NCBI GenBank assembly: GCA_005882115.1
Contig: VBEG01000031.1
Location: forward strand, 1-46,431
Source: Chloroflexota bacterium
GTDB lineage: Bacteria; Chloroflexota; Dormibacteria; Dormibacterales; Dormibacteraceae
Reading direction: 5' to 3'
Length of the DNA: 46,431 nucleotides
In this document: piece after piece, positions 1 to 46,431 of the stretch
How the letters are laid out: each line of letters opens with the position of its first letter
Numbering within the stretch: the first letter of the stretch is position 1
Translations under genes and position numbers: made by a program
The notes under the pieces: generated by a model
The model's input: only the letters and a program-made list of their open reading frames with translations
The model's database searches: none
What the model was told of the DNA's origin: nothing

Positions 1-1
1 C

Positions 2-187
2 GACCGCCGCTTGAACCGAGCTCTCCACGTGGTCGCCGTCTGCCGTTCCAGCTTCCACGCTCCGACCAAGGCCTACATCGCGCGGCGTACAACCGAAGGC
101 AAATCGACGCGGGAGATCCGGCGCTGTCTTAAGCGCTACCTGGCACGCCGCTTCTTCCGGCTACTTCAGAGGCTTGACAACCTATAG
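2..187 (+). CDS. IS110-family transposase, C-terminal fragment cut by the window edge
   Basis: The frame is open from the first bases to a TAG at 185-187 and gives 61 residues beginning DRRLNRALHVVAVCRSS and containing YIARRTTEGKSTREIRRCLKRY. This pattern (DRRLNRAL, then YxARRxxEGK, then EIRRCLKRYxAR) is the C-terminal end of IS110/IS116/IS902-type transposases, which use a RuvC-like DEDD domain plus a serine-containing C-terminal domain. The catalytic parts lie outside the window, so it is unknown whether the element is intact. Only about 13 bp separate the stop from a half copy of the local palindromic repeat (201-212), so the element's right end is probably between 188 and 200. A short right end fits the IS110 group, whose guide (bridge) RNA lies upstream of the transposase and so is not visible here. 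Confidence 0.8.
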   Translation, partial: DRRLNRALHVVAVCRSSFHAPTKAYIARRTTEGKSTREIRRCLKRYLARRFFRLLQRLDNL

Positions 188-200
188 AAGCATCCATAAA

Positions 201-212
201 TGGGGAAGAGTT
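201..212. repeat. Half copy of the dispersed double-hairpin repeat next to the IS110 end
   Basis: TGGGGAAGAGTT is identical to the right arm and tail of the repeat at 2443-2453. The left arm (CTTCCCCA) is missing and is replaced by sequence joining the IS110 transposase. This is what an insertion inside the palindrome would leave. Confidence 0.55.
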
Positions 213-230
213 GGGGTGGTCGACTCCCTC

Positions 231-458
231 CTAGTGTCTGAAGATCAGGGCCAGGGCCATCAGGCCCCCGCCGGCCACGAGCAGCACCGCTCCGCAGCCC
301 ATCGAGACCGCCGTGTAGATGATGCCGCCGCTCGCGGCGTATGTTTCCGGGTAGCGCTCCCGGCCCCGCCGGCGCCGGATCGCGGCCGCGATGGCGGCGA
401 TGCCGAGCAGGAAAGCGAAAACTCCCAGTACGAACCCACTCGACGCTGCCCCAGCCAT
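231..458 (-). CDS. Small two-helix membrane protein, unknown function
   Basis: 75 residues starting ATG at 458. Two hydrophobic segments are visible, at about residues 6-28 (FVLGVFAFLLGIAAIAAAI) and 45-69 (GIIYTAVSMGCGAVLLVAGG). They are separated by a basic loop containing RRRRGRERYPE, so a cytoplasmic loop is expected. GAGG lies 7 nt before the ATG in minus orientation and may be a ribosome binding site. It is divergent from the SDR gene at 499. I do not recognise the family; the topology and the charged loop are the only support beyond an open frame. Confidence 0.55.
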   Translation of the reverse strand: MAGAASSGFVLGVFAFLLGIAAIAAAIRRRRGRERYPETYAASGGIIYTAVSMGCGAVLLVAGGGLMALALIFRH

Positions 459-484
459 TCAGCCTCAGTATTGCGTCTCCCGGC

Positions 485-490
485 TACGAT
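485..490 (+). promoter_or_regulatory. Putative -10 box (TACGAT) for a leaderless transcript
   Basis: TACGAT ends 8 nt before the GTG at 499, so transcription would start at or beside the start codon. There is no Shine-Dalgarno-like sequence and no clear -35. Confidence 0.4.
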
Positions 491-498
491 TCTCAGCC

Positions 499-1407
499 GT
501 GGCGAGAATCCTCCTCCTGGGCTCGACCGGCTTCGTGGGCCGCGGCGTGGCGCACAAGATCCTCGACGGCGGCCACCAGCTGCGCGTCCTGGTCCGTGAC
601 CCGATGAAGGCCGCCGCATTCAAGGTGCGCGGCGCCCAGGTGGTGGTTGGAGACGCGCTCGACCCCGCCTCGGTCACCCAGGCGGCGCAGGGCGTCGAGC
701 ACATCATCAGCCTGATCGCGGTGCGCCGAAACCGCCCCCAGTCCTATCTGGCGGTCAACGTCGATGGTCCGCGCATCGTGGGCGAGGTCGCCAAGGCGGT
801 GGGAGCCCGCTCCGTGGTGCTGGTGAGCGCGATCGGGTCGAAGCTCGACCCGCACTACAAGTACTACACATCGCGCTGGATGGGCGAGCAGGAGCTGGCC
901 AAGACAGGGGTCGCGGGAACGATCCTTCGCTTCTCGTTCGTGCTGGCCGAGGAAGGCGGAATCCTCAACGACTTCGAGCGCGCGATCGTCGGGCCGTTCG
1001 CTGTGATCCCCGGCAGCGGCCAGGCAAAGATGCAGCCGATCCTTCGCGAAGACGCGGCACGATGCATCGTCGAGACGATCTCCCGCCCCGAGCTGCTCGG
1101 CCACATCGTCGAGCTGGGGGGTCCCGAGGTCGTCACCTACGAGAACATCTTCGACTGGTTCCTCCAGGCTCGGAAGATCAAGAAGGCCAAGCTCAAGCTG
1201 CCGGTACCGCTGCTCGCGATCCCGGCGATGGCGATGGAGGCGCTGTCGGCCAACCCGCCGATCACGGCCGACGAGGTCAGGATGATCCAGGTCGACAACC
1301 TCGCCGCGGGTATTGACTCCGTCAGCTCCCAGTTCGGCTGGCGCCCGACGGCGCCGAGCTCATGGGCACCGGTCAACTGGGTCAAGAGAGCGAGACCGGC
1401 CCGCTAA
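499..1407 (+). CDS. NAD(P)-binding atypical SDR, NDUFA9/complex I assembly-like
   Basis: 302 residues from GTG 499. The N-terminus ARILLLGSTGFVGRGVAHKIL carries the GxTGFVGxxV dinucleotide-binding motif of extended/atypical short-chain dehydrogenases. It continues with a Rossmann fold (RGAQVVVGDALDP) and, around the usual active-site position, KYYTSRWMGEQEL, where YxxxK is replaced by a YTSRWMGE arrangement typical of the NDUFA9-like and NmrA-like atypical group. These proteins act as NAD(P)H-sensing or assembly factors, or as epimerase-like enzymes; the substrate cannot be told. The start was chosen because it sits at the fold's first strand, 8 nt after a -10-like box. The ThpR gene follows after 2 nt, so the two are probably co-transcribed. 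Confidence 0.8.
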   Translation: MARILLLGSTGFVGRGVAHKILDGGHQLRVLVRDPMKAAAFKVRGAQVVVGDALDPASVTQAAQGVEHIISLIAVRRNRPQSYLAVNVDGPRIVGEVAKAVGARSVVLVSAIGSKLDPHYKYYTSRWMGEQELAKTGVAGTILRFSFVLAEEGGILNDFERAIVGPFAVIPGSGQAKMQPILREDAARCIVETISRPELLGHIVELGGPEVVTYENIFDWFLQARKIKKAKLKLPVPLLAIPAMAMEALSANPPITADEVRMIQVDNLAAGIDSVSSQFGWRPTAPSSWAPVNWVKRARPAR

Positions 1408-1409
1408 GA

Positions 1410-1946
1410 GTGCGGGCATTCTTTGGAGTGCCAATCCCCGAAGAGCATCGCGCGCAGCTCAGGGCCTTCATCCAGGCGCAGGCCCTGCTGGCCCCGAAGT
1501 TCAGGTGGACGCCCGCAGAAAACCTTCACCTCACGATTCGTTTCCTCGGTCACCTGGAGCTTGAGGTCGCCGACCGAATCGCCGGCCGCGTCGAGGCGTC
1601 GGCGCCGCGCGCATTCACGATGCAGCTGGGCGAGCTCGGGGCCTTCAAGCGCGGGCGCCTCGCAAGGGTACTCTGGATCGGTGTGAGCCTTGGGGCGACC
1701 GAGGCGGCCGAGCTTGCGGCGATGGTGGAGGCTGATTGTGTCCGTGAAGGCCTGGAGGCCGAAGCCCGGCCGTACGCCGCCCACATGACCATCGCGCGCG
1801 CCAGGAGGCCGGAGGGCGCGCCGCTGCCCGCAGCGGTTCCACCGACGTTACCGCCGTGGCGAGCCGGTGAGTTGATCCTCTACCGCAGCCACCTCAGTCG
1901 CGGGGGCCCGACGTACGAGCCGATCCGGACGATCAGCCTGCGCTGA
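1410..1946 (+). CDS. thpR: RNA 2',3'-cyclic phosphodiesterase (2H phosphoesterase, 2'-5' RNA ligase family)
   Basis: 178 residues from GTG 1410. The protein begins RAFFGVPIPEEHR, the usual N-terminus of the family (RxFxAIxxP). Both HxTx motifs are present: HLTIRFLG with His40 and HMTIARAR with His125. These two histidines open 2',3'-cyclic phosphates on RNA or ligate 2'-5' ends. The protein is cytoplasmic and the length is typical. The stop overlaps the end of the convergent GlcG/HbpS-like gene by 14 bp. The biological RNA substrate is not established for most members. Confidence 0.88.
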   Translation: MRAFFGVPIPEEHRAQLRAFIQAQALLAPKFRWTPAENLHLTIRFLGHLELEVADRIAGRVEASAPRAFTMQLGELGAFKRGRLARVLWIGVSLGATEAAELAAMVEADCVREGLEAEARPYAAHMTIARARRPEGAPLPAAVPPTLPPWRAGELILYRSHLSRGGPTYEPIRTISLR

Positions 1947-2334
1947 GCCCGGCCTCCGCGCACTCGAGATCCTGCTCGGGGCGACCGCCGCTCACGCCGA
2001 CGGCGCCGAGGACGTGATCCCCGCGCTTGATGAGGACCGATCCGAGGCCGGGCACGATCGGAAGTCGCACCAGCCGGTCCGCCACGCTGAAGAAGCCAGG
2101 CCGGTCCTTCGACAGCTCGGCGAGGCCAGCTCCATCGCGGCCCAGCATCACGGCGCCGACGGCCTTTGCCTCGGCGATCTGAGGTGAGAGTGACGAGGCG
2201 CCGTCCATCCGGCCGAGTGCGATCAGGAGGCCGCCCTCATCGACGACCGCGACCGTGACCCGGATGCCGAGGTCGCCAGCTTTGGCGTGCGCGCGCGCGA
2301 TGACGTCTTGGGCTTCGTGGAGAGTAAGCGGCAC
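1933..2334 (-). CDS. GlcG/HbpS-like heme-binding family protein (DUF336)
   Basis: 133 residues from GTG 2334 (PLTLHEAQDVIARAHAKAGD). The body shows the family pattern TVAVVDEGGLLIALGRMDGA, IAEAKAVGAVM and a C-terminal GAVGVSGGRPEQDLECAEAG. Relatives include the HbpS heme-sensing protein and GlcG of the glycolate locus; many have no known function. The frame stays open upstream to an ATG at 2475, which would add 47 residues encoded by the palindromic repeat (QLFPTCGEVPAAAGDG). I chose 2334 because the family fold begins there, but the longer form cannot be excluded. It is convergent with thpR. Confidence 0.75.
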   Translation of the reverse strand: MPLTLHEAQDVIARAHAKAGDLGIRVTVAVVDEGGLLIALGRMDGASSLSPQIAEAKAVGAVMLGRDGAGLAELSKDRPGFFSVADRLVRLPIVPGLGSVLIKRGDHVLGAVGVSGGRPEQDLECAEAGLSAG

Positions 2335-2365
2335 CCCGGTGCAAGTTTCGCATGGGCACGGATCG

Positions 2366-2454
2366 AGGTCGGGCCTGCGGCCGGGACTTCTCCCACGCGG
2401 GGCCGCCCCATCCCCGGCTGCGGCCGGGACTTCCCCACAAGTGGGGAAGAGTTG
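2366..2454. repeat. Double-hairpin palindromic repeat: one good copy (2410-2454) preceded by a degenerate copy
   Basis: The good copy has a GC stem (CCGGC-TGCG-GCCGG), the spacer GA, a second stem CTTCCCCA-CAAG-TGGGGAAG, then AGTT. Just before it, 2371-2401 carries a decayed version (GCCTGCGGCCGGGACTTCTCCCA) missing its right arm. Compared with the copies at 6639, 6705 and 16512, the second stem has changed on both sides (CTTCCCCA/TGGGGAAG versus CCTCCCCA/TGGGGAGG), so pairing is kept. Confidence 0.75.
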
Positions 2455-2530
2455 CCGTGGCCGGCTACTAGTCATAGGTTGGCGACGAACTTACTTTCGG
2501 GCTTGCGCGATTCACGGGTGCCGATTACAT

Positions 2531-2630
2531 TTCTTGGCGGCCCCGAGGGACACGTTCGAGGGGGCGGGAACAGGGCCGCAAGGCCATGTACCGGCTCCCG
2601 AGAGGCGATCCGTCGGGGTCACTTGTTTTT
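2531..2630 (+). other. Possible structured RNA ending in a T-tract, upstream of the glycosyltransferase
   Basis: This lies in a 340-bp stretch without a gene (2335-2674). The segment has a hairpin GGCC-GCAA-GGCC (2574-2585, GNRA loop) enclosed by CGGGA (2565-2569) and TCCCG (2596-2600). It is followed by GATCC-GTCG-GGGTC (2607-2620) and TTGTTTTT (2623-2630), which looks like a weak intrinsic terminator. I tried to match c-di-GMP, c-di-AMP, cobalamin, TPP and SRP RNA patterns and none fits. The rest of the gap is the repeat at 2366-2454 and unremarkable sequence. Confidence 0.25.
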
Positions 2631-2659
2631 CTGCCGGCTGCGAGTCCGTGCGCGGGCGC

Positions 2660-2665
2660 TAGGCT
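2660..2665 (+). promoter_or_regulatory. Putative -10 box (TAGGCT)
   Basis: TAGGCT ends 9 nt before the GTG at 2675 with no Shine-Dalgarno between, consistent with a leaderless mRNA. No -35 element stands out. Confidence 0.35.
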
Positions 2666-2674
2666 GATGCGGCC

Positions 2675-3883
2675 GTGACGATCGCCGAGCGATTCACCAC
2701 CCCGCGCGAGGCTTCGCCGCCAACAGCCGTCGAGCTGTCGATCGTGATGCCGTGCCTCAACGAGGTCGAGACGCTCGCCACCTGCATTCAGAAGGCACGG
2801 TTGGCGATCGACAGACTAGGCCTCAAGGCAGAGATTGTCGTTGCCGACAACGGCAGCACGGACGGCTCGCAGGAGCTCGCCCGCGAGCTGGGAGCTCGCG
2901 TGGTGGACGTCGTGCGCAAGGGATACGGCAGCGCGCTCATCGGCGGCATCGACGCGACCCGTGGTGAGCTGGTGATCATGGGCGACGCGGACGACAGTTA
3001 CGACTTCAGCGCGATCGGGCCGCTCGTCGATCGTCTGCGCGAAGGCCATGACCTCGTCATGGGGAACCGTTTCGCGGGTGAGATCAAGCAGGGCGCGATG
3101 GTCTGGTCCCATCGCTGGGTCGGCAACCCAGTGCTTACCGCGATCAGCCGGCTTTTCTTTCACACCCCCGTGGGCGACATGCACTGCGGTCTTCGAGGCT
3201 TTCGCAAAGACGCCTATTCCAAGCTGCACCTAAGCGCGACCGGAATGGAGTTCGCGAGCGAGATGGTGATCAAAGCGTCCCTCCAGGGAATGAAGATCGC
3301 CGAAGTCCCAGTCGTCCTGAGCCCAGACGGACGATCGAGGCCGCCGCACCTGCGCACCTGGCGGGACGGTTGGCGCCACCTGCGCTTCATGCTCCTTTTC
3401 AGTCCACGCTGGCTGTTCCTCTACCCGGGCTTGATCCTGTTCGCCGTCGGAGCAGTCCTGTCCCTGGTGCTCCTGCCCGGCCCGGTGGTTGTAGCCGGAG
3501 TCCGTCTCGACATCCATACGCTGCTGGTCGCCGGCTTTCTTGCTCTTCTTGGCTACCAACTGGTGCTGTTCGCGCTGTTCACCAAGTTCTTCGCCATCCG
3601 GGTCGGATTTCATCCGCCACATCCCGTGCTGCAGTCGATGTTCCGATACATCACTCTGGAGGTTGGGCTTGCGGTTGGCGTGTTGCTTGCCCTGGCCGGT
3701 CTTGTGAGCCTGATCGTCGCGGTCGCGAGTTGGTCAGCCGTAGGTTTCGGCAACCTGAACCCGGACACCACGATGCGCGAGGTGATCCCAGCCGTCGTGC
3801 TGACGGCGCTCGGTACTCAGACGGTCTTTGCCGCCTTCTTCATGAGCATCCTCGGGATCGAGAGCGAAACCGGCCGCATCTGA
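2675..3883 (+). CDS. Family 2 glycosyltransferase, polyprenyl-phosphate sugar synthase type, membrane-anchored
   Basis: 402 residues from GTG 2675. The N-terminal GT-A domain (about 20-245) has ELSIVMPCLNE, the nucleotide-sugar acidic residues in VVADNGSTDGS, the DxD-like metal site MGDADDSYDF and the acceptor loop MHCGLRGFRKDAY, all typical of dolichyl-phosphate mannose synthase-like enzymes. Four hydrophobic segments follow (about 247-270, 280-305, 327-350, 370-392). It probably moves a sugar from a nucleotide donor to a polyprenyl phosphate at the inner membrane face. The product could feed the GT-C/GT87-like proteins encoded nearby on the other strand; that link is inference. Its 3' end overlaps the convergent GT87-like gene by 67 bp. 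Confidence 0.85.
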   Translation: MTIAERFTTPREASPPTAVELSIVMPCLNEVETLATCIQKARLAIDRLGLKAEIVVADNGSTDGSQELARELGARVVDVVRKGYGSALIGGIDATRGELVIMGDADDSYDFSAIGPLVDRLREGHDLVMGNRFAGEIKQGAMVWSHRWVGNPVLTAISRLFFHTPVGDMHCGLRGFRKDAYSKLHLSATGMEFASEMVIKASLQGMKIAEVPVVLSPDGRSRPPHLRTWRDGWRHLRFMLLFSPRWLFLYPGLILFAVGAVLSLVLLPGPVVVAGVRLDIHTLLVAGFLALLGYQLVLFALFTKFFAIRVGFHPPHPVLQSMFRYITLEVGLAVGVLLALAGLVSLIVAVASWSAVGFGNLNPDTTMREVIPAVVLTALGTQTVFAAFFMSILGIESETGRI

Positions 3884-5001
3884 CGCCAGCCGGCGCCGAA
3901 ACCCAAAACCGCCAGCCACACGACATTCCAGACAAGTTGCGGGACGGGCAGCCCCATCGTCAGCACCTGCATCGTCACGAAACCGATGGCAAGCCAGGCC
4001 TTGTGCGCAACCGAAGGCGCGCCCCGAAGCACGAGCCAACCCGCCAGCAACAAGTTGCTGTAGTCAGCCTGGTGCAGGTGAAACGAGATCATCAGCGAGC
4101 CCAGGAGCCCGGCCGCGAAGACGACGTCCAGGTCGTCGCGCCGCCGCCACGCGACAAACGCGCATGCGACGCCCTGTAGCGCAAGCAATGCGTACGTGAC
4201 CAGGCCCGTTCCGAGCACTCCCGCGAGCGTGTAGAAGGAGTGCCCCGTGTCGGTCTGAATCCACTTGAGCGTCTGCCAGTACTCGTTGAGGCCCGATGTG
4301 CCGAGGCTAAGCGCGCTGACCGCGGCGATCACGATGCCTGCGACACCCCAACCAATCAGCGGTCGGAACCTTCCTGCCGCCAGCAGACAAACGGGGACCA
4401 TGATCACGACTTGAGGCTTGAGCGCTGTCGCGAATGCCAGCGCCACGCCCGCCGCGATCATCCGGTCGCCACGCATCAGCCACCAGGCGGTTGCGACCAG
4501 CGCCAGCACGAGCATCGTCGGCTGACCGAAGTAGAAAGCTTCCATGACTGGCCACAGCGCAAGGCCAGCGAGCAGGAGCGCGATCTTGCCCCATCCAGTA
4601 AAGGGCGCGGCGATGTGCCAGGCCCAGACATACGCGACCAGGCACAAGACCGTCCACACGAGGTAGGCGGCAGGTTCGGGAAAAGCGACCAGGGGGGTCC
4701 ACAGCCATGCCAGCAGTGGAGGGTTGATGAATGTGCCGCCCGGGTGAATCGTGTTCTGCGGGGCCGGGAATCCCGAGGACAGCCCGCGGAGAAGATCGAT
4801 GTTGTAGATCTTCGACCACCCGTAGCGCAGGCCCGCTTGCGCCGCCACGTAGTCGTAACGCACGTCGTCGTGGACTGGAAATGTCAGATAAGCGGTGATC
4901 CACAATCCCACGCTGTAGAGCGCTCCCCATGCCGCCGCGATCGTGACGGCCGCCAGCGCCAGTGGCGGACGCTGACTACCTGGTGAGAGGTTTCTCGCCA
5001 A
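3817..5001 (-). CDS. GT87/DUF2029-like polytopic membrane glycosyltransferase
   Basis: About 394 residues. There are many hydrophobic helices with a periplasmic-type acidic motif early on (FPVHDDVRYDYVAAQAG), plus GFPAPQNTIHPGGTFINPPLLAWL and EAFYFGQPTMLVLAL followed by ALKPQVVIMVPVCLL. This combination is typical of the DUF2029/GT87 group, which uses polyprenyl-phosphate sugars as donors outside the membrane. No ATG is available; TTG 5001 is my best start and overlaps the upstream methyltransferase by 26 bp. An upstream start to 5136 is possible but would read through the methyltransferase end. The C-terminal 20 residues read into the convergent GT2 gene. Confidence 0.75.
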   Translation of the reverse strand: MARNLSPGSQRPPLALAAVTIAAAWGALYSVGLWITAYLTFPVHDDVRYDYVAAQAGLRYGWSKIYNIDLLRGLSSGFPAPQNTIHPGGTFINPPLLAWLWTPLVAFPEPAAYLVWTVLCLVAYVWAWHIAAPFTGWGKIALLLAGLALWPVMEAFYFGQPTMLVLALVATAWWLMRGDRMIAAGVALAFATALKPQVVIMVPVCLLAAGRFRPLIGWGVAGIVIAAVSALSLGTSGLNEYWQTLKWIQTDTGHSFYTLAGVLGTGLVTYALLALQGVACAFVAWRRRDDLDVVFAAGLLGSLMISFHLHQADYSNLLLAGWLVLRGAPSVAHKAWLAIGFVTMQVLTMGLPVPQLVWNVVWLAVLGFGAGWRQMRPVSLSIPRMLMKKAAKTV

Positions 5002-5686
5002 CGTAGAGCGTCTGCTTGCCGAACACCAACCAGGCCGGCGGAAACGCGAGGTATGCGCGCACAAACACCGCGCTTTGCGGCAGCCGGCTCTTGGTCGTGT
5101 AGGGAAGGAAGCGGGCGATGATCTGTTTCGTCTCAAAGCCGGCCATGCGCGCCGCCTCGGACAGGCTCTTTTCGGTGAGCGCGGTCTGGTGGTCGATGAA
5201 GTCCCAGTACGAGCCGCCGACGAGCCGGATGTTCGGCTGCAGGATCAGCACGCGCCCGCCGGGCTTGAGCAGCGCAAATGCGACGCGCAGCTGTTGGAGC
5301 ACGGCTTCGGTCGAGGGCAGGTGCTCGAGGTAGTTGCTGAAGAACGCGAGGTCGAAGTAGTCGTTGGTGATGACGTCGGCGAGATCGAGGCCGCTGGCGC
5401 GGACAAAGCGCACGTCGCGCGGCAACGACGCCTCGACGGCGCGGATGTCGGTCGCCCAGCGCTCGCGCGCCTGGACGTTGCGGATGAAATAGCCCTCGTC
5501 GCAGGCGATGTCGATGACGCGGGCGCCGGGCTTGATGTAGCGCTGAAAGAACTTGCCGAGCTCCTTCCAGATCGCATCCTTCGCGGCACGGTCCCGCTCG
5601 TCGAACCGGAGGTCGTAAACCTCCTTGAGGACGATCGGAGGAGGTTCATCTCGGTTCTCGTTTCGCGGTCGGGGCGTCGCTGACAT
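4976..5686 (-). CDS. Class I SAM-dependent methyltransferase
   Basis: 236 residues from ATG 5686. The SAM site is visible as GARVIDIACDEGYFIRNV (motif I, acidic D-x-x-C-x-x-G), followed by the acidic strand-2 end TDIRAVEASLP, DYFDLAFFSNYLEHL (motif with the EH pair typical of UbiE/Methyltransf_11) and LLKPGGRVLILQPN. The substrate is unknown. It lies between the E2 gene (59 nt upstream) and a GT87-like gene it overlaps, so a role in modifying a glycolipid or sugar is plausible but inferred. The start is the only ATG near the fold; no clear ribosome binding site precedes it. Confidence 0.8.
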   Translation of the reverse strand: MSATPRPRNENRDEPPPIVLKEVYDLRFDERDRAAKDAIWKELGKFFQRYIKPGARVIDIACDEGYFIRNVQARERWATDIRAVEASLPRDVRFVRASGLDLADVITNDYFDLAFFSNYLEHLPSTEAVLQQLRVAFALLKPGGRVLILQPNIRLVGGSYWDFIDHQTALTEKSLSEAARMAGFETKQIIARFLPYTTKSRLPQSAVFVRAYLAFPPAWLVFGKQTLYVGEKPLTR

Positions 5687-5745
5687 GTTGGTGGCGACAA
5701 CCTTAACGCTCGAAACCAAGGATTCAAGCGCCTTGCGCCCGGGGC

Positions 5746-7056
5746 CTAGTAGACCGGCGTCTCCAGGCTGACGGCCTCCAGCCACTTCCGGCACGAGGTC
5801 AAAAAGCGCGCCGCCTGCAGCCCGTCGAGCACCCTGTGGTCGAACGAGAAGCAGAGGTACATCATCGGCTTGATGCCGATCATCCCGTTGACCGCCATCG
5901 GCCGGTCCACGATGGCCTCCATGGTCAGGATCCCGGCCTGACCGGGGTTGATGACCGAGTAGCTGAACAGGGTGCCGAAGGTGCCCGAATTGTTGACCGT
6001 GAAGGTCCCACCGCTCAGCTCGTCGGCTTTCAGCTGCTTGTTGCGGGCTCGGGTCGCGAGGTCGTTGACGGCCCGCGCGAGACCGGCGATCGAGAGGCCG
6101 TCGGCCCGACGCACGACCGGAACGAGCAATGTGTCCTCCAGTCCGACGGAGATGCCGAGGTTGATGTCGCGGTGGACGATCAGCTCCGTCTCGTTAAACG
6201 AGGAGTTGACCTCGGGATGCTCGCGCAACGCGGAAAGGGCAGCCGCCATCACGTACGGCAGGTAGGTAAGCGAGAAGCCTTCCTGCTTCTGGAACGCAGC
6301 CTTGTTCGCGTTGCGGTTCGCGACCACGCCTGACATGTCCACCTCCTGCGTCTGCCAGGCATGCGGGATGGTGCTTTTGGACCGCGTCATGTTCTCGGCG
6401 ATCAGGCGGCGGACCCGGGTCAGCTGGACGACCTGGTCGCCCTCACCCGGAGCGACCGATGCGGCGGGAGCCGGGCGCGCCGCAGGCGCGGCCTTTGCGC
6501 TGGCGGCGAAGTCCTGGACGTCTTTCTTGGTGACGCGGCCGCCGAGGCCGGTGCCAGTCACTTGCGATAGGTCGACCTTCAGGTCCGATGCGGCCATCTG
6601 GACACCTGGCGAGTACCGGTGCGGCTCGCTTGGTGCGGGCCCCTCCGCCGGCTTCGCCGGCACCTCCCCACCAGTGGGGAGGAGTTGCTCCTTCTCGACC
6701 TTCCGCCCCTCCGCCGGCTTCGCCGGCACCTCCCCACCAGTGGGGAGGAGTTTTTCTTCTTTCGGCGCCGGGGCGGGAGCTTCCGGCGTCGCGGTCACCT
6801 TGCTGTCGCCGCCGGTCTCGACCACGGCGATCTCGGCGCCGGCCTGAACGGTCTCGCCTTCCTTGGCCAGGATCTCGCGCAGGATGCCCGAGACGGGCGC
6901 CGGCACCTCGGCGTTGACCTTGTCCGTATCCACCTCGAGCATCGGCTCGAACTCGACGACCTGGTCGCCCGGCTTGACGAGCCAGCGCGAGATGGTGCCC
7001 TCGTGCACGGATTCGCCGAGCTGGGGCATGACGACCCTGGTGGTCTTGCCGGCCAT
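5746..7056 (-). CDS. 2-oxoacid dehydrogenase E2, dihydrolipoyl acyltransferase
   Basis: 436 residues from ATG 7056. Order: lipoyl domain (about 5-80, lipoylated Lys46 in EVDTDKV), a Pro/Ala linker, peripheral subunit-binding domain (about 147-185, RYSPGVQMAASD...GRVTKKDV), then the catalytic domain (about 205-436) ending with His407 and Asp411 in FDHRVLDG. It transfers the acyl group from lipoyl to CoA in the pyruvate or branched-chain 2-oxoacid dehydrogenase complex. The start overlaps the E1 stop by one base (TGATG). Unusually, the linker contains two in-frame copies of the genome's palindromic repeat, reading LLPTGGEVPAKPAEG at residues 103-117 and 125-139. The substrate (pyruvate versus branched-chain) is not settled. 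Confidence 0.92.
   Translation of the reverse strand: MAGKTTRVVMPQLGESVHEGTISRWLVKPGDQVVEFEPMLEVDTDKVNAEVPAPVSGILREILAKEGETVQAGAEIAVVETGGDSKVTATPEAPAPAPKEEKLLPTGGEVPAKPAEGRKVEKEQLLPTGGEVPAKPAEGPAPSEPHRYSPGVQMAASDLKVDLSQVTGTGLGGRVTKKDVQDFAASAKAAPAARPAPAASVAPGEGDQVVQLTRVRRLIAENMTRSKSTIPHAWQTQEVDMSGVVANRNANKAAFQKQEGFSLTYLPYVMAAALSALREHPEVNSSFNETELIVHRDINLGISVGLEDTLLVPVVRRADGLSIAGLARAVNDLATRARNKQLKADELSGGTFTVNNSGTFGTLFSYSVINPGQAGILTMEAIVDRPMAVNGMIGIKPMMYLCFSFDHRVLDGLQAARFLTSCRKWLEAVSLETPVY
6639..6687. repeat. Double-hairpin repeat, copy inside the E2 gene (second in protein order)
   Basis: Plus-strand order: GCCCCTCCG, stem CCGGC-TTC-GCCGG, CA, stem CCTCCCCA-CCAG-TGGGGAGG, AGTT. It is read in frame on the minus strand as QLLPTGGEVPAKPAEG (residues 124-139 of E2). 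It is nearly identical to the copy at 6705-6753, with 66 nt (22 codons) between equivalent positions. Confidence 0.9.
6705..6753. repeat. Double-hairpin repeat, copy inside the E2 gene (first in protein order)
   Basis: Same 48-49 bp unit as 6639-6687, read on the minus strand as KLLPTGGEVPAKPAEG (residues 102-117 of E2). The 17 nt between the two copies encode the charged bridge RKVEKE, so the pair arose by tandem duplication or two nested insertions without breaking the frame. Confidence 0.9.
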
Positions 7057-9119
7057 CAGAACGCCGCCAGGTCCTTCAGGACCTTGGTGATCTTGTCCGG
7101 CGTCGGCATGAAGTACTCCTCCATCGGGATCGCGTACGGCATCGACGGCACGTCGAGCCCGCCGAACCGCTTGACCGGCGCGTCCAGCCAACGCCACGCC
7201 TCGTCTGCGATCAGGGCCGCGACTTCCGAGCCGATCGAGACACTGAAGTTGTCCTCATATAGGACAAGGCATTTCCCGGTTTTGCGGGCGGACGCGGTGA
7301 TCGCTTCCTTGTCCAGGGGGTAGACGGTCCGCAGGTCGATGATCTCCACGCTCACGCCGTCCGCCACGAGATTCTTCGCCGCCTCGATCGCGTAGTGCAC
7401 CATCAGCCCGTAGCAGAAGACCGAGATGTCGGTGCCCTCCCGGGCTGTGCGCGCGACCTGCAGCGGGATCAGGTACTCGCCCTTCGGCACGGGCTCCTTG
7501 AACATCCGGTAGAGGCGCTTGTGCTCGAAGAAAAGCACCGGGTCCGGATCGCGGATCGCCGCGAGCAGCAGTCCCTTCGCTTCGTAAGGCGTGGAGGGGA
7601 TCACGATCTTCAAGCCCGGCGTCGCGAAGCGCGCCTCGATCGACTGCGAGTGGTACAGGGCGCCGTGCGCATGTCCGCCCATCGGCGCCCGGACAACCAG
7701 CGGAACCGACCAGTCGCCGTCGCTGCGATAGCGATACTTCGCGATCTCGTTGGTGATCGAATTGAATGCCATGTGGGCGAAGTCCGTGAACTGGATCTCG
7801 GCCACAGGCCGCTTACCTGCGATGGCCAGGCCCAAGGCCACCCCCGCGATGGACGACTCGGCCAGCGGCGTGTCGATCACGCGCGCCTCGCCAAACTTCG
7901 CGCGCAGCCCATCGGTGACGAGGAAGACGCCACCTTTCTTGCCGACGTCCTCGCCCAGCACCATCACGCGCTCGTCCCGGTCCATCTCTTCGGTCAGCGC
8001 CGAGCGCAGCGCCGCGACCATGTTCATCTCCTCGGTCTCGACGCCGCTGGCGGGCTCGATCGCCTTCGGCGCCTCGACCGCGTACACGTTGGTCAGCGCG
8101 TCCTCAGGCTGAGGGTCCGCCGCGTCCATGCCCGCTTTGGTCGCCGTGGTGACCTCTTCCTTGACGCCTTCCTCGAGCTCGGTGACCTGCTTGGCGGTGA
8201 GCACGCCCTCCTCGATGAGCCGCTTCTTGAACCTCTCGAGGCAATCGCTCTCGGCGAGCTTATCGATCTCTTCTTGGGTCCGATAGCGGCGCTGGTCGTC
8301 CTCGGAGGAGTGGGCGCCGAGGCGGTCGACGAGGCACTCGATCAACGTCGGCCCACCGCCGGCGCGCGCCTGGGCGACGGCTTCTTTGGCCACGGCGTAG
8401 CAGGTGACCGGATCGCGGCCATCAACTGTCACTCCTGGAAAGCCATAGCCAGCCGCGCGCTGCGCGACGTGCTGGATTGCGTATTCCTTCTGAAATGGCG
8501 TAGAGATCGCAAAGCCGTTGTTCTCGCAGACGAAGACCTCCGGCAGCTTGTAGATCGCCGCGAAGTTGAACGCTTCGTGCGCGTCCCCCTCAGCGCCAGC
8601 GCCCTCGCCGTAGCAGGTCATCAGCACCTTATCGGTGCCGTCCATCTTCAACGTGTACGCAACGCCGGCTCCGCGCACCATCTGCGTCGCGACGGGCGAG
8701 CCCCCCGACGTGATGTTCAGCCGAGAGTCCGAGAAGTGGCCCGGCGTCTGCTTGCCGCCGGAGGAGGGATCGCCGGACTTGGCGAGAACCGCAAGCATGA
8801 GGTCCAGCGGGGTCATGCCCATCCTCATGCAGAGCACGACGTCTCGGTAGTAGGGCGCAAGCCAGTCGTGCTTGGGCTTGAGCGGCCAGCCAACGCCGAT
8901 CTGCGCGGCCTCGTGCCCGGCGCACGAGATGATGAAGGGCGCTCGGCCCTGCCGGTTCAGAACCTGGAAGCGATAGTCGATCTGGCGGCCGAGCAGCATG
9001 AAGTGGAACCACTCGGTGAGGATGTTCTCGTCGAGGTCGGTATCGCGCCAGGCGACCGGATCCTGGAAGCGCCAGTCAGGGCTGAACGAGGGGTCCTTCG
9101 TTCTCGTCGACTGGGCCAT
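7056..9119 (-). CDS. 2-oxoacid dehydrogenase E1, alpha and beta subunits fused
   Basis: 687 residues from ATG 9119. The alpha part (about 1-345) has the thiamine diphosphate site GEGAGAEGDAHEAF (171-184) ending CENNGFAIS (198-206) and the heterotetramer-type SAGHEAAQIG region. The beta part begins near residue 364 (EMNMVAALRSALTEEMDRDERV), with LGEDVGKKGGVF and the C-terminal SIGSEVAALIADEAW. A charged, Glu-rich linker joins them (about 305-360). It decarboxylates the 2-oxoacid and loads the lipoyl group of E2. Most bacteria of this E1 type encode the two subunits separately; fused forms are known. It starts 5 nt after lpd and overlaps E2 by one base, giving the order E3-E1-E2. Confidence 0.92.
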   Translation of the reverse strand: MAQSTRTKDPSFSPDWRFQDPVAWRDTDLDENILTEWFHFMLLGRQIDYRFQVLNRQGRAPFIISCAGHEAAQIGVGWPLKPKHDWLAPYYRDVVLCMRMGMTPLDLMLAVLAKSGDPSSGGKQTPGHFSDSRLNITSGGSPVATQMVRGAGVAYTLKMDGTDKVLMTCYGEGAGAEGDAHEAFNFAAIYKLPEVFVCENNGFAISTPFQKEYAIQHVAQRAAGYGFPGVTVDGRDPVTCYAVAKEAVAQARAGGGPTLIECLVDRLGAHSSEDDQRRYRTQEEIDKLAESDCLERFKKRLIEEGVLTAKQVTELEEGVKEEVTTATKAGMDAADPQPEDALTNVYAVEAPKAIEPASGVETEEMNMVAALRSALTEEMDRDERVMVLGEDVGKKGGVFLVTDGLRAKFGEARVIDTPLAESSIAGVALGLAIAGKRPVAEIQFTDFAHMAFNSITNEIAKYRYRSDGDWSVPLVVRAPMGGHAHGALYHSQSIEARFATPGLKIVIPSTPYEAKGLLLAAIRDPDPVLFFEHKRLYRMFKEPVPKGEYLIPLQVARTAREGTDISVFCYGLMVHYAIEAAKNLVADGVSVEIIDLRTVYPLDKEAITASARKTGKCLVLYEDNFSVSIGSEVAALIADEAWRWLDAPVKRFGGLDVPSMPYAIPMEEYFMPTPDKITKVLKDLAAF

Positions 9120-9124
9120 CGGAG

Positions 9125-10510
9125 TTAGAAGTGGATGGCGTGGCCATCCACGGCCATCGCCGCCTCCATCACCGCCTCACTCAGCGTCGGGTGCGGGTGG
9201 ATGTTGCGGCCGAGCTCCCATGCGTCGCCCTGGAAGAGCTGCGTCAGGGCCGGCTCCGCGATCAGCTCGGTGGCGTTCGCGCCCACTATGTGCGTGCCCA
9301 GCATCTGCCCCGTCTTCGCGTCCGCGACGATCTTGACGAAGCCGCCGGGCTCGCCGTGGATCTGCGCCCGGCCGATCGCCGAGAACGGGAAGCGGCCGAT
9401 CTTGACCTCGCGTCCGTTTTCGCGGGCCTCTTTCTCGGTGAGTCCGACCGAGGCGATCTGGGGGTGTGAGTACGTGCAGCGGGTGACGAGGTTTTGTTCC
9501 ATCGGCGCCATCCGCTCGCCGGCGATGTCCTCCGCCGCGACGATTCCTTCGTGAGAGGCGGCGTGGGCGAGCAGATAACCGCCGACCACGTCCCCGATGG
9601 CGTGGATCGAATCGACCGATGTCCGCATCCACTCGTCGACCTTGATGAAGCCGTTCGGATGCGTTTCCACGCCGAGCTGCTCGAGGCCAAGCTCCTTGGA
9701 GACCGCGGCTCGTCCGACGGCAACCAGCAGCTGCTTGGCCCAGACCTCGCCCTGGTCGGTTTCCACGCTCACCCCATCGCGTGCCTTCTTCGCGCCGCTG
9801 ACCTTCACACCGAGCCGGCAGTCGATGCCGGCCTTCTTGAATGACGAGAGCATCTCCTTGGAGACCTCCTCGTCCTCGAGGGGAACCAATCGGTCCATCG
9901 CCTCGAGCAGCGTCACCTTGACGCCGAGCTGGTTGTAGAAGGTCGCGAACTCGACACCCACAGCCCCGGCGCCGATGATGCAGATCGATTCGGGCGCGTT
10001 CTTGGAGAGCACCGCGTCGTCGGAGGAGATGATGTACTGCCCGTCGAGGGCCAGGCCCGGGAGCGTCTTGACCGTTGACCCCGTGGCGACGATCAGATTC
10101 TTGGCCTTGACCGAGCGGCCGTTGACGTCGATCGAGTTACGGTCGCGCAGCCGTCCCTTGCCCTGGACGACCTCGATCTTGTTCTTCTTCATCAGGTACT
10201 GGACGCCCTTGTACAGCTGGGCGACGATGGCGTCGCGCCGCTCCGCGATCCTCGGGTAGTCGTAGCCGACGACCTCGGCCTTCAGGCCGAACTCGGCGCC
10301 CCGGGTGGCCACCCGGTGATAAAGCTCCGAGGATTCGAGTAGGGCCTTCGTCGGGATACAGCCGATGTGCAGGCACGTCCCGCCGAGCTTGGCGGACTCC
10401 ACCAGGGCGACCTTCAGGCCCAGCTGCGAGGCGCGGATGGCGGCTGGATAACCGCCCATCCCACCACCCAGGATCGCGACGTCGAAATCGAATTCCGGCA
10501 CTGGGATCAA
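9125..10510 (-). CDS. lpdA: Dihydrolipoyl dehydrogenase (E3)
   Basis: 461 residues. FAD site ILGGGMGGYPAAIRA, redox disulfide GGTCLHIGCIPTK (Cys46 and Cys51), NAD site IGAGAVGVEFA and the C-terminal catalytic His-Glu region NIHPHPTLSEAVMEA are all present. It reoxidises dihydrolipoyl groups of E2 with NAD. The reading frame and length are normal. It is first of the three complex genes, 12 nt after the stop of a polytopic membrane gene, so transcription probably comes from upstream. Confidence 0.95.
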   Translation of the reverse strand: MIPVPEFDFDVAILGGGMGGYPAAIRASQLGLKVALVESAKLGGTCLHIGCIPTKALLESSELYHRVATRGAEFGLKAEVVGYDYPRIAERRDAIVAQLYKGVQYLMKKNKIEVVQGKGRLRDRNSIDVNGRSVKAKNLIVATGSTVKTLPGLALDGQYIISSDDAVLSKNAPESICIIGAGAVGVEFATFYNQLGVKVTLLEAMDRLVPLEDEEVSKEMLSSFKKAGIDCRLGVKVSGAKKARDGVSVETDQGEVWAKQLLVAVGRAAVSKELGLEQLGVETHPNGFIKVDEWMRTSVDSIHAIGDVVGGYLLAHAASHEGIVAAEDIAGERMAPMEQNLVTRCTYSHPQIASVGLTEKEARENGREVKIGRFPFSAIGRAQIHGEPGGFVKIVADAKTGQMLGTHIVGANATELIAEPALTQLFQGDAWELGRNIHPHPTLSEAVMEAAMAVDGHAIHF

Positions 10511-10522
10511 TAGTAGGGAGGC

Positions 10523-11842
10523 TTAACAGCCGGGCTTGCGCAGATTGTTTACGGCGACCTCGAAATCGTTGGGATCCTGGATGGGTTTGCCGGCCACCGG
10601 GTCGCCGTAGCGGTCGATGGCTCGGTAGTAGGCCGGCGGCAGCACGTCGGGCATGATCATGGGATCGACGCTTCCGGCGGGGTTGAGGCAGTCGTAATTG
10701 CGGGACGCGTTGAGAGCCTGCAGGTCGGCGACGCCACGCTGCATCTGGAAAGTCTTGGCGCTGCCGAACTCGACCAGGACGACCGCGCTGTTGAAGCAGG
10801 CGAGGAACGCTAGCGCGGCCAGCGCGGGGCGCGATGTCCCGCGCCAGGGCAGGGAGCGCGCCGCATCTCCGAGCAGGATGAGCCACAGGACGGCCGCCAC
10901 GTAGACGTAGCGCGACGCGCCGGACTGCTGCCACCCCAGCTGCGCCCGTGTCAGCCCGGCGACCAGGAAGAACGCGACCAGGCCGGCGCCGATGCCGGCG
11001 AGGAACGGGTCCAGGCCATGGCGCTTCCAGCTCCAAGCCACCGCGACGATCGCCAATCCGAGGAGCGGATAGCCAAACCAGCCGCTGACGCCGATCACCC
11101 CGGCGATGCCCTGGCTTAGACCCCACACGGTGTAAAGGGGATCGAACAGCAGGTTGGCCGCGGTCGGCTGCGGGTCGGGATGGGTGCCGAACCGTCCGAA
11201 GGCGGTGTACCACGCGAGCAGCGATATCGCCACCGGCACAAACCACCAGAGCTCGTTACGCCGCGTTGGAGTCAGCAGGAGGTGGATCGCGGCGGCGACC
11301 GCGAACACGAGTCCGACGCCGGAGAAAGAGAGTGAAACGACCACCAACCCCGTCGCGGCGGCGGTGCGCCAACGCCGCCGCATCTGGAGGGCCAGCAGTG
11401 CTCCAAGGCCGAACGCCACCGAAGCGAGCCAGCCCACCTGGAATGCCCAGAAGAGGTCCTCCCACGCCATTCCCATGACCAGCAGAAGTAGTGCGGCTAC
11501 GACTGCTATGAGCTCTCCGGCGCGCCGGCGCACCAGCTCGAAGAGGAGCAAGACGTTGGCGAAATGGGCGAGATAGAGGACCGCCATGTATGGCAGATAG
11601 GTGCGCAGGCCGACCGTGCCGAGGAGAGCGGCGTAGAGGAGTCGCAGCAGCATCGACGGGTGCTCGTTGTGGGGCTCGAAGTACGTCGCGATCGTCCAAT
11701 CAGGGGCTGTGGTGATGAACGACCACTCGTCGAAGTAGAAGGTGAAGCTGCGCGTGAAGAAAAGCAGGGCGCCGCACACGATGAGTGCGCCGATGGCCAC
11801 GATCCACCCGGCGTAGGGCACGCGCACGTCGGCGGCCGTCAA
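10523..11842 (-). CDS. Polytopic membrane protein, GT-C glycosyltransferase-like
   Basis: 439 residues from TTG 11842, one base after the preceding stop. About ten hydrophobic helices are visible. The first periplasmic loop carries an acidic motif, FTFYFDEWSFI, in the place where GT-C enzymes keep their catalytic acidic residue, followed by EPHNEHPSMLLRLLY. The C-terminus is a soluble tail with two cysteines (NYDCLNPAG, KPGC at the end). The function is inferred only from topology and neighbours (GT87-like gene upstream); no acceptor or donor can be named. Confidence 0.65.
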   Translation of the reverse strand: MTAADVRVPYAGWIVAIGALIVCGALLFFTRSFTFYFDEWSFITTAPDWTIATYFEPHNEHPSMLLRLLYAALLGTVGLRTYLPYMAVLYLAHFANVLLLFELVRRRAGELIAVVAALLLLVMGMAWEDLFWAFQVGWLASVAFGLGALLALQMRRRWRTAAATGLVVVSLSFSGVGLVFAVAAAIHLLLTPTRRNELWWFVPVAISLLAWYTAFGRFGTHPDPQPTAANLLFDPLYTVWGLSQGIAGVIGVSGWFGYPLLGLAIVAVAWSWKRHGLDPFLAGIGAGLVAFFLVAGLTRAQLGWQQSGASRYVYVAAVLWLILLGDAARSLPWRGTSRPALAALAFLACFNSAVVLVEFGSAKTFQMQRGVADLQALNASRNYDCLNPAGSVDPMIMPDVLPPAYYRAIDRYGDPVAGKPIQDPNDFEVAVNNLRKPGC

Positions 11843-11843
11843 G

Positions 11844-13097
11844 TCAGACCGTCGCCGCGGCGGTTGCGGGTTGGGATACCCGCGGGGTCACGAGGAAGCC
11901 CAGCCATAACGTCACGCCGATCAGCACAGGGAGCGGTGTCACGCCCCAGGCGAACTCTCCCCCCACGACGGTCACCAGCAGGCAGGCGCGCTGCCAGGCT
12001 GGAGGATGGTCGCGCCAGAACAGCCATGCCGCAAGGACCAGGATCGTGAAGTCCTGCAGGTGCCAGTACGTGGCGGCCAGCGTGCTGGCGACGATTCCCA
12101 GCGCGAAGAGACGGGCGAGGCTTGCGCGGCGATTCAGGTAGGCGCCCACCACAGCCACCGCCATGACAGCGCCGGAAGCGACATAGCCGAGTGGCCCTGG
12201 ACCGGTCAGGTAGGCGAGCGTGAAGTACCGGTTGTTCGCCATTTGGCCCTGATGCGCCAGCGTCGCCACGTAATCCTGTAATCCCGTCGACCCGAGCGCG
12301 AGCACAGAGAGGAGAGCGAGCGCGGCGCCTATCGCCGCCCACGGCAGCAAGATCCGCCACCTGCCGGCGGTCAGCAGCACGACCGGAAGCACGAGAACGA
12401 GCTGCGGTTTGATCACTGACAGCCCCAGCACGGCTCCGGCCAGGTAGGGCCTGCGTGACTCCCCAAGCCGCCACGCAACTGCCACGATCGCGGTCATGAC
12501 GAGCCCCGGCTGGACGAGGCTGAGTCCGTACAGCACGGGGTACCACGCCAGCGCACCGAGCAGCCACAGAACGCGGGCGCGGCCCTGGCCCGGCGCAGCG
12601 ACCCACCATGCCGCGACGAGGGACAGGAGTGAGATCGCAAGCCAGCTGTAGACGGCCCCGGCGGCTCCCAGGAGCGTCAGCGGGAAGACCAGCCACGCGT
12701 ACGGCGGCGCCGGGGTGAACCAAGCCCCGTCATTCCAGACTGCGTGCGGCCTCAGCCGCTCGAACAGGTCCTGCTGGAGGACAAGCGAATAGATGTGGCT
12801 CCAGCCATGGTCCCGCGCGATGCTGACGGCGATGTAGACCTGCGTCAGGTCATTGGCCAGGGGGTCGGCGCGGAGTGGCAGCACGACCACGAACCACCCG
12901 GTGAAGCCGATGGCGATCAGGAGGAACCACCCGAGGCCCGCGGCGCCCAGATTGCGCCAGCCGCTGCGGTCGAGACGAGCTAGGGCTAACCCCTGTTGGC
13001 GAGGGGCACGGGTTTCCGCGGCTCCGGTCCGATGTATTCCGATTGCGGGCGGATTATGCGGTTGTTGGCCGCCTGCTCGAGCACGTGAGCGCTCCAT
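11844..13097 (-). CDS. GT87/DUF2029-like polytopic membrane glycosyltransferase (second copy)
   Basis: The conserved part starts near 12960 (GAAGLGWFLLIAIGFTGWF) and shows the same signatures as the protein at 3817-5001: LANDLTQVYIAVSIARDHGW, GAWFTPAPPYAWLVFPLT, SLVQPGLVMTAIVAVAW, LSVIKPQLVLVLPVVLL. The nearest ATG/GTG/TTG in frame is the ATG at 13097, which would overlap the citrate synthase gene by 112 bp; no standard start lies closer. The real start may be a rare codon (for example CTG 12950). The protein is expected in the inner membrane, using a polyprenyl-linked sugar. The paralogy with 3817-5001 is clear from motif order. Confidence 0.7.
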   Translation of the reverse strand: MERSRARAGGQQPHNPPAIGIHRTGAAETRAPRQQGLALARLDRSGWRNLGAAGLGWFLLIAIGFTGWFVVVLPLRADPLANDLTQVYIAVSIARDHGWSHIYSLVLQQDLFERLRPHAVWNDGAWFTPAPPYAWLVFPLTLLGAAGAVYSWLAISLLSLVAAWWVAAPGQGRARVLWLLGALAWYPVLYGLSLVQPGLVMTAIVAVAWRLGESRRPYLAGAVLGLSVIKPQLVLVLPVVLLTAGRWRILLPWAAIGAALALLSVLALGSTGLQDYVATLAHQGQMANNRYFTLAYLTGPGPLGYVASGAVMAVAVVGAYLNRRASLARLFALGIVASTLAATYWHLQDFTILVLAAWLFWRDHPPAWQRACLLVTVVGGEFAWGVTPLPVLIGVTLWLGFLVTPRVSQPATAAATV

Positions 13098-14104
13098 CCC
13101 GCCACCCGCGAGACCGCAAACGTGGGCGAGAAGAACTCCTTGGGCAGGCCGATTGCCTGCAGGACGCCCGCCGAGTAGAACTCGACGTTCGTCGACTGCG
13201 GCCGCTCCGGATGCTCCTCGTGCAGGATCTGAAGCGCGACCTCCTCGACCTTTGAGGCGAGGTCGTAGAAACTCGGGTTCATCTGCCTGCACATCTCCTT
13301 GAGGATCTTGGCCCTGGGGTCGTAGACCCGGTAGATCCGGTGGCCAAAGCCCATGAACTTCACCTTCCGCTTGCGCGCCTCGCGCATCCAGCGCTCGGCG
13401 TTCTCAGCCGTCCCGATCTGCTCCAGCTGCTCGATCACTGCGGAGGGCGCGCCGCCATGAGCCGGGCCCTTGAGCGCGCCGACGGCGCCGACAAGGCATG
13501 AGGTCAGGTCCGATTCGGTCGAAGCAATGACCCGCGCCGTGAACGTGGACGCGTTCATGCCATGGTCGGCGAGGAGGACCAGGTAGGTGTTGAGGGCGCG
13601 GATGAGCGCCGGGCTCGACTCCGTGCCATTCAGCATGTAGAGGTAGTTCGCGGCGTGGCCGAGGTCCGACCGTGGCTTCACCGGCTCGAGGCCCTGCCGC
13701 CTGCGGTGGAACATGGCCAGGATCGTGGGAAACGATCCCGTGGCGTGAATCGCGAGGGGCACGCTTGGTCTGGACAGACGGTGCTCGACGCCTTGCACCG
13801 AGACCACGCTGCGCAAGACATCCATCGGGTCGGTGTCGCCCGGCAGCGCCTCAAGCGTCTTCGTCGCGGCCGGCGTCAACGTCCGGGAACCTGCTAGCTC
13901 GAGCGCCAGCGAGTCGAGCTCGGCGCGGGCCGGCAGCTGGCCTTTCCAGAGCAGGAAGGCCACCTCCTCGAAAGACATCTGCTCCGCCAGGTCGGCGATC
14001 ACGTAGCCCTGGTAGACAAGCCGGCCGTTGGCGCCGTCGACCATCGAGATCGCCGTCTGCGCGCCGATGATCCCCTCGAGGCCAGGTACGTAGGTGGACG
14101 TCAC
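12986..14104 (-). CDS. Citrate synthase-family protein, copy 1 (possible 2-methylcitrate synthase)
   Basis: 372 residues from GTG 14104, overlapping the upstream paralogue's stop by 4 bp (GTGA). N-terminus VPGLEGIIGAQTAISMVDG. The two catalytic histidines are visible in LADHGMNASTF and GFGHRIYRVYDPRAK. The third catalytic position reads STNVEFYSAG, with Glu where the family usually has Asp. The enzyme condenses oxaloacetate with an acyl-CoA. The Glu and the presence of a paralogue leave open a shift toward propionyl-CoA, a regulatory role, or reduced activity. It is cytoplasmic and its length is normal. Confidence 0.85.
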   Translation of the reverse strand: MTSTYVPGLEGIIGAQTAISMVDGANGRLVYQGYVIADLAEQMSFEEVAFLLWKGQLPARAELDSLALELAGSRTLTPAATKTLEALPGDTDPMDVLRSVVSVQGVEHRLSRPSVPLAIHATGSFPTILAMFHRRRQGLEPVKPRSDLGHAANYLYMLNGTESSPALIRALNTYLVLLADHGMNASTFTARVIASTESDLTSCLVGAVGALKGPAHGGAPSAVIEQLEQIGTAENAERWMREARKRKVKFMGFGHRIYRVYDPRAKILKEMCRQMNPSFYDLASKVEEVALQILHEEHPERPQSTNVEFYSAGVLQAIGLPKEFFSPTFAVSRVAGWSAHVLEQAANNRIIRPQSEYIGPEPRKPVPLANRG

Positions 14105-15219
14105 CGCTTGGCGAGCTGCAGTGGCTTCTTGCCCGGTTCCGGTCCAGTCCAACGCGACGCGGGCCGGATGATGCGGAGGTCGGACAGCGACTCAAGGACG
14201 TGCGCGGTCCAGCCGGCGACGCGCGAGATGGCGAACACGCAGGTGAAAAGCTCCTTCGGGATGCCCGCGCCTGTCAGGACGACCGAGGCCCAGAAATCGA
14301 CGTTGGTCGCGTTGGGCCGCTCCGGGTGCGCGTCGTGAAGAATCTTCAGCGCGACCTCCTCGGTGCGTGCGGCGGTCTTGTGAAGCTCCGGCGAAGCTGT
14401 CTTCGCCATCTCGCGGAGGATCTTGGCCCGCGGGTCGTATGTGCGGTATACACGATGGCCGAAACCCGAGAAGCGCTCGTGACGCCCGTGCGCTTCCGTC
14501 AGCCACTTCTCCGCATTGTCGGCGGAGCCGATCTTGTCCAGCATCGTGCGGGCGGCGAAGGTCGCGCCGCCGTGGGCCGGCCCCTTCAGGGCCGCGATCG
14601 CACCGACCACGCACGACGTCAGGTCGCTGCCTGTCGAGGCGACGACGCGGGCGGCGAAAGTCGACGCGTTGAGCCCGTGGTCCGCGAGCAGGACGAGATA
14701 GGAGTCGACCAGGTGCACCTTTTGTAGGTCGGGCTCTTTGCCCTCCATCATCCAGAGCAGATTTGCCGCATGGCCGAGGTCTGCGCGTGGCTCGACCATG
14801 TCCTTGCCTTGGCGCCGCCGATAAGCGGAGCCCACGATCGTCGGGAATACAGCGGTGAGCGCGATCGCCTCGGCGAGGGACGGCTTGGTGAGGGACTTGC
14901 TGGCGCCTTGCGCCGAAACTACCGTGCGCAGCACGTCCATCGGGTCGATCTGACCATCCATTGCCATCAGCGCGCCGCGCGCCGATTGGTTGAGGGTTCG
15001 GGCGGCCGCCATCTGCTGACGCAGGGTGTCGAGCTCGTTTTCGTTCGGCAGCTCGCCGTGCCAGAGCAGATGGGCGATCTCTTCGTAGCCGGCGACGGGC
15101 ACCAGGTCCTCGATCAGGTACCCGCCGCGATAGATGAGACGGCCGTTGGCGCCGTCGACTTCACTGACGGCGGTTTCAGCGGCCACCACACCTTCCAGCC
15201 CTGGGCTGAACTCCGCCAC
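14101..15219 (-). CDS. Citrate synthase, copy 2
   Basis: 372 residues from GTG 15219, chosen because it begins just before SPGLEGVVAAETAVSEVDG and is preceded by a -10-like TACACT with a 10-nt gap. The catalytic residues are all in place: LADHGLNASTF, GFGHRVYRTYDPRAK and TNVDFWASV (Asp). It makes citrate from acetyl-CoA and oxaloacetate. An upstream ATG at 15276 would add 19 residues without family resemblance. Head of the long minus-strand run that includes the 2-oxoacid dehydrogenase complex, so acetyl-CoA supply and use are adjacent. Confidence 0.9.
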   Translation of the reverse strand: MAEFSPGLEGVVAAETAVSEVDGANGRLIYRGGYLIEDLVPVAGYEEIAHLLWHGELPNENELDTLRQQMAAARTLNQSARGALMAMDGQIDPMDVLRTVVSAQGASKSLTKPSLAEAIALTAVFPTIVGSAYRRRQGKDMVEPRADLGHAANLLWMMEGKEPDLQKVHLVDSYLVLLADHGLNASTFAARVVASTGSDLTSCVVGAIAALKGPAHGGATFAARTMLDKIGSADNAEKWLTEAHGRHERFSGFGHRVYRTYDPRAKILREMAKTASPELHKTAARTEEVALKILHDAHPERPNATNVDFWASVVLTGAGIPKELFTCVFAISRVAGWTAHVLESLSDLRIIRPASRWTGPEPGKKPLQLAKR

Positions 15220-15229
15220 TTCGAAACTA

Positions 15230-15235
15230 AGTGTA
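15230..15235 (-). promoter_or_regulatory. Putative -10 box (TACACT) for the citrate synthase operon
   Basis: On the minus strand TACACT is followed by 10 nt and then the GTG at 15219. This would give a leaderless or nearly leaderless mRNA. No convincing -35. Confidence 0.4.
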
Positions 15236-15307
15236 GGTGGAGCCGAATTTCGACCGGAACAGCGAAGACCGCTCATAACTAATCGCAGGGCGCGGCGTTT
15301 GCGCTGT

Positions 15308-16504
15308 ATGACCTGGAGAGCTAGAGGCTGGATTCAGCTGGTGGCCGCAACCGCGTTGCTGGCTGCGGCCTGCGGGGCTAACAATGGTCCGGCAACCGCG
15401 AATCATGCGCCGCAGACCAGCCCTAGCCCAACTGGGACTGTCGCGTCGAGCCCAAGCTCAGGTTCGATGTGTGACCCATCCCACCACTGCCTGGCGATGG
15501 TCACGCTGCGAGGCAGCGACCAACTGGTGATCCGCGACCTCACCGACATCGCGCATCCGAAGACCATCGGCACTGCCGGCCGGGCGTTCCAACTGCTGGG
15601 CTATGGTCCCGCTCTCGAAGGCGCGGGGGGCCAGTTCGTCAGCTCATCCGAGATCTCGTACCTTGGCGGACAAACCGACCCCTACTACGCCCTGCCGAAC
15701 ACGCTGTTTCGCCGACCGATATCGGGCACGCCGAGCCCGGTTGTGGTCAGGGGCGACAAGGCGGTGTTCCTTTTCGTGTGGAGGCCGGATGGCAGCGTGG
15801 CTTACCTGACCACGGCCGATCTGGGCCTGGAGTTGCATGTGCTGAGTGGCGGGCGAGATCGGGTTCTGGCAACGCTGCCGGCTCTGGCAGCCGGTGGATG
15901 CGAAGTCGAACCATGCCCCGGACCACTTCAGAACCCCGCCGACAGGTGGGACTTCCGTCTTGCCTACTCGCCCGATGGGACGCTGATCTCACTCGTCGGC
16001 AGCGGAATCAACAACTACTTCGGGGTCTGGACTGCGGCGGGCGCCAAGGCAGGCGGAACGGACTTGCTGGCTGCGGCCACGATGTCTGTGTGGTCGGGTT
16101 CGAGCCTGTACTTTCTGGACGCAAAGGGCGTCGAAGTATTGCGCGACGGCGTGATCAGCACGCTTCTTCCGGGGGTCCAGTGGATCAGGCCGAAGGCTTC
16201 GCCTGACGGCGGCAGGATCGTCTACGAGGCGCGTGACGCTCAGGGCTCGCCTCACGTTTTCGTCGTCGACACCGCTTCGGGCAAGGTCATCGATCTCGGC
16301 GGGAAGGGGCGCGCGGAGCCAGCATTCCTGACCGACCGCTATGTGTGGTACGAAGCGGGGGTCGCGTGCCTTCCGACTGCTGGCTGCGGCACGGAATTTC
16401 CAGGCATCGCGAAAGGCAAGACATATATCTACGATCTCGAGGAGCACACGGAAACGTCGTCAGTCATCACCTCGGTGATCGACGTCTGGCCGCACGCCGG
16501 CTAA
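15308..16504 (+). CDS. Exported protein (probable lipoprotein) with beta-propeller-like repeats
   Basis: 398 residues from ATG 15308. The N-terminus is a signal sequence ending LLAAAC (Cys22), an imperfect lipobox with Ala at -3, then a Ser/Thr/Pro-rich tether (about 23-55). The body shows WD40/TolB-like blade motifs such as FRLAYSPDGTLISLVG, KASPDGGRIVYEARD and VFVVDTASGKVIDLGG. Several cysteine pairs (MCDPSHHC, CEVEPC, CLPTAGC) suggest disulfides outside the cytoplasm. No specific function is recognisable. It is divergent from the citrate synthase operon; the 88 bp between them hold AT-richer sequence (CATAACTAATC) that may be promoter. Confidence 0.7.
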   Translation: MTWRARGWIQLVAATALLAAACGANNGPATANHAPQTSPSPTGTVASSPSSGSMCDPSHHCLAMVTLRGSDQLVIRDLTDIAHPKTIGTAGRAFQLLGYGPALEGAGGQFVSSSEISYLGGQTDPYYALPNTLFRRPISGTPSPVVVRGDKAVFLFVWRPDGSVAYLTTADLGLELHVLSGGRDRVLATLPALAAGGCEVEPCPGPLQNPADRWDFRLAYSPDGTLISLVGSGINNYFGVWTAAGAKAGGTDLLAAATMSVWSGSSLYFLDAKGVEVLRDGVISTLLPGVQWIRPKASPDGGRIVYEARDAQGSPHVFVVDTASGKVIDLGGKGRAEPAFLTDRYVWYEAGVACLPTAGCGTEFPGIAKGKTYIYDLEEHTETSSVITSVIDVWPHAG

Positions 16505-16511
16505 GCTAGGC

Positions 16512-16560
16512 GCCCCTCCGCCGGCTACGCCGGCACCTCCCCATGAATGGGGAGGAGTTT
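16512..16560. repeat. Double-hairpin palindromic repeat in a convergent intergenic gap
   Basis: GCCCCTCCG, stem CCGGC-TAC-GCCGG, CA, stem CCTCCCCA-TGAA-TGGGGAGG, AGTTT. It is the same length as the E2 copies and fills most of the 62-bp space between the stops of the exported protein and sufT. Position and paired stems suggest it could act as a two-way transcription terminator or mRNA end stabiliser; there is no long T-tract. Confidence 0.85.
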
Positions 16561-16566
16561 GATTGG

Positions 16567-16911
16567 CTAGACCATCCCCAGTTCCCAGCGCGCTTCTTCG
16601 GACATGCGCTCTGGGGTCCACACCGGCTCGTACACGATGTCGACGCCGGCGTCGGCGATTCCGGGCAGCGTGAGAAGGTGGTCGCGGACGTCAGCCATCA
16701 CGTCGGCGGCCATCGGGCACCCGAGCGCGGTCAGCGTCATCTTCACGTCGACGCGCTCCGGCTGGATCGCGATGTCGTAGACGAGGCCCAGGTCGATGAT
16801 GTTGACCGGGATCTCGGGGTCGAAGCACTGGCGGAGCACTTCGATCACGTCCTCCGGCTTGACCGTGGCGTCCGGCGCGACCTCTGTGGTGACCGCGGGC
16901 TGTCCGGTCAT
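16567..16911 (-). CDS. sufT: SufT-like DUF59/MIP18 family Fe-S maturation protein
   Basis: 114 residues from ATG 16911, overlapping the rhodanese stop by 4 bp (ATGA). The signature DPEIPVNIIDLGLVYDI (31-47) and TALGCPMAADV with Cys65 are diagnostic of the MIP18/PaaD/SufT group. Members help move Fe-S clusters to client proteins. As the last gene of the SUF operon, a role in cluster delivery is well supported by context. The first 18 residues are a low-complexity extension. Confidence 0.9.
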   Translation of the reverse strand: MTGQPAVTTEVAPDATVKPEDVIEVLRQCFDPEIPVNIIDLGLVYDIAIQPERVDVKMTLTALGCPMAADVMADVRDHLLTLPGIADAGVDIVYEPVWTPERMSEEARWELGMV

Positions 16912-17237
16912 GGCTTCTCAAGTGGCAGGCCCGCATCGCGCCATGCCTTCGTCCCGCCACGGAAGTTGACCACGTCCTTGACGCCCAGCGCGACCGCCAT
17001 CTCAGACGCGACTGCGGAGCGCTCTCCAACCTGGCAGACGAAGATCGTTCCGTCTTTGAACGACTGCGCCGTCGGGTTCGCGAGGATCGAGCTCAGCACC
17101 ACGTGCCGCGCCCCCGGCAGGTGGCCTTTGTTCCACTCCCAGTCCTCGCGCACGTCCACCACGTCGCGTCCCTCGTCGACCAGCCTCTTGATCTCGTCGA
17201 CGGTGAGGTCTCGAAACGGAGCCGTTTGTTCTGTCAT
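16908..17237 (-). CDS. Single-domain rhodanese-like sulfurtransferase
   Basis: 109 residues from ATG 17237. The rhodanese fold shows DVVDVREDWEWNKGHLPGARHV (CH2A-type motif) and the active loop CQVGERS with Cys68, which would carry the persulfide. It lies between sufU and sufT, so it may handle sulfane sulfur for cluster assembly; this is context-based. The GlpE-like size is normal. Confidence 0.85.
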   Translation of the reverse strand: MTEQTAPFRDLTVDEIKRLVDEGRDVVDVREDWEWNKGHLPGARHVVLSSILANPTAQSFKDGTIFVCQVGERSAVASEMAVALGVKDVVNFRGGTKAWRDAGLPLEKP

Positions 17238-17246
17238 GACTATCTA

Positions 17247-17642
17247 TTACTCCTCGTCGTCGTCCGCCAATCCATAGGCGCCGACCTTCAACACTTTGAG
17301 CGAGAGCAGAGCGCACTTGATGCGCGCCGGAGAGATCTCGATCCCCAGCTCGCCGAGCACATCGTCCTTGTTGATCCTCTTGGCGTCCTCGAGGGCCAGG
17401 CCCTTCAGCCGCTCGGTCAGGAGTGATGCCGAGGCTTGCGAGATCGCGCACCCACGTCCGTGAAAGCGGATGTCCTCGATCACGCCGTCCTTGACCCGGA
17501 AGTCCATCCCGACCACGTCCCCGCACAGCGGGTTGTCCTCCTCGTGGCTGATGTCGGGTTGCTCGAGGCGGCCATAGTTCCGCGGGTTCTTGTAGTGGTC
17601 GAGGATGTACTCGCGATAGAACTGGTCGTCAGCTGTGGCCAT
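17247..17642 (-). CDS. sufU: SufU, zinc-dependent sulfurtransferase partner of SufS
   Basis: 131 residues from ATG 17642. It overlaps the sufS stop by one base (TGATG), which fixes the start; the frame stays open far upstream, but that part is a shadow of sufS. The three zinc/sulfur cysteines are Cys40 (NPLCGD), Cys65 (GRGCAISQAS) and Cys110 (RIKCALL), with Asp42 completing the site. An insertion relative to IscU between the second and third cysteines (LKGLALEDAKRINKDD) marks it as SufU rather than IscU. It takes the persulfide from SufS and passes it to SufBCD. Confidence 0.93.
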   Translation of the reverse strand: MATADDQFYREYILDHYKNPRNYGRLEQPDISHEEDNPLCGDVVGMDFRVKDGVIEDIRFHGRGCAISQASASLLTERLKGLALEDAKRINKDDVLGELGIEISPARIKCALLSLKVLKVGAYGLADDDEE

Positions 17643-18859
17643 CACGCGAATATCCTCTGCGCTTCCTTGATCGAGCTTACGAGGCGGTCGACCTCCTCCT
17701 TCTGCGTGTAGACGTAGAAGGACGCCCTGGCCGTAGCAGGAATGCCAAGGCGGGTCATCAGCGGCATGGCGCAGTGATGGCCGGCGCGCAGGCAGACCTG
17801 GTCGCGGTCGGCGATCGTCGCCAGGTCGTGTGGGTGGATACCTTGGAGTGCGAACGAGATCACCCCCGCGCGGCGGGATGGCGGCGGGCCGTAGACGGTC
17901 AGGCGATCGACCTCGCTCAGCGATTCGTAGGCGTACTCGGTGATCTCCAGCTCGTGCGCGCGGACCGCGTCCATGCCCAGCTCGTTCAGATAATCGACGG
18001 CGGCGCCCAGGCCGATGACCTCGGCGATCGCCTGCGTCCCCGCCTCGAACTTCCAGGGCAGGTCGTGGTAGGTGGTGCCTTCCACGCGAACGGTTTTGAT
18101 CATGTCGCCCCCGGCCATGAAGGGGTCCATCGCCTCGAGCAGCTCGCGGCGGCCGTACAGGATGCCTGCACCGGTCGGGCCAAGCATCTTGTGGCCGCTG
18201 AAGGCGTAGAAGTCGCAGCCCAGGGCGCGGACGTCGACGGGCTGGTGGGGCGTGCTCTGCGCGCCGTCGACGAGGACGGTGGCTCCGGTCTTCTTGGCCG
18301 CCGCGACCATCTCGCGCGCGGGGTTGATCGTGCCCATCGCGTTGCTCACGAGGTTGAATGCCACCAGCTTCGGCCCGCGCTTGAGCAGATCGGCGAACTG
18401 GTCCTGCCGCAGCTCGCCTCTTTCGTCGATATCGACGTACTCGATGTGCGCACCCTTCTCGGCGGCCAGGATCTGCCACGGCACGATGTTGGAGTGGTGA
18501 TCGAGGATGGTGAGCACGATGAGGTCGCCTGACTTGATGTTCTTGCGACCCCAGGCGTAAGCCACGAGGTTGATGGCCTCGGTCGTGCCGCGCGTGTAGA
18601 CGATCTCCTTGGTCGACGCCGCGTTGATGAACGCCCGCACCTTTTCGCGCGTCGCCTCGTAGCGGACGGTCGCCTCTTCCGCGATGCGGTAGGCGGCACG
18701 GTGGATGTTGGAGTTGAACTTCTCGAAGTACTCGAGCATCGCGCCCGTCACCTGGCGGGGCCGCTGCGAGGTGTTGGCCGAGTCGAGGTAGGCGATGCCG
18801 GTCTCGAAGATCGGGAAGTCCTTGCGGATCGCCGCCACGTCCAGGGTGCGGATGGCCAT
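17642..18859 (-). CDS. sufS: SufS cysteine desulfurase (group II)
   Basis: 405 residues from ATG 18859. The PLP lysine is Lys224 in FSGHKMLGPTG and the persulfide-forming cysteine is Cys363 in RAGHHCAMP. VDGAQSTPH supplies the PLP aspartate. The short loop before Cys363 is typical of group II enzymes that need SufU. It releases sulfur from cysteine for cluster building. It is flanked by the Rieske protein (2-nt gap) and sufU (1-nt overlap). Confidence 0.95.
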   Translation of the reverse strand: MAIRTLDVAAIRKDFPIFETGIAYLDSANTSQRPRQVTGAMLEYFEKFNSNIHRAAYRIAEEATVRYEATREKVRAFINAASTKEIVYTRGTTEAINLVAYAWGRKNIKSGDLIVLTILDHHSNIVPWQILAAEKGAHIEYVDIDERGELRQDQFADLLKRGPKLVAFNLVSNAMGTINPAREMVAAAKKTGATVLVDGAQSTPHQPVDVRALGCDFYAFSGHKMLGPTGAGILYGRRELLEAMDPFMAGGDMIKTVRVEGTTYHDLPWKFEAGTQAIAEVIGLGAAVDYLNELGMDAVRAHELEITEYAYESLSEVDRLTVYGPPPSRRAGVISFALQGIHPHDLATIADRDQVCLRAGHHCAMPLMTRLGIPATARASFYVYTQKEEVDRLVSSIKEAQRIFA

Positions 18860-18861
18860 TC

Positions 18862-19176
18862 TCAGTCGGGCACCTCGACGTAGACGTCTGTGCCGTCGAC
18901 CTTCACCTGGTAGGTCTTCGCGGGAATGACAGCGGGGAGACCTGTCACTTTTCCCGTCTGCAGGTTAAAGCGCGAGCCATGCTGCGGGCACTCGACGTCC
19001 ATGCCCCACAGCTCCCCGTCGCTCAAGGAGAACTCCTCGTGGGTGCAGACATCGTTGAGGGCGTAGAAGTTGCCGTCCTCGGCGTGGGCAAGGCACACCG
19101 GCGTGTTGCCCGCGTCCACATGCCTCATGGAGTCGGTCGGCACGTCCTCGACCGAGGCGACGCGGTGGCTAGCCAA
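18862..19176 (-). CDS. Rieske-type [2Fe-2S] ferredoxin in the SUF operon
   Basis: 104 residues from ATG 19176, overlapping sufD by 8 bp. The cluster ligands are CTH (Cys44, His46) and CPQH (Cys63, His66), with 16 residues between, and GSRFNLQTGKVTGLPAV follows as in biphenyl-dioxygenase-type soluble ferredoxins. No membrane segment is present. A Rieske protein between sufD and sufS is known from actinobacterial-type suf operons; it may supply electrons for cluster assembly, but its exact task is not established. Confidence 0.9.
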   Translation of the reverse strand: MASHRVASVEDVPTDSMRHVDAGNTPVCLAHAEDGNFYALNDVCTHEEFSLSDGELWGMDVECPQHGSRFNLQTGKVTGLPAVIPAKTYQVKVDGTDVYVEVPD

Positions 19177-20362
19177 TGCGAGACTCCAGCTCCGCCTCCA
19201 CGAGCCTGCGCGCGTGCTCGAAGGGAATGCGGTCTAGGACGTCGCCGAAGAAACCCTGGATGAGCATCCGCTTGGCGGTTTGTTTGGTGATGCCGCGCGA
19301 CTGCAGGTAGAAGAGGTGCTCCGGGTCGACCGGACCGACAGTGGCGCCGTGCGTGCAGCGGACGTCGTTGTTGTCGATCTCGAGCATCGGGATCGAGGTC
19401 GCCTTCGCCTTGTCCGAGAGGACGAGGTTGCGGTTGGCCTGGTAGGCGTCGGAGCGCGCGGCGTGCTTCTCGATCCTGATCAGGCCCGCGTACACGGTGC
19501 GCGAGACGTCTTGCAGCGCGCCCTTGAACAAGAGGTCCGAGCGCGTGTTGCCGACGCGGTGGTCCTGCAGGGTATGGAAGTCGAAGAACTGCTCGCCCGA
19601 AGCGAAGTAGATCGCCTTGAGCTCGGCGTTCGAACCTTCGCCCGCCAGTGACGCCTCGACGCGCGTCTTCGAGAAGCGGCCGCCGAGCGTGACATTGAAG
19701 AGCTTCAGCGAGGAGTCCTTCTGCAGCTCGGCGCGCTGATCGGCGAAATGCCACACGTTGCGACCCCACTTCTGAACTGCGACGTAGCCGACCTGCGAGC
19801 CCTCGCCGAGAAAGATCTCGGTCGATCCGCTGCGGTAGCCGGCCTCGTCGTCGTGCTCGGCGATGTACTCGTCGAGGTAGTGAAATTTCGAGTTCTTGCC
19901 GGCGACGATCAGCGTGTGGGGGAGGACGCTCGTGCCTCCTTCGTGCGAGAAGTGCTGGCCGATGATGGGCTGGTCGATGACGACTCCATCAGGGACGTAG
20001 AGAAACGTTCCACCGGTGAAGAAGGCCGCATGGAGTGCGGTGAAACGGTCGCGGTCGGCGTGCACAAGGGAGAACAACCGCGGCTCGATCAGGTCGGGGT
20101 GTTCCTGCGCGGCCTGGCGGAGTGGCTTGAGGATCACGCCCTCGGGCAGCGCTGACGGCAAGACGAGCTTTTGGCCGTCGAGGTGCTCGAGCTTGGAGAA
20201 CTGGCTCGGGTCGAACCGGCTGACGTCGGTCCGCCGCCACTCTTCGTCGGTCTTGCTGGGCATCGGCAGGCGGTCGTAGCTGTCCAGCGCGTTGCGCCGG
20301 ACGTCGCGCAGCCAGCCCGGCTCACCCTGGAGCTGGTCCAGGGTCTCCGCTGTGATCCCCAC
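19169..20362 (-). CDS. sufD: SufD scaffold subunit
   Basis: 397 residues from GTG 20362, 2 nt after sufB. N-terminal helical region (EEWRRTDVSRFDP), then a right-handed beta-helix of hydrophobic repeats and the C-terminal UPF0051 core MLEIDNNDVRCTHGATVGPVD, LFYLQSRGITKQTAKRMLI and GFFGDVL. The His in RCTHGATVG corresponds to the conserved SufD histidine at the SufB-SufD interface. It works with SufB and SufC as the cluster scaffold. Confidence 0.94.
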   Translation of the reverse strand: MGITAETLDQLQGEPGWLRDVRRNALDSYDRLPMPSKTDEEWRRTDVSRFDPSQFSKLEHLDGQKLVLPSALPEGVILKPLRQAAQEHPDLIEPRLFSLVHADRDRFTALHAAFFTGGTFLYVPDGVVIDQPIIGQHFSHEGGTSVLPHTLIVAGKNSKFHYLDEYIAEHDDEAGYRSGSTEIFLGEGSQVGYVAVQKWGRNVWHFADQRAELQKDSSLKLFNVTLGGRFSKTRVEASLAGEGSNAELKAIYFASGEQFFDFHTLQDHRVGNTRSDLLFKGALQDVSRTVYAGLIRIEKHAARSDAYQANRNLVLSDKAKATSIPMLEIDNNDVRCTHGATVGPVDPEHLFYLQSRGITKQTAKRMLIQGFFGDVLDRIPFEHARRLVEAELESRIG

Positions 20363-20364
20363 GG

Positions 20365-22233
20365 TCAGCCTACCGAGCCCTCCATCTCGAGCTGGATGAG
20401 CCGGTTCAGCTCCACCGCGTACTCGAGAGGAAGCTCTTTGGTGAACGGCTCGATGAAGCCGTTGACGATCATCGTCTCGGCCTCGGCGCGAGGGATGCCG
20501 CGGCTCATCAAGTAGAAGAGCTGCTCGTCGGAGACCTTGCTCACGGTCGCCTCGTGACCGAGGGTCACGTTCTCAGCGTCGACGTCGTTGTAGGGGTAGG
20601 TGTCGGACCGCGACTCATCGTCCAGCAAGAGTGCGTCGCACTTCACGAACGACTTGCAGTTGTTGGCGCCCGGATAGATCTTGATGTGGCCGCGGTACGA
20701 GGTGCGACCGCCGCCCTTGGAAATCGACTTCGACGTGATGGTCGAGGTCGTGTTGGGTGCGACGTGGATCATCTTGCCGCCGGCGTCCTGGTGCTGACCC
20801 TTGCCGGCAAAGGCCACCGAGAGCACGTCGCCCTTCGCGCCCGGCTCCATCAGGTAGACGGAGGGGTACTTCATCGTGATCTGCGAGTTGTGCGCCACGA
20901 TGCCGTTGGCGATGAAGTTCGCGGTGTCGTCGACTTCGATGTCATAGGTTGCTTGTTCATCCGCTGGCACAACTGCCTTCACCGACCCAATGGCGGTACG
21001 AGGACGCACCATGGTGGCGACGCCGCTAAGCATGTGCTGGCCATCGATCGGTGCAGCGACCGCCAATTCATCACCGATCGCAACCGCGCTAAGTGGAGTC
21101 CAAGTAAGAGCGTCGTGTGTCGCGCGGCGAACCAGGAACTGGTGATTGTCGGTCGCGACTATTGAACCGGCTGATGTTTCGAGGCGCCAGGTCATCCTCG
21201 GAGGGTTGACCTTCGTTGCCGTGACCGGCTGAAGGATCATTTCACCGCTCGAATCGCGGCTCCATACGTGGTCGCCAACAGCGATTGATTCGATTGGTTT
21301 CGGACCGGCTTCCGTATCAACGAGCGTTCCCGCGGCGAGGCATCCGAGGTTGCCGTCGACCCACTCCATGGTCGCGTCCTGGTATGCCATCGCGCGCTTG
21401 GTCACGAGGTTGAACACGTTGGTCGACCAGTTCTGGATCGTCGTGTAGCGGCAGCGCGCGTTTTTCTTGACGATGATCTCGACCACCGCCGAGTGCAGCG
21501 AATCGGTCGTGTAGATCGGCGCCGTACATCCTTCGATGTAGTGCACGAACGAGCCCTCGTCGCAGATGATCAGCGTCCGCTCGAACTGGCCCATATTCTC
21601 AGCGTTGATGCGGAAGTAAGCCTGCAGCGGGACCTCGACGCGCACGCCCTTCGGCACGTAGATGAACGAGCCGCCGGACCAGACCGCCGTGTTGAGCGCT
21701 GAGAACTTGTTGTCCGCCGGCGGGATCACGGTGCCGAAGTACTCCTTGAACAGCTCCGGGTAGTCGCGGAGCGCCGAGTCGGTGTCCGTAAAGATCACGC
21801 CCTTCTTGGTGAGCTCTTCCTGGAGCGAGTGGTAGACCACCTCGGACTCGTACTGCGCGGAGACGCCGGCGAGGAACTTGCGCTCCGCCTCCGGCACGCC
21901 CAGCCGGTCGTAGGTCGCTTTGATGTCGGGAGGCAGGTCTTCCCACGTCTTCGACTGCCTATCGGACGCCTTGAGGTAATAGAAGATGTTCTCGAAGTCG
22001 ATCACGGAAAGGTCCGCGCCCCACTTCGGCATCGGCTTCTTGCGGAAGATCTCGAGCGAGCGGAGGCGCATGTTGAGCATCCACTCGGGCTCCTTCTTCA
22101 TCCACGAGATCTCCTTGACGATCTCAGGGTTCAGGCCACGCTTGGCCTTGAAGATGTAGTCCTCCGGGACGAAGAACCCGTACTTCTCCTTGTAGTCGGA
22201 GCCGACTTCGATTTGCTTCGGTGCTGTGGCCAT
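20365..22233 (-). CDS. sufB: SufB scaffold subunit, precursor containing an intein
   Basis: 622 residues from ATG 22233, preceded by a strong AAGGAGGT and overlapping the sufC stop by one base. The mature protein would be 470 residues: N-extein through [10 protein letters not shown]-extein from [19 protein letters not shown]. Conserved SufB features include [54 protein letters not shown] and LFYLMSRGI. The cluster is assembled on the SufB-SufC2-SufD complex. Residues 298-449 are the intein (listed separately), so activity depends on protein splicing. Confidence 0.94.
20887..21342 (-). mobile_element. Mini-intein (152 aa) inserted in SufB
   Basis: The insert runs from Cys ([17 protein letters not shown], block A) to His-Asn (block G, GIVAHN) and is followed by Ser as the +1 nucleophile. 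Block B is [13 protein letters not shown] with the TxxH histidine, and block F is [17 protein letters not shown]. Only about 50 residues separate blocks B and F, and no LAGLIDADG or HNH motif is present, so the homing endonuclease is absent. All splicing residues are intact (C1, T-H in block B, N152, S+1). The insertion point is inside the invariant SufB stretch [16 protein letters not shown]. Its DNA looks less GC-rich than the flanking extein sequence. Confidence 0.93.
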
Positions 22234-23015
22234 CAGGCGACCTCCTTCGGCTCTTCTTCCGTGTGACCCCACTCCGCATAACCGGTCTTCTCCAGGCGGT
22301 CCGCGATCTCAGGCCCGCCCGACAGCACGAACTTGCCATCCACGAGCACATGCACGAAGTCCGGCTTGATGAACTCGAGGACGCGCGTGTAGTGGGTGAT
22401 GATCAGAATCCCGAGCTCGGGGCCGCGCATGCGATTGACGGCCTCGGCGACGAACTTGATGGAGTCGATGTCGAGGCCAGAGTCGGTTTCGTCGAGGATC
22501 GCGATCTCCGGCTTCAGCATCGCCATCTGGAGGATCTCGGCGCGCTTCTTCTCGCCACCCGAGAAACCGTCGTTGATGTAGCGCGGCAGGAACGAGTCGT
22601 CCATGTGCAGCACCTCGAGCTCGCCCTTCAACATCGAGCGGAACTCTTTCGGTGTCACCTGCTTCGACTTGTCCTTACCGTCGTAGCCCCGCTTGGAGTT
22701 GAGTGCCGTGCGCAGGAAGTTGGTCATCGAGATCCCCGGCACCACGACGGGGTACTGGAACGCCAGGAACATGCCCAGCCGCGCCCGTTCGTCAGGCTCG
22801 AGCTCAAGGACGTTCTGTCCCTTGAAAATCACAGAACCGCCGTCGACCGTGTAGCCCGGGTGACCCATCAAGGTGTGCGACAGCGTCGACTTGCCCGATC
22901 CGTTGGGCCCCATGACCGCATGGACCTCGCCCTTGGAGATGGCGAGCGATACGCCCTTGAGGATCTGGCGGCCCTCCACGCTGGCGCGCAGGTCTTTGAT
23001 CTCGAAATCAGCCAA
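22233..23015 (-). CDS. sufC: SufC ATPase
   Basis: 260 residues. I chose TTG 23015, which lies inside the end of sufR (8-bp overlap) and starts exactly at [18 protein letters not shown]. Walker [10 protein letters not shown], the ABC signature [10 protein letters not shown], Walker [13 protein letters not shown] and the switch His in IITHYTR are all present. SufC is a soluble ABC-type ATPase that drives conformational change in SufB-SufD. The order sufR-sufC-sufB-sufD differs from the more common sufB-sufD-sufC. Confidence 0.93.
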
Positions 23016-23628
23016 CTTTCTTTCCGCTCTCCTTCGTGACGTATGTGCAGTCGTTCGCCGCTTCAGCCATCCATGTGGTGCGCGCCACCTCGGCACCGAG
23101 CAGTCGCTCGTACATCTGCTGCTCGTTGAGGCACGGAAGGCCCGTGCGGGCGGCCACGTCCTGGATCGGGCAGTTGCAGTGGCGGATCGCGAGCCCACCA
23201 TCGCCGAGCTCGACGACCTCGGCCATGTGACCGTGCTCCGAAGCGAGCCTCGCGAGCTCGCGGACTCGCGATGCAAAGTCTAGGCCCGCCAGTCGAGGCG
23301 CATATTCAGCCTCCAGCCGAGCGGCGCGTCGCTCGAAGAACTGCTTGAGCTGCTCTGTCGACAAGAAGTCGACGAGCTCGCCGGTCAGCTCGCGGTGGCC
23401 GTCCGGAAAATGCTCTCCCGCCGCCGCCGTCAGCTCGTAGACGCTCTCCGGCCGACCCGGGCGATGGGCCTCGGCCGGCCCCACCGTGGCCAGACCGTCA
23501 GCCTCCAGGGCCTCGAGGTGGCGCAGGGCGCCCTGCTTCGAGACTTCGAGATGCGCTGCAATCTCGCCTAGAGTGGCGTGGCCGCGTGTCTTGAGGAAGG
23601 CAAGGATGGTGTCCCGCTTGGAGTCCAC
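23008..23628 (-). CDS. sufR: SufR-type iron-sulfur-sensing transcriptional repressor
   Basis: 206 residues from GTG 23628. A DeoR/ArsR-like winged helix-turn-helix (about 8-60: LGEIAAHLEVSKQGALRHLEAL) is followed by a helical dimer region and four cysteines, Cys151 and Cys153 (RHCNCPIQ), Cys166 (GLPCLN) and Cys194 (NDCTYV), able to hold a cluster as in cyanobacterial and mycobacterial SufR. It probably represses the operon when clusters are plentiful. A matching operator lies directly upstream (23648-23667). The GTG is 7 nt after a TAGAAT box, so the mRNA may be leaderless. Confidence 0.9.
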   Translation of the reverse strand: MDSKRDTILAFLKTRGHATLGEIAAHLEVSKQGALRHLEALEADGLATVGPAEAHRPGRPESVYELTAAAGEHFPDGHRELTGELVDFLSTEQLKQFFERRAARLEAEYAPRLAGLDFASRVRELARLASEHGHMAEVVELGDGGLAIRHCNCPIQDVAARTGLPCLNEQQMYERLLGAEVARTTWMAEAANDCTYVTKESGKKVG

Positions 23629-23635
23629 GCATCCA

Positions 23636-23641
23636 ATTCTA
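23636..23641 (-). promoter_or_regulatory. Putative -10 box (TAGAAT) of the SUF operon
   Basis: On the minus strand TAGAAT is followed by TGGATGC and then the GTG start. TCAACA, 18 nt upstream, matches the -35 consensus at four of six positions and is part of the operator palindrome, so SufR binding would block this promoter. Confidence 0.5.
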
Positions 23642-23647
23642 GGAGTT

Positions 23648-23667
23648 TTTCAACAGAGATGTTGAAA
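23648..23667. promoter_or_regulatory. SufR operator, CAAC-N6-GTTG palindrome
   Basis: TTTCAACA-GAGA-TGTTGAAA is a perfect 8-bp inverted repeat with a 4-bp centre. Its core CAAC-AGAGAT-GTTG (23651-23664) equals the CAAC-N6-GTTG site reported for cyanobacterial SufR. It lies between -10 and -35 of the minus-strand suf promoter and covers the ATG (23659) of the divergent gene. Confidence 0.8.
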
Positions 23668-24840
23668 TACCGGGTGGCCGCCATTGCCGCGGCGATCAGC
23701 GCAGCCTCGATCGCGCTCACGCCGATGACGGCGGCTTCGGCCACGACCGCCTGGGAGCAGTGGACTCAGATCAAGGGCGTCTTCGACGTCGACGGTCCGC
23801 GGACCGACGGCAGCATGGTGGTCGCGGGATCGGCAGCGCTCTACCTGGTGGACGCCACAGGCAACACAACGCCGTTTGCGCGAGGACCGGGCGGTTATCA
23901 CGAAGACGCAGGCGCCGAGGCGTACCTCGCCGTCTCGCGGGGCGGTGACGTGGCGGGAGCGCAATGCAGCTTCGCTCCCGACGAGACGTTCCTGCTCCGC
24001 CTGCATGTGCCGATCGGAATCACCCGTATCAATGCGGCGGGCGACGAGACGGGATCTTTCGCCAATTTGACAGGAGTGTCGACTCTCAATGGCATCGCAT
24101 TCGACACGGTTGGCTCCTTCGACCACCGGCTGCTCGTGACAGGGCCGGCCGGCGGCAAGACCACCGTCTTCGCCATCGACTGCAATGGCGCGGTGAAGGT
24201 CATCACCCGGTCGGCGCCTGTCCTCGAAGGCGGTTTGGCCGTCGCGCCCCAGACGTTCGGATCCTTTGACGGCGACCTGATTGCTCCCGATGAATTGAGC
24301 GGAAAGATCTACGCGATCGCCCCCGACGGTAAGGTCGCCCTGATCGCGCGGCCAGCCCTCCCCACGGGTGGAGACATCGGCGTCGAAAGCCTGGCTTTCG
24401 TCCCTGAGGGATTTGTGAGTCGGGGAGGGGCGGCCTATTACCCGGATCGGCTCACGCCGGGTAACGCTCACCCTGGCACCGACCACCTGCTCCGTCTGAC
24501 ATCCGACAGCCTTGGCGCGGCCGGCGTGCAGGAGGGAGACATGCTCGTGGCGACAGAGGGAGGCGCATCCCTGATCGCCATTCGCTGTGGGTCGAGTTGC
24601 AGCATCGTCCCGGTCGTCAGCACTGCGACCAAAGCCCATGGCGAAGGACATCTCACGTTCACGGTCAATGCGCCTCCACCGAGCCCGACACCGGCACCGC
24701 CGGTCGTCAAACAGTCCCCCGTCCCGGCGGCGGTGGTCGATTTCGTGGGCCAGTGGGGAATCGCAGGCGTTGTGATGATCCTGCTGCTCGGCGTCGTTGC
24801 CGCCCTCGCGGTGCAAGCATTCCGACATCGCGCGAAGTGA
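23659..24840 (+). CDS. Secreted protein with C-terminal membrane anchor, unknown function
   Basis: 393 residues from ATG 23659. The N-terminal signal peptide is YRVAAIAAAISAASIALT with a likely cut near TAASA. The central part looks like beta-propeller blades (AALYLVDATGNTTPFARG, GKIYAIAPDGKVALIARP, GVESLAFVPEGFVSRGG). A Pro-rich stretch (PPPSPTPAPPVVKQSPVP) precedes one helix (GVVMILLLGVVAALAVQAF) and a basic tail. AGGAG lies 13 nt before the ATG, rather far. Its start codon is inside the SufR operator, so its expression may be tied to Fe-S status. No enzyme family is recognised. Confidence 0.7.
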   Translation: MLKYRVAAIAAAISAASIALTPMTAASATTAWEQWTQIKGVFDVDGPRTDGSMVVAGSAALYLVDATGNTTPFARGPGGYHEDAGAEAYLAVSRGGDVAGAQCSFAPDETFLLRLHVPIGITRINAAGDETGSFANLTGVSTLNGIAFDTVGSFDHRLLVTGPAGGKTTVFAIDCNGAVKVITRSAPVLEGGLAVAPQTFGSFDGDLIAPDELSGKIYAIAPDGKVALIARPALPTGGDIGVESLAFVPEGFVSRGGAAYYPDRLTPGNAHPGTDHLLRLTSDSLGAAGVQEGDMLVATEGGASLIAIRCGSSCSIVPVVSTATKAHGEGHLTFTVNAPPPSPTPAPPVVKQSPVPAAVVDFVGQWGIAGVVMILLLGVVAALAVQAFRHRAK

Positions 24841-24862
24841 CCGTCTAGCTCCCGCTCCGTCG

Positions 24863-26032
24863 ATGGATCGCGCGCTGCTTCTCGCCGGTAGAGGGTTGCG
24901 AGCGTTTGGGTTTGGATTCGCAGCAGTGCTGGTCGGAGTCCACCTGGAGCTGAGGGGTCTTTCCGCAACTTCGATCGGTCTGACGCTGGGCTTTGGCCTC
25001 GCGGCGGCGTCCCTGTCCGGCCTTGCGACCACCTACCTCGCGGCGCGCGTCGGACGCCGCATCGCCCTTTCCCTCTGCGGTCTGCTCATGGCGCTGACCG
25101 GTCTCGACCTGGCCGTCGCCACGCAGGGGGTGTGGCTCATCGCGTCCGGGCTCACAGGCATGCTCGGCGCCGCAAGCGTGGATCTTGGTCCCTTTGCCTC
25201 GGTCGAGCAGGCGGCGCTTGCTGAGTCGGTCTCGCCGCTTCGTCGCAACATCGCCTTCGCGCGCTACTCGCTGACCGCAGGGCTGTTCAACGCGGCCGGC
25301 GGGCTCGCGGCCGGGCTGGGGTCAGGCCTCAACGGCTCACGAGGCTTCTTCCTTCTCTATGCGGCGATCGGACTGGTCACCGCGGGGCTGCCTCTGTTCT
25401 TGACGAAGAGGGTCGAGTCCGAGCTGCACGAGCCGGCCTTCGGCGCCCTGCGCCGTCCTGAGGTCCGCCGTGTACTCGCGGGGCTGTCGGCGTTGTTCGC
25501 CCTCGATTCGTTCGCCGGTGGGTTTGTCACCAACGCGGTCATCAGCTACTGGCTGCATGTCCGCTTCGGCGCGGGGCCCGCTTTGCTGGGCCCGATCTTC
25601 GCGGGGGTCGCCTTGCTGCAGGCGGTGTCTTACGAGGTGTCGGGACGGTTGTCAGGGAGATTCGGGCTGATCAACACGATGGTCTTCACCCATCTGCCGA
25701 GCAACGTTCTTCTGCTTCTCGTCGCCTTCAGCCCGACTCTTGGCTGGGCGGTCGGCTTCCTCTTCGCGCGCTTCCTGCTTTCCCAGATGGACGTGCCCGC
25801 GCGTCAGGCATACGTCGTCTCGATCGTGCCTCCGGCGGACCGGGCGGCCGCCGTCGCGGTCACCGGTGCAGCGCGGGGCGTCGCCCAGGCTTTTGGCCCC
25901 CCAATCGCCGGCATCGCGATCGGCGCTGCGGCGTTTGCGGTGCCCTTTTACGCCGGCGGTGGGCTGAAGATCATCTACGACGTGGCGTTGTACGCGGCGT
26001 TCCGCAGCCGCCGCGCCGGCCACGAGTCCTAA
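24863..26032 (+). CDS. Major facilitator superfamily transporter
   Basis: 389 residues from ATG 24863. Roughly twelve hydrophobic helices, with a motif A-like loop LAARVGRRIALSLCG between helices 2 and 3 and a second-half counterpart SGRLSGRFGLINTM. It is probably a proton-coupled drug or metabolite exporter; the substrate is not predictable. It starts 22 nt after the anchored secreted protein and may be co-transcribed with it. Confidence 0.82.
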   Translation: MDRALLLAGRGLRAFGFGFAAVLVGVHLELRGLSATSIGLTLGFGLAAASLSGLATTYLAARVGRRIALSLCGLLMALTGLDLAVATQGVWLIASGLTGMLGAASVDLGPFASVEQAALAESVSPLRRNIAFARYSLTAGLFNAAGGLAAGLGSGLNGSRGFFLLYAAIGLVTAGLPLFLTKRVESELHEPAFGALRRPEVRRVLAGLSALFALDSFAGGFVTNAVISYWLHVRFGAGPALLGPIFAGVALLQAVSYEVSGRLSGRFGLINTMVFTHLPSNVLLLLVAFSPTLGWAVGFLFARFLLSQMDVPARQAYVVSIVPPADRAAAVAVTGAARGVAQAFGPPIAGIAIGAAAFAVPFYAGGGLKIIYDVALYAAFRSRRAGHES

Positions 26033-26035
26033 CGT
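26030..26035 (+). promoter_or_regulatory. Putative -10 box (TAACGT)
   Basis: TAACGT overlaps the MFS stop codon and ends 7 nt before the GTG at 26043. It follows the leaderless pattern seen at other genes here, but it could be chance in such a short spacer. Confidence 0.25.
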
Positions 26036-26042
26036 TCATGCA

Positions 26043-26588
26043 GTGCAGGAGGACTTGAGTGGGCTCGACGCTGTCGAGCTCGAGCGTCGGGTGGCGGAGC
26101 TTCGCGAACGCATGCGCCCTCTGGAGCACGAGCTGGCGGGACTACGCGGACAGCGCGACGTTTTTCTCACCGAGCTTCGGCGCCGCCGGCGCCTGGCCGA
26201 GCGGACCAGCCGGGCAGACCTCAAGGCTTCGATGAAAGAGGGTCAGTTCCCCACCGTCGCGGAACTGGTCGCCGGCAGCGAGGCGGGCTCTCTGGAGGAT
26301 TTCGTCTACAACCTCAAGACCGGGGGCCAGGTCCGCCTGGGGTTTCCGGGCTCGCGGTCGCAGAGCCTGACCTTCACGGACGGCGTGAAGCTGGAAAGCG
26401 CGTCCGACCTCGGCCACGCCGCCAGGCTCTACGGGGCCGGCTGGGAGCTGGGGAGCCCAGGAAGACCGGGCGTCCGGGTCCACTTTCCCGGAACGCGCCA
26501 AGAACGCTTGGTTGGGGCGGACGAAGTTTATGCTCGCCCCAGCGACCCTCGGGCTCAGGGTGAGGACGTTGAGCAATTGCGGCCGTGA
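26043..26588 (+). CDS. Hypothetical protein with N-terminal coiled coil
   Basis: 181 residues from GTG 26043. Residues 8-60 are a charged helix with heptad spacing (LDAVELERRVAELRERM...LEHELAGLRGQRDVFLTELRRRRRLAER), a likely coiled coil. A second, mainly beta part follows (FVYNLKTGGQVRLGFPGSR, LTFTDGVKLESASDLGHAA, GVRVHFPGTRQERLVGADEVYA). There is no signal peptide or membrane segment. I do not recognise the family. It lies between an MFS gene and a penicillin-binding protein without obvious functional link. Confidence 0.6.
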   Translation: MQEDLSGLDAVELERRVAELRERMRPLEHELAGLRGQRDVFLTELRRRRRLAERTSRADLKASMKEGQFPTVAELVAGSEAGSLEDFVYNLKTGGQVRLGFPGSRSQSLTFTDGVKLESASDLGHAARLYGAGWELGSPGRPGVRVHFPGTRQERLVGADEVYARPSDPRAQGEDVEQLRP

Positions 26589-26761
26589 TCGCAGTCAAGG
26601 CGTCGTGCTCTACCCCTGACGAGGTTTTTCGATCTTTCTCAGCGGCGCGGCCGGCCTTGCCGCCTACGTGGTGACCCTGTACCTGCTGCGCGAATCTAAC
26701 CCGAGGACGCCCGGCGCGCTCCGGAGTGCCCGCGCGAATTCGCCGCGGGAGCGCCGCGTAA

Positions 26762-26791
26762 CCCTCCCTCCTTGCCCTCCGTTGGGGGGAA
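26762..26791. repeat. Degenerate copy of the CCCTCCCTTGCCCTCC hairpin repeat
   Basis: CCCTCCCTCCTTGCCCTCCGTTGGGGGGA resembles the repeat at 41006-41047 (CCCTCCCTTGCCCTCCCCG) with a decayed right arm. It sits in the 236-bp gap before the penicillin-binding protein gene. The gap also holds a short hydrophobic frame (26629-26700) without a start codon. Confidence 0.35.
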
Positions 26792-26801
26792 TTGGAAAGC
26801 G

Positions 26802-26807
26802 TAGAAT
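26802..26807 (+). promoter_or_regulatory. Putative -10 box (TAGAAT) for the penicillin-binding protein gene
   Basis: TAGAAT lies 17 nt before the ATG at 26825. A TTG start at 26792, which would lengthen the protein by 11 residues, is upstream of this box, which favours 26825. Confidence 0.35.
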
Positions 26808-26824
26808 CCCTGCGCTCCCCAAGC

Positions 26825-29017
26825 ATGGCTCGACACGTACCTGAGCGGATCAAGACGAAGGGGGGACATAGTCCTCGAGCGCGGATTCACGCCGCGTGGT
26901 CTCCGATCGGGCAGAAGATGCGCCGGACCACGTTGCTCCGCGGGCTGGGAGCCGTCGTCGCGGTCATGCTCGTGATCGGGGTCGCGGCCGATGCGTACGC
27001 CCAGTCCTTCTTTGACGGCCTGCCCTCGATCCAGGGCCTCGATTCCGCCGCGTTCGCGGGTGACACGATCATCTACGACAGCACCGGGAAGGTCGTGCTG
27101 GCGGACGTCGGCAACCATGGGGACCACCGCCTCGCGGTAAAGCTGAAGGACGTCGCGCCTGTGGCGATCCAGGCCACGGTCGCGATCGAGGACAAGGGCT
27201 TCTACACGAACCCCGGCTTCGACCTCGTCGGCATCGTCCGCGCGGCGTTCGACAACATCCGCGCCGGCCATATCGTGGGCGGCGGCAGCACCATCACGCA
27301 ACAGCTCGCCAAGCAGCAGTTCCTGACGCCCGAGCAATCGGTCAGCCGCAAGATCAAGGAGCTGGCCCTTGCGTACGAGCTGAGCCAGACCTACAGCAAA
27401 GACCAGATCATGGAGCTCTATCTCAACAAGAGCTTCTACGGGTCGCAGTCTTACGGAATCGAAGCCGCGGCCGAAAGCTATTTCCACATCCCCGCCTCCA
27501 AGCTCGACCTTGCGCAGGCCTCCGTGCTCGCGGGACTACCGCAGGCGCCGACAGAGTGGAACCCGGTCCTGCACCCCGATTCGGCCAAGCTGCGCCAGAC
27601 CGAGGTCCTGCAGGCGATGGTGCGCTCGAACTTCATCTCGCAAGAGGACATGGACAAGGCGCTCGCCGAAAAGCTGGTCTATCAGGCACCGGTCAACAGC
27701 TTCCTCGCGCCGCACTTCGTCGACTACGTGCTGGCGGAGCTGCGGCAGCTTGGCTTCCAACCCGGGATCCAGCAGCTGAACGTGACGACGACCCTCAACT
27801 GGAAGATGCAGCAGATCGGCCAGTCGGTGGTCAGCAGCAACCTGAGCAAGAACCTGTGGCGCGACCCCAAGGGAGTCCTGTCGTCAGGCCTGGTCGCGGT
27901 TCAGCCGACTACCGGCGACATCCTGGTCATGGTCGGCTCGCCGAGCTACAACTCGAAGGGCGGCCAGATCAACTACACGACGATCCCGCGCAACATGGGC
28001 TCGTCGATGAAGCCGTACACGTACGGCGCGGTCATCAACGCACGGGCCGCGACCGTGGACACCCCCGTCTACGACGGTCCGAGCCCGCTGGTCTACAAGG
28101 ACGCGTACAGCACGACCAAGTTCTACAACTACGACGGGCGCTCCCACGGCGTGCTGCCGCTGAAGAAGGCGATGGGCAACTCGCTGAACATCGCGGCGGT
28201 TAAGGTCGAGCTGTCGATCGGCGTCCCGGCGGTGCTGTCGTGGATGCGCAACCTTGGCGTCATCCCGCGCTACATCAGCCCCGACGGGTCGTACAACGCG
28301 ACGGCGCCGGGCGATCAGTACGGGCCCTCGTTGACGCTCGGCGGCTACCCCATCACGCTGCTCGAGCACGTCGAGGGCATCGCGACATACGCCGATATGG
28401 GCGTGTACCACACGCCGCAGGCCATCTTGAAGGTGACCGACTCACGCGGCGCAGTGCTCTACCAGGACCACCCCAACCAGCGCGCGCGGCTTGCGGTCGA
28501 CCCGGCGGTGGCCTTCATCATGGCCCAGATCATGGCCGACGACCAGAACCGCTGCATGATCTTCGGCTGCAACAGCGCGCTGCATTGGAAAGACCGCACT
28601 GTCGCGGCCAAGACGGGCACCACGGACAACTTCAAGGACGCGGCAACCATCGCATTCACACCAGATCTCGCGACTGGCCTCTGGGTCGGTGACATCCTGG
28701 ACAACCGCCACTTCATGAAGTACGGCTCGGACGGAGTGTTCGTCGCCTCCCCCGGCGTCCACACCTTCGTCTCGAGTGCGCTGGCCGGCATCCCGGGCAA
28801 CCGCTGGTACACCGCGCCACCTGGAGTGGTGGCCGGTCCGAACAACAGCTGGTACCTGCTCGACGCACGCAGCATCGCCAGGCTGCCGGGTGACAATCCG
28901 CCGAGCCCGACTCCCAGCACGCCGACTTACGTCGTACCCCCGGACTCAGGAGACGGACCGATCGTCGCGAGCCCGGTCCCGACACCCTGTCCGTCGCCGC
29001 CGGCGCCCTGCGTCTGA
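26825..29017 (+). CDS. Class A penicillin-binding protein (transglycosylase/transpeptidase)
   Basis: 730 residues from ATG 26825. A basic cytoplasmic tail and one membrane helix (about 38-56) precede the GT51 glycosyltransferase domain, with the catalytic Glu122 in ATVAIEDKGFY, GGGSTITQQLAKQ, RKIKELALAYELS and QIMELYLNKSFYG. The transpeptidase domain carries Ser393 in SSMK, SLN in GNSLNIAAV and KTG from Lys596. It polymerises and cross-links peptidoglycan outside the inner membrane. The tail is Pro/Ser-rich (PPSPTPSTPTYV). The GT51 loop has NPG where many members have HxG, as in other Terrabacteria. A shorter start (ATG 26918) is possible. Confidence 0.9.
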   Translation: MARHVPERIKTKGGHSPRARIHAAWSPIGQKMRRTTLLRGLGAVVAVMLVIGVAADAYAQSFFDGLPSIQGLDSAAFAGDTIIYDSTGKVVLADVGNHGDHRLAVKLKDVAPVAIQATVAIEDKGFYTNPGFDLVGIVRAAFDNIRAGHIVGGGSTITQQLAKQQFLTPEQSVSRKIKELALAYELSQTYSKDQIMELYLNKSFYGSQSYGIEAAAESYFHIPASKLDLAQASVLAGLPQAPTEWNPVLHPDSAKLRQTEVLQAMVRSNFISQEDMDKALAEKLVYQAPVNSFLAPHFVDYVLAELRQLGFQPGIQQLNVTTTLNWKMQQIGQSVVSSNLSKNLWRDPKGVLSSGLVAVQPTTGDILVMVGSPSYNSKGGQINYTTIPRNMGSSMKPYTYGAVINARAATVDTPVYDGPSPLVYKDAYSTTKFYNYDGRSHGVLPLKKAMGNSLNIAAVKVELSIGVPAVLSWMRNLGVIPRYISPDGSYNATAPGDQYGPSLTLGGYPITLLEHVEGIATYADMGVYHTPQAILKVTDSRGAVLYQDHPNQRARLAVDPAVAFIMAQIMADDQNRCMIFGCNSALHWKDRTVAAKTGTTDNFKDAATIAFTPDLATGLWVGDILDNRHFMKYGSDGVFVASPGVHTFVSSALAGIPGNRWYTAPPGVVAGPNNSWYLLDARSIARLPGDNPPSPTPSTPTYVVPPDSGDGPIVASPVPTPCPSPPAPCV

Positions 29018-29036
29018 TCTGAGCTCAGCGCGTCCG

Positions 29037-29042
29037 TAGACT
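29037..29042 (+). promoter_or_regulatory. Putative -10 box (TAGACT)
   Basis: TAGACT ends 9 nt before the tig ATG at 29052, with no ribosome binding site between; this fits a leaderless transcript. Read-through from the penicillin-binding protein gene, which ends 34 bp upstream, is also possible. Confidence 0.35.
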
Positions 29043-29051
29043 TTCGGCCTG

Positions 29052-30359
29052 ATGGCCGCGGAGTTATCGGTGGTGACTGAGCGCCTGCCCAAGAGCCAGG
29101 TGGGGATGAACATCGAGGTCCCGGCCGAGGTCGTCGACGCCACGTATGACCGCGTCCTGAACAGATTGGCTTCTCGCGCGAAGATCGAAGGCTTTCGGCC
29201 TGGGCGTGCGCCGCGCGCGCTGGTTGAGGCGAGGCTTGGTCCCGCCGTGCTGCGTGAGGAAGTGGTCGAGACGATGGTGCCTGATGTGATCCGGCAGGCG
29301 CTCGACAAAGAATCCATCGATCCGATCGACAACCCTGACGTCGAGGTCCTGGAGCTCGAACGCGGAAAACCCGCGAAGCTGAAGGCGACGATCAGCGTGA
29401 TGCCGGCGGTCGACCTGGGCGACATGGACAAGATCAAGGTCGAGCCGCCCGACCACTCGCACGAGGTCACAGACGAGATGCTCGAGCGCCGCCTCGACGA
29501 TCTTCGCGAGCCGTTGGCGGAGATCACGCCGGTGGAGCGCGAGGTGCGCCAGGGCGACATCGCGGTGATCGACATCGAGGTCGAGGTCGACGGCACGGTC
29601 GTCGAGTCGGAGAGCCGCAAGTCAACCGAGGCAGAGGTGAAGGAAGGTGTGCTGCTGCCGGAGCTGGTTGCCGTCCTGCCGGGCACGTTTCTCGATGAGA
29701 CGCGCGAGGCGAAGGTCACCTTCCCGGACAGCTACAGCAACCCTGACCTCGCAGGCAAGGACGCCGCGATTCGCGTCACCGTCCGCGGTGTGAAGGAAAA
29801 GCTCCTGCCCCCGCTGGACGACGCGCTGGCGAAGAGCCTCACCAACGGCAAGCAGGAGACAGCCGAGGCCTACCGCCAGGCGGTTCGCGAGGAACTGGAA
29901 GAGTCGGCGCACGCGGTGGTGAAGATGGAGCGCGAGGAAGCCGTGGTGAAGGCCCTGGTCGACGCCTCGTCCGTCGACGTGCCCGACTCACTCGTCGACC
30001 GCGAGCTGACAAGCCAGCTCGAGTCGCTCGAGCGCACTCTCAACCGCCAGGGACTGAAGCTGGACCGTTACCTGCAGTATCTCGACCGGTCGATGGAGCA
30101 GTGGATGGCCGATCAGCGGCCCGAGGCCGAGGCCCGCCTCAAGGTCGACCTAGTTCTCGCCGAGTTCGCCAAGAGGGAAGGTCTCGAGCCGTCGGATGAG
30201 GATGTCATCAAGTTCCTGGAGGAGCAGGCGGAGCAGGACCAGGAGCTCAAAACGCAGCTCAAAGAGCTCAAGAAGAGCACGTCGGCCCGGCGTTACTTCG
30301 CGTCGCGCCTGAGGCGCCGGAGGGTCCTCGACCGTTTGCTACAGATCGCAGGTGCTTGA
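29052..30359 (+). CDS. tig: Trigger factor, ribosome-associated chaperone and prolyl isomerase
   Basis: 435 residues from ATG 29052. The ribosome-binding domain carries the signature GFRPGRAPRALVEARLG (usual GFRxGKxP). An FKBP-type domain follows (about 150-240: REVRQGDIAVIDIEVEVDG, LPELVAVLPGTFLDETREA), then a long helical C-terminal domain. It holds nascent chains at the ribosome exit. Its position just before clpP-clpX is the classical tig-clpP-clpX order. Confidence 0.95.
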   Translation: MAAELSVVTERLPKSQVGMNIEVPAEVVDATYDRVLNRLASRAKIEGFRPGRAPRALVEARLGPAVLREEVVETMVPDVIRQALDKESIDPIDNPDVEVLELERGKPAKLKATISVMPAVDLGDMDKIKVEPPDHSHEVTDEMLERRLDDLREPLAEITPVEREVRQGDIAVIDIEVEVDGTVVESESRKSTEAEVKEGVLLPELVAVLPGTFLDETREAKVTFPDSYSNPDLAGKDAAIRVTVRGVKEKLLPPLDDALAKSLTNGKQETAEAYRQAVREELEESAHAVVKMEREEAVVKALVDASSVDVPDSLVDRELTSQLESLERTLNRQGLKLDRYLQYLDRSMEQWMADQRPEAEARLKVDLVLAEFAKREGLEPSDEDVIKFLEEQAEQDQELKTQLKELKKSTSARRYFASRLRRRRVLDRLLQIAGA

Positions 30360-30387
30360 CTGAACCGGGGCGACCCGTGTCTAGAAT
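30356..30387 (+). promoter_or_regulatory. Putative clpP promoter (TTGACT / TAGAAT)
   Basis: TTGACT at 30356-30361 and TAGAAT at 30382-30387 are separated by 20 nt, longer than the usual 17. The same 20-nt spacing links TCGACA (34135-34140) to TAGAAT before valS. The clpP ATG follows 24 nt after the -10 with its own AAGGAGA. Confidence 0.45.
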
Positions 30388-30411
30388 GACGTGATGCCCC
30401 AAGGAGACCCC

Positions 30412-31089
30412 ATGAACCAGATCCAGCATCCATCCAGCTACCTCGTCCCAATGGTCGTCGAGAACACCGGCCGTGGTGAGCGGGCGTTCGACATCTACTC
30501 GCGACTCCTCAAAGAGCGCATCGTCTTCATTGGCACGCCGATCGACGACCAGGTTGCGAACCTCGTCGTCGCGCAGCTGCTTTTCTTGCAGTCCGAAGAT
30601 CCCGACAAAGAGATCGCGCTGTACATCAACAGCCCGGGCGGGCAGGTCACGGCGGGACTCGCGATCTACGACACGATGCAGTACATCCGCCCGCCGGTCT
30701 CGACGATCTGCATCGGCATGGCCTACTCGATGGCCGCTGTTCTGCTTGCCGGCGGCGCGCATGGCCAGCGTTACGCGCTGCCGCACGCCAACATCCTCAT
30801 CCACCAGCCATGGGGTGGGATGCAGGGTCAGGCCACCGACATACAGATCCACGCCAAAGAGATCCTGCGCACGCGCGAGCAGCTGAACCAGATCCTGGCG
30901 AACCACACGCATCAGAAGATCGAGAAGGTGACGCTCGACACCGAGCGCGATTACTTCCTGACGGCCGAGGCTGCCAAGGAATACGGGCTGATCGACGACA
31001 TCATCCTCACACCGGCCAAGCCGGTCGACAAAGCGAAGAAGGAAACCCAGGACGAGGAGAAGGTCAAGGAGAAGGTCGCCGCAGGATGA
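30412..31089 (+). CDS. clpP: ClpP protease proteolytic subunit
   Basis: 225 residues from ATG 30412, preceded by AAGGAGA at a good distance; GTG 30391 and ATG 30394 are alternatives in the same frame. The catalytic triad Ser106 (AYSMAA), His131 (LIHQPWGG) and Asp180 (TERDYF) has the same spacing as in E. coli ClpP (25 and 49 residues). The C-terminus is Lys/Glu-rich ([16 protein letters not shown]). It forms the proteolytic chamber served by ClpX. Its stop overlaps the next small gene by 4 bp. Confidence 0.95.
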
Positions 31090-31280
31090 TCTTCCGACGC
31101 AGAACCAAGCGCGACGAGGTCCAAAGGCATCGACCCAAGTGCTCGTTCTGCGAGAAGACCCAGGGTGAGCGTGGCATTCGTTTGATCGCGGGCCCAGGGG
31201 TATTTATCTGCAGCGAGTGCATAAGCCTTGCCAACGAGATTCTCTGGGGCCATAATCCCCCGGCGCCGGCCTCGCCCTAA
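31086..31280 (+). CDS. Free-standing ClpX-type C4 zinc-finger protein
   Basis: 64 residues from ATG 31086, overlapping clpP by 4 bp (ATGA). The sequence [35 protein letters not shown] contains the CxxC-x~22-CxxC zinc-binding domain found at the N-terminus of ClpX, and nothing else apart from a basic N-terminal tail and a Pro/Ala-rich end. The neighbouring clpX has its own complete copy (CSFCGKGQ...FICDQCID), so this is a duplicated, isolated domain. In ClpX that domain dimerises and binds substrates and adaptors. This protein could therefore act as an adaptor or modulator of ClpXP; that is inference. Confidence 0.85.
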
Positions 31281-31298
31281 AACAATGACTAGGAACCA

Positions 31299-32576
<1,278 letters not shown>

Positions 32577-33319
32577 CCCGCCATCCGGTCTCGACCGCCC
32601 AGCTTTCGGCCCGTTGCATGAGGCGGACGATCACCTCGGTCTTGGCGTCGGCGTAAGCGATTCGATCGTCGCGCCAGCGGCGGGCTGCCTCGAGCTTCGC
32701 AGCAAGGTATGCGTCGCGAGCAGATTCGTCGGTCCTCAGGTAGTCGCGGAAAAGTAGGTGCCTCCGCTCCCAGTTGGTTCCGGCCACGCAAACATGAACC
32801 TGTACGTCGCGGGGGAGGCCGGAAAACGGACGGAAATAGCGGTGAAGGTCATCTCGGCTCCGGAACTGGATGCCGAGGCTTTCGATCGCCGGGACGTATG
32901 AGCCCTCGAGATCCAGGTCCAGGACGCTGACCAGGACGTCGATCACAGGCTTCGCTGGCAGGTCTGGGACAGCGGTCGACCCGACATGCTGAATGCGCAT
33001 GGCTGCCTCACCGAGCGCGCCGGCAAGGCGGCCACGCCAACTCTGAAATCGTGCCGGCCATGCAGGATCGTAGGCGACGATCTCGACCGGATCTTCGGCA
33101 CGCTCGGTCCCGGCTGGTACTTGATAGCCTGGCCACATCACGGGAAGTGCGCGGTCGCGTAGGGCTGCTCGCTCGGCAAGCGGCAGCTCGTGAGCCGCCA
33201 GGCCACGGGCCTCAGCGGCGATCCGGTAGAGGTCGATCAACGTCACGTTCGAGCCTTCTCGCTGCCGCCGCTCGCTCCAGATTTCAAACGGACCACGCTT
33301 TCTTGCCATCGCTTGGCCG

Positions 33320-33325
33320 AGGGTA
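33320..33325 (-). promoter_or_regulatory. Putative -10 box (TACCCT) for the GrpB-family gene
   Basis: On the minus strand TACCCT is followed by 10 nt and the ATG at 33309; the leaderless arrangement again. Confidence 0.3.
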
Positions 33326-33356
33326 CGCGGAGGCGGGCCTGGCCGGCACCGACGCC

Positions 33357-33362
33357 TATCCT
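33357..33362 (+). promoter_or_regulatory. Putative -10 box (TATCCT) for the SDR gene
   Basis: TATCCT ends 6 nt before the GTG at 33369. The divergent -10 of the GrpB-family gene lies 32 bp away, so the two promoters share a very compact intergenic region. Confidence 0.35.
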
Positions 33363-33368
33363 TCAGCG

Positions 33369-34163
33369 GTGGACCTGCGGGGAAAGACCGTCCTTCTCAG
33401 CGGCGCGTCGACCGGCCTTGGGCCGCACATCGCCCGCCGATTGCACCAAGCGGGCGCGAAGTTCGTACTGTCCGCTCGCAATCGGGATGCGCTGGAAAAG
33501 CTCGCGGCCGAGCTCGGCGGGGCGGATGTAGTCGCCGCTGACCTTTCGAAGCCGGGCGAGCCCGAAAGGTTGGCCGCCGAAGCTGGAGCCGTCGACGTGC
33601 TTGTGTCCAACGCCGGAATCCCCGCCACCGGACGCCTCGCCAGCTTCAAGATCGAGGAGATAGATCGTGCCATCGCGGTCAATCTGCGGGCGGGAATCGT
33701 GCTGGCCGCAAAGTTGCTGCCGGGAATGCTCGAACGCAAGTCCGGCCACATGGTCTTCATGGCATCCATCGCCGGCAAGCTGCCGGCGGGCGGCGAATCC
33801 ATGTACAACGCGACCAAGTTCGGCATTCGCGGGTTTGGTCTGGCGCTTCGCGAAGAGCTTTGGGGAACGGGCGTCGGCGTGTCCGTGATCAGCCCGACTT
33901 TTGTGAGCGAAGCCGGGATGTGGGCTGTGACCGGGCTCAAGCCTCACCCGATCGCCGGTGAGGTGTCGCCCGCCCAGGTGGCCGACGCCGTCTGGCGTGC
34001 GATCACCAGGAACCGGCGAGAGATCGACGTCGTGCCGATCCAGCTCAGGACCGTACTCAAGCTGCAGGCTCTAACGCCCGGCGTCTTCGCGACCACGGCG
34101 CGGTGGATGGGCGCGACTCGTTCCAACGAGGCTCTCGACAGGCGCCAGCGGGACAAACGTTAG
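33369..34163 (+). CDS. Short-chain dehydrogenase/reductase
   Basis: 264 residues from GTG 33369. Classical SDR: cofactor loop SGASTGLGPHIA (11-22), NAG in VSNAGIPA, catalytic Ser in FMASIAGKLPAGG and Tyr146-x3-Lys150 in MYNATKFG. The C-terminal extension (QLRTVLKLQALTPGVFATTARWMG) could be an amphipathic membrane-associated helix as in some lipid-active SDRs. The substrate is unknown. Its TAG stop is part of the TAGAAT box upstream of valS. Confidence 0.85.
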   Translation: MDLRGKTVLLSGASTGLGPHIARRLHQAGAKFVLSARNRDALEKLAAELGGADVVAADLSKPGEPERLAAEAGAVDVLVSNAGIPATGRLASFKIEEIDRAIAVNLRAGIVLAAKLLPGMLERKSGHMVFMASIAGKLPAGGESMYNATKFGIRGFGLALREELWGTGVGVSVISPTFVSEAGMWAVTGLKPHPIAGEVSPAQVADAVWRAITRNRREIDVVPIQLRTVLKLQALTPGVFATTARWMGATRSNEALDRRQRDKR

Positions 34164-34166
34164 AAT
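34161..34166 (+). promoter_or_regulatory. Putative -10 box (TAGAAT) of valS
   Basis: TAGAAT overlaps the SDR stop codon and lies 10 nt before the small leader ORF at 34177. TCGACA at 34135-34140 (20 nt upstream) resembles a -35. Confidence 0.45.
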
Positions 34167-34176
34167 TTCCAACACG

Positions 34177-34227
34177 ATGAGCTCGGTCGAGAACGTATCC
34201 GTATCCTCGCCGGCTCAGTCGCCCTAA
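34177..34227 (+). CDS. Candidate 16-residue leader peptide upstream of valS
   Basis: ATG 34177 to TAA 34225-34227 encodes [16 protein letters not shown], with Val at 4, 7 and 9. Two of the three Val codons are GTA, expected to be uncommon in such GC-rich DNA; Ser (six) is, however, more frequent than Val. The start is 10 nt after a -10-like box. The stop codon falls in the loop of a nested hairpin (34208-34247). If translated, ribosome stalling at Val codons could control valS. No experimental support; it may be a chance ORF. Confidence 0.35.
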
Positions 34228-34247
34228 CAGCGACCTTCCCGCCGGCG
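34208..34247 (+). promoter_or_regulatory. Nested hairpin in the valS leader
   Basis: Outer stem CGCCGGC (34208-34214) with GCCGGCG (34241-34247) encloses an inner stem GTCGC (34218-34222) with GCGAC (34230-34234). There is no T-tract, so it is not an intrinsic terminator. It ends 20 nt before the valS ATG (34268). No T-box features are visible. Confidence 0.4.
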
Positions 34248-34267
34248 ACACCGAGCCACCCAGCAGG

Positions 34268-36850
34268 ATGAAACACGCCCCCATGCCAGAAACAGACTCA
34301 GAGATGCCGAAAGCGTTTGACCCTCAGGCCATCGAGGCCGGCTGGTACGCGCGCTGGGAGTCGGACGGTCTCTTCATCGCCGACGCGCAGAGCTCCAAGC
34401 CCAAGTACTGCATATGCCTGCCCCCGCCGAACATAACCGGCGAGCTGCACATGGGCCACGCCCTCAACCACACGCTCCAAGACATCTGCGCGCGCTACCG
34501 CCGGATGGCAGGGAGCGAGGTGCTCTTTCTGCCCGGCACCGATCACGCCGCGATCGCCACGCAAAACGTGATCGAGCGCCAGCTCGCGGCTGAAGGGATG
34601 ACCAAGGAACAGTTGGGCCGCGACGCTTTCACGGCACGGGTCGATGAGTGGTATCGCGACGTCGGCGAGACCATCGTCAGCCAGGACCGCATCCTGGGCA
34701 TCTCCCTTGACTGGACGCGGCTGCGGTTCACGATGGACCCGGCGTACGTGCGCGCCGTGATGACCGCCTTTGTCGAGTTCTTCGGTCGGGGTTGGATCTA
34801 TCGCGCACCGCGCATCGTCAACTGGTGCCCGCACGACCAATCCGCGATCTCGGACCTCGAGGTCGAATGGCAGCAGCATCAGGACACGCTGTACTTCATC
34901 AAGTACCCCGTGGAGGGCGGCGGCGAGGTGACCATCGCGACCGTCCGGCCCGAAACGATGCTGGCCGACACCGGCGTGGCTGTGAACCCGGAGGACGAGC
35001 GCTACAAGCATCTGATCGGAAAGACGGCCGTCCTACCGCTGGTCGGCCGAAAGCTGCCCATCGTCGCTGACGACGCCGTCGAGAAAAACTTCGGCACCGG
35101 CGCGCTGAAGGTCACCCCGGGCCATGACCCGATGGATTACGAGATCGGGCAAAGGCACGGGCTCGAGATCGTCAACGGCATGCATCTGGACGGGAGCATG
35201 CAGGTGCCGGGCCTGCCCTACGACGGGCTGCCGGCGCTCGAGGCGCGCAAGCGGATCGTGGCCGACCTCAACAAGCAGGGTTTGCTGGTCAAGGAGGAGC
35301 CGTACACGCATGAGGTGGGGCACTGCGACCGCTGCAAGTCGATCATCGAACCGCTGATCAGCGAGCAGTGGTGGCTGCGCATGGAGGAGATGCGGGACAA
35401 GGCGCTCGCCGCATCCGATGCGGGCAAGGTGCGCTGGCATCCCGAACGATACGAGCGGACCTACCTCGACTGGCTGCGCGGTCTGCGCGACTGGAATATC
35501 GGACGGCAGCTGTGGCTCGGCCACCGCGTCCCGGTCTACTACTGCGCCAACGGACACACCACCGTCGCGGTCGACCGACCCGACCAATGCGATGAATGCG
35601 GTGACGGTGATCTCGCGCAGGACACCGACGTGCTCGACACCTGGTTCTCGTCAGCGCTGTGGCCGTTCGCGACTCTCGGGTGGCCCGAGGAGACCGATGA
35701 CCTGAAGGCCTTCTACCCGAACAACCTCAACGTCACCGCCCGGGAGATCATCAACCTCTGGGTCAGCCGGATGATCATGACCGGCCTCGAGTTCATGGGC
35801 GAGGTGCCGTTCTCCGATGTCGCCATCACCTGCCAGGTTCAGGCTGCTGACGGGCGGCGGATGTCGAAATCCCTCGGCACAGGCGTCGACCCGCGCGATC
35901 TCATCCAGAAGTACGGCACCGACGCACTGCGCGCATGGGCTGCGTCGGTGGCGATGTCGAGCCAGGACGTGCGTTTTGATGAGAGCCGCGTTGAGGGCTA
36001 CAGGCGCTTCTGCAACAAGCTGTGGAACGCCACCCGGCTCGTCCTGAGCTCTCCTGGCACCAGATCGGCGCAGGCTCCGGGAATGCTCGAAGCGCGTGAG
36101 CACCTCGAAGACCGCTGGATACTTTCACGTCTATCCGTCGCGGCCCAAGAGATCAGCGCCGGCATCGAGAACTTCACGTTCCAGGACTCGATCAACGCGG
36201 CGTACGGATTCGCGTGGAACGAGTTCTGCGATTGGTACCTGGAATCTGTCAAGGACAGACTGCGCGACGGCGACCCGGTGGCGCAGGACGTGGCCTACTT
36301 CTGCCTCGACACCCTGTTCCGACTGCTCCATCCCTTCATGCCGTTCGTGACCGAGGAGCTGTGGTCACGCCTGCCCGGGGATCGTGAGTACCTGATGCGC
36401 GCGCATTGGCCCGAGCTGCGCGATCGATTCGTCGATCCGGGGGCGGAGGCCGAGTTCGAAAGGATGATGTGGATCGTCGAGGAGGCGCGCGGCCACCGGC
36501 AAGCTGCGGGCGCGCCTGCGCGCGGGGGGCAGCTGCAGCTCGACAGCTCCATCAATCGCACCATCGCGCGTCTTGCCGCGAAGCTTGCCCACGCAGACCT
36601 CGTCGACGACCTCGATCGAGGGACGCCACTCGCCGTCGCCGCCGGGCGCGTCAACTTTCCCGCGGGATCGGGCGACGCGCGCCGGCAGAAAGAGAGGAAG
36701 CAGCTGGAAGCCGATCTGGCGAAGATCGAAGCCAGGCTCGACAACCCGGACTTTCAGGAGAAGGCGCCGCCCGAGGTCGTCAAGAACCTCGACGAGCGCG
36801 CCGAGGCCATCAGGGACGCTATCGACCGCCTGAAGGATGAGGACAGCTAA
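34268..36850 (+). CDS. valS: Valyl-tRNA synthetase
   Basis: 860 residues from ATG 34268, preceded by CAGG. Class I signatures HMGH (61-64, in [14 protein letters not shown]) and RMSKS (around Met532). The editing domain is present ([39 protein letters not shown]). The Zn-finger-like part [18 protein letters not shown] lies in the connective region. The C-terminal coiled coil ([30 protein letters not shown]) that contacts tRNA is complete. It charges tRNA-Val. An alternative start at ATG 34283 is possible. Confidence 0.97.
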
Positions 36851-36951
36851 CCAGGCGTAGCGCCGGCGAGCCTCCTTGCATCTTCGCGGCGTCGTCGTCT
36901 CCTTGGCTCCGACCGTCGATGCCGCGAATCTGCTGCGGATCTCGGCGTCGC

Positions 36952-36957
36952 TACGCT
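36952..36957 (+). promoter_or_regulatory. Putative -10 box (TACGCT)
   Basis: TACGCT ends 10 nt before the ATG at 36968, in the 117-bp gap after valS, which otherwise shows nothing notable. Confidence 0.3.
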
Positions 36958-36967
36958 AGCGGCGATC

Positions 36968-38614
36968 ATGCCGTCAGCCGCTGTTCTCGCGCCCGTCGCC
37001 CTACCGCTGGTGGCCGCCGGGGTGATCGCAGTATTCCGCCTCGCGGGCATGAGCCTGGGACGCGTGGCTGCGGCAATCGGAGCCTGGGGCGCCGTCGCCG
37101 CCTTGCTCGCGGTGTGGATCCCGGTGCGCTCGTCGCTCGAGCTCACGCTAGGCGCGCTTGGCTACGGTTCGTCGTTCGACCTGCGCATCGACGCGGTCAC
37201 GTTTGCATTCGGCTTGATGATCGCGACGCCGACGGCGGTGCTCCTCACACTTCAGCCCCGCACGTGGCAGGAGATGAGCATCTCACTGGTCGGCCTTGCA
37301 TCCGCCCTCGCGGCGATCGAGGGTGGCAGCGTCGTGCTCACGGCGCTCGCCGGCGCCACCGCGGGGACGGTGGCGATCGTCCTGCTCGAAACCGAGGATC
37401 CCCGCGCGCCGCGGCCGAGTTGGGCGACGGTGCTTGCGGGCTGGCTTGCGCTGAGCTGGGTCGGCGTGATGCTCCAGGTGGGAGGCGGCACCGCCGTGTA
37501 CTCCGCGGTCCCGGTTGCCACCGTGACAGCTCCGCTGTTTGCTGTCCTCGCTGTGGCCGCGCTCCTCGCCTCCAATCTCTTTCCGTGGCGGACCTGGCCG
37601 GCGGACCTGTGGTCGCGACCCTCCCTGCGGGCCGCCGGGATCACGGTCGCGATCCTGTACCCGCTGGGCTTCTATCTGCTCGTTCGGGCTTACGAGCTCG
37701 GCGACGGCCGGTACCCGCACCCCTTGTTCCATGCCGGCCTCGCAATCCTGGGAGTGACCGCCGCATTCGCTGCCGCCGCGCGCGCTCAGGCGGCTGCAAC
37801 ACGCCGCAAGTTCCTCGGCGAGGTCATCCCGTTCTTCGGTGGCTTCGCGCTGGCCTCGATCGCGATCGGCACCGCGCTAGGACTGGTGGCCGGCCTTGTG
37901 CTGCTGGCGACGGCCGCGGCCATGGTCGCGTGTCTCGCCCTGCTGCCGGACCGCGCCGGTTTGGCAGCGATGGTAAGCATCGCGGCGGCGGTCGGCCTCC
38001 CGCCAGGCCTCGCTTTCGGTGCACGTGTGATCGGCATCGAGGCGACCTTCGAAGCCGGCGACCTCCTGGGCCTGATCGGCGTCGCGGCTGCGGCCGCCTG
38101 GGCCCTCCTGATGGTCGGAGGCGCTCGGGCGATCGGCCTGCCGGGCGGACGCGGCCATCCCGCGACCGAGACCTTCGCCGGCGTCTCGATGGCGATCGCA
38201 GTGCTGACTCTGCTCGCCGGGCCGGCGATCGCCGCCGTCCAGACCGGTTTCGCGAACCCCGTCGCAACAGAGGTGATGTCGACCAGCGCGCTCGGCGGCG
38301 GGCTCACAACTGTGGAAACGGTTTCGAGCGTGCTGCCGGCCGTGACGCTTTTCGCGCCGCTGCTCATTCTGGGAGTCCTCGTCTACGCGGTCGCGGGCAC
38401 CTCTGCCATCCGCACGCAGTCGCGCGCGGCGCTCTTCAAGCTGCCGGAGGGCGGGATATGGCAGCGCGCGCGTGAAACTGTGCGCGCGCTTACGGTGCCC
38501 GAGCAGTACCGCAGCATCTTGAATATTCGCGAGCTCGAAATCGCGGCAGTCGGGGGCCAGCCTCTTCTGTGGCTGGCCGCGCTGGCCGCGCTTACGTTCG
38601 CGGTCACGCGTTGA
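36968..38614 (+). CDS. Polytopic membrane protein, NuoL/M/N-like proton-channel subunit (divergent)
   Basis: 548 residues from ATG 36968, with some 14 hydrophobic helices. The stretch SIAAAVGLPPGLAFGARVIGIEATFEAG resembles the conserved GxPPxxGFxxK helix of complex I antiporter-like subunits, but the lysine is Arg and overall conservation looks weak. The C-terminal soluble-looking segment (FKLPEGGIWQRARETVRALTVPEQYRSI) is not typical. It overlaps the next gene by 4 bp (TTGA). It is probably part of a proton-moving membrane module with the next three genes; the assignment rests on topology and one motif. Confidence 0.5.
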   Translation: MPSAAVLAPVALPLVAAGVIAVFRLAGMSLGRVAAAIGAWGAVAALLAVWIPVRSSLELTLGALGYGSSFDLRIDAVTFAFGLMIATPTAVLLTLQPRTWQEMSISLVGLASALAAIEGGSVVLTALAGATAGTVAIVLLETEDPRAPRPSWATVLAGWLALSWVGVMLQVGGGTAVYSAVPVATVTAPLFAVLAVAALLASNLFPWRTWPADLWSRPSLRAAGITVAILYPLGFYLLVRAYELGDGRYPHPLFHAGLAILGVTAAFAAAARAQAAATRRKFLGEVIPFFGGFALASIAIGTALGLVAGLVLLATAAAMVACLALLPDRAGLAAMVSIAAAVGLPPGLAFGARVIGIEATFEAGDLLGLIGVAAAAAWALLMVGGARAIGLPGGRGHPATETFAGVSMAIAVLTLLAGPAIAAVQTGFANPVATEVMSTSALGGGLTTVETVSSVLPAVTLFAPLLILGVLVYAVAGTSAIRTQSRAALFKLPEGGIWQRARETVRALTVPEQYRSILNIRELEIAAVGGQPLLWLAALAALTFAVTR

Positions 38615-39153
38615 TCGAAGGCTTCGCGGGGTTCGTAGCGTGGCTCGGCGCGTCCGTGGTCGTCCTCTCTGACGGTCGGCGCGGATTGGCCCTCGGAGCC
38701 GCTCTGTCCACGCTGGCGCTGGCTGCGATCGTGTTCTCCGGTGCCGGGCCCGTCGCCGGCATTGCCCTGGGGGTGGGCGGGCTTACCGCCGCCGCGCGAC
38801 GCCTGACGGTGGGGGTTGCCGGATGGGGGATCATGCCGCCTGGCTCGACGCCGCGATTCATCTTGTGCGTCGGCGGTGGGCTGCTCGCTTTGTGGATCGC
38901 CCTCGGGGTGACAAGCGGCCACAGCTCGGCGTTGCGCTTTGCTGTGATTACGGTGGCCGGCCTTGCGGGGGCGAGGGTGCTCTCCAGCGGTGAGTCATCC
39001 GTCTTGCTCACCTCGGTCGCCCTGCTCGCCCTCGCCACGGCCGCGGCCTCGGGACTGACCGAGGAAGCGCTCGCGATCTGGCCCTACGTCGGGGCGGCTG
39101 CGATCGCGGCCGGTGTCGGATGGCTACCACAGAGCGCACCGCGTGCTGCCTGA
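38611..39153 (+). CDS. Small polytopic membrane protein (HyfE/NuoK-like position)
   Basis: 180 residues from TTG 38611, overlapping the previous stop. About six hydrophobic helices (FAGFVAWLGASVVVL, LGAALSTLALAAIVFSGAG, FILCVGGGLLALWIALGV, and others). In hydrogenase-4-type operons a small HyfE-like subunit occurs between antiporter-like subunits; size and position fit, sequence gives no diagnostic motif. Function unknown. Confidence 0.45.
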   Translation: MIEGFAGFVAWLGASVVVLSDGRRGLALGAALSTLALAAIVFSGAGPVAGIALGVGGLTAAARRLTVGVAGWGIMPPGSTPRFILCVGGGLLALWIALGVTSGHSSALRFAVITVAGLAGARVLSSGESSVLLTSVALLALATAAASGLTEEALAIWPYVGAAAIAAGVGWLPQSAPRAA

Positions 39154-40186
39154 AGCGGCGGAGCTTCTCGTCCTCGCAGCCGCGGCCCTTCTGTTTGCGC
39201 TCGGCTTCGCTCCGGCTGCCGCGTCTCGCCGCAACCTGCTCGTGCAGGGGGGCACCGGGATGGTCGCAACCGCGGCCATCGCGGTTGTGCCCACGTTTGA
39301 CCTCGCGCTCCTGACGATCGTCGGCCTGGGCGTCATGCAGGCGGGGATTCCGGGCAAGCGGACTCTTGCCGTCCGCCTGCGCGCCCCCGTGCTGGCGGTC
39401 GCCGTCCTGGCGTTTGCACTGGTCTTCCTGCGGGTCGAAGGGCCAGCCGTGCTCGAGCGATTCGCGGCGGTGGGACTCGTCGCGGGCCTGGCCGCTGCTG
39501 TCGGTTTGTTTCCGTACATCCATCCTTTCGCGGCGGACGAGCCGGTCGCCGCGTCGCCAATCGTCTGGATCGCCTTCGTCGGCCCGGTGCTCGCGGCCGT
39601 TGTCTTGAGTCGAGCCGAAGGTCTCCTCTCGGTCGATGCCGGCCAGGCGCTGGCGGCGATGCTGATCGGTCTTGGCGTGATCAACATGGCGTGGGGCTCG
39701 ATCGCGTCCTGGTTGACTGACGACACGGCTGCGGCGTGGCGCTACTCCTTTCTCGCTGACTGGGGCCTCGTGCTCTGCGGTTTCGGCCTCACCCTGAGCG
39801 ACGGGCGTCGCGCGGCGCTGCTCGTGCTGTTTGGCATCGTTGTGGGCCGGCTGCCCCTCTACCTGGTATCGCGCGAGCCACGCGCCGAGCGGGTGACCAG
39901 TGAAGGCCCGATCAACCTCGTCGTCGCGGCTGCGCTGGCCGGGTCGGCGCCCTTTGTCGGATTCGCGGCAAGGGTGCTTCTTCTGCGGGGCGCGACCCAG
40001 CTCTTCTGGCCCCTTGCCTTGGTTCTCGCGCTTGGCATGCTGCTGTGGCTGCCCGGGTCACTGCGGCTTGGCCGGAGCCTGGGACGCCCGCGCGGCCGGC
40101 AGGCATTCGGCGTGGCGCTGGCGGTCGCCGTCAACGTCGCGGCGGGTCTTTACCCTCTGCCGCTGCTGGCGGCCGCGAAGCTTTGA
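39143..40186 (+). CDS. Polytopic membrane protein, second NuoL/M/N-like subunit (divergent)
   Basis: 347 residues from GTG 39143 (GTG 39113 also possible), overlapping the previous gene by 11 bp. About ten helices. The helix AALAGSAPFVGFAARVLLLRGATQLFWPLALVLALGML matches the pattern of the conserved PPxxGF helix and the following helix of NuoM/NuoN/HyfB-like proteins. It is shorter than usual (about 450-500), so some helices are absent. Residues for proton transfer (Glu and Lys in mid-membrane) are hard to place by eye. The stop overlaps the next TTG start. Confidence 0.5.
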   Translation: MLPEAAELLVLAAAALLFALGFAPAAASRRNLLVQGGTGMVATAAIAVVPTFDLALLTIVGLGVMQAGIPGKRTLAVRLRAPVLAVAVLAFALVFLRVEGPAVLERFAAVGLVAGLAAAVGLFPYIHPFAADEPVAASPIVWIAFVGPVLAAVVLSRAEGLLSVDAGQALAAMLIGLGVINMAWGSIASWLTDDTAAAWRYSFLADWGLVLCGFGLTLSDGRRAALLVLFGIVVGRLPLYLVSREPRAERVTSEGPINLVVAAALAGSAPFVGFAARVLLLRGATQLFWPLALVLALGMLLWLPGSLRLGRSLGRPRGRQAFGVALAVAVNVAAGLYPLPLLAAAKL

Positions 40187-40992
40187 TCCAGCTCCTGCTG
40201 TCGATCGCGACCCACTCGGTCGCTCTTCTCGTCTATCCGGGGCTGCTCGTCATGGTCAGCTTCGGCGCGCTGGTCGAGCTTGCGTGGATGCGAGCGAGCA
40301 GGAAGGATTGGCAATGGCCTGATCTGCCGCGGCGCCGTGTGACACCGGTGCTGGCCACGATCGCGCTGTGCTCGGTCCTCGCGTCGGTTCAGCTGGCCGC
40401 GCCATTCAACCCGGTTGCGGGCGCGGAGCGAAGCGTCGTCCTCGCGGCGGTCGGTCTTGCGTTCACGGCGTGGGCCGACCTCGCCCTGACGGTTGAGTTT
40501 GTGGCCGCGCCCGGACTGCTACTCATCGCCCAGTTCTGCTGGCTGCTGGCGGTTCTCGGTCCGGCAGTGGAGCCGGAGAGCCTTCGCCCTCAGGTCCTGG
40601 GCAACGTGTTGGTGCCTGGCCTTCTGCCGGTCAAGGTCGCCTGTGGGTTCCTCTATCTACTGGCGCTGCCGGCCCTGATGCGCTTGTGGCCGCTCTCGCC
40701 TCCGGCCGACCGGCGCGAAAAACCCAGGCTTGACGCCGCAAGGATCTTGACCTGGCTTCCGTACTGCGGACTGTTCACAACCCTGTTCGTGCCGCCGCCG
40801 GCCGACGATGCGCTCGGCTTCGTGCGCTTCTTCGGGATCACGTTTCTGGTCGCCGCAGTCGCGATCGGTCTCGGCGTGTTCATGCGCCGGCGCGGGGAGG
40901 CCGGTGTGCGCGGGTTGTATGCGCGGGCGGTGACGCCGTTCGCCGGCCTGGTGATCGCGATCGTGGTGGCGACCTCAGTGCTGATGCGGTAG
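40183..40992 (+). CDS. Polytopic membrane protein, possibly NuoH/HyfC-like
   Basis: 269 residues from TTG 40183 (TTGA overlap with the previous stop). About eight helices. The first helix and loop (LLLSIATHSVALLVYPGLLVMVSFGALVELAWMRASRKDWQWPDLPRRRV) recall the beginning of NuoH/HyfC proteins (helix, Glu, basic loop), but the usual RxGPNxxGP loop is missing. It also shows EFVAAPGLLLIAQFCWLL and a central FNPVAGAE. The assignment is tentative; membership of a four-gene module is the stronger statement. Confidence 0.4.
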   Translation: MIQLLLSIATHSVALLVYPGLLVMVSFGALVELAWMRASRKDWQWPDLPRRRVTPVLATIALCSVLASVQLAAPFNPVAGAERSVVLAAVGLAFTAWADLALTVEFVAAPGLLLIAQFCWLLAVLGPAVEPESLRPQVLGNVLVPGLLPVKVACGFLYLLALPALMRLWPLSPPADRREKPRLDAARILTWLPYCGLFTTLFVPPPADDALGFVRFFGITFLVAAVAIGLGVFMRRRGEAGVRGLYARAVTPFAGLVIAIVVATSVLMR

Positions 40993-41005
40993 TTATTGGA
41001 GACTG

Positions 41006-41187
41006 GCCCCTCCCTTGCCCTCCCCGTAAACGGGGAGGGGTCTGGAGTCGTGGTTGTCGCCCTGAGACTAGTTGCTTTCCCCATGGACGGGGAGGGGTCT
41101 GGAGTCATGGGTGTCGCCGTGAGACGAGTTGCTTTTTCCCATAGCGCCCCTCCCTTGCCCTCCCCGTAAACGGGGAGGGGTCTGGAG
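41006..41187. repeat. Cluster of three hairpin repeats (second repeat family) before rplU
   Basis: Two identical 42-mers (41006-41047 and 41146-41187) carry the 9-bp stem CCCTCCCCG-TAAA-CGGGGAGGG followed by GTCTGGAG. Between them lies a weaker copy (about 41078-41104, CCCCATGGACGGGGAGGGG). The flanks are also duplicated: GTCGTGGTTGTCGCCCTGAG (41048) and GTCATGGGTGTCGCCGTGAG (41105). This fills most of the 231-bp gap 40993-41223. It may terminate the preceding module or be a mobile repeat. Confidence 0.85.
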
Positions 41188-41209
41188 AAGTTCGTTCCGA
41201 GAGGCTTGG

Positions 41210-41215
41210 TACAAT
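41210..41215 (+). promoter_or_regulatory. Putative -10 box (TACAAT) of the rplU operon
   Basis: TACAAT ends 8 nt before the GTG of rplU and there is no ribosome binding site between; the clearest leaderless-type promoter in the window. Confidence 0.5.
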
Positions 41216-41223
41216 CTCTCGCC

Positions 41224-41745
41224 GTGCCCAAGCCAGATAGTTCGCTGTCGGCTGTCATCGTCAGCGGCGGCAAGCAGTACCGCGTGGCGCCCGGCGACCA
41301 GATTCTGGTCGACCGCCTCGCCGCGGAGCCGGGCTCCTCAGTCAAGCTCGGACGAGTCCTGCTGTTCAACGACGGCAACGAGATCAAGGTGGGCAGTCCG
41401 GCGATCGACGGCCTCGACGTGGACGCCAAGGTCATCGCGCATCGGCGCGGACCTCGCGTGGAGAGTATTCGCTACAAGTCGAAAAAGCGCGTGCGCGTGC
41501 ATCACGGCGGCCGCGCACACCTGACCGCGCTCGAGATCATCGGCATCGGCGGCGTCGGCCTCCCGACAGAAGAGAAGGAAGACACCGCCAGGGCGGTCAA
41601 ACCGAAGGGGCGCGCAAAGGCCGCGGCGCGCAAGAGGGTTGCGACCAAGGCGGAGGTCGTGGCAGCGGAACGGGTTGTTGAGGAGAAGGTAGAGGCGCCG
41701 CCCAAGAAGCCGACACGGCGGACGGCCAAGAAGGAGACCAAGTAG
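41224..41745 (+). CDS. rplU: Ribosomal protein bL21 with a long basic C-terminal extension
   Basis: 173 residues from GTG 41224. The bL21 core (about 8-105) has AVIVSGGKQYRVAPGDQILVDRL, VLLFNDGNEIKVGSP, VIAHRRGPRVESIRYKSKKR and the HxGGRxxLTxLEI end. From about residue 113 it continues with a Lys/Arg/Ala/Glu-rich tail (KPKGRAKAAARKRVATKAEV and on to KKPTRRTAKKETK) not found in the typical roughly 103-residue protein. The tail is low-complexity and probably disordered or RNA-binding. The stop directly abuts rpmA. Confidence 0.95.
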   Translation: MPKPDSSLSAVIVSGGKQYRVAPGDQILVDRLAAEPGSSVKLGRVLLFNDGNEIKVGSPAIDGLDVDAKVIAHRRGPRVESIRYKSKKRVRVHHGGRAHLTALEIIGIGGVGLPTEEKEDTARAVKPKGRAKAAARKRVATKAEVVAAERVVEEKVEAPPKKPTRRTAKKETK

Positions 41746-42048
41746 GTGGCACACAAGAAGGGCGGCGGGTCGTCGCGCAACGGGCGCGACTCGAATCCGC
41801 AGATGCTGGGCGTGAAGATCTATGGTGGCCAGCTGGTCAACGCGGGCACGATCCTGGTCCGCCAGCGAGGCACGAAGATCAGCGCCGGGACCGGCGTCGG
41901 ACTCGGCCGCGACGACACGCTGTTTGCGATGGTCGCGGGCCAGGTGAAGTACGAGCGAGTCGGCAAAGACCGCCGTCGCGTCACGATTCAGCAGACCGAG
42001 CACAACGACGCCGGGCGCGCGCAGGGCGCACCTAACGACAAGACCTGA
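41746..42048 (+). CDS. rpmA: Ribosomal protein bL27
   Basis: 100 residues from GTG 41746, immediately after the rplU stop. The N-terminus [23 protein letters not shown] is the conserved end that reaches the peptidyl transferase centre, followed by [18 protein letters not shown] and [17 protein letters not shown]. No Firmicutes-type cleavable N-terminal extension is present. The last 12 residues are a variable tail. Confidence 0.97.
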
Positions 42049-42082
42049 CGGCCGGCATTTCGTCGATTCCGCTCGCATCGTC

Positions 42083-43300
42083 GTGCGCGGCGGTCACGGT
42101 GGGCGAGGTTCTGCTTCGTTCCGCCGCGAGCCGTTTGTGCCTCGAGGCGGTCCTGACGGCGGTGACGGCGGGCGTGGCGGCTCGGTAATCCTCCACGCGA
42201 CCAACGACGTTACCGATCTGTCGCTGTTCAAGCGCCGCTCTCGCTGGAACGCCGAGGCAGGCGTTGCGGGGGCCGGCGCTCGCAAGACGGGACGCAACGG
42301 AGCCGATGTCACCCTGAAGGTCCCGGTGGGAACGATCGCCGTGGGCGCTGACGGCGGGGTGCTGGCGGACCTGGACGCACCCGGCGCCAAGACGGTGATC
42401 GCACGGGGCGGTGCCGGCGGCCGCGGCAACGTTCACTTCAAGAGCTCCACGCGGCGCGCGCCGGATTACGCGGAGCAAGGGCTGAAAGGCGACGAGCTGG
42501 AGATCACGCTCGACCTCAAGCTGATCGCCGACGTAGGGCTCGTCGGACCGCCGAACGCAGGCAAATCCTCGCTCCTGCGTGCTTTGACCGCTGCGCGCCC
42601 CAAAGTCGCCGACTATCCCTTCACGACGCTCGATCCGGAGCTTGGAGTCGCCGAGGTCGATGGCATTCGCTTCGTGCTCGCCGATATCCCGGGTCTGATC
42701 GAAGGCGCTGCGCAGGGCGCAGGCCTCGGCCAGCGATTCCTGCGCCATGTCGAGCGGACGAAGGCGTTGATCTACGTGCTGGACGGTTCGGCGTCGGAGC
42801 CATGGCGCGACCTGGAAACGGTGCGCGCCGAGATCGCGCAATTCTCGCCGGAGCTCATTCAGCGGCCGCACCTCCTTGCCGTCAACAAGGTTGACCTCGA
42901 AGCAACGCGCAAGCTGCGCGCGCGAACGCGACGAGCCGGGGTTCATTTCGTGTCGGCTCTGACCGGTGAGGGGTTGACGGGACTGGCGAGCGAGATCGCG
43001 AAGCTTGTCGCCTCGGCGCCGGCGCCGACGGTCGTGATCACGCCGAAGGTGACGAAGCTTCCAGTCCGGGTTCTCGCAAGCAGCGAGGTCCTCGTCGAGC
43101 GCAAGCCATCCGGATACGTCGTCCGGGGGGAGCGAGTCGAGCATCTCATCGAGCGAACCAATCTGGACTCTGAGAGCGGCCTCGCGCGATTTCAATCGCA
43201 GCTCGACCGGCTTGGGGTTAACGCCGCCCTCGAGGCGGCCGGCGTCAAGCCCGGCGACACGGTGCGCATCGCCGGCGTCGAGTTCGAGTATCAGCCGTGA
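42083..43300 (+). CDS. obg: Obg/CgtA GTPase (start codon uncertain)
   Basis: 405 residues from GTG 42083. The Gly-rich Obg domain (FVPRGGPDGGDGGRGGSVIL), the GTPase domain with GPPNAGKSSLLRAL, DIPGLIEG and NKVDLE, and a C-terminal OCT domain (VVRGERVEHLIERTNLDSES...) are complete. It acts in large-subunit assembly and stress control. The codons just upstream (42056-42082) encode HFVDSARIV, matching the family's usual MFVDxxxI beginning, but no start codon exists there: the base pattern is CATTTC where ATGTTC would be expected. Either GTG 42083 is used, giving a shortened N-terminus, or a rare codon or sequence error hides the start. Confidence 0.93.
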   Translation: MRGGHGGRGSASFRREPFVPRGGPDGGDGGRGGSVILHATNDVTDLSLFKRRSRWNAEAGVAGAGARKTGRNGADVTLKVPVGTIAVGADGGVLADLDAPGAKTVIARGGAGGRGNVHFKSSTRRAPDYAEQGLKGDELEITLDLKLIADVGLVGPPNAGKSSLLRALTAARPKVADYPFTTLDPELGVAEVDGIRFVLADIPGLIEGAAQGAGLGQRFLRHVERTKALIYVLDGSASEPWRDLETVRAEIAQFSPELIQRPHLLAVNKVDLEATRKLRARTRRAGVHFVSALTGEGLTGLASEIAKLVASAPAPTVVITPKVTKLPVRVLASSEVLVERKPSGYVVRGERVEHLIERTNLDSESGLARFQSQLDRLGVNAALEAAGVKPGDTVRIAGVEFEYQP

Positions 43301-43896
43301 GAGTCGGTGTGCTCGGGGGCACTTTTGACCCCATCCATCGCGGCCATCTCGCTGCCGCTCAGGCGGCCCTGGATTGCGCTGGGCTGGATCGCGTGCTGCT
43401 CGTTCCCACCGGGCGGCCGCCGCACCGTCGAGGCGCTGTCGCGAGTGCGGATCAACGACTGGAGATGTGCCGTCTCGCCGTTAACGGCGACCCGCGCTTC
43501 GCGGTCTCAGACGTCGAGATCCGTCGCGAGGGTTTGTCGTATACGGCAGACACTCTGCAGCAGCTGAAGCACGAGCATCCGAGCAACGAGCTCTATCTGG
43601 TGCTGGGGTGGGATGCAGCGCGTCTGTTTACGACCTGGCATCAACCAGACGTGGTGCTGCGCTTGGCGTCCGTCATCGTCGTGACACGTCCCGGAAACGC
43701 CATACCCGATGCCCCTGCGTTGAACGACGCCGGCCTGGATCCCGCGAGCACCGTCCTGTGCGCGCGGCCGACCCCAGACATCTCGGGAAGCGCATTGCGG
43801 CGAGCCATCGCGGGCGGCGAGCCGGTCGGCGATAGGCTTCCTGAGGCGGTGGAGCGGTATATCGCCAAGAACCACCTCTATATGGATAATCGGTAG
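43297..43896 (+). CDS. nadD: Nicotinate-nucleotide adenylyltransferase
   Basis: 199 residues from GTG 43297, overlapping the obg stop by 4 bp. The nucleotidyl-transfer motif GGTFDPIHRGHLAAA (7-21) and the C-terminal DISGSALRRAI (the ISSTxxR position) are present, as are the KPPH-like GRPPHR and YTADTLQQL. It makes nicotinate adenine dinucleotide for NAD synthesis. The obg-nadD-rsfS order is common. Confidence 0.94.
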   Translation: MRVGVLGGTFDPIHRGHLAAAQAALDCAGLDRVLLVPTGRPPHRRGAVASADQRLEMCRLAVNGDPRFAVSDVEIRREGLSYTADTLQQLKHEHPSNELYLVLGWDAARLFTTWHQPDVVLRLASVIVVTRPGNAIPDAPALNDAGLDPASTVLCARPTPDISGSALRRAIAGGEPVGDRLPEAVERYIAKNHLYMDNR

Positions 43897-43897
43897 A

Positions 43898-44275
43898 TTG
43901 GCCGCTGACGCGAAAAGGCGACTCACGCCCCTTCAACTCGCGCGTTTGCTGCGGTCCGCCGCGGCCGAGAAGAAGGCGTGGGACCCGGTCGTGATCGACG
44001 TCCGCGATCAGACCTCGGTGGCCGATTACTTCGTCATCTGCGAAGGCGAAACCGACCGCCAGGTGCGCGCCATCGCCGACGGGATGGTGCAAGCGGCAAA
44101 GGAGCGCGACCGCCGGCCGCTCGCGGTGGACGGCTACAGCGATGCGGGATGGATCTTGCTCGACTTCGATTCCGTGCTCGCGCACGTCTTCCTGCCTGGC
44201 GAGCGCTCGTATTACGACCTGGAGAGCTTGTGGGCGCCGGCGGCGAAGCGGAGGAAGAGAGCAGCTAGCGCCTAG
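43898..44275 (+). CDS. rsfS: Ribosome silencing factor RsfS
   Basis: 125 residues from TTG 43898, one base after the nadD stop. It shows the conserved VVIDVRDQTSVADYFVICEGETDRQVRAIAD and GWILLDFDSVLAHVF...ERSYYDLESLW. It binds uL14 and blocks subunit joining when nutrients are short. The end is basic (KRRKRAASA). Confidence 0.94.
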   Translation: MAADAKRRLTPLQLARLLRSAAAEKKAWDPVVIDVRDQTSVADYFVICEGETDRQVRAIADGMVQAAKERDRRPLAVDGYSDAGWILLDFDSVLAHVFLPGERSYYDLESLWAPAAKRRKRAASA

Positions 44276-44281
44276 TTGGTT

Positions 44282-44319
44282 ACCAAGGTCGCCTTGGCGG
44301 CCGGGTTTATCCCGGCCGC
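44282..44319. terminator. Two adjacent hairpins between convergent rsfS and a MerR-like gene
   Basis: CCAAGG-TCG-CCTTGG (44282-44296) is followed directly by GCGGCCGGG-TTTAT-CCCGGCCGC (44297-44319), a perfect 9-bp stem. There is no long T-run after it. The position between convergent genes supports a terminator role. Confidence 0.5.
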
Positions 44320-44347
44320 GACTTTATACCGGAAAGAGAGCAGCCCC

Positions 44348-44383
44348 GTCGGCGAAGCCGACCGGTCCTCCTTGGGGCCCCCT
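44348..44383. repeat. Further hairpin pair resembling the dispersed double-hairpin repeat
   Basis: GTCGGC-GAA-GCCGAC (44348-44362) is followed by a second small stem CCCC-TAC-GGGG around 44379-44390. The layout (a GC stem with a 3-nt loop, then another stem) is like the repeat at 6639-6753, but the sequence of the second stem differs. Together with the hairpins at 44282-44319 this fills the 132-bp gap. Confidence 0.35.
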
Positions 44384-44407
44384 ACGGGGACACCTCTGGG
44401 TTCCCTC

Positions 44408-44734
44408 TTATATGAGTTGTGAGTAACGATCGTAGATTTCGCGCAGCTCTGCCGGTGGCTCGACCCGGTGCTTCTTCATCACGTCGAAGAGACTCAGGAT
44501 GTGCCGTACACCGGCTAGCGTGACCCCCTTCTCTCGCGTGAGATTCTGGATGACCTGCACCTTGCTGATATCGCGCTGCGAGTAGCGGCGCCGGTTGGTC
44601 GTCGTGCGATGCGGCTCGATGAGACGCGCGTCCTCGTAGAGCATCAGCGTGCGTGGATGAGTCTCCAGGATCTCGGCCGCGACGCTGATCGTGTAGAGCG
44701 GCTTGTCCATGTCGCTGAACGATTGATGCTGCAT
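44408..44734 (-). CDS. MerR-family regulator, HspR-like
   Basis: 108 residues from ATG 44734 (ATG 44710 is equally plausible, giving MDKPLYTISVAAEIL). A MerR-type winged helix is clear: PLYTISVAAEILETHPRTLMLYE, then PHRTTTNRRRYSQRDISKVQVIQNLTREKGVTLAGVRHIL. The ETHPRTLxxYE and TLAGVRHIL patterns match the HspR subgroup that represses heat-shock chaperone genes. There is no cysteine-based metal site. No dnaK-type target gene is visible nearby, so the target is unknown. Confidence 0.82.
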   Translation of the reverse strand: MQHQSFSDMDKPLYTISVAAEILETHPRTLMLYEDARLIEPHRTTTNRRRYSQRDISKVQVIQNLTREKGVTLAGVRHILSLFDVMKKHRVEPPAELREIYDRYSQLI

Positions 44735-44760
44735 CCGCGGGCTTCGGGGGCTCAAGACTT

Positions 44761-45636
44761 TCACCGCAGAGAGTTCAACACCTGGATGATGGCCGGCCCG
44801 AGAAGGACGACCCACAGCACGGGGAAGATGCAGCCCACCATCGGAAAAACCATGCGTGAGGAGGCTTGTGCCGCGCGCTCCTGCGCGCCCTGGCGCTGGC
44901 GGCGGCGCATCTCTGTCGCCTGGACTCGAAGTAGCCTGGCGATCGGGACACCCATCTGGTCCGACTGCACGATCGACTCGACGAGGTGGTGGAGGTCGGG
45001 CACACCGGCGGTGTCGGCCATGTGCTCGAGCGCGGCCATCCGCGGCCGGCCGAGCCGGATCTCGCGAAGGACCTTGCCGATCTCATCCCCGAGAGCGTTG
45101 TGGAAGCGCTCGGTGATGCTGAGCAACCCCTCGTCGAGACTCATGCCTGACTCAACCACCAGAGTGAGCAGGTCGGTCGCCTCGGCGAGAGAGCGCTGGA
45201 TCTGCCGGCGTCGCTGTCCGATGCGCTGCTCCAGCCACAGCATCGGCGCCATGTAGCCGATGGCCGCGAAGAGGGCTCCCGCCAGCGGGGCCGCCAGGTA
45301 GTCCTGGACCCCGAGCGGAACGAGCAGGCCGAGGGCCAGCCCGCCCAGGGCCAGGAGCGCGGCAAGGCTGTAACGCACCGCCTGGAATCCGGCGGGCGTC
45401 AGGCCGCCTGGGTTGCCGGCCTGGCTCAGCTTCTGCCGCAGCTGACCCGCCGTGCGCGCCGGAAGCTTGGCGACCGGTCGCAGCCAAGACTCGAGCTGCT
45501 TGACGAACGTCGGTCGAGGACCGCCGGTGACCACGTGGCCGTTGGCCGCCGCGGCGCGGAACTGGTCGATCGCGATGAAGTAGGCGACCACGATCGCTCC
45601 GCAGATCAGGCCGGCGGCAACAGCGATCTGGAGCAC
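44761..45636 (-). CDS. tadC: TadC-like type II/IV pilus inner membrane protein
   Basis: 291 residues from GTG 45636, immediately after the tadB stop. N-terminal helix, a basic cytoplasmic part, two central helices (SLAALLALGGLALGLLVPLG, LAGALFAAIGYMAPMLWL), then the T2SSF domain (LAEATDLLTLVVESGMSLDEGLLSITERF, VQSDQMGVPIARLLRVQATEMRRRQRQGAQERA) and a C-terminal helix (VFPMVGCIFPVLWVVLLGPAII). It forms part of the tight-adherence pilus assembly platform. Confidence 0.88.
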   Translation of the reverse strand: MLQIAVAAGLICGAIVVAYFIAIDQFRAAAANGHVVTGGPRPTFVKQLESWLRPVAKLPARTAGQLRQKLSQAGNPGGLTPAGFQAVRYSLAALLALGGLALGLLVPLGVQDYLAAPLAGALFAAIGYMAPMLWLEQRIGQRRRQIQRSLAEATDLLTLVVESGMSLDEGLLSITERFHNALGDEIGKVLREIRLGRPRMAALEHMADTAGVPDLHHLVESIVQSDQMGVPIARLLRVQATEMRRRQRQGAQERAAQASSRMVFPMVGCIFPVLWVVLLGPAIIQVLNSLR

Positions 45637-46431
45637 CTAAGCCTCGAGCGCAGTCATGCGCTGGATGATCAGGTTGCCCAGCAGGATCATGAAGCCCGCG
45701 AAGCCGAGCATCGCGTAGCCGACCCACGTGCTCGTCATCGGCGCGTAGTAACCAGGCACGAAGACGTAAAGGCCCAGCGCAAGCAGGATCGGCAGGCCTG
45801 TGATGATGCTCGCGGACGCGCGCGACTGCGCGGTGAGCACGCTCATGTCGCGCTTCGTCTGCAGCCGGTCACGCAGCGTGTCGGAGATGTTGTCCAGGAC
45901 CTCGGCGAGGTTTCCCCCGACTCGGATGTGAAGCAGGATCGCCGTCACGATGAACTCGAGGTCGGGGCTGTTGATGCGCAGCAGGAGGGCACTCAACGCA
46001 TCCTCGACCGAGGTGCCAAGCGTGATCTCAGTGGTCACCCGCTCGAACTCTGTCGAAACCGGCGGTTGCGACTTCGCCGCAACTGTTTCCAGTGCGCGAT
46101 CGATGGCGTAGCCGGTCTTCAACGAGTTGGACAGCAGCTGCAGCATGCTCGCGAGCTGCTCGTTGAACTGTTGCTGCCGCCGTCGCTGCAGGTACGCGAC
46201 CACGAGCGGTGGGATGACGAAGCCGACCGCGCCGAGGATGACCGGGCCAAGGGTGAAGCCGAAGCGGAACAGGCCGATCAAGGCGCCCAACGCGACAGCA
46301 CCGATGCGGATCAGGAGGTACTCCGGCGCGGTGACGTTCAGGCCCGCGCGCGCGAGGTCCTCGGTCAGGGTCGGCTTGCCGGCCACCCTTCGACGCTGGC
46401 TTAGGTTTTCGGCCGCGGGCTTGAGGAGGCG
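45637..46431 (-). CDS. tadB: TadB-like pilus assembly platform protein, N-terminus outside the window
   Basis: 264 residues in view and no stop up to the window edge. The first visible residues RLLKPAAENLSQRRRV continue into AGKPTLTEDLARAGLNVTAPEYLLIR, the usual TadB linker (LAxxLxRAGL), so GTG 46386 is probably not the true start. Two helices, a T2SSF domain (LQLLSNSLKTGYAIDRALETVA, LLHIRVGGNLAEVLDNISDTLRDRL) and two C-terminal helices follow. With tadC it anchors the TadA ATPase. Confidence 0.88.
   Translation of the reverse strand, partial: RLLKPAAENLSQRRRVAGKPTLTEDLARAGLNVTAPEYLLIRIGAVALGALIGLFRFGFTLGPVILGAVGFVIPPLVVAYLQRRRQQQFNEQLASMLQLLSNSLKTGYAIDRALETVAAKSQPPVSTEFERVTTEITLGTSVEDALSALLLRINSPDLEFIVTAILLHIRVGGNLAEVLDNISDTLRDRLQTKRDMSVLTAQSRASASIITGLPILLALGLYVFVPGYYAPMTSTWVGYAMLGFAGFMILLGNLIIQRMTALEA

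Follow-up and report, generated by a model that had tools for sequence, protein, structure and literature searches.

Palindromic repeats that colonise proteins in frame are known above all from the intracellular genus Rickettsia. The RPEs and WPEs of Rickettsia and Wolbachia are dispersed palindromes that lie between genes and also in frame within many unrelated conserved genes, where they are tolerated, their effect in Rickettsia genes being near-neutral (PMC2229807, PMC10969869). GTAG REPs are short multicopy palindromes that are sometimes found in frame within genes, including DNA-repair genes (PMC3733652). CGTC REPs have no associated transposase, possess intragenic copies and are abundant in Alphaproteobacteria, and some Rickettsia RPEs belong to them (PMC3733652). 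Di Nocera and colleagues described REPs of both types inside genes of several bacteria, noting DNA-repair genes among them, suggested linkers and loops as neutral REP sites, and reported one same-site case, in recB of two Xanthomonas species (PMC3733652). In-frame intragenic repeats are thus a known phenomenon, and cases from Opitutus terrae, Thauera and Xanthomonas, among others, were published in 2013 (PMC3733652). These three are high-GC bacteria. A preliminary description of the locus studied here, made from the sequence alone, had stated that no case was described in such a high-GC bacterium; this statement failed. In the literature searched, which left out most subscription journals, we found no description of repeats of this kind in Dormibacterota.

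The window analysed here, a stretch of 46,431 nt, corresponds to contig C136 in the 3.36-Mb draft genome of a Candidatus Dormibacterota MAG (G000). It had been described as carrying a palindromic unit twice inside the gene for the E2 component of a 2-oxoacid dehydrogenase complex, in frame and in the linker between the lipoyl and subunit-binding domains, and once more between genes. All of this held. The E2 gene (5746..7056, minus strand, 436 aa) encodes a lipoyl domain (Biotin_lipoyl, 6823..7035, residues 7-77), an E3-binding domain (E3_binding, 6514..6615, residues 147-180) and a catalytic acyltransferase domain (2-oxoacid_dh, 5770..6438, residues 206-428), an order that meets the E2 acyltransferase architecture in Pfam. 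Since Pfam places these domains on either side, both copies fall within the flexible lipoyl/E3-binding linker (6616..6822, minus strand), taken as the stretch between Pfam domains. The nearest named E2 matches are from soil MAGs labelled Chloroflexi or Candidatus Dormibacterota. An AlphaFold prediction of E2, made from a shallow alignment, had a mean pLDDT of 38 and was useless. Immediately upstream, E1 alpha and beta are apparently fused in one 687-aa ORF (7056-9119, minus strand), which overlaps the E2 start (TGATG).

The two E2 copies (6639..6686 and 6705..6752, plus strand, E=6.7e-12 each) are 48-nt, two-hairpin elements, identical in sequence, orientation and frame, with a start-to-start distance of 66 nt. 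Both read LLPTGGEVPAKPAEG on the minus strand in the E2 frame, and their identity ends precisely at the element boundaries. The intergenic copy (16512..16559, plus strand, E=8.1e-13) is 92% alike to them and lies directly past a stop codon, with convergent genes on either side, while a weaker relative of the CCCCATCCCC... subfamily (2405..2453, plus strand, E=1e-6) has flanks of low coding score. Three core matches were found in the window vs none in shuffled windows. Each copy is predicted to form two hairpins, of 6 and 8 bp (z ~ -4.6), and an Rfam scan of the window was without match. Two further features were observed: a half element at 194-212, in which the second hairpin end alone (CCATAAATGGGGAAGAGTT) is recognisable, and another palindrome (CCCTCCCCGTAAACGGGGAGGGG, common tail) with three copies at 41015-41211, 57 and 83 nt apart.

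From 35 copies in this genome and its relatives we derived the consensus GCCCCTCCGNCGGCTNCGCCGNCACCTCCCCATGAATGGGGAGGAGTT, with 46-, 48- and 50-nt subfamilies that have termini and architecture in common. The first hairpin is supported by covariation: pair 10/22, both positions of which were unconstrained in the search pattern, is G-C in 15 sequences, C-G in nine and U-A in eight, and the covariation score of this hairpin was reached by 0 of 500 shuffles. The preliminary description had suggested searching the genome and its relatives with the unit. A covariance model gave at least 82 matches in the own genome at E<=1e-4 (at least 114 at E<=0.01) and at least 1,013 in the genus (17 genomes, ~48 Mb), or roughly one per 48 kb; the genus figure sums per-genome counts, each a lower bound, since at most 145-150 candidates were scored per genome. 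All genomes are MAGs. Sister genera yielded 0 to 34 matches each, and a plasmid search gave weak look-alikes only. A codon-bias screen placed few copies within genes, the element being mostly outside them. Neighbours within 150 nt are mostly head-to-tail (45 direct vs 18 inverted pairs), and the most frequent kind of cluster is a head-to-tail pair at 43-148 nt. One tandem cluster (G013:C106:119989-120635; L256/L170) comprises seven or more 48-nt elements, with spacings of 116, 90 and 45 nt. The unit is thus dispersed, and it is very likely a GC-rich, REP-like mobile repeat that has expanded in one Dormibacterota genus.

This repeat resembles RPEs in occurring in frame in unrelated conserved genes whose orthologues are uninterrupted or different. 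It differs from them in its unit, which measures 46-50 nt and forms two hairpins that are short and GC-rich, whereas RPEs are ~105-150 bp long, in its host, a soil phylum rather than intracellular bacteria, and in its reuse of the same sites across species in four genes. We conclude that it works like RPEs, yet is a separate repeat; the Rickettsia precedent invoked in the preliminary description held as an analogy of behaviour. Unlike GTAG REPs, it has no unpaired GTAG (GTRG) end, its ends being GCCCC and GGAGTT, and it forms mostly head-to-tail clusters, whereas in GTAG dimers a head-to-head or tail-to-tail arrangement prevails. It also lacks a RAYT gene: Y1_Tnp (PF01797; Y1/RAYT) was absent from all 17 genus genomes, the own genome included, while control genomes responded. 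A RAYT/Y1 transposase was therefore rejected as the mover. The repeat shares with CGTC REPs the lack of an associated transposase and the presence of intragenic copies, but it has no unpaired CGTC end (CGNC lies inside hairpin 1, where N is paired and can be C, G or T), it has two hairpins, only the second of them with an 8-bp stem, instead of a single 8-9 bp stem, and its clusters are head-to-tail. It differs from a MITE in that its ends are not mutual inverted repeats and that no target-site duplication accompanies a 48-nt gain in MutM. Look-alike two-hairpin repeats are present in IMG/VR contigs (L369-L386, GC 0.64-0.75), and share the CCCTCCGNCGGCTNCGCCGNCACCTCCCC core of our repeat, in most cases with a GGGGGAGG arm after it; one 8.3-kb contig (L376) has four copies. 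Their second loop is CACA instead of ATGAAT and their flanks differ, and they could represent either a wider repeat type or convergence, host and descent not being established.

The E2 orthologues, whose comparison had also been suggested, show that the linker is anything but constant. Between conserved flanks, it is radically different among the 14 E2s of the genus, where copies vary in orientation, frame, subfamily and number. The E2 of G001 has one copy encoding the same peptide as in G000, and this common copy differs at two sites, both synonymous. The linker of G009 combines one antisense and one sense copy, those of G013, G003 and G005 carry pairs in other combinations, and that of G016 has a single sense copy. 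Overall, 12 model matches at E<=1e-4 fall in eight of the 14 linkers, with a ninth genome at E=0.003, the chance expectation from mean density being ~0.06 matches in 2.8 kb. No significant covariance-model match was detected in sister-genus E2 linkers. A second palindrome, CCCTCTCCCC-loop-GGGGAGAGGG, is likewise repeated genome-wide, at up to 43 sites in a genome; its family fills seven of the 14 E2 linkers as PSPPRGEGRGEG-like peptides, sometimes with the same loop version as that genome's other copies.

One could argue that this is an ordinary Pro/Ala-rich E2 linker that looks repetitive by chance, or an ancient common linker peptide, as E2 linkers are generally Pro/Ala/Glu-rich, those of the sister genera included. 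However, at the DNA level the E2 copies match, at E ~ 1e-12, a structured family found throughout the genome, the E2s of relatives hold different copies, and the same DNA element is present in CarB, MutM and oligopeptidase B. The dispersed copies and the uninterrupted sites described below refute this explanation, which is practically excluded. The case that would have refuted a mobile repeat, namely the same peptide in all relatives and no copies elsewhere, failed on both counts: copies are found genus-wide and the E2 linkers differ.

Occupied and uninterrupted sites could be compared in three further genes. The CarB site is the junction of the two halves of the protein, where the stretch between TPYYY and RIGQG measures exactly 25 residues in 11 of 17 orthologues. 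Inserts are clear in five of the 17 (G000, G011, G013, G005 and G015), representing three subfamilies and both orientations, and G014 has a degraded-looking stretch at the insert site. The MutM site is the beta-hairpin turn before HLGMTG, which comprises 10 residues in eight orthologues and 26 in G002, G010 and G001; the gain of 16 residues is exactly 48 nt, without target duplication. Other inserts occupy this turn in G000, G004, G006 and G009. An AlphaFold model of the MutM of the own genome (shallow alignment, mean pLDDT 53) places insert residues 70-98, which score below 50, between two predicted strands, and offers only weak, model-based support for this position. The oligopeptidase B site carries inserts in G006, G012 and G016, and in G009 it holds two copies that lie 66 nt apart; it is uninterrupted in G003, G005, G007, G008, G011 and G013. 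Alignment to solved relatives places the MutM insert in a turn, the CarB insert at the inter-half junction and the oligopeptidase B insert in a loop, with gaps or loops at these positions. Since orthologues with an uninterrupted site exist for all three genes, insertion is the derived state. These sites strengthen the mobile-repeat interpretation of the preliminary description, which held. In CarB and oligopeptidase B, part of the original loop is missing with some inserts, and template switching or later trimming is therefore possible. What moves the element has not been identified: there is no linked transposase and, in the cleanest case (MutM), no target duplication, and flanking residues have been lost at some sites. 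The absence of Y1/RAYT raises the question of how such short repeats move.

On a 20-genome tree, the minimum number of changes is four for CarB, four for MutM, three for oligopeptidase B and five for E2. The matched lineages are not independent and some nodes are weak; the differing subfamilies and orientations suggest that the actual numbers may exceed these minima. The first three genes were picked for inserts already seen there, and their rates should therefore be regarded as upper-end examples. The phase that is Arg-rich or contains stops is used in only one of 26 in-frame copies, and the core proteins around the inserts are still highly conserved; together, the rarity of the disfavoured phase and this conservation support a selective filter. 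The stop-free minus-strand frame, which had been presented as special, is not: it follows from base composition, since 85% of random 48-mers with a matching composition are open in at least five of six frames. This control limits the case for a filter, and we accordingly rejected the idea that the element is specially designed for coding.

Our analysis shows dispersal of the repeat, derived insertion, in-frame reading and reuse of the same sites in E2, CarB, MutM and oligopeptidase B. The reading that we favour (probability of about 0.9, in the absence of expression data) is that a REP-like repeat spreads continually and persists in genes only when it is in frame at a tolerant linker or loop. 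Insertion would be frequent and roughly blind. Copies that break the frame or hit a folded core would be lost by purifying selection, whereas in-frame copies in a disordered linker or surface loop would be nearly neutral and persist. As only the latter would survive, a few permissive sites would be hit repeatedly, and such hits would become lineage-specific Pro/Gly/Ala/Glu-rich inserts. In the E2 of the window, insertion would thus have produced two 16-residue inserts.

A bolder reading would hold that same-site reuse goes beyond passive tolerance, the element targeting particular DNA sites in these genes or its hairpin being selected at domain boundaries, for instance for paced translation. 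We consider it unlikely; if true, the element would be a mobile module by which protein linkers are rewritten throughout a genus. A related alternative is a function at the nucleic-acid level (a ribosome-slowing mRNA hairpin or a protein-binding DNA site), with boundary positions selected and not merely tolerated. The strong hairpins, the location of the E2 and CarB copies precisely between domains and the reuse of the same sites by independent lineages speak for it. Against it, the copies of MutM and oligopeptidase B are in loops, that of MutM within a domain; the copies are free to differ in orientation, subfamily and number, and are absent from many orthologues; and the MutM copy of G001 has substitutions in the hairpins, yet its reading frame is kept. 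Such a function therefore appears improbable. Still less credible is the idea that the inserted peptides are adaptive, a longer E2 linker altering, for example, the reach of the lipoyl arm. Some inserts have been inherited by descent (MutM in G001, G002 and G010; E2 in G000 and G001), and the changes in the E2 pair insert are synonymous, though they concern two sites only. However, most inserts are lineage-specific and varied in sequence, the insert of the MutM pair has undergone amino-acid changes, and the enzymes hit are unrelated.

Under the favoured reading of blind insertion and selective persistence, the origin of the second E2 copy remains undecided. It could have arisen by local duplication of the first, through slippage or gene conversion, and not by a new insertion. 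The two copies are 100% identical, head-to-tail pairs are the commonest arrangement in this family, and the oligopeptidase B pair of G009 has the same 66-nt spacing; on the other hand, identity stops at the element ends, without a duplicated flank. We see no reason to prefer one origin over the other. Pairs at 66 nt were observed in two unrelated genes, oligopeptidase B (L329) and the E2 of the window (6639-6752), and the spacer peptides of both pairs are short and rich in Lys, Glu and Gln (RKVEKEQ and QVQGKEK).

The recurrence of insertions at the same sites, in several genes and throughout one genus, is probably new; the novelty lies in the presence of the repeat family in an uncultured phylum and in the extent of same-site recurrence. 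The Dormibacterota case concerns GC-rich soil bacteria, several subfamilies and core enzymes, with presence and absence resolved among species. As the repeat inserts repeatedly, in frame, at the same flexible spots, these natural insertions mark places in proteins that tolerate additional residues. Hits at one site in separate lineages amount to a natural insertion scan of protein tolerance and provide a test bed for linker and loop growth.

The coding-score screen gave false and duplicate candidates, and we therefore name only genes supported by Pfam and claim only the four with orthologue comparison. The remaining candidates, supported by Pfam domains without orthologue comparison, include a CcdA/DsbD-like protein, a DsbH/YyaL-like thioredoxin protein, two UvrD-like helicases, LysE, GlgE, MalQ, and O-antigen ligase-like, VTT-domain and AlkZ-like proteins. 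The two UvrD-like helicases are 28% identical over their aligned part and are therefore different paralogues. In-frame copies were observed in several DNA-repair genes, namely MutM, the two UvrD-like helicases and the AlkZ-like protein (L163, L157, L285, L239); although the numbers are small, the presence of such genes among the hosts echoes the bias reported in 2013 (PMC3733652).
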